Shown piece after piece: positions 1 to 64,000 of a DNA stretch of 64,000 nucleotides (position 1 is the stretch's first letter; each line of letters opens with the position of its first letter). Position numbers and translations under genes: made by a program. Source of the DNA: Mortierella sp. BCC40632 (lineage: Eukaryota > Mortierellomycota > Mortierellomycetes > Mortierellales > Mortierellaceae); assembly GCA_011634665.1 (NCBI GenBank), contig WAEK01000004.1, positions 1,989,501 through 2,053,500 on the forward strand, read 5' to 3'. The notes beneath the pieces are model-generated. The model was not told the origin of the DNA and searched no databases. It was given only the letters and a program-made list of their open reading frames with translations.

Positions 1-289
1 GGAAGCCTACCAGTCTCTTATTGCAACAAAGAGACTTCCTCTATGCATCAAAAAGTCCGCCTTCGATACCATAAGAGCCTCCAACGTGGCCGCCCGAGAT
101 CTTTCTAGGACTACTATGGGAGGCAGAAGAAGAGGCCAAGACCAAAAAGCTGTCTAAAGGGAAGGGTCGCGCCGACTCGAACGATAAAGTCGATGCGGCA
201 GCTAGAACAAGTGGAGGAGGAGGAAGAGGTAGTAGTAGTAGGAGAGGAAGCAGAAGAAACGGTGATGGCGATGATGGTGGCAGCGATGG

Positions 290-297
290 TGATTACG
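290..297. repeat. Target site duplication of the MITE, left copy
   Basis: TGATTACG, repeated exactly at 672-679 on the other side of the MITE. Confidence 0.85.
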
Positions 298-671
298 TAG
301 TGTTTCCCATGAGTCGAGTTGAGTTGAGTTGGGGGTTCGACTCAATTCATGCACACATGAGTTGGGAAAAATCTGAACTCAACTCAACTCATGAGTCGAA
401 AAGTTTGAACTCAACTCAACTCAACTCAACTTATGAGTTGAAAAGTTGAACTCATCTCAACTCAGGGCATCTACGCCCTGTAAGCGAGTCGACTCACTCC
501 AACTCATCTCAACTCAACTCAACTCATGAGTTCATGAGTCGAAAAAAGCTTCGACTCAACTCAACTCATGTTACACGAGTCGGGAGAAAGTTTGAACTCA
601 ACTCAACTCAACTCATGAGTTGAGTTGAGTCCGTGAGTTGGTGAGTTGGTGAGTTGAGTTGAAGAACACTA
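298..671. mobile_element. Non-autonomous hAT-type MITE with internal ACTCA/TGAGT repeats
   Basis: A 374-base element bounded by an exact 8-base duplication (TGATTACG at 290-297 and 672-679). Its ends are inverted: TAGTGTT at the left and AACACTA at the right, with three further transitions and then two matching bases. An 8-base duplication and a TAGNG-type terminus are typical of the hAT superfamily. The interior has no coding capacity and is built of degenerate head-to-tail ACTCA/TGAGT pentamers. Removing the element restores the reading frame of the Fanzor gene across the site, so it is a true insertion into coding sequence. Confidence 0.85.
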
Positions 672-679
672 TGATTACG
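672..679. repeat. Target site duplication of the MITE, right copy
   Basis: TGATTACG, identical to 290-297. Coding sequence of the host Fanzor gene continues directly after it. Confidence 0.85.
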
Positions 680-3600
680 AGATGGAGGAAGAGACTGGAC
701 CCGATCAGAGACAGCTCCGATCCTGCACAGCCACACTTCAGCAAGTTCTTCGGCCTGATCTTTGTACAGAGGACAAAGAGAGAATCCGAATTCTCCTAGA
801 GAAAAGTCAAGAGGCTATGACGGTGGTTTGTGAGGAAATCTCGGTGCTGGCTACGAAGGCGGTTCATGAGGTAATGGCTCTGCATTTTTATTTTATTTTA
901 TTTTATTATTTTTTTCTATTACTGACAAATGAATATCTCCTCTTTTTTTCTTTTTTCTTTTTTAGCTCGCATCAGGGACTCACTACATCAATCCATCTAC
1001 CAAGATGGCCTTTGACATCCAGTCGGTCTTTCCGGCAGGATTCGAGTTTCGGGACAAGACTATCCTGTCCTTGCTCCCAGTTGCGGCCCCTCCTGACCTT
1101 TTGCCAGAGCACCTGGAAGCCGAGAGAAAGAGCGACACGACAACTCTAATGTCGTATAACCTTCTCCTGTTTATGTATTCTTGGTTCTTCGGAGCTCAAG
1201 GAGTTAATGCAGCGAACAAAGCCAGGCGACAGGTCTGGAGCAGTGTGGTCGGTAACCTCGTATCGGGCAAAAGCAAGTTTTCAGTAGATGTTGGAAGCCG
1301 TTCAAGTACTGTTCGTGAGCACTTGAAGCAAATGGCTACAAACATCGAGAACCTTTGGGGAGGCCAGATGTATGACAAGCTTCTCGATCACACTCTCTTG
1401 CTTCTATTGCGGCTCCATCTGGCTCCAGAGAGAGAGCGAAAGCAGAGAGAGAAAAACTCAGGTCGTCAGGCCACGAGAAAGAAAAGTCATCCCAAGAATG
1501 CAACTGTAGGCAAGAGTAGATGGAAACGGACAATTCTGGTGCTCTGCGATGATCTCAACCGTGCTCTTGACAAAGACCCATCCGGAGATGGGCAACGGAT
1601 TCAATCGGTCCTGCACAGGATTGAATACATCCTGGCTCACAAGTACACAGCCCAAGCCGCTGGGGCGGGATGTTTTGAACCACTGGATGTCCGACTCGAA
1701 CATCTGGATACGGACAATTTCGGAGGGGTCAGTTTTGATGACTGGGATTTTAGCCAACTGGAGGGTGATCCTGTCAAAGAGCCGACAGTCGAGGCGGGCG
1801 GTGAATCCAGTATTCAAGCCCTAAGGAGAGCCGTCGAAGACCTGAATATGGACGACCTTGAAGGGGTTGATTTTGACGATTGGGACTTTAAAGAACCGGA
1901 GGAAGATTTTGTCAAAGAGCCGATGGTTGAGGTGAACAACAAGGACAATGGTGTGACCCAAAGGAGAACTGTCAAAGATCAGGACTCTGACAATCTCGAA
2001 GGGTCTGATTTCGACGACTGGGATCTCGATGAGATGGAGGAAGAACTAGAAAACGAATTAGGGGATTCTCCCGCTAAAGAGCCAACAAGAGCGATCATAT
2101 TGTCTTTGAGGAGACTTCTTCGTATGCTCCTAGAGTCGCCCCGAATCGAGAAGGAAATCGACAACAACTGGGTCAGAAAGTCAGCACACGGCGGAATGGA
2201 TATCACCGAGGAGCAATGCAGTGTTGTGGGCTGGCCAACGCACTTCGACCCTACGTTGCAAAACGTCGAGTTAGCCGAGAGACGAGATCCCAAGGTGGAA
2301 CGAGGGCGCCCTTGGCCCACGCTACTTTGCTTGCACCTATGGCCATCATTGCCAACGCAATTCAAAGAGCGGCTGGGTATCCTCAGCACACTCGGCTTTT
2401 GTCACCGCAGATATCACCTTCTTCCAGTCATGCATTGGTTCTTGGAGCGAAGGGGTTGTACGAGGTGTTGTGTGCCAAGACGCCAGGCCACTTTGATATC
2501 AAGAACTCTGAAGGCACTCCTCTAGTAGCTGGAGAAAGAGTCCCACATCACAAGGATGCAGTCTTTGGGGCATTCTTCGACTTGGAGAAAGTTCAAAGGC
2601 TGTGTCGCAAGCATGGCCTCAGATTTGCGGACAGAATGATGTTCGTCGATAGGTACACAGTCCGGATTTTGGGTGAAGTGATTCCACAGGGAGCCGAGCG
2701 TGGAGGTCGTCCGTTGTTCAGCCACTACGAGAGGCGGGTCAAGGCCAAGGTCAGGACTGATACTATGGACTGGACCAAAGAGATAGAGTATCAAAAGATG
2801 GAAGTGGAAACAATTGCTGAAGAGATCAAGAGAGTAGAGAGCAATATCAAGGACCTTGAGAGTAGAATCAAGCGAGGCCGAAAGGAACTCAAGGTGCTCG
2901 AGACAGATCAAAGCCTGAAAGCCAAGAACCACCGCACAGCAGTCAGAAAAGAGAATGAGAAGGCAAACAAGGAAGGCATCGGGGGCGTAGACACGAATGA
3001 GGGCAATATTCAGAGTGTAAAGGACGAAAGAGGGAGTGAGCAAAAAAAGACATATCGCGGTCTTCAAGAAGCAAGGAGAAAGGTGCGAGCTCTTCGAGCA
3101 CCTGTACAGCCACAGGAGAGTCAGTTGCGACGCCTGCGGAAAGAGAGGAGTTACTGGAATGGGCTCCGCAGGGTAGTTACAGCAAAGAAGGGTGTGGGGG
3201 AAGGTGGCGGCAGCAGAGAGGGAGTATGTGAAGAATCATGCATCGGAGACGTTTAGGTCAGAGAGCCCATCAGGTACGGTTGAGCAGAACAAACTGTCCT
3301 TTTTTTTTTTACTGAGTCTTCTTCTTTTAATGTTCTAGAGGTATCCCCGTCAGATGGATGGTGTGGTGGTTGCCAACGGCACCATATAGCGCGTATCTGG
3401 GGTAACTACCAGCACCTGGCTCGGTGTCGCAAGAATGCCCCATCACTCATCCCAGTGATGCTGGTGGGGTCGGGAGGAACGGGAGTAGGAAGCAGGATTG
3501 GAGGGCACGCTAGACGGGGAGGAGAAAAGATGAGAGAGCAGCATATGCGGTACGGAGTGGTTGGACTTACTGATGAATTCAGGACGAGCCAGACGTGTGC

Positions 3601-3894
3601 CGAGTGTTTTGGTCAATTGAGGAAGGCACGGTCGCGTCGGATTGTTGATGGCAAGGAGAAGATGGTTCAGGTGAATGGAGCAATGGAGTGCACGAACAGC
3701 CAGTGCGGGTCAGTCCAGCGAGGACATACGATCAAATCCCGGGATGTGAACGCGGCTGTTTGTATTGCGATAGCAGGAGGGTTGAATCTACTCTCGGCAG
3801 AGAGGAGAACGTTGGAGCCATTTACAAGGACAATCCGTCCCACCAAACATACCTGTTCATATTCACAGGAGATAGTTCAACTTACTATGCCTCC

Positions 3895-3955
3895 AACATC
3901 AGTTAGAGATGCAATGGGGGATCCCTGCGGTACGCAGGGCAAACTAGGCTAGTTA
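3895..3955 (+). ncRNA. Putative 3'-end guide-RNA scaffold of Fanzor copy 1
   Basis: Contains a perfect hairpin, CCCTGCG (3923-3929), loop GTA, CGCAGGG (3933-3939), inside the last codons, followed by the stop codon and CTAGGCTAGTTA. Fanzor copy 3 has the same hairpin and terminal block, then its sequence diverges, which marks the right end of the element at about 3955. TnpB and Fanzor guide RNAs are known to overlap the 3' end of the nuclease gene and to run into flanking DNA. RNA status is inferred, not observed. Confidence 0.45.
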
Positions 3956-3965
3956 GCCCAAGGAG

Positions 3966-3978
3966 AAATGCAGCAAAT
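3966..3978. repeat. LINE target site duplication, 3' side
   Basis: AAATGCAGCAAAT, exact match to 9295-9307. The final T is shared with the poly-T tract. Confidence 0.9.
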
Positions 3979-4088
3979 TTTTTTTTTTTTTTTTTTTTTT
4001 TGTGTCTGGTACTTTATTCAGTCTCGACGATGAGGTGTGCTTGTTAATTGAGCCACTCGAGATTGATTTGCATTAAAATAGGGTGTAT

Positions 4089-7000
4089 CTATTTAGGAAG
4101 GGGGCGTAGTTCTGACTCTAGTTTTTTAGCGTTTTCATGCATAAGGCTTGCACCCTTCGTCCCCGGTAGGCTGGCTCCATCCATCACTGCTGCATAGTGC
4201 ATCCTCCAGATACCGAGTAGCCCGCAAGCTGTTAATTGTTGGAGGGAGAGCTGGTACTTTTGATTGACTTTGATTTGTGAGGGAGCCAGTTCTGTCATAG
4301 AGCACAGGTCTTCATCCGTCCAGTCTAGCTTGGTTGTGGTCTCTCTGAGGTATTCTAGCCATGCCTGTCGCTTCGTGGGGCACAAGAAGAACATATGAGT
4401 TTTGTCTTCGGACTCCTCATTGCATATCCTGCAAGTGGAAGATGTGTCAAGGCCCCATCTCTGGTGTCGGATCTCATTGGTAGCCACATTCCCATGGAGA
4501 TATCTCCACCAGATTGTGCGAGCTTGATGTGGAATTTTAAGTTTCCAAAATCTTGTCCACTGAGTCGTACTGCCTTGTCTTCTCTCCTCAGGGATCGGGC
4601 TTTGAAGAAAGAGTCTGAGCTGTTTGGACGAGGCGTGTTCCAACGTTGGCGGTTCCTTCGGTCTGTTCATCCCTTCTTGGAGGGCGAGTGGAGCATTGAG
4701 AATAATCTGGGCTGTATTATCTCCGGGTTCCAGGGACGGGGTTGTCATACTCATCAGCAGTCTTCTGTCGATGTGTCTCATGCTTCTTTGGAGGTCTTTC
4801 CAAAACACTTTGATACTTCTATCTTCATGTCGTGGTTGTAGGAGTTTGACTTTTTCGTTGTACATGAGTATTTCCCCAGTCCTGTGTAGAAAGGGGACCG
4901 AGGGCGTAGTCGCCGTCTGGAGCCACCATTCTACTGGTGTGGCTAGAAGAGTGTTGACTGGCGGGAGAGGGGCGTTCCTATCCTGTGCCATCCTTGGTAA
5001 TCTGTGGGCTGTTTGAACTAGGCTTTTTAGGATCTCAATTTTCCGAATAGAGGACCACGTCGACCTTTTCAGAGGTCCAAGCAAAGCTTCCAAAGGGTGA
5101 GATAGCTTGGAGTACTCTTGTAACAAAGCTGCCAAGATTGATCTGCCTAGACTTGGTGAAGGGTCAAGCATGTTCCTGAGATGTTTGAGCTGGAATGCGA
5201 GAGCTTGTATCTCGGGATCGATGATACCCAATCCACCTTGAGTTTTTGGGGAGCTGATGACGGCCCATGATGCTTTCGGCTTAAATGGGCATGCAAAATC
5301 TCGTACCACCTTTCGCATTTTCTTGTACCATGTTTTGGTTGGTTGGCATACCCACAGTACATGCCAAATCTTCGACAGTGCCAGGGAGTTGATGATTAAT
5401 GCCCTTCCCATACTTGAGAGCGACCGTTGTGAGTGAATGTTGAGGCAGTTCCCTATTTTCGCCAGAGCCTTGTCAAAGAATAGCGTAATATGTCTTTCGC
5501 ATATTGGCACTGGGTAGCCTAGGTATCGTAGGTAATCCGGATTTGTAGAGTCATGCCAGTCAATAGATGCCTCTTTTACCGCTGTGACTAGGTCCTTGTC
5601 TGGGTTCCATGTGACCGGGAATGCAACAGTCTTTTTCAGATTCACTTTTGCATTTGTTGCCTTGCAGTATCTTTCCAGCAGTTGCTGTAACACTGTCCAT
5701 TCCTGGGTTGAGTTCAGGAATGTCAGGAGGTCATCTGCATATGCCAAGAGCTTGATAGGTTTCTCTGGGGCCGGGAGAGCACATCCTCTGAGACGAGAGT
5801 CTAAGAGAATGGACTGCAGTAATGGTTCGAATGCGATGTTGAAAAGGAGGGGTGAGAGAGGGTCTCCTTGTCTCAACCCTCTTCTTTGATCAAAGGGCTT
5901 TTGAAGGTGTCCATTGATGTTTAGAGCTATCTTGGTGCCAAAAAAGAGGGTGCTAATTCGGTCGACGAAAGATGGTCGGAAACCTAGGGCCAATAATGTC
6001 TTTCTTAGGTGCTCTGGGTGTATTCTGTCGTAAGCTTTCTCCTGGTCCAACAAGAGTCCCACCTGCCTTCCTTGCGTTTGGCGACAGTGGTCCATAATTC
6101 CCGAGAGAGCCAGTCCGTTGTCTGCAATGAGTCTGTTCGCTACGAAACCGGACTGGTAGGTAGTGATGAGGTATTGTAGGCATGGCCGGAGTCTGTTCGT
6201 GAGGAGCTTTGTAAACAGTTTAGCATCACAGTTGATAAGCGATAGTGGTCTCCAGTTTGCTAGTCGTGTCGTGTCGCCCGTTTTCGCTAATAGAATCATT
6301 ATAGTGTTTTGCCATGTCTCCGGGTACCTGCCATGTTGGAGCGCCTCATTTAGTACTCTTTTCAGCAGTCTGGCAGTGCGTGGGTGAGTGAGGAAGAGGT
6401 GGTAGATTTCGAAGGGGAGGCCGTCCGGTCCTGGGGTTTTATGTCGAGGAGAGTAGTCAAGGAGGGCGATGAGCTCTTCCATTTTCATCCGGCCTAGGAG
6501 TTTCTTGTTGTCCTCTTCTTTGACCTTAGGGCGGTTCCTCAGCGACTCTAAAAGCGTCTGAGAGGCTGCCTGGTCTATTTCTTCTGGAGAGTATAGATCC
6601 TGGTAGAATTCCCGAGCATGGTTCCCGATGTCCTCTGGGCTCTTGAATATCGAGTCGTTTGCTGGGTGTCTGAGAGAAGAAATTAGTCTTTTCTCTCGCC
6701 GCTGTCTTATGGTCTGGAAAAAGTACTGGTTGTTTCGTTCTCCTTTCTCTGTCCATCGCGCTCCTGCTTTTAGGGCAAGACCCTCCATTAAGGCTACCGT
6801 CTCTTGCTCGATACATTTCTCAATTTCTTCTAGGTCTTCTCGATATATACTTTCCAGAGGGTCCCGGGTGGCTCTGGCTTCTTCTTCCTTCTCCATAAGC
6901 TCTATCCTCCTCTCCTGGAGAGTTCTCTTGTTGTGCTCCGACTTTGATTTGTTGGCTATGGCAAATGTGATGCAGGCATTTTTAACTTTCTTCTTCATCC

Positions 7001-7847
7001 TGTCCCAGTGGTCTTGGGTTGTCTCTGTAGCTCTCGGCTCAGACAATATATCCAGTGTCGAGTGTAAGTATTCCACAAAGGCCTTGGATTTCAACAGGGA
7101 TGTGTTTAAACACCATGATCCTTTTTTCCTCTTTGGACCTGTTCCTTCACGCGGAAGGTAACCATCAAAAGATCATGGTCTGTGAAGTTACTGGCGAAGA
7201 GTTGTGTTGGATTTTTGCTAGTGCTTGCCAAATCGGGCGAACCAAAGATGTAGTCAATGGTCGACTGTTGTTGTTGGTATCGTCTAAAGAAGGTTGGCAG
7301 GGGTTTGGTTTGTGCTCCATTGATCATGTCTGCCATGTTGGTTCTAATCCAGTCCTGAATAACTGGGTGTCGATACTCGTCGTGGTGTCGCATGTTCAAA
7401 TCCCCAAGCAGAATACTCTGACTTAGTGGACTCGTGAAAAAAAAGGGAGCTGTGTGATTTGGTGAAAGAAGGGTGTCCTGGCTGGACGTTGTGCGGGTGC
7501 GTAAACGTTGCAGATGGTTAGTAGATCCTCCATGGCGGGTGATTGGATGGTGGCTACAATGCATCTGCCTTCTTGTGTGCTGCTTTGGTTTTGGAAGGTT
7601 AAGTTGGGGTTGCAAAGAAGAAGCGCGCAGTGGGGGGTCCAGATAGCGTCATGGGCTCCCACTGATTGTCTTATTCTATCCATTGTCTTTTGTCATTAGC
7701 GGTGTCGTTATCCAGTTGTAGTTCTTGTAATGCTAGTATGTCCGCCCCTAGGTCTTTCAACCATCGGTAGAACACACTAGATGCCATTCCGGTCTTGGGG
7801 CGAATCTTGCGAATGCCCCTTACATTCAATGTGGCTATTTTAATCAT
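4089..7847 (-). pseudogene. LINE ORF2: AP endonuclease and reverse transcriptase (frameshifted)
   Basis: ORF2 starts at 7847 with the N-terminal endonuclease motif TLNVRG and LQEL, only two bases after the ORF1 stop (TAATCATG). The endonuclease continues with NVYAP, LLGDLNM and FTDHDLL. Frameshifts occur near 7680, near 7440 (beside an A8 run) and near 7110 (A6 run). From 7094 a 1001-residue open frame holds the reverse transcriptase: GPDGLPFEIY, LLLDQEKAYD (motif A, about residue 350), RQGDPLSPLLF and AYADDLL (catalytic YADD, about residue 452). A zinc-binding motif CRICNEESEDKTHMFFLC near the C terminus resembles the zf-RVT domain. The gene copies the LINE RNA by target-primed reverse transcription in intact relatives. 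Confidence 0.92.
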
Positions 7848-7849
7848 GA

Positions 7850-9271
7850 TTATTGTCTGAGTCTTGATCGAGTAGACCTCGTCGATCGGATGGATGCTGG
7901 TCTGGTTGTCTCTGGTCGAGTCTCCTTTTGTTTTTTGTAGGGACTCGTGAAAAGACTTCCGAACTTGGTGATAGGGTTGGTGGTTACTTTGTTAACAGTT
8001 GTGCTTGGTTGTTTTCTGGGTGTGGTTGATGTGTTGGTTTTGTTAGACTTTGTGCTTGTCACGCTTTTCATGCTGGCCGCAGCGGACTCGTTTGTCTTGA
8101 AGCTATTGTTTGAGCTGACTACAGAGCTGCCATTGTCGATCTCGTCCCTGTTCTGCTGTCCAGGTGTGAGGCCAAAAATAGAGTCCTCATTCTCTAGGAT
8201 TTCTTGGGTACTAGGAATAAAGAAGGTTGGCAGTGGTTGCAGCTCTTGCTCCTCCTCTTCTTCCATTAGCTCTGCCTGAGGCAAGTCACTGTTTATTTTT
8301 GGTGAGCCAGAGGGCTCCTCAAGATCCTCAAGGTCCGGTGTGCTATCCTTGGGGAAGGGTGGGGGAGATGGGGAGTTTGGGCGAGTAACGGTACGCCCTT
8401 CACGGATTGCAGCCCTTCTGTCTCGTTCACCGAAACGGGCGCAGTCCTGTGCCCTGTGGCCATTGTGCTGACATTGGGCGCAGCGGAGAGAGAGTCGGTT
8501 TTGGCAATCTGTGACGGTGTGCCCCTGTTTCTTACAAAAGGAACATGGGGGTTTGCCATCCAGGTTGAAGGTTAGGGGGCGGTTGTCCCATAGTTCAGCT
8601 ATCACGGTTGAGTCCTGATCCAGGGGCTCTTTGTCAGCCTCAAGGTTGACAAAGACGAAAGCTCCTCCAGTGTGAGACTCGAGAGGGGCAAGGGAGACGT
8701 AAGGTAAGGCAATTTTTTGCAACCGTTCCGAATGGCTCGAAGGCTCCAATGAGAGCAGCCTGGAGGCGTTCGATCCAGTTGTCTTCTGCTGAGATATCCA
8801 CATTGTTAACGAAGATTCTCTGAATGGTGACGTTGGTGGGGGGTGGTGGCTATCGCCAGGTGTTGGTTGTCCTTGAGGAGGACGGGATTTGTCAATGCTT
8901 GTTCCGCATTGGCGTTGTTCTGGAAGCAGACATTGGCACAGCGTCCTGCTCCAGGGAGGATGGAGAAACGGTGTGAGAGGATGGGTCCAACCTGCTCGTG
9001 CACCGCTTTTAAAAAGTCCAAGAGAGATGTCTCTCCTGGGAGGTTTGTGTAGACCACCGAGGGTCTAGAAATGTTGTTTTGGGGAATCTTGGTTTGGTGT
9101 GCAAACCTTCCCAGATCTTTGTGGGTGTAAACTGTTTTCTGAAAAGAATACAGGTTTATTTCTACGGAGCGCATCTCTGTACGAGATGCCTGCATAGGTG
9201 GGGGGTGGGGGTGGTGAAGGCGGACCAGGCGGTCGTGCGTTCGGGGGGGAACCCTGCGTACTTGATAGCAT
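7850..9271 (-). pseudogene. LINE ORF1: RNA-binding protein with zinc knuckles (frameshifted)
   Basis: Starts at ATG 9271 with a proline-rich segment, then YAGISYRDALRR. The frame shifts near 9150 and again around 8820 and 8730. In the middle frame TIQRIFVNNVDIS and later GGAFVFVNLEAD look like the strands of an RRM fold. Two zinc knuckles follow, CSFCKKQGHTVTDC and CAQCQHNGHRAQDC, then a low-complexity Ser/Thr/Lys tail. Such proteins coat LINE RNA. The stop at 7850-7852 is two bases from the ORF2 start, suggesting coupled translation in the active parent. Confidence 0.85.
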
Positions 9272-9294
9272 ATTCGCGGGCCTTCGGAGGTGGT

Positions 9295-9307
9295 AAATGC
9301 AGCAAAT
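9295..9307. repeat. LINE target site duplication, 5' side
   Basis: AAATGCAGCAAAT, exact match to 3966-3978. It fixes the LINE 5' end at 9294. Confidence 0.9.
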
Positions 9308-9750
9308 GTAGTGCAGCCCATCCTCTCTAGATTTATTACAAGCCACCCTATCCTCCACCTGAAGAAAGAACGCGTCTTCCTCTCGCATCCCCCTCCATTG
9401 CACCAACTTTTTCCTTCTTTCGACTATTACCTCTCAACGTCTTCTGGATATCAGCTGACAGTTTCTCATCTCATCCCAATCTAAGGGCTCTGGGTTGATA
9501 GTACAGGACCAGTCCACAAAGGACAGGATTCTGCAAGATCGAATATTTCCCTAGAGGGGAGCCTCGCTAAATGTCTTACATAATAGGTGACCCTTGTGCC
9601 AATGGCACCTTCAAGCTGGGGTTCGAAAATTTCTGTCTTACAGAAATCCCAGTTCTTAGATAAATCAGATCAAAGCTTAAGAGCTTCAGCATTTTTAAAA
9701 GAGTGTCGAACACCTAAATTCTGCTCTTTGTTCTTTAACCAGTCACCATC
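9308..9750 (+). promoter_or_regulatory. Region upstream of Fanzor copy 2, with two small hairpins
   Basis: No gene is seen. The left part is pyrimidine-rich. Two perfect short hairpins lie close together: GTGCC-AAT-GGCAC (9596-9608) and ATTTCTGT-CTT-ACAGAAAT (9629-9647), about 100-155 bases before the start codon of Fanzor copy 2. They could mark the left end of that element or be part of its 5' leader. No other copy with a left end is available here for comparison. Confidence 0.4.
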
Positions 9751-12700
9751 ATGGCCTTGTCCTATCAAGTTGTCCCTGCTGAGAACACATCTCAGGATTG
9801 GCTTCATGAGTGTCAACAACACCGCAGGGGCCTCGATCCAACCGACAGTGGACAACGGAAACTGTCATCAAGAGTGGCGTTTGTTCACTCGCTTGGACTC
9901 CAGGCCCACGAAAACGCCACCATTGCTTTAAAAGGCCTGCGCGACAGAGGCCTGGTTGTGGAGACTACAGATACCAGTCTTGCATCTTCCCCGCTTGCAA
10001 CACATCTCGCTCTCTCCCTCAACAGCATATGCAATACACCATTCTCGCTCGAAATCTCTGGAGCTAACGACCCAGGGCCGATAAAGTTGCCTCTCCAGCC
10101 AAGAAGCCCTTTGCTAATCAGATTCCTTGCACAAACATTGAGCGTCAGCATTTACATTTTCTCCTCGCGGAAAAAACCAGACGTCTTTTTCACAAGCCGA
10201 GATAATGCATGTATTGCATTTTTTCACAACCTTGACTCTTTTCTCGGAGTAAGCGAATACTTGGTTTTGACGGATGCACAGAGACAGGAGTTCAACAACA
10301 TCCAACCTCGTCAACGCCCATCCATACCCTTCACTGGCACAACCAGTCGAGCGGTCTTTCGATCTTCGAAAAGACAGGCTGTCCGGTCGAACAAGAGAAA
10401 AGGAGATGACTTGGATGACAGTGAAGTAAAAAAGGCATTCAAAAAGTCATGGTAAGAATACCAGCCCTTTGAAGTAGCAAAACGATTGAGCCTGATGATC
10501 GATCTAAATCAATCATCATTTTTTTTTATTGAACTTGTAGTCTGGACTTTATGTCTGATCACATTGGCAACTGCAGATCCAAGGGATTCGACCAAGAGAA
10601 AACCAAGAAGACTCTGTACCGGCCAGAAAATGGGAGACGGCCATTAGGCATTCGAAAAAAGGCATTTGAAACCATCAGAGGGCAAGACGAAGCCTTCCGG
10701 GATTTGAGCGACGATGTGCTGAAGAGGAAACTCGGCACCGATGGTTCAACCTTGAGCTGGAACGAGACAATTGATTCCGATTTCGAAGAGCTGTGGATGA
10801 TATCGGAGGAACAAGATGGCGAGAACGAGGGCTGTGAGGACAGCGTGGACAAGTCTCTCGATCTCAGAGTTCTTCGGACATGTCCGGGAACCCTAAGACA
10901 AATACTTCGACCTGACATCGTCAACACTGAGGACGAGATCCAAATCTTGGATCTCCTTGAGCGTTATCAGAGCGACATGACAGTCCTCATCGACGAGCTT
11001 TCGTTACTGGCGATGAAAGTGGTACATCTGGTAAGTTAGATGCGAACGCTGAGGAAAGTAGCAACGATCAATATATTGAGCAATTATTAATGGCCTGAGC
11101 TCAACCGTAGATTGCAAGCGGCACTGTGTACAACAATATCCCAGGCCTCGGAGAGGCTCCCATCGCACCCTTCAACATACAGGCAGTCCTTCCTCCAGGG
11201 TTCGAAATACGAGACCAAACCGTATCACCAATTGTCCATGTGGCTCCACTTCCAACCAATCTTCAGGGCCACCTTGAAGGACAAAAGGATGATATTACGG
11301 GTCTGCTGTCATTCGAACATTTAATGCATCTGTACTCTCACATTATGTCCGCGCAACGCAAAATGAGCAGCAAACACACGGTATGGGATGCTCTGGAGAG
11401 AGAGATTAGACAGGAATCCGAGGTAGATTGTGGTTTTATCCCACCAGATGGATTGACGACAATATCCTTGCACATCTCGCAGTTTGCAACAAATGTTCAA
11501 AATCTATGGGAGGGCCCAACTTACGAAAAACTACTAGAGTACTTGCTTCGCGTACTTTTGCGTATTCACTTGGCGCCGAAACGGGAAAACACGGTCAAGG
11601 AGCTTTCAAGAGCAAGGTCTGCAGAGAAGAGAGATCACCCCAAAGAAAAGAAATCAATGACCCGATCTATTTGGCGATGGAAGGTGGCAGGCCTTTGCCA
11701 GGATTTGGAGCAGTGCGCGCGCAAAGGACAGGAAAATCGTATCCAACTGATCTTCAATAGGCTCATTTCATTCAAAGCAGAAGAGCCTCATAGAAAGGGT
11801 ATCAGGCCAATTGGTACACTGGAAGAACGTCTTGCTGGAGATCCTATGATCAGGTCAGAAAACGCGACAGATAATGAAGCAGAGCTTCAGCTGGACATGG
11901 ACCCTGATGGCATGGAGTTGGAAGATCTTGACATAGACGATTGGATTCCTGAGAACCTGGAACACGAGAACCCTGAAGGATATCAAGCAAAGGACGCATC
12001 CAGGGCTGTCCTTCGGTCGCTTCAGGCAGTACTCAAGACCTTGCTTGAATCTCCAGCGATTAAGCCATGGCACTATCGATCGCAACTATGTTAGAAACAG
12101 CGCATTTGTTGGTGTATCGTTCACCGACGAGCAATGCGACGTGGTAGCGAATCTTGCAAATATTTTGCGCCCATATGTCCCAAAACGACGACCAAACTCG
12201 GCAAAGACTGGACCAAAGACCTTCAAGTCACTCGGACATGCTGGGCTGAGGGCTCCCCTGGCGATAATTGCAAACGTAGTCCTCCGAGCAACAGGATATC
12301 CTGGGTTCACTCGCTCAATTGCCCCTGAAATTTCACCCTCGGCAACACACAGCCTCCTACTAAATGCCAGGGGGATTTACGACGTACTTTGTTCCAGCAG
12401 TCCAGACCACTACGATGTCAAGGATGCAGCGGATCAACCATTAACAAATGGGTCAAACAGCTCAAAGAACAAACGAGCACTGTTCGGAGCTTTTTTTTGA
12501 TGTTGACAAGATCGAACGTCTTTGCCATTCATATGGTCTCAAGTTTGGCGACTTTATTACTTTTGTGGACAGATACACAGTTCACATAACTGGCGAGGCT
12601 CTCCCCCCGGGACCTAGCGGAGGGAGTCGACCGCTCACCAGTCAACTTGAAGAGCGCAAGAAAACTCGCTCGGGTAAAGGAATATCGATGAACTGGAGTG

Positions 12701-14510
12701 AAGAGGCACTCAACCATGGATTTAATCATGAAGAGATCACCCATAAACTTCATGAAGTGAACGAAGCCATCACCAGATTCGAAAGCGAACTCAGGCCCCT
12801 TCAAAGCGAACTCACGGAGAAAGAGAACGCTCAATTCAATGCGAGCAGTTCTCATCGTCAAGTCACTAAGTCGAGGAACGCAACGAGAGTTTCAGGTCAA
12901 GTAACAACCCGGAAACAATCATACCAGATTCTTCAAGGAGCACGAAGAGACGTCCGAGCAGTGAGAGAGAAAGTTGTGCCATTGAGGGCTAATCTCAGAC
13001 GGATGCGTCAGGAAAGGTACTACTGGAATTACATGCTCAGAGCCTCAAGAGCTGATGGCACCAGAGAACGAGACAATCCAAAGCAGATGGAGATGACGAG
13101 ACCTACGATCTCGAACTACACTGTCGAGGATTCGACTGAACGACTTGATATTTCTGGTCTACCCAGAGATGGTATCGTCTTTGCTGGGACAGATCCTGGC
13201 GTTGTAAAGATGAGCGTGACATGTCCAGTAACCCTCCAGGAGATAGAGGCGCACATCAACCGATTTCACCTACTCCAGTGTAAGTAATTGAAGTGCGCAC
13301 GAAGGAGGTATCCATGGCCAGCAGTATTAAAGACATCCACCATACCGTTGTCTCATTTAACAGCTGAAGCAAACCCCGAGCAGGCTCCAGATCAGGGAGC
13401 GCCTAGCATTGTACAGCTACCCGAGGCGTACTCGATCACAGCGGCTCAAATTGATAACCTTTCAGGAACAAAAAAGATTGCAAGCAAAAGAGACCGCAGA
13501 CTAAAGCAAAAATCGAACCAAAATGTCAGGGATGCACTTGAAAACATCACGCAACAGGGCAGTCTTAAGCTGACACAGTCGATGGAAGAAATTGACGCTG
13601 CTTCCAAGGTGCGACGAGCTGCCAGGAAGGTTCTAAGCTCATTTGAGTCTTCTAAGACTCGATGCAAAGAACTCCGTTACCAACGCTTACGCACGAAAAG
13701 AGTATGGGCCAAGTTGGCTGCAGAAGAAAAAAGACATGTTCAGCGGCACGCCCGTTCAGTCAGTGAAAGAGCACCAAAGGAAACACCAGTTGCAGAAGAA
13801 ACGACGGAAAGCACACAGGATGTAGCCGTTGAGCCCAAATCATCTGGTAAGTGGAAAAAGTGATTGTCTATTGCCGCGTTGAGTCGACTGTATGATGATG
13901 GCTCTGACCAGTTGCCTTAGATGAATGGTGTAGGAAGTGTCAGCGTTATCACGTCGCTAATTGTACAGGGAAAAGCTTCGTTCACCGGAAAGCTTGCCCA
14001 AAGGACAAAGTCAGCCAGCCCATTCCAATTTTTCTGTATGGCAATGCAGGCACGGGCGTTGGCAGCCGCATCAAGGGTCACTCTCGACGAGGTGGCAAAA
14101 AAATACGGAATTTACATATGCGACATGGAGTAGTGGGAGTTCAGGATGAATATCGCAGTTCCCAGACGTGCCCTTTTTGCTTCAAGGAGGTGCAGTTAGC
14201 GCGCTCAAGGAGGATCGTGAAAGGCAAGGTCAAGATGATCAAAGTCCACGGAGCAGTTGAATGCACCAACCAAGCATGCGAATCGTACAAGTTGCACAGC
14301 ACAATCAAAGGTCGTGACCAAAATGAGGCAATGTGCATTGCTCTCGCTGGAGCCTCTCTACTGCTTTCCCCAGATCGGCATACAATGGATCCATTTAGCC
14401 GTCGATTTGTTCATATGAACACCAGTCTACAAACTGGGACAACTTGGTTCTCAACATCCAAGGCTTCACCAACCGGATGCGATGAGAACACCCGTGGGAC
14501 CACGGGCTAA
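9751..14510 (+). pseudogene. Fanzor-like RNA-guided nuclease gene, copy 2 (nearly intact)
   Basis: Five exons: 9751-10451, 10541-11030, 11111-13279, 13364-13846, 13921-14510. Apart from four extra bases near 12068 and one extra T in a T8 run at 12491-12498, the frame is open for about 1475 codons. Order: an unrecognised N-terminal region ending in a basic KRKGDD patch, a long conserved middle, RuvC-I GTDPGVVKM (Asp codon 13192-13194), a basic region resembling the Fanzor linker, an extra Cys/His cluster CRKC...HRKAC, GNAGTGVGS, DEYRSSQTC (Glu codon 14148-14150), a four-Cys zinc ribbon, and GRDQNEA (RuvC-III, Asp codon 14316-14318). In Fanzors the usual RuvC-II Glu is replaced and another Glu serves; GNA plus DEYRSS fits that. 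It is much longer than the 600-800 residues usual in the family. The frameshifts could be decay or sequence errors. Confidence 0.82.
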
Positions 14511-14522
14511 GGCTGCTAGTTT
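14440..14522 (+). ncRNA. Putative 3'-end guide-RNA scaffold of Fanzor copy 2
   Basis: The last codons form a hairpin CCCGTGG (14491-14497), loop GA, CCACGGG (14500-14506), followed by the stop and GGCTGCTAGTT, which resembles GGCTAGTT at the right ends of copies 1 and 3. Four of the seven stem pairs differ from those copies but pairing is kept. Upstream blocks CAACATC and GATGCGATG are also shared. Guide sequence would begin about 14523. Inference from the known architecture of TnpB/Fanzor RNAs. Confidence 0.45.
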
Positions 14523-15029
14523 TTATCTAAAAATCAACAACCGATGTTTTGTTGAAAAACTGCTTGCACAGCAATAATTGCGTGGGAAGGGGGGAGCGAT
14601 ATGGTTTGGGATCGGTCCCTGGAAAGGGAGAAACGCCAGTTGTAAGTGATACAGCCTCTCCCCCTTCTATAAAGTAAGAGATAAAAAAGGAAAAAAAAAA
14701 AAGAAAGAAAGAGAGAAAGAAAGAAAGAAAAAAGGAAGAAAAAGAGACCCCCCCCCCTCTCCCTCTCCCAGAGAGAAAAGTGCTCACTTTAACCAATAGC
14801 TCATCGGGTAGAAGTCATCAATTAGGCAACAGCGAAAAGAAGGAGACCCGTTTTCCTGACAGGAATGTGCAATGACTGAGAAAGAGAGATGTATGCAACG
14901 CCCACTCAAAAATGAGATCGTGACTGTGTGTTTTTTCTTTTGTTTTCTATTTTGTACCTCGGTTCTTCCAAGCCCAATGGGAAAGCTGTTTACCTTCGTT
15001 GACATCATTCGCCTCAGTTAGATCACCCA
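14523..15029. other. Intergenic: Fanzor right flank and PPR-gene promoter
   Basis: No gene seen. Holds a purine-rich A/G tract (about 14684-14746), a short C run and an AT-rich stretch before the PPR start codon. Confidence 0.6.
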
Positions 15030-15154
15030 ATGTCCCAACTGACAACCCTTTTCAGTAGAAGGGCTGCCATCGCCTCTAGGCCCTGCCAAAACTCGGCTCT
15101 CATATCCAGCTCTAGACATTGTTGGAGCCAAAGGCATTACTCTCGCAAGTAGGT

Positions 15155-15186
<32 letters not shown>

Positions 15187-17957
15187 GAGAGCTGAGCTCC
15201 TTCATCACCGTTTGAGCCTTCCCCCCCCCCAGAGCTTCCTTGTGATACCTAGTTACTTACCAGAGCTGCAACCCATTCTTGTACTTCAGGAGAAAGACAA
15301 ATCTCCAAGTCGCTACCGAGGAGCTGGAAAGGGATATCCGACAGCTTGAGCGGACCATTGTTGAACATGAACGGAAGCTTGGTGCCAGAAAGAGCGCCGA
15401 GGCATCTATACGAGAGTCCGAAGCTAGATCAGATGCCGCCAGAACCGTATACAGTGCCATCACTTCTCCTATCCCACAAGCGGGAGCACCATCTTCACAG
15501 GCGGCGTTGAAGGCGATCGGCACAAGACATGGCGCATATGCTCAGTCCTTTCTTCCTGAATCCTTTCTCCAGGACCTCAAATTGACATTCACGGATACGA
15601 GAGGATCACGGCAAAACAGAATCCAACAGATCCAATCCGAGATTCTTTCAGCACAGGGCACAGCACCCACTTTGACTTCAGCGGTCAGCGATCTGCAAGA
15701 CGAGAATAGCACACCTCAAGAGAATCGGTCACTCGAGATACCCTCACCAGCTGAAGCTACAACAGACACATTGACACTCGACTATGTTAAAGAGATCGGG
15801 ATTGAAAAGTGGAACCAGCTTATCTACGTTAACGCACTAGAGGGCAATTTCACAAACGCTGAAGAGACCATGAGGCTAATGGAAGAAGTCGGCATCGAAC
15901 CCAATCTGGAGACATTCGATTACCTCATGGAGGCTTATTATTTTGCAGGAAAGCTCACGAAGGCTCAAGGAGTCATCGAGACGATGTTAAAGAGTAAGCT
16001 TTCTGATACCATACTGAGATAGCGAAGAAAGGCCACAAACGGAGCCCGTCATGACTTACTTTTTTTTTTTTTTTTTTTACTTTTCTTGATGCTATTAGAC
16101 TCTCTTGTCCCTTCCATTTCATCTTTCAACTCGCTCCTAAAGATCCATGTGAAGCGACGTGATATCACAGGGGCATTCAGAGTCTTTGAGGCTTTGAAGG
16201 AACACCATAATCCCGACACAGAGGTCTTTACGACTCTTGTAAGAGGCTGTCTCCGAGCAGGAGAGTTTGATCTAGGATGGAAAGTGTTTGGCCAGATGCA
16301 AGTTAGCGGAGCACCACCTGTTGAGAATACCTACAGTCTGATGATCCATGCCTGTGCAAAAACAGATCAAGTGGAAAAAGCTCTCGACATCTTCCGGTCT
16401 TATCCTTCTCGAAACCTGCAGCCTACCGACATTACCTTCAATTGCTTGATTCACGCATGTGCAGTGCGACCAGAGTACTTTGTGACAGCATTCGCGCTTC
16501 TGAATGAGATGGAGACAGTCTATGGATTTGAGCCAGACATCCTGACCTACAACACCTTGCTGTTTGCCTGCTCCAAGAAACGCGATTTGACAACTGCCAG
16601 GAGAATCTTTCAAAAAGTGATCCAGCTCGACAGCGAGGGGATCTTGGAGCTGGATGCCGCGACCGTTACCAACTTTTTGTGGTGCATCACGGAATGGAAG
16701 GACCTGGATACTCATATCAAGGGCCACAAGCAGAAACTCTGGATGAAGGAGCAACAGCAGATAGAGTCTTCACCAAAACAGTCACCGCCTACCTTGGAGA
16801 CGACTGTGATAGACAAAAACATTGCACCTCGTCCTGAATACTTTACGCTCTCCAGCAAACCACCAAAGAACGAGACTGACGCTCTTGTTGAGGGTGAGGC
16901 CGTTTTCTCTTGGTTCCTCTCTCGTTCAGCTGAGAGGACGCCATATATAGAAGGCATTATAGAGACCAAGATGGAGGCGGATCAAACCCGGAACAGTGGA
17001 GAAGAGGTTTCTGAAAATGAGAGCTCTATCGTAGTGGCACAAAAGTTTGTCGATTATCTCCCAAGGATATCCCCAGTATCTCAAGTGAATACCCGACTCT
17101 TGAATGCATACCTAGGAATGATTGTTCGTCACCAGGATATTGAAAAGGCGAAGGAGATCTACAGAAATTATTATGACCATTTTGGTCGAAATCGCGACAG
17201 TTGGGCGTACTCCATCATGCTTGAATGGTGTTATACCTGGAAGGATATCCAACTCGGCGCAGAGGTCTTCCGGAACTGGCGGACTTGGCGTGAGAACACA
17301 GGCATGGTAACAGACAAAAAAACACGACAATCTGACTACAAATGCTACCGGCTAATGATTAACCTTCTTGCCAGGACCAATTATCTGGACGAGTCAATTG
17401 CTTTATTGGAAGAGCTCTCGATCGCAGCCACACCCACTAATACCCGCCTTCGTGCTGAGATCGCTTCTGCCACCAAACAAAAGGAGGCAGAAGACCTTTC
17501 TGAATCTTCCTCTTCCTCAGAATCCAGTACTGAGGATGAACTTTCTGAGAGCCTGGCTTTCCTCCAGCCCATCAAGGAAGAAGCCATCTTACCAATTTAT
17601 CCAAAGCTCAAGGATTTTGCGCTTGTCTATAACAAGACGTGGGAATTTGAGAATATTGCTGCGCGAAAGCTTGTTCTAAGGCTGTGTCACGGAAAGGTGG
17701 ACAATCTTTACCCTTCTTCAACAATTGCAGGACAGTCAACCAAGGAGGAAGGAGATGCAAGCGAAAAGACAAAATCCTCGTCTCTTGTGCCTAGCAGGGA
17801 CAAGGTCCGAGAGAGATATGAAAGGAGCCAACGAAAGACATCGATCAAGTGGAAGGGAGAACATCCACAAGAAAAAGGATTTTATATGAGCGACCGACGG
17901 TTCCGGGAACTAGATCGGGATACGGCGAGTCGGAACCAAGGCCGTCGACGATCATAG
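15030..17957 (+). CDS. Mitochondrial pentatricopeptide-repeat (PPR) protein, 893 aa
   Basis: Three exons: 15030-15148, 15290-15993 and 16099-17957 (2682 coding bases). The first exon gives an Arg/Ser-rich, acid-free N terminus (MSQLTTLFSRRAAIASRP...) ending in RHYSR, a typical mitochondrial presequence. A coiled-coil-like Glu/Arg segment follows (about residues 45-90). PPR helices appear from about residue 250, for example WNQLIYVNALEGNFTNAEE, TYSLMIHACAKTDQVEKAL and TYNTLLFACSKKRDLTTAR, with more near residues 590-720. A Ser/Glu-rich insert and a basic tail close the protein. PPR proteins bind organelle RNA and act in its processing or translation; the target cannot be told from sequence. 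The upstream exon was chosen because it joins in frame and supplies the targeting signal. Confidence 0.85.
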
Positions 17958-18273
17958 TCCTTTTTTTTCTTTTTCTTTTTTTGCCCAAAGTAAACCCTTA
18001 ATGAGATCTTAGCTTACTCCCCGAATGGCGAATGCCGAGTCCTCCGGTCCTCCCTGAGTCTGACTCTGAGGAGAAAGAGAAAGAGAGAAAGAGATAGAGA
18101 GGAGAGAGAGATAGAGATAGAGAGAGAGCACGAGTGCACAAACCTCTTCTTGAAAAGGCCGGACGGGTTCAAAATGGTCCTATCGGTCCTCTCATTCTCT
18201 TTTTTTTTCTTCTTCCGCTCTGTCTCTCTTTCTCTCTCTTTTTAATTGCATCAATCGCCTCACATTTCCTTCC
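17958..18273. other. Intergenic: PPR 3' end and PPAT promoter
   Basis: No gene. Contains a GA-rich tract (about 18065-18130) and a T/C-rich tract just before the next start codon. Confidence 0.6.
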
Positions 18274-19905
18274 ATGACGACAGATACCATTTCACCACAT
18301 GGGCTTTTGCTCGTGTACCTTCGCAGCTTTGATGCAGCTCTGGATGACACATTTCTTTCGATAAGGCGTGCCCTGGCTCTGGTCCAACAGCTGACCATCG
18401 TATTATCTTTTCCAAAGACACCGGCCGCAGCAGCAGCGGCAGAGGCAGAAACACCCTCTCATTCAGCCCTGGAGCAGGTTCCGCATGATTCTGGAATGAA
18501 CAACGAGGTCATCCAGGCCGTGAAGCGAGGAGAGTCGACGTTCCATAATGTACAAAGGGTCCTCTCAGCCCTGTATGTCTGTTTCACCAAGGAAGCCGTT
18601 GCCTTACAGAGACCCTTGGCCGAACTTGAAATTGTCTTTCAGGACTCTTGTGGATACACCATTGGCGCTGGTGTCGACGATGTGACCCCGTTCAGCATGT
18701 TTTTGGGAATGCCTCATGGTACGTATCTGGTACTAGGGGTTTTGATCCTTCCTCCTTACTCTCTTCTTCATGCTATATTCAAGAGGAACTTTTTGACCTC
18801 CCCCTCCCTTTTTTTTTTCTTTTACTTCATACTTTAGTGACCGACGCACTTGAAAAGCTGAATGCCAGCCGGGCCGAGCATGGATACCTACGATTGCCCA
18901 TAGTGACACTCGATCAGTCGCCTGTAATTGAGCATGATTCTCATCTAGTAGACGCTCTTGACTCGACAGTACCGTATTCGCTCGTCCGCGAAGGCGAGTA
19001 TAGAGACATTGCTCTGGGAGGCACCTTTGACCACTTGCATGCTGGCCATAAGATCCTTCTCTCCATGACTGCTTGGATCACTAGTCATCGAGTTGTCTGT
19101 GGTGTAACGGGTAATCGGATCTTTTGTCTTTTTTACTACTCTCTTTGCAATAGGCTGTGGAGATGACACCTTCCCATAAAAAAAAAAAGAAAAAAGAAAA
19201 AAAGAAAGGGTCTTTGCTAATCAGTAGAGGAGGTATTTGGTGATCTGGTCTTTAGATGATTCCATGCTTGGAACCAAGAAATTCAAAGAGTACATGGAGT
19301 CATTGGATTATCGCATCCGAGCTGTTGAACGCTTCCTCCGCACCTTTAAGCGTGGACTCATCTACGAGGTAAACATCAGAGAGCTAAAGTGTTGTTGCTG
19401 ATAGAGTGAAACCAGTGGAGGGTTAGATGGATCAAACGCTCATGATCTCTCTTCTCGTGTTTGTGTATGAATGTGTGTTTATGTGCTTTTCCTCTGCTAG
19501 GTTGTGCCTATCCACGACATCTACGGTCCAACCATTGTCGACGACGAATTAGAGGCCCTGATGGTCTCTAAAGAAACCATCAAGGGAGGAGCAGCAGGTA
19601 AAAAAAAAAAAAATAGGTCAACATTGGAGCCAGTACTTTGGTCTCGTCATTGTTAGGGAGTCTTTCCAAAACGATCCATTCTCCTTATTGGATAGGTCTA
19701 ACCGCAAGAGAGGTTGCCCAACTCTTTCTTTCTTTTCTTAGTGAATCAAGAGCGCAAAAACCGGGGCCTGAAGCCATTACAGATCGAGGTGATCAATGTC
19801 ATTTCCGCGAACGAGACAACGGTTGACGAAATTAGTCTCAAGATCAGCTCCACTTATATTCGGCAATACCTTTCCGAACAACCGAGGACGACAAAATCGT
19901 TATAA
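18274..19905 (+). CDS. CAB4: Phosphopantetheine adenylyltransferase (CoA synthesis), 363 aa
   Basis: Transfers AMP from ATP to 4'-phosphopantetheine, the fourth step of coenzyme A synthesis. Five exons: 18274-18718, 18838-19110, 19256-19368, 19501-19597 and 19742-19905 (1092 bases). The nucleotidyltransferase signature GGTFDHLHAGHKILL sits at about residue 209, with the HxGH-type nucleotide-binding motif. Later blocks HDIYGPTIVDDELEALMVS, RGLKPLQIEVINVI and KISSTYIRQYL are typical of the eukaryotic enzyme. The first 200 residues form the poorly conserved fungal N-terminal region. Intron 4 starts GTAAAAAAAAAAAAATAGG, an unusual A-rich donor context. Downstream of the stop, AATAAATAAG is a likely polyadenylation signal. 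The gene converges with the monooxygenase on the other strand. Confidence 0.92.
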
Positions 19906-20276
19906 ATAAATAAGTAAATAACTATTATCTTGCAACTTTTTTCATTCATTCTTCATACGCTTTTGTTCTCTTGCTCAAAGACACAACGATGAAGAAGAGG
20001 AGGAAGAAAGCATTTGGCTCCTTTCCCTTGTACAATGTCGGGTCCAAATGACGTAATTCCCATACCTTCCCTTTCTAAAGAGTCAAGGCGAGTCGTACTA
20101 CATTGAACAAGGTGACAGTAGCCGGAGGATTTTATTATATAATTCAAGTAAAATGGATGAAGGGGGGAAGAGAGAAGGAAAAGATAGAGGGAAGTAGGGA
20201 AAAGGGAAAGGTAAGGCAAGGAAAGGAAAGGAAAAGGGAAAAGAAAAAAAACAACAACAACATAAATGTAATGGGA
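19906..20276. other. Intergenic between convergent genes
   Basis: Shared 3' flank of the PPAT and monooxygenase genes. A/G-rich (20160-20250) with a short AAC repeat. No gene seen. Confidence 0.6.
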
Positions 20277-22465
20277 TCAGAGCATCACAGGTCTTGTCTC
20301 TTGTTGTTGTTGTTCTCTTTCGTTTCTCTTGGAGGGCTTCTGAGGGAGGACCTCGACGACACCACGTTTTTTGGCGAGTGGTAGGAAGGTTGCTTGAGGA
20401 CGATAAGCGGAATCTTTCACGACTGATCTTAATTGGATCCAGGTTGGCAAGTAGTTGAACAAGATATGGCGGAGGAGTCTTTCCCACCAAGCCTATTTTT
20501 TTTTTTTTTTTTTTTTTTTTAAACGAGAGTCCAATTGGGAGGGAAGGGAGGAAGTAACGTTAGCAATGTGGGACAACTCGCATTAGGGGGGGAGGGGAAG
20601 GATCTGGACTTGTAAAAGAAAAAATCTTACGTGGCCAAACTCAATGATGCCTGTAACACGACTGGCAATGTATTGCTGAACAACATGAGGGTATCGCTGA
20701 TCTCTATAGTCTTTGCAAGCAGTATCAATCGACTCTGTAGAAAGGTCCGTGAGTTCATAGATGCAGTTGGCCAAGATGACAGAGTCCTCCATGGCATTGA
20801 CGGCTCCCATTCCAGCACTTGGAAGCATCTATTTTCCAAAAGGGGGAAAAAAAAAATTGATTACTTTCTTGATCTAGAGCCCAAATGCCTATTTTTTTTT
20901 TTTTTTTTTTTTTTATGACTGTGGAGATGTCCTGAAAATATAAAGTTGGCTTACCTTGTGACAAGCTGGATGCCACGAAAGCAAGCAAGCAAGAAAATGA
21001 GAAAAAAAGGGAGAAAGAGAGTTAGTTGTGAGCTGGTTCGAGAAGGAGCTGGTAATACCATGAAAGAATAAACTCTTCTTTTTTTTGCCATCGTCTTACC
21101 ATCGCCAATCAGCACTGTACGACCACCATTCCAGGTATCAAAGAGTTTGTCCTCGAGATAAACTCTCGAGACTCTTTCACGGGGCGTGGCGTCGATCAGT
21201 TTTCCAATGATACCCCAGGGGGTCTTGAAATTATATACTTCTTTGATCATGGCCTCGTTTGCTTCGGCTCCCCATTCAGCATTTTCCATACCCTTGACAT
21301 TCTTTGATGCATCCTCCTTCAATTGCAAGATGACATTCCAGCAAATCTTGTTCTCGGGCATGGAAAATGTCGTCCACTTTTTTTTTTTTTTGAAAAAAAA
21401 AGAAGGTTAGTTCCGAGAACAGAAGGAAAGAAAATAAAGTTAACACTGAGAGGATTCTGCATATTTTCCTGCCAGCTAGACAGACAAAGAGGAGAGGAAG
21501 GTACATACTGCATATGGGATTCCCTGACCAACAACCAGTGATGAGTCTGCCTCGGGACGGTCCAAGCCTGGATACTCCTCCAGGTCCAACGAGTCCGTGG
21601 TGCCAACAAGGCAAATGTAACCCTTCTCAAGGCTCTGACTGTCCTTTTGAGGAAGCTTGCCCTTCTCTGCCAATTCCTTGTACAAAGACTGTCGAACGGC
21701 ACTATAAGCACCGTCAGCTCCTACGAGCAGATCCCCTGTTGCACTGGTACCGTCTTCGAATTGGACAGTGACACGTTTATCATCTTGTTGGGTCGAGACG
21801 ACCTTTTTGTTGAAATGAATTCGTTCCTTGGGAATCTTGGTGAGGAAGAGATCGTAAAGCAATGGACGAGCAAAGAGTAACCGATCATATCCGACCCTAT
21901 AGTCAGGTGTACATGTTTGAACATGTGGGTTGGGTGAGTTGTTGTGCGTCAGAGAACAGAGGGGGGAAGAGACAATGTGAGACAACGACTTACAGTTCCT
22001 TCTCCTTGGCACCATCTAGCCTGCCAATCCTTTTCATATCTGAGTTGTAGACTTGAAAAGACTTTGTGGGGATAGAGATCCTTTGGAGATCTTCATAAAG
22101 CCCGAGTTGCTCGAATGCCGGCATGATGTGGGCACTCAGAGTCATGACAGCACCTTGGAGGGTGAAAGAGAAAGAAAAAGTGAAGAAGGAAGAAGGTTAA
22201 AAGGCTAGAGGCACATCCATTTGCTCCTGAATGGCTCGACTGTCAAAAATGAAAGGCCAGGCCCGCTCGTCTGGTTTGAGATTAGCGTTCGTGAAGAGGG
22301 AGAGAAAGAGGGCGAGGAATAGGACTTACCAAGAGGCTTTACCGTCTTGGCTCGTTCATATATCTGGTAAGGCACATCGATTCGGTCAAGGAGCATGGCC
22401 AAGAATAGACTGGACAGTCCTGCGCCAACAATCAGGACCTGTGGGCGCGCTGGAGTATCAGTCAT
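20277..22465 (-). CDS. FAD-dependent monooxygenase, 461 aa
   Basis: Flavoprotein hydroxylase of the PHBH-like class; substrate unknown. Seven exons on the minus strand: 22465-22330, 22153-21994, 21896-21509, 21376-21100, 20965-20955, 20828-20631 and 20492-20277 (1386 bases). The N terminus has the Rossmann FAD motif VLIVGAGLSSLFLAMLLDR ending in an acidic strand (IYERA). GDLLVGADGAYSAVRQSL is the central DG motif. GDACHKMLPSAGMGAVNAMEDSVILA is the second FAD motif. That motif is split: an 11-base microexon (20955-20965) encodes its CHK and parts of the neighbouring codon. The last exon is preceded by a long A tract and TAG. The gene is divergent from the TMEM70-like gene. Confidence 0.9.
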
Positions 22466-22622
22466 GATAGATAGTAAGTGAGTGTGGAATGGGGATGGGG
22501 GTGAAGAGAAGATTGATGGTAGAGGAGATGGAATGAATGAGTAAAGAGAGGAAGAGAGATGGAATCGGATGAGAAAGGGCCGTTTCCTTTCTTCTTTGGT
22601 TGCACGACCCCTCTTCTTCCTG

Positions 22623-22682
<60 letters not shown>

Positions 22683-22875
22683 CCTTCGATGGCCAGCTCT
22701 TTCATGGGTCGTATACCGTTGTGGACACTTGGTTTTTTTTTTGCTCTCTTTGTGTTCGGGTAAGATTCTACTGGGTTAGAGAAGATGCAGCCAGCTGCTT
22801 CGGTTTCGGGTGTTCAGAACAGTTTCCCGTCGTATCTGTTGTTGTAGAGCAGGCGCATCCGCCTATTCCCCTCTT

Positions 22876-22918
<43 letters not shown>

Positions 22919-23432
22919 TCATGTAGTCTGGGCTCTAGGTAGTCGGGGACGGGTCAATTGGGAAGGCGCTGGCACCCGCTGCGGGACAGGATTCGTGTCT
23001 ATCCAGCAGTGCACCCGTGTATGGGTTACACAAGCATTCAGGATTGTTCATTGTTACCTTGCACGCCTCTTTCTGTTATCTTGACATCTGAAAAATGAAG
23101 AAGACAAAGAGACAAGCCGAAAGAAAAAACCGGTTGTAGGAGTAAACCCTTCCACCGACGGAGGTACGGCTGTGCAAGAGGAGGACAATGTAGCATCTCT
23201 GTAAAATATCCGTATTACCACCCCTGGGGGGGGGGAGGGGTTTTCGTCCTATTCACTCATTCACACTCGCACTCGTACTCTTTCAGGTCAGGTAGGTAGG
23301 CGGATGGACAGACAGGCAGGCAGGCTTTCAGGGACAGAAGCCAAGCCACACACACACATTCTCCAGATCAACCATTCTCCTCCTCCCTTCCCGGCGAAGC
23401 ATCCTCATTTCTCAATCACTCAACCGTCGACC
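22466..23432. promoter_or_regulatory. Divergent promoter region with two (CT)n tracts
   Basis: Separates the monooxygenase (-) from the TMEM70-like gene (+). Contains (TC)n at 22625-22681 and (CT)n at about 22880-22914, plus CA and G-rich runs near 23220-23360. No gene seen. A reading frame can be extended back to 23304 but the mitochondrial signal starts at 23433. Confidence 0.55.
22625..22681. repeat. (TC)n microsatellite, about 28 units
   Basis: Uninterrupted dinucleotide run in the monooxygenase 5' flank. Confidence 0.95.
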
Positions 23433-24506
23433 ATGATTCCAAGAATGCACTTGTTCGGCCAGAGCTATGCTCGCATGGCCGGTTCTGTCCGCCCAGCTCC
23501 TCTCCGTACTGTTGTCCGTGCCCAGTACAGTCAGCTCCCCGTCGTTGTCTCATTCTCAGCCAGGTCCAAATCCACCAGTGTCAACAACTCCTCCCCTTTG
23601 CACCCAACCAACCAGAACCAGAGCCAGGGTCCCAAGGAGCAGTTGATCGTTTATGAAGGACCTTTTGCACAGACAGCTAAGAGACTCAAGCTCTTTTCGA
23701 TATCCTCCCTTGCTGCAACCGTCGCCCTCTGCCCGTTCATCTTTATCTTGGATGCAGGAATCTCGACAGGAATGCGTGGCGGACTTGCTGTGGCAGGTGA
23801 GTGGAAGACTCTAGGACGCTGGATCGGAAGCCTAAAGACACACGAAGCGATGGATACTAATATCGAGTAATGGTCTCTTATCTTGATGTATCTTTTTTTT
23901 TATATCTCATTTACCGGAATCAACAACTACAACAACAAAGCTGTCGCTACTAGCGGATCATCCACAGCCTTGGTACAGTGGTGTCTCGGATCCTATGTTC
24001 GCAAACTGACTGTCCCCAGCAACTCTACTATGGATGGCCAGACAACCACCTCACCAGCCCAGATCACGATCACACCATCGACCCCAGTCTCGTTCGAGAC
24101 ACTCTCGTTCCTTGGTGGCAGTCGGATCACTACCTTGAAGGTCTCGGATCTCGAACTGAGCTCTGCTCCCTTTTCTACCATCCGGATCCGTCCAGGCCAG
24201 CACTCTATTGTCAGAGATGGCAAGGGTCAGACTCTGTCCGACGACACTCAGACCAAGAAACGGTTCTATCTTCATTCAGAATTGACAGAGGAGGAGCCTC
24301 TTCGTTCGATCATGGCAATCATCCAACAGAATCAAGCTGGTATTGATACAAAGTCTTCAGCATCTACTTTTACAGGAACTAAAGCCGCCACCAACAATGG
24401 AGCTCAGACACCGGTTAGAGGATCTACAAAGTCAGATACAGCAGGCATGTCTGAACGGATCGAGCAACTGAAGCGAAAGGTAGCCGAGGACGCCAAACGA
24501 GGATGA
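23433..24506 (+). CDS. TMEM70-like mitochondrial inner-membrane protein, 309 aa
   Basis: Two exons, 23433-23796 and 23941-24506 (930 bases). The N terminus is Arg/Ser-rich and acid-poor, a likely mitochondrial presequence. YEGPFAQTAKRLKLFSISSL is the conserved entry motif of the TMEM70/TMEM186/TMEM223 family, followed by two hydrophobic segments (LAATVALCPFIFILDAGI and a second one after the intron). A polar domain and a coiled Glu/Lys tail follow. TMEM70 assists assembly of respiratory complexes, chiefly ATP synthase, in animals; the same role here is inferred. The start at 23433 was preferred to 23304 because the extra residues are repeat-derived and not presequence-like. Confidence 0.75.
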
Positions 24507-24697
24507 TTCAGTAAAATAAAATAAAAAAAAGAAGCACTAATAGACGACACGGCACAGCAGCAATGGTTCTAAAGCAGCACGAAAAAAAAATCATGCATAC
24601 GGTTTCTATTGAAAAGCATGGGAGAGGAGGGAACTAATCTACACGATATATGAAATACTCTATCCTGGGGCAATCTTTTTTTTTTTTTCTTTTTTCT

Positions 24698-27549
24698 TTA
24701 GTTTCGGGATACTGGATCGACATCCAAGGGGTGAACCGGATGACCTGGAATAGAGCCAGGATCAACAGGATTGAGGGAACTGTCTTGCACAGTAGGGTTC
24801 AAATGAGAAGGACCAACAGGTGGCCCTGTTTGAGGATCAACTGGATGCCGGAGTTCCGAAGTCTCTTGAGCTGAGGTAGCTTGGGTATTCTGACTATGTA
24901 CAGGACCGACTTGAGAGGTTCTTCGGGAGAGTGGTTGAGATAAACGGCGCTCAGTTGTTGCCTTCCAAAGAGGATGGTCTGGACCTCCTTGTTTGGCCTT
25001 TTGTTCAATCTCTTTCTCGGCACGAAGTCGTCTTCGACGGCGGATACAAAAGATTAGCATTCCTAATCCTGACAAAAGTGCCACTCCGCCTACACAGATG
25101 CCAATGACGGCACCAAGGTTTCGCTCGGCCCAGCTGTCCAAGAAACGACATCGGCCATTAGAGCAGACACCATCCATATTCGATCCACAGGGAGTACCAT
25201 TTACAAAGTAGTTCCCTGCAATCTTTGTGCAAACACTTGTTGAACCGTTGGCGGCGTTGCAGACGAGTTCACAACTAGAGAGCAAGGAAGCACAGGCCTG
25301 AAAGACACCTGGACGTTCTTGTTGTACACATTGCAAATCGCGTGAGGTACAGAGACCGCTTGCACATTTTCCAGATACACCTCCAGGTCCAAGACAAGAG
25401 GTCAAATCTGGGATCTGGACATCGGGTGGACAGGCAGCACTCGATCCTGTACACATCTCGGTAACATCACAACTCGAAAGTGAAGACCGACAGACTTGAG
25501 TTGCAGGAGCGAATTGACAATTGTTACAACAGTCGTCATTGAGATCATCACAGACAGCATTGTTCTTGAACCGACAGGTATCTCCATTGCAACAAGAATC
25601 CTCGGCACATTGTCCTGGCGTGCCACAATCACATTCTTCACCTGGATCGAGCACTCCATTTCCACAGAGGTTGTTGTTGCTGTTATCGACTTGTGCGGCC
25701 TGGATGGTGGCTTGCTTGAGGCAAGAACCAGAGGAACCAGAAATAGCTTTACAAATCGTTCGAATACTACAGGGTGAGAATTGAGTGGTAGCAGACAACT
25801 CCGAGGGGTTCATAATGAACTTGTCATTCGCGTTACAGACGGTGGAGTTCAGAGGACAACATGTGGTGGTGTCACAACTCGTGGCTGTGCAATCGTGGTT
25901 AGCTCCAAAACCATGTCCAATTTCGTGTGCAACCACGAGCCATTCATTCGGTGAGACCGAGGACACGCCCGTGCCCGAGGTGAACTGACTACCCTGTGCC
26001 CTGGCAGTCATCTGGCAGAGTGCTCCAGTCCATGCAATGCCAATAATGGATCCCGATGGACACAATGTCATCAAATGCCAAAGCCCTGCACCATCTCTGG
26101 AATAGTTCTCGCCTCTCCAACGAGAAAAGTCGCTCAGTCGGTCTTCAATCGTGTATGATGGAGAACAGATTTGGTTCCATTCGGTACCATTCACGGGAGT
26201 GGAGGGGCAGTTCATGGACATGATGACCAAGGTCTGGATCCCAAGGGCGACATTGAAGGTTGATTCGTAAATAGCCGAGGCTGTGTTGATGTCTGCAATG
26301 ATTTGTCTCCGAGCGTTGGCCTTGCCACCATAATTTCGGACATAGCCACAGTCCGCCGCAATTCCCATGTAGTTGACCTTTCGAGTGGTGGGGCATCCTG
26401 GAGGGATCACCGTTGGGGCGGTCGAGTTGTCAAAGAATTGACGCCTTGTCAGACGGCTTGCTGTGAAGGAGCTCAAAGGGTCCGAGTTGCTGTAAGCATT
26501 TTCGGATTGAGTATTAGCGAGCGGTTGAGCTCCACAAAGTGTTGATTGAGTATTCTCGGCAGCCTCGGAAGAAGGAGGCGAGGATGGCATTGAAAGATCT
26601 GAATCTCGGTAGATGACCATGTCTGGTAGAGAGGGATCGTCCGTTGAAGGGGTATGGTCTAAATCTCGTTTCTGGGCATGGTAGTGCTGTCGTGTGGTGA
26701 TATGGTACGTTTCGCCAATGACTTGGAAGGCACCCTGGAGAAGAAGGACATCCCTAAGACGCAAAATGATTTTAAAAGGAGGAGAACGCGTGGACCGTGG
26801 AGTGGTTAGAATAGAGTTTCGACTTACTGCTGCAGGGGTATGTCAAGCACCACAGCAAAAAAAAAAAAAAAAAAAAAAAAATTGTATCGATGTCAACTGA
26901 ACTCAGAGATGCAATGCAGCCCACTCCACTCCACACCTCTTCCCCCATGGACAAAAAAAAAAAAAAAAAAGGTCACTTACGATGCGCTGTCTTGCACCAC
27001 CGTAATGCGAGCCCAGCCTAGGACACCGCTCTCGCGTCTCCAATGCTCAGTCCTATCGCCATCCACGGTCGTTTGCGTTCGAAGGGCTTTCCCCCAGAGC
27101 CTCTCGGAAGATGATTTATCCCCTATCACTACTCCCTTGAGCACTCGAATTTCCTCAAACGAGAAATCGTCGTGCTCAGAGTGGTCTTCTATTTCCGGAT
27201 GAACCAAGTGAAGATTTGGTTCCAGTTGAAAATAGTACGTATTATTGAAGGCCCTGAGCTGAAGGCGTACCAGATCGTCCTGTTGAATTAGTAAGCTAGT
27301 GGTATCGTCTTGAAGGTCGCGTCGTTTCAATTGTCTTGAGTGTTGTTGTTGTTGTTGTTGAAGTTGATGTAGATGATGTTGCTGAGACTGTAGTTGAGAG
27401 TGGGAAAGGACATCATGATGGCGAACACGAAGAGATTCTGAATACTGAATTGTAGGCAAGACGGTGGAATGTGCTCCTGCAAGGGTGAAAAGCGTGAGCA
27501 GGAAGGAGAGGGCGAGAAGCGGTAGGCATGTCACCACAACCCCTGTCAT
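24698..27549 (-). CDS. ADAM-family metalloprotease with disintegrin domain, 874 aa
   Basis: Membrane-anchored zinc protease. Two exons, 27549-26981 and 26753-24698 (2625 bases), joined across a 227-base intron that restores frame. Layout: signal peptide (LLALSFLLTLFTLAGAHS), His/Gln-rich prodomain, reprolysin domain with the zinc site HEIGHGFGANHD at about residues 466-477, Cys-rich disintegrin domain beginning CGNGVLDPGEECDCG, Cys-rich region, a transmembrane helix (AVIGICVGGVALLSGLGMLI) followed by a run of Arg, and a Pro/Ser-rich cytoplasmic tail. All three zinc His and the Glu are present, so it is probably active. The prodomain joins as DSASDVLLLQGAFQV. Its role in fungi is poorly known; a part in cell-wall or surface-protein processing is inference. 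Confidence 0.92.
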
Positions 27550-28419
27550 GATCAGACTAGTGTTAGTGTGTTGAGAAAGGGGAGAGGGAAGAGAAATGGG
27601 CGAGGTAGAGAGGAGAAGAAAGGGGGGATTTTTTTTTTAATTTTTTTTTTTTTATTGTCTTGTCTGTGGAGAAGAATAACACAGGGGTGGACGAAGGTAA
27701 AGAAAGGAAGAGAAAAAAGAAAAAAAAAGAAATGGGGGAATGGAGAAAGAGATGGAGAATGGCTGAATGGAATGAGGAGAAAAGACGGTTGGAAGAAACT
27801 GCGATGCGGCTGTAGTGTAGTAGGCTGGACTAAGGTCGACACTCAGCTCAGGAAGAAAATGGATCCCGCAATATTACATTATCTCACTGTGTTGCTCTCT
27901 ACGTAAGAAAAATAATAGCCCGTTCACCTACACGGTTGAATAGGCCCGGCTGGACATGGCATGACCTGGGCTGATGCGAAGGTAGAGGACCCCTGTATCC
28001 CTGAACAAATAGGATCAGCCGCGAATTATTCCGTTCGTCCCGGTCTCTGTTCCTGGACAAAAACGAGTAGCTGAGTCTCGATGAGGAAAAAAAACGTGCA
28101 CAAAGCAGTCCCAGCTGTGAGAGAAAGAGAGAGAGGGACATGGAGACAGACCGTTCAGCGCTCTGGACGCTTTGTCTGCAGGGCGTAGACTGTTACTCAT
28201 TCAAATCCGCCTCCTTTTGTCCCCATGGGAAAAATCTTTTTTGGGCAGCCGTTTCCAGCATGTTCCACCCCCTTCTAGGGCCGTGCCCATCAAAAAGATT
28301 TTGATGGACGCCATGGGTACAGCTCTGCAGTCAAGGTGGTCTGTTTTTTTTTTTTTTTTTATTAGGTCAAGAGTATTTACAGAGGGTAAAAAAGAAAAAT
28401 CTTTGAGAAAAACTCGAAT
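27550..28419. other. Intergenic: ADAM promoter and peroxiredoxin 3' flank
   Basis: No gene. A/G-rich runs with poly-T and poly-A around 27628-27735. A T-rich block at about 28342-28362 contains TTTATT, an AATAAA signal on the minus strand about 60 bases past the peroxiredoxin stop. Confidence 0.55.
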
Positions 28420-29103
28420 TTAGGCAGTGGAATCCTTGTCACCAGGGTAGGAAGCAAAGCGGAGGTAGGGCTTGACGACACGGAAACCAGGGAAGATCTT
28501 CTCAGCCTCCTCAGTAGAGACAGTGGGGTGGACAATGACGTCCTTGCCGTGGGTCCAGTTGGCGGGGGTGGTGATGCGGTGCTTGTCACCGAGCTGGAGC
28601 GAATCGACGACGCGCAAGATCTCATCAAAGTTGCGGCCGGTCGAGGCGGGGTAGGTGAGGGTCAAGCGGATGGTCTTCTTGGGATCGATGATGAAGACAG
28701 AGCGGACGGTGAAGGGAATGCCCTTGTTGTCAAGGTTGGTGATATCTTGGTAATCCAACATGTCATAAAGGGCAGAGACCTCACGGGTAGGATCAGCAAT
28801 GATGGGGAACTTGAGATCGACGTTGTTCACCTCGTTGATGTCCTGGATCCACAAGTCGTGCGACTTGAGGTCGTTGGCAGAGAGACCGATGACCTTGACA
28901 TTGCGCTCCTCGAACTTGTCCTGGAGGCGAGCAACCTCACCGAGCTCAGTGGTGCAGACGGGGGTAAAGTCAGCAGGGTGAGAGAAGAGGACGACCCACG
29001 AGTTGCCAATGAAATCGTGGAACTGGATCTTGCCCTTGGTGGTCTCGGCCTCAAAGTCAGGGGCGATGGAACCAAGGCGGAGCGAAGCTTGAGTAGGCGA
29101 CAT
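28420..29103 (-). CDS. 1-Cys peroxiredoxin (Prx6 class), 227 aa
   Basis: Thiol peroxidase that reduces hydrogen peroxide and organic or lipid hydroperoxides. Single exon. The peroxidatic cysteine is Cys50 in PADFTPVCTTELG, with the conserved Pro and Thr ahead of it. SVFIIDPKKTIRLTLTYPAS contains the conserved Arg region. The C-terminal extension (NWTHGKDVIVHPTVS and later PYLRF) is that of the Prx6/1-Cys subgroup, and no resolving Cys is seen. No targeting signal, so cytosolic. The sequence is rich in C-ending codons, unlike many neighbours, which suggests strong expression. It is divergent from ASK1. Confidence 0.95.
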   Translation of the reverse strand: MSPTQASLRLGSIAPDFEAETTKGKIQFHDFIGNSWVVLFSHPADFTPVCTTELGEVARLQDKFEERNVKVIGLSANDLKSHDLWIQDINEVNNVDLKFPIIADPTREVSALYDMLDYQDITNLDNKGIPFTVRSVFIIDPKKTIRLTLTYPASTGRNFDEILRVVDSLQLGDKHRITTPANWTHGKDVIVHPTVSTEEAEKIFPGFRVVKPYLRFASYPGDKDSTA

Positions 29104-29681
29104 GATTTCTTGAGTGAGTGGTAGAGGTGGTTGCGGAGAAGTGCGAAGAGGCGTGAGGAGAAAAGAGAAGAAGAAGAAGAAAAAGAGAGATACATCGCGG
29201 ACGCGTGTCTCGTATAAGTACTGCTCCTAATTCCTCTCTCTCTCCTCTCTCGTGTTTCCACGAATGATTCGCAGTCACTGCTGATGGACCACAAGTTGGG
29301 CAAATCACGCCATCTGCATACCAGCCGCGCGTCGCGACTTTTTTTTTTTCTTGTCGAGATTATTGGCTTCTGTTGTTTGTGGCTCTGTTGGCCGCTGCGT
29401 GCAACGTTAGGAGGAGAGAGAGGACGAAGGCGTGGGGGGCTCACACAGATGATGGGTTGGTCGTCTAGGCTGGTCCGAGGATCTTGTGGCGAAGAAGGTT
29501 CATGACCAAGTGGTTAAGCATCCCCGCACCCAATAGGCCCAATGGGACAATCTTTGGCAACTCTTGCGCCTTTGTAGGGGCCGTGCTATGGATTAGCTAC
29601 CGAGAATCTCTTTCCAGTAGAAAGGGCGCGAGCATGCTGAGCCCGAATTACGACAAGCGCGTCACAGCTGAGAGAGAGAAC

Positions 29682-29712
<31 letters not shown>

Positions 29713-29797
29713 TGGACTGGCTCTGACATGACCTGGAGAGGAGATTAGCAATCGAGGTGGGGCAAAAAAAAAAGGGACACCACTCCTACATCTGCAA
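29104..29797. promoter_or_regulatory. Divergent promoter region with (GA)n tract
   Basis: Lies between the peroxiredoxin (-) and ASK1 (+). Contains (GA)n at about 29668-29707. No gene seen. Confidence 0.55.
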
Positions 29798-30363
29798 ATG
29801 TCCTCCGCCTTGACGCTCTCCACCGCCGATGTCTTTGACGAGATCGAGCGTCTCGAGCAGAGCATCACTCGGGCACTCCAGGAGATTGGTAAGCCCTATT
29901 GTCCTTTTCTTTCTTTTCTTCCCAACAATTGTCAAATCAGTCTCCAGCTCTCTTTCTGATTCCCTTGACCAATTCTCTCTTTTTTTCTTTCTGGACTCTC
30001 ATCCTAGACCAAAGCTTCTCTGACTGTCACATCATCGTTTCGTCCAAGATCCTGCCTCAGATTGATCGTTATGCAGAATCGTCTCGGGAAGTCTGGGAAC
30101 ATGCGCGACTCTGGCTGAATTTCTTTGAGGCGGCATCGTCCACTTCGACCACTTCACAGAATGGAGAGACTCAGAGGACACCTCATTCTTCAGGCGCTTC
30201 TTCTATTGGCAGCAACAAGAGTGATTCAGGGAATCGGGATCCACCATTGTCGTCCTCGATCAGTCCATCAATACGCCATTCCCTTGCGGTGGAGCAATCC
30301 ATCAGCCAAAGGCGACAAAGCGACATGCTCGATAATTCTACAAATCGACAGCGGATCCAGTAG
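29798..30363 (+). CDS. ASK1: DASH/Dam1 kinetochore complex subunit Ask1, 148 aa
   Basis: Part of the DASH ring that couples kinetochores to microtubules in fungi. Two exons, 29798-29888 and 30008-30363 (447 bases). The conserved Ask1 core is intact: IERLEQSITRALQEIDQSF, then ILPQIDRYAESSREVWEHARLW and FFEAAS. After about residue 75 the protein is Ser/Thr-rich and disordered, as in yeast Ask1 where this tail is phosphorylated. It is short compared with yeast Ask1. The first-exon start gives the family's usual N terminus. DASH is known from fungi and few other lineages, which supports a fungal source for the window. Confidence 0.85.
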
Positions 30364-31074
30364 GGGGGTTTTTTTTTTTTTTTTCTTAAAAAAAGTATGA
30401 GAGATGGCTTTTATCATATTTTTTTTTTTTCTTTTCTTTTCGGGGCTTCCGTTTCCTGATCTCAGTAAAGAACTGTTTCACGGAAGGAGTCTATCCTTTC
30501 TATCCGCAGGAGAAGTGAGAAGTATGGCCAGGACTCCGATCGTACTATCATAGGCAACAGAGCAACTCTTCAACACCCACATACAAAGGGGCACAGTGCA
30601 CAAAAGAAAAAAAAAGAAAGACAAGCCTTTGTGTGCAGATTTTTCTTGGAGGAATTTTTTTTAATCCATGTCGCCTCGTTATGTCTCATCAGACGCGTTT
30701 TCTAGCACTTTTGATTAAACCTGAGAACCTGACTCTGCCATTTTTAATCTTCAATCTTAAGTGTGAAGAGTAGGGTGGGGGAGGAGGAGGAAAGCATTCC
30801 AAGCCAAAGAGAGCAGTGAGATCGACCGTGAGAAAATATCGGCAGTGAAGATATGAAATGGACAGTTGGGTCATTTGATCGACTATGGCCGCTCGATAGT
30901 AATGACTGTCCAAAAAAAAAAAAAAAAAAAAAAGACGCGCTTCCTATCTACTACACATACAGCATTTTTTTCTTTTTCTTTTTCTCTTTTTCTTTTTTTA
31001 TTTTTTATAGTCAGCACAAGAGACAATCATATAGAGCAAACAGGCTCATAATTCATATGGAGACTTTTTTTACT
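30364..31074. other. Intergenic between convergent genes
   Basis: 3' flanks of ASK1 and the START gene. Many T and A homopolymers (30366-30382, 30420-30440, 30913-30933). No gene seen. Confidence 0.6.
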
Positions 31075-32662
31075 CTACTTTCTCCGCTGTCGTCGGTAAC
31101 GTGCCAAAGCAGGTCCCAGGACCGTCAGGACCACTGCCGCAACCACAGCATTATTCAGTTTGCTCCGACCACCTACACGTCGCTTCGCTCCTTCCCAAAA
31201 CGCCCTAAACACACTAGGTCGGCGACGCTCCAACGATGACGATGGTTCAGAAGTTTCACCAGAATCCTGACCGCCACGCGTACGTCCTTGACGATGACCA
31301 GGCGATAAAGGCTGACGAAGGTCCGAGTTCGAATCATTTCGGTTCGTCCTCAACTCATGTTCACCTCCTGCATGTCCAGATCCTGGCTCATCTCCGCTCT
31401 CACCATCGTTTAGACGCGCCTCAGCCTCTTTGAGCTCAATCGCGACACGTTCCATCACTTTGGATTCGGCGTAGGGTGTCAATTTAGGGAGCATTCTGTT
31501 GACATTCCTCATGCCTTCAGGGACAGCCTTGGTTGAGACTAGATGTGGTTGAACAGGAGAGACAAGTACGAGAAATAAGTCTTGGGTACAAAAGAGTAAG
31601 AAGAGAAAAGAGAGAAAAGAATGAAAGAGAAAAACGGACAACTTACCCAGCTGAATGATCTTCTCGGGGATCCAGCCCTTGAGGTCCGTGTCCAAGATCT
31701 GAACCAATCGACAGGCATCAGGTTGTCCTTCAATGGGCTCCACAATCTGTCCTGCCACAGCCGTGTCCATGCGTACGATCTTTTCCTTGGTCCGTTCAGG
31801 CAAGGCAGGATGCTCGATAGAAGAAGTAATGTTGCAAAGTCGACCTTCGCCCAAGTCCTTGACAAATCCCAGGACCAAGGTGTCTCGGCTAGCAGTGGGC
31901 CACATTCCCTTGGTTCGTACATACTGAATCTTGACGCCAGGAGAGATGTCAACAACAGGCTTGGCTTCGACACAGAGAGGATCCCATTCGGTGCGTCGTG
32001 AGACATCGCAGAGCAGGTCAAAGGTAGTTGCAGGTGAGCTCTTCATGATGGAAATGATCTTGTAACACATGGGTCGAGCCTTGTATTGATAGACTTGGAT
32101 CGTCAGCCGAGAACTCTGTTCATCATGAACGAGTTCCCAAATCTGGTCGTTATGGATGTAATCGAAAAAAGTTTTCTCCATCGCTGCCATCTCTCGAGCA
32201 TAGACATGTTCTTTGACCACTTTGGCCTTGCGACTCGACTTCTTCGACTTTTTCTTGACCACTGTCGTCTCTTTGCCATCGGCTGACTTGTCTCCAGCGA
32301 CGTCCGTGGTAGTGGTCGAGGCCTTGGCAGCTGGGTTGGCCTCGATGGGCTGAGCAGCTTCTTTGGCAGGGAACAGTCGCTCGGTCAAGTCAGGGAGACC
32401 AAAGACGCGCCTGAAGGCAATGACAAAAATAAGCTCAAAGAAGACATAATGAATCCTGTCCAGGACGCCCTCCAGGAGCACTAGATAGGAAAGGCCAAAG
32501 AGAAAATTATTAAATATAAGGGTGCATTGGTTTGGGGCACCCGTTTAGCGGTTCGAGTTGGGATAGGAGGGTCACTCTCTTACGTCGATTGACAAGGTAG
32601 AGCAGGGTATATGGGGTGACGAGCACCATCATCGCCAGTGGCGACTGCGTTGTGTCGACCAT
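31075..32662 (-). CDS. START-domain lipid-binding membrane protein, 458 aa
   Basis: Likely binds or moves a lipid such as a sterol or phospholipid at a membrane. Three exons on the minus strand: 32662-32584, 32480-31647 and 31538-31075 (1377 bases). The N terminus has two hydrophobic stretches (MVLVTPYTLLYLV and IHYVFFELIFVIAF). A Lys-rich linker (KKKSKKSSRKAK) leads to the START fold, about residues 120-350, with EWDPLCVEAKPV, YVRTKGMWPTASRDTLVL and, after the last intron, VSTKAVPEGMR. The C terminus ends in a hydrophobic segment (NNAVVAAVVLTVLGPALA) and basic tail, a possible tail anchor. The lipid cannot be named from sequence. Confidence 0.85.
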
Positions 32663-33468
32663 TGCCAGGGATGAGTGGACAGAGTCCGAGTCTAAAAGAG
32701 AGGAAGAGAGAGAGGGATAGAGATGGAGATGGAGAGAGAGAGAAAGGAGAGAGGAGAGATAGATGGGGGGGAGGTCGGGGCCAATGGATGAGGACGATCG
32801 GCCGAAATGTTATGAGATGGTCAGTGTGGAAGACAGAGAACAATTTCCATCGGAGATGACGGGTCCAAGGGCCACACCCAGACATCCTAAATACAGGCCG
32901 TCCCTTAAGTGGGCTGGGGGGAGGGAGGAGGAGGAGGATATGAGAGGAGAAGGCCGGACCGATGCCAATACCTGAATGTTCTGAGATATGTACGCCAAGC
33001 AACTCGTGCTCGAGCCGGGCAGGGGAGAAGAGGAAGGGGGCAGAGAGAGGAGAGAGAAAGAAGGAAAGATAGTAAGAGAGAAAGAGAGAGAGGGAGAATC
33101 AACCCAAAATGAATGGACACGGTAAAAGCCATTAGTAACCGTCCTCTCGGCCCAGAAGGGCAGACAACGATGAGCGGCCGGCCCATGGGCGCTGGTTGTC
33201 TTGCCTATCTGTCTTCAGCCATGGATCTTCTTGGTCTCTGACCCGGTCTGCAGCTTGCTCTCGCCAAAAAGACACGCAACCCGAGAGGGATGGATGTATG
33301 ATCGAGCAAAAAAAAAAAAAAACGGCCTGAGCCCGCATGTTGTTCTTTCGCCGAGAGTCGGTCGCACGGTTGCTCCACGAACCGAAAAAAAAAAAAATGA
33401 ATCCTTTCCCTCCCCCCACCCGGATCATATGCTGTGCCGAACGAGGTTTGCGTTTACTAAGAGAGATT
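32663..33468. other. Intergenic: START-gene 5' flank
   Basis: A/G-rich tract (32694-32765) and a second (33035-33095), then A runs at 33306-33322 and 33387-33398. No gene seen. Confidence 0.55.
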
Positions 33469-35207
33469 CTATATGCTGGTAACAGTTGTACCCATTTTGA
33501 CTGTCTGCATCACCTTGGTCATCGCCATCTTGTACACGTTGGCTGCTTTGGTCTTGTTCCGGGACAACACTCCAAGGAAAGCCACTAGTCCGACAATCAC
33601 CATCAGCTGCGTAGGTCCCATCTGCGCACTCGCCTGTCTCACTAGTCCCACATAGTGCTGTAGCATCAGCAAGAGTCGGCCTTGGAACGTGGTGATCGCT
33701 TTTGTCTTGGCAGCTGTCGTTTTGGTAGTAGTCGAGGTGATGGTGGTTGTGTTCGTGCTCAACTGCGTTGTGCGTCCTGAGGACTGGGGTAAAGTGGATG
33801 GTGTGGAAAGACCTGTCCCAGTGACTACGCCTGATGACGAAGATGACGACAGAGGGTCCTCGAGAGTATTCTTGGTATCGAGTGATTGATGGGCAAGGGT
33901 GGGCGAAGTCAATGATGATGAAATGGTTGAAGAGACGGTCGAGGTTGAAAAGGACGATGTAGCCGTAGAAGAGGTGGTTGATAAGGAGTTGGACGTCTTT
34001 TTCTTTTCCGAGGTCTTTTTGGGTCGCAATGACTTTTGCCGCAACTTGTGAAGGATTTTGCCATAGACCTAATCGTCATTGATAGCCATCGCGGTGAATC
34101 AGTTCATCCAGAGAAGAGAAAAGAGAGAAAGAGAGAAAAAAAGAGAGAGAGAAAGAAAGAAAAAAGAATGCAGACGACTCCTTACCTCTTTATAGCTCTC
34201 TGGAAGGACCGTGTTGAATTCTAGGAACTGTTGTGCATAGTCCCATTCGCCCAACTTGGCCAGCACATGAACAACGTAGAGCTCAACTAGTCGTTCATAG
34301 TTGGTCATCAACGAATGCTTTGCTCCCGTGTCCGTTGGTGTCTGCGCACCAGCAGCAGTCTCGAGATGGATCAACATACCCTCTGGGATCGTTGCCAGAT
34401 AGGCTTCCGTCACCTGTCTTCCTAACTTGTAGAGCTTTTGGTTGATGCAAAGAAGAACGCTATTCGTAGAATTGAATGCACAAGTAAAGATTGAGTCCTC
34501 TATTTTCTTTTTCTTTTTCTGATTCTTTCTTTCTTTCTTTCTTTTTTTGTTCCGTTTCTTCTAGTCCTTTTCGCAACCATCCAAGAATATAAAGGAACCA
34601 ACAATAACGTGTATGTAATAACTTACAATGGCACCATGACCTGTCCATCGATATCGCCTTCCAATCCTCCATAGTCCTCCACAACTCGTCTCCACAAGTC
34701 CCGAACCAGTTTCTCTGGACTTTCTTTACCGGATCCTGACACGAGTCCTGCAAGGCTCTTCCGGAACCCACCATAGTGACCATTATTCTCTAAACTCGCC
34801 ATCGAATGTGTTTGGTCCGATAGCATCGCACCAAAGATGGTGACATTGAGGATCCAAAGCTTTTGCTTCAGAATAAAGAACGACCGCCGTGTCGAAACCT
34901 GATCCGCATGGTCAAGACCATAGGTCTGATTTGTCCGCGCAAGTAGTTCTAGTGCTTCCAGACTGGTAGAATACGCGGCTGCATGCTGCTGAAGCAAAAA
35001 AGTGGAGGTAGCCTTTTGGTAAAGAGACAGTGTCTGGGTGAGATGATGAGCTGCATCCTGCTGTGTGCTAGGTTGTTGATGGATTGGCTGCTGGCCCAGA
35101 TTGTGGGTGGATGGCATGGTGTTTGGAATGCTCCTTGTGGGCTCTGCAGGGGTTCCGGCTTTCAGGTGGGGCGAGAGAGGCGGAGTCAGGATGGAGGTAG
35201 CCGTCAT
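33469..35207 (-). CDS. Tail-anchored helical-repeat protein, possible Pex26/Pex15-type peroxin, 484 aa
   Basis: Three exons on the minus strand: 35207-34627, 34459-34186 and 34068-33469 (1455 bases). A Pro/Gln-rich N terminus is followed by a helical segment (about residues 45-75, ALELLARTN), a conserved-looking centre (LCINQKLYKLGRQVTEAYL and YERLVELYVVHVLAKLGEWDYAQQFLEF), a long Ser/Thr-rich linker and one C-terminal hydrophobic helix (TQLMVIVGLVAFLGVLS) with a basic tail. This layout, cytosolic helical domain plus C-terminal anchor, matches fungal Pex26, which docks the Pex1-Pex6 ATPase on peroxisomes. The function is inferred from layout and weak similarity only; a structure search would decide. 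The start at 35207 avoids a low-complexity GA-repeat extension. Confidence 0.5.
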
Positions 35208-35269
35208 CAAAGCGATCAAAGAGTGGAGAGAGAAAGAGAAAGAGAGAGGAGAAGAAGAGAGTAGAGAGA

Positions 35270-35307
<38 letters not shown>

Positions 35308-35586
35308 AAGGACAAAGGGGTGTAAGCCGGAGAGATGAGAATGAGAAAAGGAAGAAGGGGTGCGTGGGGTTGTTCGGCAGAAGCGGGGAAGAGAAACAGA
35401 GAAAGAGACCGGTGGCCCACCCAGTGGTCTGCCTGGCTTGACTGACTAGGTCCCGAAGCGGGAGAAAACGCAGACACACCCACGCTGTTCGCTACACTCT
35501 ACTCTACACATCATGTTCACTTTCCGGGTGAGAAATCCAAAAAAGGAGCCACAGGCGTGAAAGCCCGAAGATTTAAGCTTTTTTTA
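35208..35586. other. Intergenic with (GA)n tract
   Basis: 5' flank of the tail-anchored protein gene. (GA)n at about 35276-35304. No gene seen. Confidence 0.6.
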
Positions 35587-37957
35587 TTACTCGACTTGCT
35601 CTTGCTCTTTCTGCTGCTGCTGCTGTTGCTGTTGCTGCTTCTTCTTCTGCTTTTGTTGCTGCTTCCACTTTTTGATTTCTTTCAGCAGAGTCATCACCAA
35701 TGGCACCGAAATGGGCACAAACAACGGCATGTAGATCGCATACTTGTGCTCATCGGGGAAATACAACATGGACACCATCGTCGGGTCAAAGAACGCCGTC
35801 TCCGACTTGAACAACGCTGCGCGTGAATCGATCAAGGCTCGGACATAGTCTTGCTTCCCAAGATTTTCACACGAATGTGCAACATCCTTCAACGCCGCCA
35901 ACACGTCGCTCTGGATATGGTCCAACACCACCATGTTGGGTGAATCTGCAACCATCCTCGACAATGAGCCGAGCGTGCTAAGCGAATCCACCAAGTTTTC
36001 AACTGTGCGGCGACGCAACAAATTATCCAGCTCCCAAGCCGTTGGGGCTCCGTGTACGTTCTTTTGGAATTCAACTGCATGGGTCCTTCCTCCCGATGAA
36101 GCAGAGGACAGGTCCGTGATCCCCAAAAGATCCCGGAGTTGGGACAAGAATGTGGCCATGGTTGGTGCCAACTCTGCCTCTGTGATGGCCTCTTGTTTGC
36201 TTTCGCGGTTCAGAATACTAACACCTCCCCAGCGTGGAATGAGGAAGGCATTTGTGGAGGCCGTCTCTCCTGGAAAAGACTTGATCACAAGAGGACTTTG
36301 ACTTGAACTGGGAACATATGCGATAAAGTTAAGCGAGGGATCAGACGTAACCGTGGATGCTTTGTAACAAACAGAGACACATGTGCAATCAAAGAAAAGT
36401 CGTTCGAGTCAGCTTCAGGATATTCCAGGAGACCACCTTCAATATATACAGATTCCAGTCATCACAGTTTTTTGCCATACCAAGACTCCATTCTGCAGAG
36501 TTGATAAAGTGAGGGAGCTGGTCCGGTGTCAAATAATATTCGTTCTTGACTGGATCCATTTGTGGATTCAGAGGCAGAGACGCATAGTGCTGGACTTGGG
36601 ATTCAATCGTAAACTTGGAGATCACAGAGAGGTCCTTCAGGAATGGGGAGAGATATGCTGGGTAAAGTAGACAAAGAAAAGTCAGTCGACGAGAAGTTTG
36701 TTGGGTTCTTTGTAAGGAAACAGTCTCTTTCTTTTTTTTCTTTTGTCCGCAAACTTGTTTCCTTACCCTGAATGACTTGTTGCATCTTCCAATCGTGGAC
36801 GTTCCCTGCACCATCAAGTAGACTGAAGGTAAGTTGGTAACCTGGTGCATATTTGACAGCCTTTAGTTGATCCTCGTCTCTCTCCTTGGCCTCCTGTTCC
36901 GTATCAAGTGTCTTCACGATTGCCTCCTTTTCCGAACCAAAAAGGGCATCTAAGGTATCTGTAAGCGTGTCGACGATGTAGCCTACGCGGAAAAAACGAT
37001 CGACCATAGCAAAAAAAGTTGGATATTTGATGACACTTGAAGAGGATTTGGTTCAAACAGACAAGCAAGCAAGAAAACAAACAAACAAACAAACAAACAG
37101 GCCATCAAGACTTACTGTCGTCCCACTGAGCGACCTGAATGTATCCCTGTCTTTGGCTCTTAATGTGTGCGACAGTCGAATCACCGGGAGCGATAAAAAA
37201 ATCATAGGTTCCAGGGATCATACTGGGCTGATCTACAATGAAGAAAGAGGGTGCACGTCAAAACCAGCTGCTCCTTGATTGCCTAGATCTGATGCTTCCA
37301 GAGGTTGGGTTGAATGGGAGGTGTCTAGTACCTGCGATATCCTTCTCTGCTGATCCGCTCCATTTTTGGCTGGTAGAGACTTGAATCGGAAAGTAAGATG
37401 CGCGGCTAGTGTCCTGACGGTCGTTCCAGAGATTAGAGGTGTTTTTGGCAATGACCGAGAGACGTTCTTCGGATGGATAGGCCGAACTACTGTCTGAGAG
37501 ATGCAAATTCACTCGAATGGGAAATTTGGGTTGACATTTCTAGCGAACAGCAAAGGACGCGCAGGACGATGGAAAACTACGCAGTGAGATGTCGGTCGAG
37601 TTTTTGTGACAATGACGTAAAAATGAAAAAGATGTGTGTGCATGCGACCAGGAAAAAGGTGAAGCTTGTCTTAGTACCTCCCATGACTTCCATCGCTCGA
37701 TCTCTCCATGCGGCAATTCTGCTCGGTAGACACGCGTTGTCTTCCACCAGAGGGGTAATCCAATGAGAACTACGGTCCAGACAGAAAGTAACACGAGACG
37801 TCTGGTCCTATCTGCAAAAACAAAACCGATGGGATGATATTAGATGGCTGTCAAGGCGATGGCTCCCGAGATTCCGCTGAGAGTCTGGAGGGTGTTGGTA
37901 GCTGGAAGGAAATGGGAGGATACCTTTTGATGCTGTGGTATCCTGTGGCCACTCCAT
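35587..37957 (-). CDS. GPI17: GPI transamidase subunit PIG-S/Gpi17, 552 aa
   Basis: Subunit of the ER complex that attaches GPI anchors to proteins. Seven exons on the minus strand: 37957-37924, 37811-37678, 37539-37332, 37232-37116, 36982-36767, 36657-36481 and 36359-35587 (1659 bases). The N-terminal membrane helix ends in the family hallmark LPLWWKTTRVYRAELP. The lumenal part contains LNFIAYVP, SPLVIKSF and NAFLIPRWGGVSI, all typical. A second membrane helix (MPLFVPISVPLVMTLL) lies near the C terminus. The tail is an unusual Lys/Gln run (about 40 residues) with a poly-Gln stretch, facing the cytosol. A short (AAAC)n repeat sits in the fourth intron. Exon 1 encodes only 11 residues and was chosen because it joins in frame. 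Confidence 0.92.
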
Positions 37958-38577
37958 TAGTCACCAAGATGATGTCTTTCAATGATGGAGCATGAGAGCT
38001 GGTTGTTCAATGCCCTGAAATATGAAAAATGCCAGCACTTTATTTCCACTCCCCATTTCTTCATGGCCATATCAATTAATGCCAAGCAACATCAAAATGG
38101 GCGAAGCTCTCTCCAACAGGTTGCTATGGAGTCTGAGGGAGAGATTCCTTCCCACTCCCTGTCGTTCTCATATCTTCGAGAAAAGAGAAGAACAAGGAAG
38201 AGGAATGGAGGTGGATCGCGAGCAGAGCCGCGAAAATTAGCTGATCTCTGGTGTCAAAGAGACGCATGTGTGTTCAATACTACTTGACCGTGATCTCTTT
38301 TAAGATACTCTAGCACACATCTACCAGCAAAAAGCGTCGACTGCGTTCTTTTTTTGTCTACAGTGATCAATGGAAGCATGGAGGAGTCGAGAGTTGGACA
38401 TACGAAGAAACACTCTTACCAACGAAAAAAGGCCTGAGTGAATAAATATCTGCAAGAGTCTAACTTGTTAGGATGCCAAGGTGGAGAGGACAAAGAAACG
38501 GGGCCCAGTTTATTTCTCAATTCACTAGCAAAGTATGAAATGGGAAAGATGGTCCCTCAAGGAACTCTAGTCCCACC
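37958..38577. other. Intergenic: PIG-S promoter and 3' flank of secreted protein gene
   Basis: No gene seen. TTTATT at 38511-38516 is an AATAAA signal on the minus strand for the small secreted protein gene. Confidence 0.55.
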
Positions 38578-38856
38578 TCATAAAGCTTTCCAATAAGCCG
38601 GAAAGTTGGGAGGCGTCCAATCAATTCCATGAGCCGTATGGTCTTGATAACAGATAAAGTTGGTTCCCTCATAGTTGATGATCTTGCCTCGCTTGTAGAA
38701 ACAGCCAGGCATCCAGGCCGGGGGTTGCGGGTCATCGGGCTGGGACTTGGGAGAGCCATTGTCGGGACCCTTTGGGTCGTTGACGGCCCTGATGATCTCG
38801 GGAGTAGCTCCAATGGCAACTGAGGCCAAACCTGCAAGGGCCATGATCCAACTCAT
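38578..38856 (-). CDS. Small secreted protein with CBM5/12-like (chitin-binding) domain, 92 aa
   Basis: Single exon. The first 17-20 residues are hydrophobic (MALAGLASVAIG) and look like a signal peptide. After a Pro/Asp-rich linker the C-terminal half follows the CBM5/12 (ChtBD3) pattern: PPAWMPG, then GKIINYEGTNFIC, then DHTAHGIDWTPPNFPAYW. The aromatic residues of the chitin-binding face and two Cys are present. The domain stands alone, without a catalytic partner, so it may coat or mask chitin in the fungal wall or bind environmental chitin; that role is inference. A TATA box (38982-38989) lies about 125 bases upstream. Confidence 0.78.
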   Translation of the reverse strand: MSWIMALAGLASVAIGATPEIIRAVNDPKGPDNGSPKSQPDDPQPPAWMPGCFYKRGKIINYEGTNFICYQDHTAHGIDWTPPNFPAYWKAL

Positions 38857-39652
38857 TTTGTTTGATGGTGAAGCTTGAAAGAAAAAGGGAAGAGTAAGGC
38901 TTGGAAGAGTGAGGTAGGGAAGAGTGAGGTAGAGAAGAGCAAGGTGGAGAAGATGCAGTCTATCGGATCAAGTACGGCAGTCTTTTATAGTAGTTCGGAA
39001 GTGTTAGTTGTTTGACAACGTCGTTCTCTTTGGCTTAAACTAAGGATAGCATAACAAACCGTTTTCTCTAAGTCGCGTATATTCTCTCGTTTCCTCTCCT
39101 TCACTGTTCGTGTGAGAATCCGCGTTACTCACACACACTCTCTCCTTCCCCCTTGGTAGATCGCATTCCGCCTTTTTACAATGTCATGCATGATTTCTTC
39201 CAGCAACTTTGACGCTGCATTTTTTTTTTTTTTTTTTTTCGCCTCCTCCTCCCCTTCTTCCCCCCCTCTTTTCCCACTTCTCGTGATGTTTTTGACGCGG
39301 ACAAGTCGCATTCCGCCAAATTTTTTCACTCATTACACATGCACCCGTTAGCTCTATCCACGCGTCGTTGTATAGTCCCCCTTTTTTCTCATGGGCTTAG
39401 CAGAGCTCAGCCGATGTTTTTTTACCTTTGCATTCGTGCACGCGTCTTTCGCGTCTATACTTCGCCAACTCTACTCCCCCTTTTCTCTTTCCTACTGTTG
39501 GTCATCATCTTGGATCATATCCTTCCCTAGGCTCAAAATGCTATCTTTCTTGGTACTCTTGTGTAGGTTCGTCTACATCTTCCTTCACCGAATCGTCTTC
39601 TGGGTCTACTCCTGTTCTTCTCCCCCCCCAGCAACACACACAACTCGTCGCC
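38857..39652. other. Divergent promoter region between two small secreted protein genes
   Basis: No gene seen. Contains a tandem-like GAGTGAGGTAG stretch near 38910-38930 and a T run at 39220-39239. Confidence 0.55.
38982..38989 (-). promoter_or_regulatory. TATA box of the CBM5/12-like gene
   Basis: TATAAAAG on the minus strand, about 125 bases before the start codon at 38856. Confidence 0.6.
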
Positions 39653-39660
39653 TATATAAA
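39653..39660 (+). promoter_or_regulatory. TATA box of the knottin-like gene
   Basis: TATATAAA about 85 bases before the start codon at 39745. Confidence 0.65.
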
Positions 39661-39744
39661 GAAGTCTATGAAGCCCAAACAGATTCAACATCAAGTCCTT
39701 TCTCATCTCTCTTTCTCATCTCTCTTTCTTTCTGAACCTTCACC

Positions 39745-39963
39745 ATGCAACTCTTCAAGATCACCATCGCCGCTCTTGCCCTTGTCACCGTCGCCACTGC
39801 GATCCCTGCCCGTCCAAGCTACGAAGAATGTCGCGATTTGTATGGAGAGGTTGACCTCTGGGAGCAAGACCTCCAAATGTGTGTGAAAAGGGGAGGTCCA
39901 TGTTCGATGCACGGCCAGTGTTGCAGCAATTGGTGCGTCCTCCGCACTGGCAAATGCAATTAG
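39745..39963 (+). CDS. Small secreted cysteine-rich protein with knottin (ICK) cysteine pattern, 72 aa
   Basis: Single exon. Residues 1-19 form a clear signal peptide ending at ATA/IPA. The mature peptide has seven Cys; the last six follow C-x6-C-x5-CC-x3-C-x6-C, the inhibitor-cystine-knot spacing found in knottins of many origins (toxins, protease inhibitors, plant and fungal secreted peptides). An additional Cys precedes them. The pattern alone does not tell the activity. A TATA box and a short pyrimidine-rich leader suggest strong regulated expression, and AATAAA follows at 40092-40097. Candidate effector or defence peptide; this is inference. Confidence 0.75.
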   Translation: MQLFKITIAALALVTVATAIPARPSYEECRDLYGEVDLWEQDLQMCVKRGGPCSMHGQCCSNWCVLRTGKCN

Positions 39964-40320
39964 GACAGACTAGGGCCAGATGAGGAGGACATCATGAAGA
40001 CTCCATACTCCAGACACACGCTTGTGTCTCCTCCTCCTCCTCCTCCTCCCTAGCCTCCATTTTTTTTCCTCTAGCGACACTCAATTTCCTCAATAAAGAG
40101 AGCTGCGAGCATTACGCCGCGAGTTGACAAGGACCAACGCGCCAATTTTCTTTCTTTTCTTTTCTTTTCTTTACAGCTCCATCTCTAATGCCACTGCTGA
40201 GATCAGGAGGTTAATCAAGAGAATATCCTTCCATGAGCATAGTCAATAGTATTGGTCATATAGAGAGGCTCTATGACATTCTAAGATATCTAGGATATGA
40301 GATGACACAAATTGTGTTGG

Positions 40321-40392
<72 letters not shown>

Positions 40393-40698
40393 TTTGAGCT
40401 TTGGGAGGGTTTATTTCTTTGAGCTCTCGCTTTAGATGATGGGGAGGGAGGAGGGAGGAGGGAGGAGGGAGGAGGAGGGAGGACTAAAGTCGCAACAGAA
40501 AAAAAAAAAGTCGGTCTGGGTGTATTGAGTATTGATGCACACAAGCTGAGTGCAATCGGTCGGTAGATCGGAGAAGGATAAAAAGGTGGTGGTGGTGGTG
40601 GTGGTGGGGGATTATTATTAGATTCAGAATTTAGATTAACTTAGGCAAAACAAAAAAAAAAAACAAAAACAAAAAAAAAAAAAAAAAAAAAAAAACAA
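39964..40698. repeat. Intergenic between convergent genes, rich in simple repeats
   Basis: Contains (TCC)n at 40029-40049, (TTTTC)n near 40150-40170, (ACA)n at 40319-40360 running into a 30-base A tract, GGAGGGA repeats at about 40441-40482, (GGT)n at 40586-40606 and long A runs at 40650-40695. No gene. Confidence 0.8.
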
Positions 40699-43600
40699 CT
40701 AAATTGCTAATGCAGCAGTAGCTTGCTGCTTAGCCGCCCAGGCAAGGGTTCCTTCCTCAGGAGTATGTGTCGGTAAAGGGATCTCTCCAATAATATAGCT
40801 ATACCGCATACCACCCATGCCTTTGGGAATTGGAGCTATCCATCCAGGTGACGGGTCCGTAATCCAAACATGAGGATTCATCGACATTTCCACAAACAAC
40901 GCATGTGCTTGTCGATAGTATGTATCCTTATCCTCCACTTCTGCTGAATGTCGTCCCAACTGAATCAACAAGTATGCCTTGACAAAATTGATCCCTTCCA
41001 ATGGTCCTTGGAGGTCACGATACCCCTGAATCAGTTTCTGGGCTCCTTCCTTCTCACGTCCTGGATACAGAAAACATTTCATGGCTTCTGCAAGACAGAT
41101 ATAGGTCTCGGCAAGCACCCTGAACGGATCTGTTCGTAGGTACGCGATCATATGGTTAAGGATGCCTTCAAAGGGTTCTGGTGACACGGCGAACAGTGTA
41201 GTAGTATCCAGACAACTCACTGGGTTCGTTGGACGCGTACTATCATACATCTCGTAGATGGCCATCAATGTAAACATACAGCTCATCAACGGGAATGGAT
41301 GTGCTCCAATCCCTTGCTCTCCAATCCGCTCGGCCCACAACTGGAGAAAGATCCGCGACTTTTCGTAATTAACCATCTTGGCATAGTAGAATGCGAGTAC
41401 ACCGTTTACGATCAAGATGTTCATCAGTCGCGCCTTGGGCATAATATACTTTTCGATCAGCATGACCCAACTCTCTGCATCCCGCAGTCGGTCTTGGAGA
41501 AGCAAGTTCGCCAACGTCGGAATTGCAAAGAGCGTCTCTCCTTCGCTATCACCATTCTGCACCGCCACCGCCGAAAGGGTCCGTAGCAGTTGACAGTCTT
41601 CCGGGTGGTTACTGAACGTGCCTTCCCACATCCGATAGGCGGTCTTCATGGTCACAGCGCGATAAAAGGTAGCCAGATTACTGACGACGCCAAACGACTT
41701 GCTCTCAATGATGGCCGTGTCCAACAGTAGATGTGCCTCCATATGCCGCCCTTCGCTATACTCGACAAAGGCGCGCATGGCCGGCAGCATCCCCTCGGTC
41801 ACCTCGCCTTCCTTTTCTGCCTTGCGCGCATCTATCATGTATTTGGCACACTTGTTTTTCTTGCCCATAAAGTACTCCAGGAGCGCAATCCGTCCCAAAG
41901 ATGCTGTCTGGTCACCTGATGGAATACCCAGTCTCCTCGAGTAGCTGAGCGTATACAAACTCGAGAGCATGGCGGCTTCAGGTTGAGTCCTCCAAAAGTA
42001 AATGTTTTGAAGACATGAAAACACACGGACAATCCGTTCGAGTCGTGTTTGAGTCTTTTTGTCCATCTTGGTTGGATGAGGTGTCTTTCCTGGGTGATGA
42101 TGGACGGGAGATGCCCCCCGATGATAATGAAATAAAAACTTGACACGTTCTCTCAACAGTTCTGTGGCCCATTGATGATTGGTCGTTGGCCAATTGATCC
42201 CATACCAGGACAGACTGTCCAAGAGGGCTGCCTCTGCTTCATCCACCCTCATCCGCTTGGACAGACTCTCACCCTTCATTCCATAAATGTCTGCCATATC
42301 TGCCTGACTGACCAGTCCTCTTGCTCCACGTTCCTTGTCAAGAATATCAATAAGCTCCGTCAGATTTTGGGTCGTGTCCGTAAGCATGTTACTCTTGAGT
42401 TCGTACTCTGAGAGAATCTTGAGATACATGATCTTCTTTCCCGTGTAGTCCGTCTTTAGATAATGTCGAGTAATCTTGGGGAGAAGGTCCTGACAATCGA
42501 GCGGTTGGCCCATGGGATCCTCCAACGTTTCTTTGCACAGAAAGGATTCGTAGAATTGAGCCATCTTAAGGTGATATCCAACCCGCTCCTCATATGGAAT
42601 CGACTCATAAATGTCATTGGCCGTCGGTTGCGATGTAAACTCGTAAATCGTATGAAGTGCCACGTTGTCCGAGAACTGGATACCGGCTTGTTGTTCGGTT
42701 GCCATGGACAAGAACCGATAAGTGTCCAGTTCGCTTATCATGGCGGAGTAGGATCTGCCTGGCTCGGGTACACCAAGTAACGTGTTCATGGATCGGATGG
42801 CTGATATTTCAGCCAAAGAGAACTGATCGCCAAGACAGCTTGCAATCTTTAAAAAGTCTTGAAAGTTGGACTTGAGACGATCGTATTGCATCATTCTCAT
42901 TTTTTTCCGATCTTGTTTGAGCAAGAGCTCCTCCGAGTTATTGGCAATCGCTAGCGGGGTGGTCTCATGCCCAGTAGTCACAAGCTCACCATCGACAATA
43001 TTGACATGGTAAAACTCTTTGAGCGTCTGGATAATATCCTTGACAAGCTTGGGGTTTCCCTTGGTCTTTTGTTCGACAAGGTCAATAACATCCGGGTTGA
43101 TGACAGTGACCCCATTCTCCTTGAAGGCTCGTAGTAAGTTGCTCTCGATTTCTCTCCGCTTGAGTCCTTCCAATGCAATTTCGAGATGCTTTGGATGGTC
43201 CATAATCATTTTCAAGAAATTTCCTCCGCCATAATCGCGAGGAGGTCGAGAGAATAGAGTGACAAGGATCGATGGGCATCGCTGATGGATAATACGGATC
43301 ATATTCAACGACTTGGTGTCGCACCCTATTGTCCGTGGTCAGGTACATAGAATTATTAGACAGGGTACGTTGGGTTTTTCTTCTAAATAAATAAAGAGAA
43401 TCACGATCTTACATTGAATATCCTCAAACATGACGATGATTTTGACAAACTGGCTGGCATAGTTAAGGACATGGATAACAAAGTCAGCAAGAATGCTATC
43501 CTCCTCCGCCGTCAACACGGGCGTCGAGTTGTCCGAGGAAATGTTCGAAATGATCTGGTTCAAGATGAGAACCAACTTGGAGTTGCCATGGCCTGTTTTG

Positions 43601-46600
43601 GCCATACATATTGTGATGAAAGCCTCTAACTTGGTCATCGCAGTCGAATGGCGAGATGACATATCGTGGTACTGGCTCGTTGTAGACTTTTCGGTGCTGG
43701 CGTTTGGGTAGCCACAAATACTCGACCGGCGAGTGAGACCCATAATTCTGCGCGAACCTTTGGGCGCAATGGCGATGGGACGTGCGCTCGTACCATTGAC
43801 GGAATTAAAGGAGATGCTTCTAGAGACATCAGGCTCCAGCAATATTGGGTGAACCGCTCGGCTCCAACTTGAGGAAGCATACGGAATATCGTGCCTTTGC
43901 ATAATATCAAATATTCCCAACAATAAGAACTTGCAGGGGTAATACTCGGTATTCTTCTCTACCTCTAATGAGGTAGCTGAGCAAAGGTGGTATCCCTTGG
44001 AATCTGCAATGTTCGAAATCTGTTGAGAAAACATGCATTTCCCTGATCCTCGTGGTCCTTGGATGAGCAGCGTGTTGTACGAGGGGTCAGTGGACCAGTT
44101 ACTGATAAAGTGACTGACGCGTTCTCTCTCGGGCTCGTAACCAATAGTTTCGTCCAGTTTGAGATTCGGGGACCGTCGGATATGTTGCCTCGCTCCAAAA
44201 TGAACAAGGCGCCAAATCCTTAAAGGCTGAATCTTTCCTTTGACGAACTCTTCACCCATGTTCTCAAATTCACATAGTCCTTTATGCTCGGATGTACACG
44301 CTTCCATGGTAGCATTGTCGCAAACAATCGCACCTTTAGCATAATCAAACTTAAGGATCCGGACTGCTACGACAATCGTATCCCCAACAATGGCAGGGTC
44401 ACGTCGAAACTCATTGCCAATGGTACTGGTAAAGATGACTCCTGTGGCGAGCGAGATTTTGAATCCTGGAATCCGCTCTTCAAGAAGTCGTTGTCGGATA
44501 AGCCAGGCGGCCTTGGCAGCAAAAATGGCCTCCTTTTCATGTGAACGAGGAAATGGAAGTCCGAAGGCACATAGTACGGTCGCACCCTTGTCATCCACAG
44601 CAAACTGTTGAATAAAGCCTACCAACCCAACGAACGATAAGGAGCAGATCACAGGTCGAAAATGGAATGGAATTGTTAGTATCGTCTTCGCTGGGGGAGG
44701 GGGGAGGGGGTTCATCTCTCGGCTGTGACTTGTGGCTAAGGATAATAAAAAAATGAAAAATTACCTTCATAAAGAGTCATCACCTTATGAACAGCAAGAA
44801 TGGTCTTTTGGCAAATCATTAGGCCCTCGGGTGTCCAAGGTTTCAGATCCTCTAGGCATACAAATAAAATGGTCGCATTCCTGAATTGTGCTGGGAACGT
44901 GTTATCTGGGTATAAAATGAGCCGGTGAATAGCCGACTTGTTGATGTACCTAGTTGTACCATCAAAACGCAACGACAACAAAAGGCAGCTGTTACTACCA
45001 GCGTCTGAACCAAGTATTTGTCTACACACACACGCACAACGAAAAGTCTCAGGCTCTGGATGGCTACTTACTTGTAGTAGTGTGGATTGCTTTCCATGGA
45101 CGCAGAAAACAATTTGTCGTTCCTTACACGTCGCAACAATGGAAGGTCGGGGAGTGGTCGAGGCGAAGGAGGGTTTCGAAGAATAAAGCATCCTTTCCTA
45201 GGCTCACTCCATGGATAAGAGTCGGCATTAACATACTTCCACGCACTTTTCGTCACTGTGACTTCGCCGGCACGTGCAATGTTGAGGGCATCATCCAGAG
45301 CTGCCATTTGTTCTCCACAAATGGCATATTCGAGTCGTCCTGGGTCATGCGTCAAGATACTTTCCAGTCCAAGATCACTGCCTAGCTCTCCGATGATAAT
45401 ATTTGCTATCCCCCCCATTATGTTGTCATCGATATGCAAGACAGCGTTAGGTTAAAATGAAAAAAAAAAATAATTAGCCTAGAAATTACAAAGCCCACCC
45501 ATAATAAAGCGCTAGAGGCATTCCTTACAAATATCGCCTGCGGAAAGAGCCATATGAAGTTGCAAGTCATGAGCATCCTCTACTCCAGCATCGACCGGGA
45601 CGATTCCAGGTCGATCATGCACACTCGTATGGATAAATAGAGATTTAGCGTTGTTGAAAAATCGTCCCGCTTTGTTTTGTTTCGATGTCGAAGAGGCAGA
45701 CTGACTACCCAGAGAATTGACTGATTCTTCACGTTTGCGGAAATTCTTCACACCTCCAGGTGGGGCAGGTGGAGTAGATGGGGTCGAAGCGGGTACAAAG
45801 GCGAACCCTCCAAGACCAGGGCCAGTTCCAGCCACCATAAACCGCGGTGCAGGTGAGGACTCCAGTGGGTGGTGTCCTGTGCTAGGGTGGACGTTCAAAA
45901 GGTTGCTGGTTGAGTGGGAGGGAGTATTGCTTGCACTGTTGTTAAGAGGACTGATAGAAAGTCCTGGAGTACTGTTCATGGATCCTCGACGTGATGATGT
46001 TGCATTTTCGCCAGAGCTAGCACTGCCCACAGAGCTCCGTCTTATGGAAGCGTTGACGCTCAAGTTTGAGCTAGAGCCTGTGGCATTCTTGTTGCTGCCA
46101 AGCTTTAACAAGTGTAGTCCCGACCCATGGTGTGTGTCTGCAGGATTTCCGTGACTGCTATTGGTTGTTGGAACGAGTGAGTGGTGGCGAACACCTGGGT
46201 CGTCAGCATGATGGACGCTCTCGATCTCATCGGACTGGGTTGAAGAAGAGGACAGCTTTCGAGCAAATTCTCGTTCTGAGAGATAAATCCTGTAGTTGGA
46301 GAGTCGGGAGAGTAGTTCTTGACCACATTCGACGGCTCGACGCACTGTGAGCTTGTTACGCCGCAGCACTGCCGCAGGGTCCTCGTCGGGTGATATCGGC
46401 GAGTCTGGGTGCTTGACTGTGATGGATACGCCTGCATTAGCAACAATATTTTCCACAACAGGCTCGGCCTGGAAGACGACCAGTAATGCATCGCCCAAAA
46501 ACTGCGAGGTGTGTGATGGGTGGTATCAAAGAAATGAAGGATCATTTAGTGAAGAAACCCAACCAGTGAAACGGAAAGTAATAAAAAAAAAAAAAAAAAA

Positions 46601-47458
46601 TCTCTGCTGGGCCAAGGCAATCGAGAACAGGTCTGTCTAGGAATGGGAAGATAGGGGGTTGGGGGTAGGGTTGGCTTGACTGTTGATGTTACCTTGACAA
46701 CATCTCCGCCGTGGAACTCGATGATGCGGATCGCCAGGTCAAAGTAGGCACCAATCTGAGACGAGAGCATCTCCGCACCAACATCTCCCTTGGAAGAAGC
46801 TATACTCGTCATCTTTCGGAAATTCGGGAAGAAACAAAGATAAAAAAAGAACAAGAGAGGAGCGGACGTATAAGGTCAGCAAACGCTTGTGGAGGACGGA
46901 GTCATGAGCTTAATTAGCGGCATGCATTGTTTTTCTTTCTTGGTGGGAAACAAAAGGGTCCGAGCAGTTGGACAATGGGACCATCCGTCATCATCTCCTT
47001 CTCTTCCCCTCACCTCACCTGACTAAATCCGACAATGTCCACCATCAGGACAGCTCCAAACTGGGTGTATGAAAAAGGCAGCTTGATCGGCGTGTCTTCT
47101 TCGGAATGGAGAGAGCGCACGAATCTGTTCCGGGTGGCGATTGATATTGAAGTGGGTCAAGAGAAATGGAAAAATGGTCGTGTGTCAGTACAAGTAGCAG
47201 GATCCAGAAGGAACAGAAACCTACACAAAGGACAGGACGGCAGACTTGCTTTGACATGTATGGTGCAATGTTGATTGAGGGCTTTGAAGGAGGTTTGGTC
47301 TCCACCTCGGCGGGAGTCCCAGCTGATTGAGCATCTCCTGGCTCGAGCTCCGGCTCTGGCAAGCACAGCTGTAGTTGTGGTGGTGGCTCCTGTGCTGTTT
47401 GCTCTTGGGCTGGGTCACTTTCCTGTTTGTGCGCCGGCTCTGGAGAGTGGCGGTCCAT
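40699..47458 (-). CDS. Soluble adenylyl cyclase-like protein with NTPase domain, 1917 aa
   Basis: Homologue of the sAC (ADCY10) type: two class III cyclase domains, a P-loop NTPase and a long helical C-terminal region. Eight exons on the minus strand: 47458-47256, 47124-47019, 46812-46693, 46501-45529, 45405-45072, 44949-44765, 44618-43413 and 43325-40699 (5754 bases). C1 has both metal Asp, in MVDIVGFS (Asp97) and FLGDALLVVF (Asp147), and HGGDVVK between. A Ser/Asn/Gly-rich insert of about 250 residues splits C1 before ALSAGDISNIIIGEL. C2 has QQFAVDDKGATVLCAFGLP. The P-loop GPRGSGKC (about residue 828) has Cys where Ser/Thr is usual; VMFEDIQWCD is the Walker B. sAC enzymes respond to bicarbonate and calcium; that is inference here. 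The first splice site (AT/GTCAAAG) is weak and uncertain. Confidence 0.88.
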
Positions 47459-48658
47459 GGCTATGGTTTGTCCGAGATATTTTAAAGTGACTATTGTTGG
47501 TGTTTGTTATGAGCAAAGTGGGCGTAAGAGCGAGCGAAAGAGGGTGAATGGTCGAGAAAAGGTGGCGAGAGAGAGAGTGTGTGTAGAGTATGTGCTGGTG
47601 TATTAGTGGGAGTGTTGGTGAGAGTGAGAGTGAGAGTGAGAGGAGACTGAAATAAAATGTGTGCGTGATTGAGATGGTGGTGGGCGGAGGTGGCAAAAGG
47701 AAAAGAGAAATGACTGCGGATAGGGGCGCGGGTGAGTGTGGATAGTGCGGGCTGAGGAAAGGGTATGCTATGGTACAGTAGCGCGATGTGTAAGAGGAGA
47801 GAAAGAAAGAGTCAAAGGTGTGTTTTTTGGGCGAAGGTCTTCTTCACTCTCTGAGCCCTCACGCCGCTGTGACTTTGTTTTTTCCTTTTTCTTTTCCTGC
47901 GATATGCGAAGAACTGACCAGGGGGGTTTGGAGGGCTGCCAACCTTGTGTGGCCCTTCATTCATCCTGTCCGTAGTCCAGATCACACCTCAAGAGAGTCG
48001 CTCATCATCAAGGATTAGAAATCTGTAAACTAATGCAAGCGCCATTCCAGGCAGTGCGCGGCAATTCGTCATTGTCCCTTATGTTACAGGACACACAGAC
48101 CTTCCCTTGGCGGCAGTGCAAGTGTGGGGAGGGATGGTACAACCATTCTTGGACTATCGGGCTGTTGAGCGGGATACATCCAATCCGAGAGTGGCCTGTG
48201 CATGCTTTTTTTTTTTTTTCTATTATTGCTTTGGTGCATTTTTTTTTCTGCAATGCTCATTTCTTCATATCGACTCGATCGAACGCCTCCATTGTCTTTG
48301 CAGATGTTGATTATCCACGGTCGGTTGATCCCACACAAGGTTATCTCGACGTGAACTGAAATGCAAAAATCAAACCCCCCAATGGGACAACGGTAATATT
48401 ATCCAGGAGGACGTGAAGGGGCCATCATTCCAAATCGGATATGTCTACTCCAAACCCTCCTATTAATTGAATACATTTATGCATCTTTTGTTATTGGAAG
48501 GGAGACGTCACCGAGGAGAAAAAAGGCCTTTCGGTCCTTACTCTAGGCTCGATGTCATTTCTCTCTCTCTCTCTCTCAAAGTCCTACTTTAAAACCGGAA
48601 TTCCTTCAATAATTTATCCAATTGGTCAATGCTTTTCAGTTTCCCTCCTTACTAACAA
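47459..48658. other. Intergenic: cyclase promoter and gene-poor flank
   Basis: GTGA/GAGT-rich runs near 47580-47640. Reading frames up to 108 codons exist (48033-48359) but have no recognisable features. No gene called. Confidence 0.5.
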
Positions 48659-49322
48659 TTCAACCCCTGTTCTGATCCCAGGTCTTTTTTTTACCAATTC
48701 TTGATTATATTCTTATGGAGGCATCCCAGTCAGATAGATGTGCAATGGTTACCGACGGCACCAATAGGTCACACCTTTGGCACCTACTACAGTCCAGCTA
48801 TGTGTCGCAAGAATATTCATGATTATGTTGGCAGGGTCAGGAGGAACCGGAGTAAGAAGTCGAACTGGGGGCCATGCCAAATGGGAAGGAGGAAGCTACG
48901 TGAGCAGCATATGCGATACGGAGCGGTTGGGCTAACAGACGAGTCAAGGATTAGCCAAACGTGTGGACGTTGTTTTGGACAATTGATGAAGACACAGTCG
49001 TGTTGTTTTGGTTCGAGCGGAAGTGGAGGCGGTTCAAGTACATAGAGCAATGGAGTGTACCAGCAGCCAGTGCGAGTCAGTCCAGCGAGGACATATGATC
49101 AAGTCCTAGGACGTGAACGCAACTGTTTGTATTGCGATAGCAAGAGGGTCGAATCTACTCTCGGCAGAGTGGAGAACGTTAGAGTCATTTGTCAGGGCGG
49201 TGCGTCCCACCAAGCGTACTTGCTCATATTCACAAGAGGAAATTCAACATTTCATGCTTCCAACATCTGTTAGAGATGCAATGGAGGCTCCCTGCGGTAC
49301 GCAGGGCAGACTAGGCTAGTTA
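48659..49322 (+). pseudogene. Fanzor-like gene, copy 3: 3'-end fragment
   Basis: Matches the last intron and last exon of Fanzor copy 1 only. An intron-like T-rich stretch and acceptor (48680-48732) are followed by the DEFRTS-zinc ribbon region, here as DESRISQTCGRC, and by a decayed RuvC-III with a stop codon (TAG) directly before the Asp codon near 49110. Frameshifts separate the parts. It ends with the same hairpin and terminal block as copy 1. Nothing upstream of the last exon is recognisable, so it is a 5'-truncated relic or an end-only derivative. Confidence 0.8.
49255..49322 (+). ncRNA. Putative guide-RNA scaffold end of Fanzor copy 3
   Basis: Same structure as in copy 1: CCCTGCG (49290-49296), GTA, CGCAGGG (49300-49306), then CTAGGCTAGTTA to 49322, after which sequence differs from copy 1. 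The hairpin is perfect although the coding frame is ruined. Confidence 0.45.
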
Positions 49323-49341
49323 TCGGCGTTGGGAAATTTGA

Positions 49342-49421
49342 GTGCCAAGAACCCTGGGTGCCAAGAACCCTGGGTGCCAAGAACCTTGGGTGCCAAGAAC
49401 TCTGGGTACCAAGAGCTATAG
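49342..49421. repeat. Five tandem copies of a 16-base unit
   Basis: Unit GTGCCAAGAACCCTGG starting at 49342, 49358, 49374, 49390 and 49406; the last unit is more diverged. It begins 20 bases past the Fanzor copy 3 right end. Confidence 0.9.
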
Positions 49422-50604
49422 TGGTGTTTTTCTCCATTCATTGGAGGAACTTCCTCCCTCCAAGGAGACTTTTGATTTTGCAAAAAGAATCTGAAGTTGT
49501 TTGCTGTCGTTTGTCTTCCTTCCCACAGACTGATCAGTTAGGCACAGAGCAGAGGCCATAAAGAGCGACGTTCTGTTGCCGGAGATGGTCTATCCAAATG
49601 AGCAGAAACTTGCGCTGGTCATTGACAACATGTCCCTCAATATATTTTTTTCCCTTTGTGACTATCGCGTTCTTGGTGGGCCATGGAAGGGGGTCTAGTT
49701 GCAAGCCTTGCCAATCATTGAAAGGGCATTTGATACGCAAATCTCCTGTACAAATGTAGGCTCAATGACATGCACGCGCAAATGCCTGGGTGGCCTTGTC
49801 AGCAGAGGCTATGCCTTGGGATCTTGCTATTGTTCTTTCTCCTCTCCATTCTCTCCTCACTTCATGTCGCTGATATCGAAGAGCTGGAATCTGCTAAGGG
49901 CTTCTGAAGACTCTCCTCAAGGTAGTGCGATGGAGACTAGTCACAAGATGCATTTGGCGACATGGGTCATGTTTGTTGGTATCATGTGTGCCCCCGAGGA
50001 AAAAAAATACCTATCCAAAAAAAAAAAAAAAAAAGTTAGAAAGCAAGCGCTCTCACGTTACGCCAACGGATACTCACACATCCTTTGTTGACCCCCACCA
50101 AATAAAGAGGGGTACCTCAACCAAAAGGAAGTCACCATGTAGCTCCGACGACCTGTTCTTCACCTTTTGCTAAGGTCAGAGAGGCTAGGTAGTTAGGTAG
50201 GTAAGAATACATAGGACAATATCTCAAAGAGTAGGAAAAAAATGTATAGAAAAAAAAGAAGAGATTAAAGGTTCATGAATTGATCCGCCGCATAGAGTAG
50301 GATCGAGGTTTTTCTGTTATTGCCCCGCCAAGTCCCACACGACTGCAAGACCTTGTTTTTGAGTTGAGTTTTTTTTTTTTGCAAAAGAGGAGTGAACTCA
50401 AAGATGCACCTCATTCTGAAGTGAACGCCATGAAACCGTGCAGTGCGGTACTCAACCTACCTTTTGGTTGATTGATCCAGGCCCGAGGATGGGTGGTGGA
50501 GTGGATAAAAGAGCATTTGCGCTACAGTGGGAAAGAGAAAGAGAGGAAGAAAGAAAAAAAGGATAATTGTAGCTAGAGTTTTGAGTGGATCAAAGAATGA
50601 GAGC

Positions 50605-50630
50605 CAGAGAGAGAGAGAGAGAGGGAGAGA

Positions 50631-50710
<80 letters not shown>
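50605..50710. repeat. (GA)n microsatellite, about 106 bases
   Basis: Nearly perfect dinucleotide run with two GGGA interruptions near its left end. Confidence 0.95.
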
Positions 50711-50711
<1 letters not shown>

Positions 50712-51101
50712 GAAGTGCAAGGACATGACGATCGTACCCTTGTGTAAGGGTGAGGAAAAACGCTTAGGGCGGAAGAAGTAGGGAGAAGGCGAGCTGCAGG
50801 CAGGTTCTACAGCTACCCAACGGTAGAACGGGTACTTGATCCCTAACGGTACAACAACAACAACAACAAAAAAAAAAAAAAAAAGATTAACAGTTCCCAA
50901 CTTTCTGAATGTTCACCCGAGAAGGACTGATAGGAGGATCGTCGTTTTTCCCTTCCGATTCCGCGCGTTGTCCCGGACATGGGTTCTCTTTCTTCCCTCT
51001 CTCTCAACTGTATAGGCCTGACCCGACAACTCGTTTTATGGGAACGCCAGCTCTGTAATTACCGATCATCAGGCGTTTTCCCTTGGCTTTTGTGCTTTCA
51101 T

Positions 51102-51104
<3 letters not shown>

Positions 51105-51142
<38 letters not shown>
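51105..51142. repeat. (CT)n microsatellite
   Basis: Uninterrupted CT run of about 19 units. Confidence 0.95.
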
Positions 51143-51144
<2 letters not shown>

Positions 51145-51788
51145 GAAGCAAGGTTGCGGGACTCAAAAGTATCTTGTATCGGGGAGTCGGCTCACTAACT
51201 TTCAGTGGCGAGGATGGGAGAGGATGTTTGCTCTCAATTGAGAGTAAAGGATGCATAGCAGGTCTACGCCATGTTGCAGTGTCCTCTCTAGGTCGTACCA
51301 TCCAAGTGGTACCAGTGCACCAACCCTGCTGCACCTTGTGTTTTGCATTGCATGTACGCCTCTATGCAGAGTTTCCGTTTGTCTGGCTGTTGGTCTCCAT
51401 TCTGAACGCAACATAATGCATCCTTTCTCTTTCTCTCCAACTTCCACATACCGTCTTTCCAGGATGAGCATTGGGTAGGACAAGAAAAGGGCAATCAAAA
51501 GAACATCTTGCTCGTGTGTACTTCCCTTCTTCTACACTCCCCTTTACGCGCTTGAGGTTTACGATCTAGATTCTCCGCCCTCTCGCTCTTCCCCCTCGCC
51601 CTCTTTTTCCCAGGTCACTAACTGGGTGCATCAATGCAATGTGAGCATGGCGTTCTGCCAACGAGTCGGTAGGAAGGTACGTACTGTACGCTCGACCCTC
51701 TTCTCGATCGTCTACTACCGATACGATGTGTCGAACCCAGGAAGATCGCTGAGCCGTTGTCGCCATCTGACATTGACTCGCTTTCTAG

Positions 51789-51796
51789 TATAAATA
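51789..51796 (+). promoter_or_regulatory. TATA box of small secreted protein gene
   Basis: TATAAATA, about 96 bases before the start codon at 51892, followed by a C/T-rich leader. Confidence 0.7.
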
Positions 51797-51891
51797 CCGT
51801 ACACCTCACCCCCATGCTCCTGACTCTTCACCCTTCTCCAATCTCCATCTCCATCCCCTTCTTCCTCCACCACAAAACCAACCAGTCCAAC

Positions 51892-52107
51892 ATGCGTGTC
51901 GCTCTTTTCGCCAAGGTCCTGGCCTTTGTTGCCGTCGCCGTCGCCGTTGCCGATGCTGCCCCCGCTGGCGAGGCTGTCGAGGCTCTTGCCGCCGGTGATG
52001 TCCCTCCAGGCTACGCTTTCTGCACCCAGCGCCCAGATTACATGGCTTGCTACAACCTCTGCGGTGGTCCCTACTGGTTCATTGCCCCCAAGTGCTGCTG
52101 CCAGTAA
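51892..52107 (+). CDS. Small secreted cysteine-rich protein, 71 aa
   Basis: Single exon. Start at 51892 was chosen over the longer frame from 51757 because it follows a TATA box and leader and begins a classic signal peptide (MRVALFAKVLAFVAVAVAVADA). A short Ala/Glu-rich stretch follows, then a compact Cys-rich C terminus with six Cys in the pattern C-x8-C-x3-C-x10-CCC, ending in Gln. The codons are strongly C-ending, unlike the surrounding DNA, which suggests high expression. No family is recognised. An AATAAA signal lies at 52205-52210. Candidate secreted effector, hydrophobin-like surface peptide or antimicrobial peptide; none can be chosen from sequence. Confidence 0.75.
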   Translation: MRVALFAKVLAFVAVAVAVADAAPAGEAVEALAAGDVPPGYAFCTQRPDYMACYNLCGGPYWFIAPKCCCQ

Positions 52108-52204
52108 AAAAAGAAAAGAAAAGAGAGAGGGAGAAAGAGAGAGAAATCTTTTTTTTTTGCCCGGCGCATCCATCTCAAGGCTCCAACACACCAAAAAATC
52201 ATCC

Positions 52205-52210
52205 AATAAA
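52205..52210 (+). terminator. Polyadenylation signal of the 71-aa secreted protein gene
   Basis: AATAAA about 100 bases after the stop codon. Confidence 0.6.
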
Positions 52211-52570
52211 GCCTGTATATAGCAACCGTTTCTTTTACAATGGTCTCCTGAAAGTGGGGTTTCTCTACTCTGAATCCCTCTTGGATGGCTCCCCAGTGTG
52301 CACCCACTGGACACCTGGTGGAACGGGTCGCTGGAAAAATGTTGCTCTGCACGATTCTAGACTAGTCCCTACTGTCAGAGTCAACACAACCAAAGCGGCA
52401 GACGTTTGGGGCGATTAGAGGTAGAAAAGGAAATGGAAGGTGAAAGGAAGAGGAGAGGGGTAATGGAAAAGCTACTATTTCTTGCTTACCTTGTGTATTG
52501 AGCGGGGCTGGTCGTAGTGATCGTGGTTTTGATAGAGCTTCATTGGCACACACTTCATCCATAGAGCTGG

Positions 52571-53048
52571 GTGATACCGCTATCGTCAGCACAGACAACT
52601 CTAATAGGGTCGAATGATACTGTTGTTGGAGCAGAAGACCCCATAATCGATGATGCTGAGCATGAGACTCTGATAGGTGATATCGAAAAAAGATCATCAC
52701 CGGGTTCGCGAGCGGACAGCGGACGGTGCCTCTGTTGTTTGTCAATTTCAAGGATCTCAGCGAGTGCGTATCGATGTCTTCACTGCGAACGAAATCAAGA
52801 AGACAGAGGCAGCAGACACCATGGCAATCATTGGAGTGTTCACACCTTCAAAATCAAAGAGAGTGGACTCAAAGCCATTAGCAACCTTTAAGCCAACACA
52901 TGACGAACCTCAGATCAACCTTCAAGGACACATGTAATGGAAGTGAGGCTGCTAATCAAGGCACCAAGGCAAAGGTGATTCAACAAAAGTACTTGGCCCA
53001 GTTGGCGAGGTACAATATTAAAAAAGTGCATGATAGATCCATGTAGGC
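52571..53048 (+). pseudogene. Possible decayed reading frame of unknown function
   Basis: Codon-like sequence spread over changing frames: a segment containing RIDVFTANEIKKTEAAD (about 52760), then after a frame change VIQQKYLAQLARYNIKKVHD (about 52975-53035) and a stop. It resembles a degraded coding region, perhaps of a mobile element, but no family is recognised. Confidence 0.25.
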
Positions 53049-53659
53049 TTCATCTCAGAGTCGGAGAAGGCCCTGGCGTCTATCATTTTGTGGTTTAAAA
53101 AAATGTCCATGCATGGGTTCAAAGATCGCCACTGCTCCCTTGCATGTCCGGTTCAATTTCGACAGATTGCGGCCCCGGGCTCTGGGCAATGCCATAAAAT
53201 TCATCTGACTAAGCTTTCATATCTTTCCATAATCTTTCTCATTGCAACAAGCAACTTGGGACAGTGGGGTGGCCCTAAAGAACCGATACCAAGCGATTGC
53301 TAAATAAAGCTTGACCAATGATCTTGGGTAAAGCCAAGTTAGTAATTGGTGTTTGTTGATTACTATTGTGTTCACATACTGGGAAGGGAGGTAGGTTGGT
53401 AAGTTGGTAGGTAGATAGGCAGGCGGACTACGGCCATGCGCATGGATGTTATCGCCAGTGCAACATAAAAAGGCTCCGACTAGTCATTCGGATCTATTTC
53501 AAGCTCAACATCCTCACTGCAGATTCCAGGAGCCTTCTCCCTCTCCCCACATGCCGGGGCATCCATACTATTTTTCAGAACCTTTTTTTTTTTTTTTTTT
53601 TTTTACTTCAGTTGAGATAAAGGAGTCTCTCTTTTTCTAAATTAGTGATACAGGAACAT
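53049..53659. other. Intergenic: 3' flank of the BRE4-like gene
   Basis: No gene seen. GGTAGGTTGGTAAG-type short repeats at about 53387-53420 and a T run at 53583-53604. The piece 52211-52570 on the other side of the possible decayed frame is likewise empty. Confidence 0.5.
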
Positions 53660-56600
53660 CTATCGAGTCTCTTGATTCTTTGCTTCTCCAGTTGTCGTCT
53701 GTTCTTGCTGAGGCGGTTGCATGGGTATCAAATGGAGTGGTAAGGGCGCCTCTGGGATCAACTCTGATCCAAAGGGCATCACCACGGCCGCTGGGATGGT
53801 CGCCATCGTCGATCGAGTAGGACCAGAGAGTGTCGCGTGTCCTTCTTCCTCAGTTCTCGGGTTTGTAACACCCCCTCCTTCATGTGATCCTGCCGATGCC
53901 TTTGATCCAGCGGTCACTACTACAGGATGGTTCCTCTGTTCTGACTCTTGCTCTTCTGGTGGAGGGGATACAATCACGGCCATGGGTAAATCTTCACGAC
54001 TCCTGTGTCCAAAATGCCGGATAATACTCTTTCGTTTGGATCCTCCAGGCAAGCCCTTCGTTCCAATGCCTTCTTCCTCTCCCGACATTTCACTCTTTCT
54101 TCGAGTAAAAAGTCCTGTGCCAACACTCTTGATCAAGTGCGATGAAGTTCTCCTTTCTCGAACAGGTCGCTTCCCTCCCGTGGCAGACTCGGTTGAGCTG
54201 GCACCCATCGGCAGTTGGATCAATGCGGGCGCCACTACCGCTGTCGGTGTCCTCGTGATGCCAGGCTTGACACCACCACCGCTGCCCTCTGCTACAGCTG
54301 AACCCGACGAAGGCAACTCGACAATCTTTTGTCCACTCGCCTCTTGAGCCACCTGTATTGCATCCATATACCGTTGAGCATGTCGGTGACTGGCCAGCAG
54401 GTTCTCGTCCATCACAATCACAGGTGAGGCCGCCATGGCAGCGCTGGCATCCATAGACATTTTCTTCATTCTGGGGATCGCAGGCTTGCTACTGGTGGCA
54501 ACTGCAGAGGCAGGACCAACGTTGCGCTCCGTGCTTGGGCCTGGGATGTCGATATGAAGTTCCGAGGCTCGGGACCGAGACCGATCTTTCTTCTTGTCCT
54601 TTTGAGCGGGCGTTGAAGAGGATCCCTCAATAGGAGGACGACGATGTCGATGTCGAGAGCGTTGGCTGGGTGTCCATGAACCAGAGCTGACATCTGAGTC
54701 GCTCGACCCAGAGAGGTCATGTTGGTCATGCTTTCCTCTTCTCTTGGATGATTCACCATCACTAGTGGTCGACTTTTGAGCAACAGTGGGTACAATTGCA
54801 GGGTTGATCAAGATGCCGGGATGGATGGCCAAATCTGGGTGGAAATCTACGCCAGGGATTCTACTGGCGGCTTCTGGTCGGGCCGCGAGATATGAGGGTG
54901 CGCCTCCATGTTGTTTGAAAGGATGGATCGCCTCTGTTGGAATGGGTGATGGGGTCTTATCAACCGGATATCCTGGCGATCCAAAGGCGCCAGCACCTCT
55001 GCCTGAGTGGCTTACTCCTACATGAGTCATATGCATAGAAGCTCCTTGGAGTGCCGATAGATTTCCTGCATGGTTGGCTCCCAATCCTGCATGCTGCTGA
55101 TTGAACGCCATATCCGGGTATCCTGGTTCTGCTCCCGCTACAGGTGCGCAGTTCATGTTCATGGGGAAGATGCCAAGCTCTGCGGTAGCCATGGCCGAGC
55201 CAAGATTGAGCTGATCTCCAGGGAATCCAAACCCTTGGTTTCCAGTACCAGCAGAGACGATGGTCACTCCTACAATCGGCTTTATCAGAATGGCAAGAAG
55301 TTCTGATTGTAAAAAGATGGTGAACGGTGGCAATGTTAGTCCTACGGAAATTATATCGGTTATATTCACTGTAGTTAATTCCTTCAATTTATCCTTACCA
55401 AGTTCCTCAATCACTTCCTCCAGAGCGGATGAGAAAGCATAGTAATAAATGTACGTGTAATGGTCTTCCCCAGTGGCCGCTTGGTGGGCCGCAATAGCTT
55501 CCCTAACATTATAGATCACTCGAAGTCGAGCCATCCTCGCTGAAGGAAGATAAGGTGGCAAAGGAGACTTGGACGCCAATGAGGATGACAATACGCTAAA
55601 GTAAAGGAGTAGCGCGCCCACCTATTTTTTTTTTTTTTTTTTTTTTTGCCAAGAAAAAAAAAGTTTTGCAGTGAATGAGTACAACTCCAAAGGAACAGAT
55701 AGTTTTGGTTGAGCGTTACATAAAACAAAAGAAAAAAGATTTACCATATCACGTCGATAATAGTTCATCGGCCCCGTCACCAGATCTCGAACTTCAGGTG
55801 ACAACAACTGTGCTGCCATTCGCATTGATACCAATCGATCCAAAATGTTTTGACAACATTGAATGATCTGTCCATACAGCTTCTTGGGGAACTCTTCCTT
55901 CAACCGAGGCTCCGCAATCGACAATTCGAGCAATTGTGAAATTTTGAGTAGCTTTGTCTGAAGTTGATGCTCCACATGTTGGAATGCAATTCGATCTGGG
56001 TCTGAGGTCTCACTGGCATCTTCGACCTGATGTCGGAAACGGTCAATACCCTTGGAATACCGATGGTCATCGTCCTGGTCGTCACTATCGCTATCCTGTT
56101 CTTTTCCTTGTGCTGACTTTTGTCTCTTGCCTTCCTTTCGTCGTTGACGCGCTCTTTGAGCACGCTCCTCTGCTTCGGCAACCTCGACAAATCCCAACTC
56201 GGCTCGGAACTGAATTTGTTCATTCGATCGACGCTTGCCTTTCTTCACGCCTTCTACAGATTCATCATCATCTTCTTCCGAGTCATCGTCAGAATCTTCG
56301 TACAACTTTGCATATGGATGAAGCTTGTTGTGTCGTTGTTGATCCCGGGGTTGATCCTCCAACAAAAACTTGCTCACCAATTCTGCAAACAAGACACCTT
56401 CCCGACTGATCAGGATTGCAATCTCCTTGCGTAGTTCTCGTCGAGCAAGGATGGGCCAAAGCAATTGCATGACGACGGAAATTAGAATACCGAGAATGAC
56501 TGTGACGCCTCGTTTGTAGCAGACTTGGTAAATGGTTTCGGTGGTCAATCCTTCATACATGAGTAGGGTAGTTGAGGTATATGACAGCAACGTAACAATG

Positions 56601-59600
56601 CCAAGTTTTGGATGACCCGCTTCCAGAATCAAAAAGACGCAGATAAACGCTATTAATTTTGTCAAGGGAAGGGGGGGAGGGGAGGTCAGTTACTCTCATT
56701 CCTACAACATAAAACCCATTCAGCTCATTAATTTTCTTCTTCTTAGCATTCACTTACAAATAACAAGCATCATTGCACAGATAACATAAGGGTTCCGTGG
56801 GAGAGCGAGGTACGTCACCAGTGCCCACAAAGTACCCAGGATCGTGCCAATGATTCGGAAAGCACACACACTAAACGTTGCTCCCACTGTCGGAGACAAC
56901 ACTGCAATCACTGTCAACATGGCCCATTGTCCTCGATCCGTCGCAAAGGTCTCACTAGTAATGTTCAACCAAGACCAAAGACCAATAAATGTCATGGCAC
57001 AAGCCATCTTGAATCCAAATTGAACCTCTTCAGATTTAAGCATTTGAAGGGCTTCCCAGGCACGGTATCGGAAGGTCTTGGGTTTTGGAACATTGATAAA
57101 TATGGTTCGTGGCTGTGGCGGCTGGGGTGGTTCTTCTGCTGGGGTCTGTCGCCGTCCTGCCTTAGTTGAAAAATCACTGCTCTCCCCCGAGGATGAACCC
57201 CGACCAAAGACTGCAAGCATTCCTCCCCGAGATTTGGATCGAGATTTACCCCCTTTAGAACGGTGTCCATCTCTGGAATCAATACTGCCTGTCTCGCTCT
57301 TCTCATCTCCTCCACCTCGAGAGGAGCCATAGGATACATGGCGGACCAAATCTTCTGTGTGAAGACGATCGACAGCCGTCGAGTCAGAGCCATGTGGACC
57401 ATGGTGTGCATCCCGTCGCCGAATACCATAAACAGATGGATCGTCGTCCAAATAATGATCCTGATGTGAGGTTGATAGAATGACCTCTTCCGAATGCGAC
57501 TCGCTGGATCGGCGTCCAATGAGCTCCCTTGTCTTCATCATAGATGACTTTTTAGCAGAGTTTAGACCTGGGGGTGCTGTGGTGTTGTAACGGATGACAT
57601 TCGTTCGTGGCAAGAGTTCTACATCCAACGGTCCATCAAAATCTTTCTGCTCCTGGCCATCCTTGCGTTGTAGAGACTCAAAAGAAGGAATATCTACTAC
57701 TGTGAATTGGGATGCTTTTTTCGATGCTTGTCCCGATGCTTGTCGCTCAATATTATCTTCTTTTTCGTTTTGGGTATCAAACATCAGTTTCTTTCCATGA
57801 ACCCCCGAGTGGAAAAGATCTTGGTCCGAGGAGCGATCTTTGGATTTTTGTCTGTCGTGGCTAACAGAGCGTCTTTCCGAGCCAAATTGGATCGGGTCAT
57901 GACTACGATGTCGACGCGGAGAAGTTGGAGTTGCCGTTTCCCGAGCCTCTCCAGCGTGGCCTTCAACGTGTCTCGGCTCTTTTGGATGCTTCATAGCGCT
58001 TCGGATTGGAACAGCTGTTCCATGATGTACAGGGATACCATGAATTCCTCCTTCTCCCTTTTCAAGATCATGACCGTGCACTCCAGGTCGATGGAAAAAC
58101 GTCGAGAGTGTGACGGATCGACGGAGGGGAGGACCTGACCAGGTATCCGAATGACGACGTCTTCTTATCGCAGCCTTTCTCTCTTCTTTCGCTTTGGCGG
58201 CGGCGGCAGCGGCCTTGGCCTCGACAAGGGCCTTTTCTTCCTGAACGGTTCTTGGTTGACTATGTTCCAGGTTCTTGGTCGAGTTTCGGATCAATGCATT
58301 GTTTCCTTCACTGGTTTTGACTTGAGTGTAGTTACCCCAAGCAATCCAATTCCAGAAATTGCCCATCACCTTGGGCCACCACAGTCTCTTGGGCCGTTTC
58401 GTCAATCCATTTTCCTCAAGCTGACGTTTTGCTTCCTCGTGCTTCTCCTCCATATATTGACCGAGTCGCAATAGTTCTCGTGCAATTTCTCGGAGTGCAA
58501 ACAAGAAGAAAAAGATCAAAAAGATTTCCTCCCGAGGGCCAACGTCCAGGGTTGGATGGGTTGAAATGAAATCCCGTAGTCCTTTGGCCTCAGCCTTGTC
58601 AAATGCCTCAAGTTCCTGGGTTAGATACTGAACGTACGACATTTCGAGAGGCAAGGCCAAGTCTTCTTCGTCGACATCAATACCGGAGGTCTTTGCATTC
58701 CTTTGCGTGTATTGCTGGAACTTGTTGGGATGGATCGTATCCGCCATTGCACCTCGCTTAGTGGCCTTGGACTTTTTCTTTTCTTCCATTTTCATTCCGG
58801 ATTTGAGGGCCTCAGCATACTCGATATCCTCCTGGGACATATGTCTAGATTTAAACTTCATCAGGGCCCGAAGTCGATCCAATAATTGCGTACTCTTGTT
58901 GGGAGACTCGGTTGTTGTAGCGCCATGTGTGCCATCTGCTGCCTCTCCTGTGGCAGCTACACCCGTAGCTCCACCTGCATCCGTCACGCCCGCTGCACGA
59001 TTCTCTGCCGCTAATCTCGCCTCAGCAGCACGGATAGCAGCCGCGCGTTGAGCATTCCTCCGTTGGATACGTTCCAGTCGATCTTGTTCAACATTCAATC
59101 CCGTCACCAATTCTCGCTCCATGGCCAACATGACTCTTGAACAAGAATCGTTCAATCGCTGAAGAGGATCCCGAACGATATCCAGGAACGAAATGAACAA
59201 TTTCCGATCTCCAAAGGCCACTTCCTTGGGTGGGATCGCTCGAGCAGCATCTTCGGCCTGTTGTTGTTGCCTGAGTCGTTCCTCCTCCTCCTTGGCTTCA
59301 CGTCGGGCTCTCTTTTGTTCGCGTCGGATTTCCTTTTCACGTTGTTTCCGGAGCGCCTCGGCAGCCTTTCGAACCTGTTGATCCGTCAGAGAGTTCCCGA
59401 ACCGAACTCCGTTATGTGTCCGATGATGACTCAATGGGTAGTGATCCAGCAAATCGCCCCGGAGCGGCAAAGGAACCGTCATCGAGTTGAGTTCCTCATA
59501 CGATAATCCTTCAGTCGGTGTGCCAGTTGGGTCGTCATCACTGTCCTTGGCCCTCTTACCAAATTTAGAGCCTCCTGTTCGAAGAGACGATGTGCGTTTT

Positions 59601-62600
59601 GGTTTGAACCTGGGGCTGGATTTGGTGGAAAACAGGGATTTAAAGCTCTTGACCGTCTCCAGATTGCGCTCCTCCTGAAAAGAGTTGGCTCTGGATACAA
59701 CAGGTGTCGCCTGACGGGAGCCGACCGGGGTGACGGGTCTAGATCCATCTGAGACTTCAACGCTCAAGCTAGCATCCGGTCGTGTCATTAACAGACTTCG
59801 GTTCTTGCTCGACGAGTAGTAGGGTGTAAAAAAGCTTTTGTAATCCCGCCCTCCAGGAGTTGAGGGGGCCGTTGCTGCACCACCACGGATTTCGTTCTGG
59901 AATAGATTCGACAAATCTTCTCTATCCTTTTGTTGCTGCTGCTGCTGCTGCTGCTGCTGTTGACGTTCCTGCTCTTGTTCCTGTTGTTTCCGTCTAGCTC
60001 GTAGAGCTGCGTCGGTCGAATTTTCGGCTCGTTGAAGCAATTGACGGATTCGACGTAATTCAGCAGCACTGCCCCTTCTCTGGACTCGTTTGCGGGGCCC
60101 ATTTTCACTTGAGGGACTCGGTGCGGGTGTCTTGTGGTGAGAACGGTGTTTGCATTGACGATGGTGAGGTTTGTGCTGAGTCGAGGAGGAGGAAGGGTCA
60201 GTGGTACTATGGCGGAGTGCGTCGGCTGCAGTTGCATTTCCAAAATAATCCTGCTGTCGGTTGATCTGGTCTCCCGAGTTGAAGCGGCTATTGGGCGGGC
60301 TTTCGCTGCTCGTCCTTCGACTAGCGCTGGTATCGCTGTCACAACCACTGCAGTGGCCGGAAGAGTCCGTGTCTGAGTCCGAGTCTGTGTCAGATTCATG
60401 CCAGGAGCCACCTTCGCTCTGTGTGAACAGGTCTTCGTCATCTCTATCGGGGTGACCGAGCATCAGCAGACGCTCATTCTGGACGACAAGGCTCATGGAG
60501 GCGAGATGTCTCATCAGGGCCGAGAGAATGACACGGACTTCTTTGTAGTCGGCGGGGTTGGTGACCGAGTAGGTGACCTCGTACCGGGCTTCACGGTAGG
60601 CGCTGTAGAGTTTCTTTTGCGCAGTGCGCACCTCAGCCTGCGCCTTTTCCAACGCGGACTTTGGAAGGGCGATCGTCTTGTGGTTCAACAGGAAGAACCT
60701 CGTGCTGAGATTTAACAGTGCTCTCGACGTGTCCAACGACTCGTTCAATGCTCGTCTAGTCACACACCCAGCAAGAGCAAGGAGGAGAAAAAAAAAAAAA
60801 AAAAAAAAAGGGTCATATTTTCACACGCAGGCATTGGTTAGAAAAAGTTTGTGTAGGACACAGGAAGACACAATCCCTCTCCCCTTCCCTAGATTTCTCA
60901 CCCTAAACCTTCGCTGGCGGTCTCAGGCCAGAGGACAGCACAGACAAACAAGCAAATCGCAATGCCTAGCATCAACGGACCAAGCAAGTGCCCGAAATCC
61001 GACAGCCGAAACTCGACCTCTAGATGGTTCTTGGTCAAGGCAAAAATTCCGAGGATACTGTAAATGATGAAGGAACCGTTCAACTTGGCGTATCGGGTTT
61101 TGGCGATGCTGATCAGCCACATCCCGACAAAGAACCAGGCAGCGTCAATTGCCCATGCTGCATTGTCGCCCACAGGGGCGTGGCTCCGATTGTACGAAGC
61201 GATAATGGCCTGACAGGGGAGAACCCAGATCGCGCCAAGGATGCCTCCAATAGCACAAAAGACAGCAATCTCGAGCATGGAGCCAACCGTGCGGGAAGGG
61301 TGCATGAAGATGACAGCGATGTTGGCAAGATACGGGGAGGGGCCCAGCTGCTTAGCTACACTAGGGATGAGCGTCAGCAGGGCGGCTAGATAAAAGGCGA
61401 CCAGGAACTTGATATGACGTTTAATGACTCGTTTCGAAAAGTGATTCGTGAACCGCTTCCAGAGCGATGGAGGAGGCGGCGGTGGAGGCGCGAAAGGGAC
61501 CGAGTTGGTGCTGTTGATGGATTCGATCGAAGGTGCACGAGACACCGTCGGGCGGTGGCTCAGTCCATCGTGGTCAAGGGACGAGCGGGCACTCTTGAGT
61601 CGATCAGGGTTTGGATCGAAGATGGACATGTCAAAGAAACTATGCAGGACAATAATCGGGATAGGAGATTAATTAGTGGATGGAATGCTGGTGGTGTCCA
61701 TTGGGGTGCAATAGGCCAATCTTGGACAGGCTCCCTCATTCTTTTCTTGTGGACACAGAGAGCGGAGGTTGTCCCACATGGCCAGGCTGAGCGAAAAAAA
61801 AAAAAAAAAAAGGTGTAACCGTGTGGAGAGTGCGGAGAAAGGTTTGCAGCCGTTGGCAGGAAAGGGCGCAGGATCATTCAGGCCGGGGTATTTTAGGGTT
61901 ATGTCGGACTGGACATGCGGTTTTTCCGCACAAAAGGCCTGATTATGATCCGTCAACCTCAACGAAGAGTCATTGCGCCTTTTTTTTTTTTTTCTCTCTT
62001 TTTTTTTTTTTTTTTTTTTTCACCCTTTTCTCCGGGGGAGAGAGAGAAAGAGAGAGAGAGAGAGAACAGGCAAAGAAGAAAAGTATGAGAGCACAGCAAC
62101 TTACCCATGCTTTTGGCTCTGAGGAGGAGAGGCGTGACCAGGCCCATGGCTAGTGGCCATGCTGGGGGTATGCGAGAGACTGGAGCGGCGAGAGTGTGTG
62201 ACAGAGAGCGGATAAGTGGAGATCGGCGGGTGTTGCAAGGTATGATAGTGGTTGTACAATCGAGGGCTGCTCCCGTTACTGCCCACATTGCTTCCGAGAG
62301 GAGTGGGGTTCGACTGAGAAGGCGGGGACGAGGCCGAAGAAGGAAATGCAGTGGATCTGGGGATGCGATTAGGATTAGAATTAGGGTGGCTAGTGCCATT
62401 ACTAGTGCTGCTACTATTATTGTTGTTGCTATTGTGGGAACTGGTCATGTTGGTGCTCTTGTTGAAGAGACTCGAGAGGTTGCTAGTCGATGGTGCAGTA
62501 GGAGTAAGAAAGAGTGAAGCAAGGCCCGAGGGAGTTGAAGGGTCTGAATGCGGCTGAGGAAACCCTTGGCCGTGGTGCTTCGTCGTCCTGGTCCAATCAT

Positions 62601-62970
62601 GCGGGCTGGGGCGACTGGACGTTGACCATGACGGCGTTGCGGTTGGGGTCAGCCCAGGACTTGGGCGAGGTGAACAAGGATTCGAAACCGAGGCTTTCTT
62701 CTTTCCTTTGTCCCCACTACTGCTACCACCTGCACTGTCTGCCGCGGTCATGACCGAAAAGTAGAGTGAAGGTGGAGGAGGCATGGGGATTGACATGGCT
62801 TGGTAGCCACTACCACGTGGAATGGCATTCGATCGTGCGGATGTCGGGGCAAATCCCGTTGCAGAGTCGAGCGAATGACGCTTTGGGTTGGGGTCTGGTC
62901 GACGCGAAGACGTTGACGAAGACGAGGATCTGCTACTAGTGCTTTTCCTGGGCCGGCCTGATCGTGGCAT
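53660..62970 (-). CDS. BRE4/DUF2421-type FUSC-like membrane protein, 2822 aa
   Basis: Large integral membrane protein related to yeast Bre4 and to aromatic-acid exporter (FUSC/ALMT-like) proteins. Five exons on the minus strand: 62970-62105, 61639-60902, 60755-56758, 56649-55745 and 55621-53660 (8469 bases). A Ser/Pro-rich N terminus (about 300 residues) precedes the first membrane bundle (FLVAFYLAALLTLIPSVAKQLG, FVGMWLISIAKTRYAKLNGSF). A very long charged, low-complexity loop with poly-Gln follows. The second bundle has FGFKMACAMTFIGLWSW, RGQWAMLTVIAVLSPTVGA and FRIIGTILGTLWALVTYLAL. The DUF2421 part ends with SPLPPYLPSARMAR, and a disordered C-terminal extension of about 500 residues follows. 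Transport substrate unknown. The protein is about twice to three times the size of yeast homologues, mostly from loops and tails. Confidence 0.85.
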
Positions 62971-64000
62971 GGCAGAGGGAAGGATTAAAGGTGGTCTGGG
63001 CTAAGATGGAATAGAGGATGGAACAATTAAGATGCAGCGGGCCGAGATCAGAAGAGAGATTGGGTCGCTGGGAGATGGGCATTGCTGGGCCGAGTGGCGG
63101 CGAGAGAGCTGGGTTGGGGTAGGGTGGGAGGAAGTAGTGGTATTAGTGGAAGAAATGGAATGGAGGATGATCAGATCAGATTGATCACATGCAGGCGCAA
63201 TGAAAGTGAGTGAGTGAGTGAGTGAGTGAGTGAGAGAATGAGAATGAGAATGAGAGAATGAAAGTGAGAAAGAGAGAAAGAGAAGCAGAGTTGGAGAATG
63301 CGAAACACTGCTGCTGTTGTCAAACGTTGGGCGGGACAATGGCTGCCGCCACAAGAATGGGGCCTATTTTATATTAGAAAGAGAAGAGAGCAAGAGGCTC
63401 CGCTCCAGGGCTGGCCGAGGATGTTGGACCAGCAATCCATGCAATCCAGCAAACAGCAGGGTGTATGTATACTTGGCTGTAGAAGTAGACTACTTTTTTT
63501 CATGCTCTTTTCTTTTCTTGTCGCCTTGACCTTTTCCTTTTGCTCTTCTTTGTCTGGTCAGACGCCTCTTGCTATTACTCCGCGAATTAAGCGCTCCGTG
63601 CATTCGACCGCTCGAGCGGACAATATGCCTCGATAGGGTGATAGGGTGAGAGGGACAGATGACCCCTCCTCCTCCTCCTCTCCCCCCAACGCCCTGTCGC
63701 CCAATAGCCAGGAAAAGGGCCTCTATTCCTCTATCTCTTTCTCCGTTGACTCATTCCAGGCACGCGATTTCATGTTCTCTCTCCTTCTCTCCCCTTTCCC
63801 TTCCTCTCTCTTCGTCCTCCTCCTCCTCCTCCTCCTCCCTCTTTGCTAGTCGAGTATCAATCGCCCTTCCTGTCTAGGCTCCCTAGTTCCTTCATCTCTC
63901 CCGGCCCCGCTCTCCGTTTCAAAATTAGGCCCAATGTTCTACAGCTAGGGCTGATTTTTTTTTTTCTTTGCGTTTCTACCATCTGCCATTGGAACACTTT
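62971..64000. other. 5' flank of the BRE4-like gene
   Basis: No gene recognised. Contains (GTGA)n at 63206-63233, GAGAAT repeats beside it, and (TCC)n at about 63813-63839. The right end is C/T-rich and may be another promoter. Confidence 0.5.

Follow-up and report, generated by a model that had tools for sequence, protein, structure and literature searches.

The window, a 64,000-nt stretch of contig WAEK01000004.1 of Mortierella sp. BCC40632, carries on its forward strand an unusually long Fanzor-type gene in five exons. Exon 1 (9751..10451), which encodes an extra N-terminal region, is an open frame ending at a GT donor (10452) and aligns with P0003 and other homologues. Exon 2 (10541..11030) keeps the frame with AG/GT borders, and homologues align over its junctions. 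Exon 3 (11111..13279) contains the WED-REC part, RuvC-I and both frame breaks of the gene; exon 4 (13364..13846) encodes an insert within RuvC that is helical in the P0001 model; and exon 5 (13921..14510) encodes RuvC-II/III and the zinc ribbon, with the stop codon TAA at 14508-14510. The original prediction that these exons join in phase to about 1475 codons was supported by introns that, read by eye, run from GT to AG. The joined exons could also be aligned with 12 database homologues at 26–43% identity, with aligned blocks spanning the exon 1/2 and 2/3 junctions.

The unusual length proved genuine, as 10 of the 12 homologues are annotated with 1322–1599 aa, including P0005, whose length counts a fused unrelated domain. 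Fanzor1 proteins are usually described as 600–700 residues long (PMC11423790), some reaching about 800 (PMC10711439), and the numbering of the solved PpFz chain runs to 844; the giant family is approximately twice the size of a usual Fanzor1. The proposal of a distinct subfamily also stood: the long proteins form a family that is similar over its entire length and was encountered here in Mortierellaceae only, and its extra regions were found again in several mortierellaceous genera. Among the papers searched, none joined Fanzor with Mortierella.

The predicted order of the catalytic motifs, namely, GTDPGVV, GNAGTGVGS, DEYRSS, two Cys pairs and GRDQNEA, was confirmed. The RuvC-I Asp codon (GTDPG) was located at 13192..13194 by motif scan and homologue alignment. 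Motif scanning also placed the relocated RuvC-II Glu codon (E-x6-CxxC) at 14148..14150, the zinc-ribbon Cys codons (CPFC ... CTNQAC, with CTNxxC also in SpuFz1) at 14169..14279 and the RuvC-III Asp codon (GRD) at 14316..14318. The Fanzor1 signature has been given as D-X(125,275)-[TS][TS]-XX-C4 zinc finger-X(5,50)-RD (PMC3627910). The window gene contains D1089, E1355, SS at 1358-1359, CPFC...CTNQAC and RD, with 268 residues between D1089 and SS and 11 from the last Cys to RD by hand count. A relocated RuvC-II Glu, six residues ahead of the first CxxC, is a further trait described for Fanzor1 (PMC10711439), and E-x6-CxxC was present in 11 of the 12 sequences reaching this position among the 21 scanned. 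The P0009 model reads EYRTS with no Cys after it. The second Cys pair and RD were kept in 10 of 12 sequences.

The lack of a significant Fanzor/TnpB match, or a predicted fold lacking a RuvC domain, had been set beforehand as the refutation test, and the interpretation survived it. Direct sequence comparison of the window gene with TnpB/Fanzor models gave nothing significant, and SpuFz1 matched the gene only at an E value of 0.22, albeit over the correct segment. PF07282 did not match the last exon in the window; across the genome this model has 48 matches, which include neither window copy. Only 1 of 13 aligned family members reached E ≤ 0.01 with this model, the best at E 0.0019 and 18.8 bits, below the Pfam cut-off of 26.3. 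The PF07282 miss is a matter of model sensitivity and not of a biological requirement. A profile–profile comparison against the C-termini of six ordinary Fanzors from this genome gave an E value of 4.5e-5, with the Glu, a Cys pair and RD aligned.

Structures were predicted for the intact relatives P0001 and P0013, not for the broken window protein, and solved Fanzors were top-ranked for both. The models are of modest confidence, having been built from shallow alignments of 12 and 20 sequences with some proteins in both, and for neither of them did Foldseek return a match at E ≤ 0.001. On these models, the giant family is predicted to possess a RuvC fold and a WED-REC lobe, the latter corresponding to SpuFz residues 18–342, which we take to be WED-REC. 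Fold matches to Tc-toxin, Smc-like and other coiled-coil proteins cover long helices (model ~350–460) and represent common helical arrangements; Pfam matches to Lar_restr_allev, CCDC22 and CCDC90-like were under the cut-off and fell within the zinc ribbon or a coiled-coil segment. These candidates were set aside. An OTU-type N-terminal domain was suggested by a sequence pattern and by a weak fold match. A profile comparison, made against a single partial OTU protein, gave no support, leaving a hint only.

The transposon ends and the structured 3′ end go beyond the original prediction. The gene is part of a Helitron-like element (9438..14519), the 5′ end of which is clipped beside a LINE. Homology of the element to other copies starts at 9437-9450 (L031, L026); in eight other copies reaching exon 5, it ends at 14523 in five, at 14531 in one and earlier in two. 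Copy ends and motif scanning located the terminal CTAG, followed by T, at 14516..14519, and these together with RNAalifold located a terminal hairpin, CCCGTGG-GA-CCACGGG, at 14491..14506. The element ends with this hairpin, 9 nt and CTAG before T, 9 nt past the stop codon. A further giant-Fanzor copy in the window (copy A, 658..3952; 5′ limit provisional) belongs to a sister subfamily; it has a terminal hairpin at 3923-3939 and a stop codon, TAG, that forms the last three bases of its terminal CTAG (3949-3952). Both copies show the Helitron1 type of 3′ end, that is, a subterminal hairpin, CTRR and a host T. A third, decayed fragment at 48810..49316 was recognized as an open frame and a match at C4:2038310-2038816; like the other two, it lies on the forward strand.

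Members of the 3′-end alignment (A8) were picked by a pattern with up to 3 mismatches that itself fixes CTAGT, and the end count was therefore taken from the sister family. Twenty loci of its 152 matches were fetched by coordinates, and all 20 had a 17-nt hairpin, a 9-nt spacer, C[TC]AG (CTAG in 19, CCAG in 1) and a following T. Because these ends were located by a loose pattern closing in C[TC]AG, only the following T, the divergence of the flanks and the occurrence in 20/20 are independent. A Helitron1 element would be expected to begin with TC after a host A and to lack inverted repeats. At the 5′ end, which the window copy lacks, two copies start A/TCATTAAACGAAGC, and the A/TC junction is known from these two copies alone; 5′ ends sought in five copies of the sister family were not located. 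Neither a target-site duplication at the printed junctions nor inverted repeats at the printed ends were evident by eye, and no transposase or Rep/helicase was recognized within the element. The genome has 23 Helitron_like_N matches and many giant-Fanzor copies. Nested composites of these elements were also observed in the genome.

The final ~75 nt of the element form two stems with compensatory changes that overlap the end of the coding sequence, the upstream stem (14447..14489; RNAalifold and pair counts) lying inside it. The covariation set comprised 12 related copies, the structure being derived from that same alignment, and one of five covariation measures (further pair types) was not above shuffles (132/500). 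The last 50 nt of the window copy alone folded no better than shuffles (z 0.33), and Rfam gave no match at gathering thresholds in 9300-14900. Six short-match loci were fetched as possible ghosts, and five of them were ghosts that retain the final ~141 nt of the coding sequence behind a 5′ part of tandem repeats, as compared among themselves and with window positions 1-4000 only. The remaining locus, C5, is a broken longer copy.

Two lesions alone account for the loss of frame, as originally predicted; no further break or stop was found in the ~1475 codons. The break near 12068 was upheld, but not as the proposed 4-base insertion: at 12060..12080 the window copy is rather 2 bases shorter than the paralogue L026. 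The more distant copy L033 reads PWQRVDRQ there and matches L026 in length. A 2-base loss and a 4-base insertion near 12070 have an identical effect on the frame. The second break, in a T8 run (12491..12498), splits a block read GAFFD or GAFFN by most homologues, in agreement with the prediction. L026, the best-covered paralogue, is much more decayed, carrying deletions as well as 6 in-frame stops among the compared codons, and the compared paralogues are either truncated or stop-bearing. The dN/dS values against paralogues were 0.36–0.96 (eight comparisons, no significance test), with 0.96 for the closest copy, and no clear sign of recent constraint was seen in these comparisons. The window copy is probably dead, or the assembly misreads it at two places.

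Overall, with a probability of roughly 0.74, we read 9751..14510 as a decayed giant Fanzor1-type nuclease gene copy that forms the cargo of a Helitron-like element. This is a joint figure for Fanzor1-type identity, a non-autonomous Helitron-like carrier, the guide mechanism proposed below and probable decay. The giant Fanzor would cleave DNA under RNA guidance, and the 3′-terminal structure is a candidate omega-RNA scaffold overlapping the transposon end. The terminal ~75–140 nt, transcribed onward into the flank, would provide the scaffold, with flanking host DNA as the guide. Guided in this way, the protein would cut the corresponding element-free site, whose repair would copy the element in again; such a scheme has been proposed for TnpB, and it has been suggested for Fanzors that travel on single-strand transposons. 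A Helitron Rep/helicase encoded elsewhere in the genome would mobilise the ends in trans.

If the frame breaks were sequencing or assembly errors, the gene would be intact; one break does fall in a T8 homopolymer, and the rest of the ~1475 codons is free of stops and frame breaks. This is unlikely, given that the 5′ end of the element is missing beside the LINE and that the compared paralogues are truncated or carry stops. We regard it as slightly more improbable that the carrier is another hairpin-ended transposon, Y1/IS200-605-like or of an undescribed type, with a coincidental CTAG and T. The 20/20 sister-family ends with a 17-nt hairpin, 9-nt spacer, CTAG/CCAG and T argue against it, as do printed ends with no inverted repeat by eye and 5′-truncated copies with intact 3′ ends, as in Chlamydomonas Fanzor Helitrons (PMC3627910). 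In its favour, just a single end is clearly delimited, the 5′ end coming from two copies, and no transposase was recognized in the element.

The two-stem structure may instead be a Helitron 3′ terminus that acts as a DNA stop signal and not as an omega-RNA. A 3′ subterminal hairpin is a described Helitron trait (PMC3627910), and the ghosts keep exactly that segment, for which transposition alone would suffice. However, a second stem, longer and covarying, is found 5′ of the usual single hairpin, and some other Fanzors have their omega-RNAs at or just past the 3′ end of the gene (PMC10432273); we treat the stop signal as a serious but somewhat doubtful explanation. Least probable, in our estimate, is a Fanzor descendant that has kept the fold without RNA-guided cutting, as a DNA-binding or structural transposon accessory or a domesticated factor. 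Retention of the Glu and first Cys pair in 11/12 sequences, and of the second pair and RD in 10/12, would be unexpected if catalysis were dispensable, and the structured 3′ end beside the guide position is likewise kept. The very weak similarity to known Fanzors, the large extra regions and the dN/dS of 0.96 for the closest copies would fit such a descendant.

Returning to the reading as a Fanzor1-type nuclease with an omega-RNA scaffold, we tentatively suggest, at somewhat less than even odds, that the ~75–140 nt stretch has four roles: last codons and stop, omega-RNA scaffold, Helitron 3′ terminus and guide start. If this is true, each replicative insertion would be equipped against the unoccupied form of its own site, gene-less ghosts with that stretch would use the same enzyme in trans, and the ~330-residue N-terminal region and enlarged first lobe would confer a function new to Fanzors. 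The genome, with its exact-ended copies, nested composites and ~141-nt ghosts, is a natural experiment on the use of Fanzors to transposons. Saito et al. raised the possibility that RNA-guided cutting and Helitron (HUH) transposition are tied together, a link that would become testable in a single host if the scaffold reading holds.

Among the characterized systems, SpuFz1 (Fanzor1 of Spizellomyces punctatus; PDB 8gkh, 9ceu-9cez) resembles the giant in the predicted fold of both lobes and in DEYxxS followed by a CxxC and CTNxxC ribbon. SpuFz1 has 638 residues (PMC10432273), whereas the giant has ~330 more at the N-terminus, and its first lobe contains a longer stretch. The RuvC-I Asp and the Glu are 266 residues apart in the giant and 158 in SpuFz1, and the carrier ends in a hairpin and CTAG in the former and in inverted repeats in the latter. 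PpFz1 (Fanzor1 of Parasitella parasitica; PDB 9cf0, 9cf1) also carries a RuvC insertion, ~100 residues long, in which helices, strands and a cyclophilin-binding loop have been described (PMC11423790). Unlike this mixed insert, that of the giant is predicted to be mainly helical, the two being set apart by description.

The Chlamydomonas reinhardtii elements CRe-1, CRe-2 and CRe-3 similarly place a Fanzor1 gene of several exons inside a non-autonomous Helitron and include 5′-truncated copies with intact 3′ ends (PMC3627910). They belong to Helitron2, have a pair of terminal hairpins, target TTTT and frequently show target-site duplications, whereas the carrier of the giant has a CTRR-T type of end into which the coding sequence extends. 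The ghosts resemble Spu-1 ghosts, which are described as short, devoid of a nuclease gene and homologous in their 3′ region to the Fanzor locus (PMC10432273). In contrast to those, the ghosts found here share the final ~141 nt of the coding sequence and have a tandem-repeat 5′ part.

The giant Fanzor gene lies on the forward strand (window C4:1989501-2053500 of a 49.9-Mb genome in 62 contigs). The predicted five in-phase exons (9751-10451, 10541-11030, 11111-13279, 13364-13846, and 13921-14510) were borne out, with GT..AG borders at all joins and a TAA stop codon at 14508-14510. Only two places break the frame, as the original prediction held: one near 12070 and the other within the T8 run at 12491-12498. 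The first break, described there as a 4-base insertion, is instead two bases missing from the window copy in alignment with the paralogue L026, which is 89-91% identical to it. L033, a more distant copy, matches L026 on this point.

A homologue search with the joined protein, in which X was placed at both frame breaks, yielded 12 homologues among 7989 scored candidates. The unusual length claimed for the gene was confirmed, as 10 of the 12 are annotated at 1322-1599 aa. This set includes P0005, a Modicella reniformis gene model in which a PNK3P (polynucleotide kinase 3' phosphatase) domain is joined to the giant Fanzor, by either annotation read-through or capture. P0012, a partial protein of 991 aa, falls outside it, and P0001 is a 905-aa metagenomic frame that lacks the N-terminal part and represents 70 member sequences. 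Organism names were available for 17 of the 20 gathered homologues (P0001-P0020): Mortierella, Modicella, Dissophora, Actinomortierella, Entomortierella, and Benniella. Mortierella belongs to the Mortierellaceae, and taxonomy look-up placed the other five genera in the same family, which makes a fungus of that family the probable host.

The N-terminal 660 residues of the homologue P0013 retrieved seven proteins, including P0013 itself, among 7990 candidates, and all organism-named matches came from the same fungal group as the whole-protein homologues. Therefore, the extra regions travel with the giant family; none were seen outside it in the searches of 7989 and 7990 candidates. For the N-terminal ~330 residues, a possible OTU-like identity failed a limited profile test. 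The whole genome also contains 48 PF07282 matches, and six of eight such loci fetched (L001-L005 and L007) encode C-termini typical of ordinary Fanzors, with the pattern NEYYTSKKC ... HRDVMAGHN; thus, ordinary and giant Fanzors share one genome.

Among the eight other copies reaching exon 5, homology to the gene ends at 14523 in five (L026, L028, L030, L031, and L035) and elsewhere in three (L027 at 14531, L029 at 14486, and L033 at 14356), and its start is scattered from 9437 to 14448. The common 3' end consists of a CCCGTGG-GA-CCACGGG hairpin, nine bases, CTAG, and then T. The gene's element ends at 14519, just past the stop codon. The 5' start A|TCATTAAACGAAGC was found in two copies. Judged by sequence, the hairpin, CTRR-T, and the TC of these two copies fit the Helitron1 type as described in PMC3627910, and 23 Helitron_like_N matches occur in the genome.

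The sister copy A (658-3952, forward strand) has a different terminal hairpin, CCCTGCG-GTA-CGCAGGG, and the final three bases of its CTAG terminus are also its stop codon, TAG. Its last exon has at least 152 matching stretches in the genome (251 candidates, 150 scored), which is not a locus count because broken copies yield more than one stretch. The terminal motif was present in all 20 3' ends fetched from these matches by coordinates (CTAG in 19, CCAG in one), each followed by T. By eye, 14 different flanks were distinguished, the repeated ones arising because composite elements were duplicated. In three composites (L030, L031, and L049), a second giant copy, truncated at its 5' end, follows a copy-A-type 3' end directly or at a short distance, as would result from read-through at the first end. 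A reverse-strand LINE-type retrotransposon (about 3978-9437; poly-T at about 3978-4001) with a reverse-transcriptase-like ORF at 4089-7172 separates copy A from the gene, whose element is missing its first bases where it meets the LINE. A third, decayed giant-Fanzor fragment occupies 48810-49316.

Five short ghost elements without a nuclease gene (L078 and L080-L083, at separate sites on C18, C10, C12, C7, and C10) measure about 480-560 bp by aligned length. Each joins a tandem-repeat 5' part of the GAAAAAGTAGGATTTGAAAAAAGGACTATTTC type to the last ~141 nt of the copy-A-type CDS and ends at CTAG|T, with a 3' flank differing from site to site. Since these ~141 nt are all that they share with copy A, the elements probably require this segment in cis, where it would serve as the end for transposition, as a guide scaffold, or in both capacities.

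Compared with shuffled sequences, folding is stronger for the last 120 nt of each window copy (z -2.5 and -2.4) and unremarkable for the last 50 nt alone (z 0.33 and -1.42). A bulged stem of 12 bp (14447-14489) directly precedes the terminal hairpin in 12 related ends, and 94.4% of cells in this two-stem structure pair, compared with 31-46% when slid. Five pairs changed in both partners, where shuffles averaged 1.6 and 2 of 500 were as high; the covariation score was reached in none of 500 shuffles, and the count of further pair types was ordinary (132 of 500). These counts are not probabilities, given that the aligned ends are related to one another and themselves yielded the structure. The copy-A-type family folds to the same two-stem plan with different outer-stem and hairpin letters.

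Transcription past the element end would give an RNA with host flank as its 3' part, whose two-stem scaffold the giant Fanzor protein may bind. The protein so guided could cut a sister or homologous site without the element, and repair would then restore the element. Cutting followed by such repair has been proposed for TnpB, and an extension to HUH transposons such as Helitrons is suggested as possible in PMC10432273. Against paralogues, seven of eight comparisons gave the window copy a dN/dS of 0.36-0.74, possibly a trace of past constraint. Against the closest copy it was 0.96 (26 non-synonymous and 8 synonymous changes), and therefore there is no clear sign of recent selection on these copies.

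Fanzor1 is already known in kind, including Helitron-borne Fanzor1: Chlamydomonas Helitrons also carry it, in copies that are 3'-intact but 5'-truncated (PMC3627910). What appears to be new, as far as a limited literature search shows, is the length class, the occurrence so far in Mortierellaceae only, the N-terminal region, and the way in which the stop codon and the structured 3' end fall together with the Helitron terminus. The Fanzor core starts near residue 337 of P0013, and the first lobe comprises ~560 residues compared with ~325 in SpuFz1, a protein of 638 residues (PMC10432273). The RuvC-I Asp and the Glu are 266 residues apart in the window protein and 158 in SpuFz1 (D383, E541), and the giant's intervening stretch is predicted to be mainly helical. 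PpFz1 likewise has a RuvC insertion, as described in PMC11423790.
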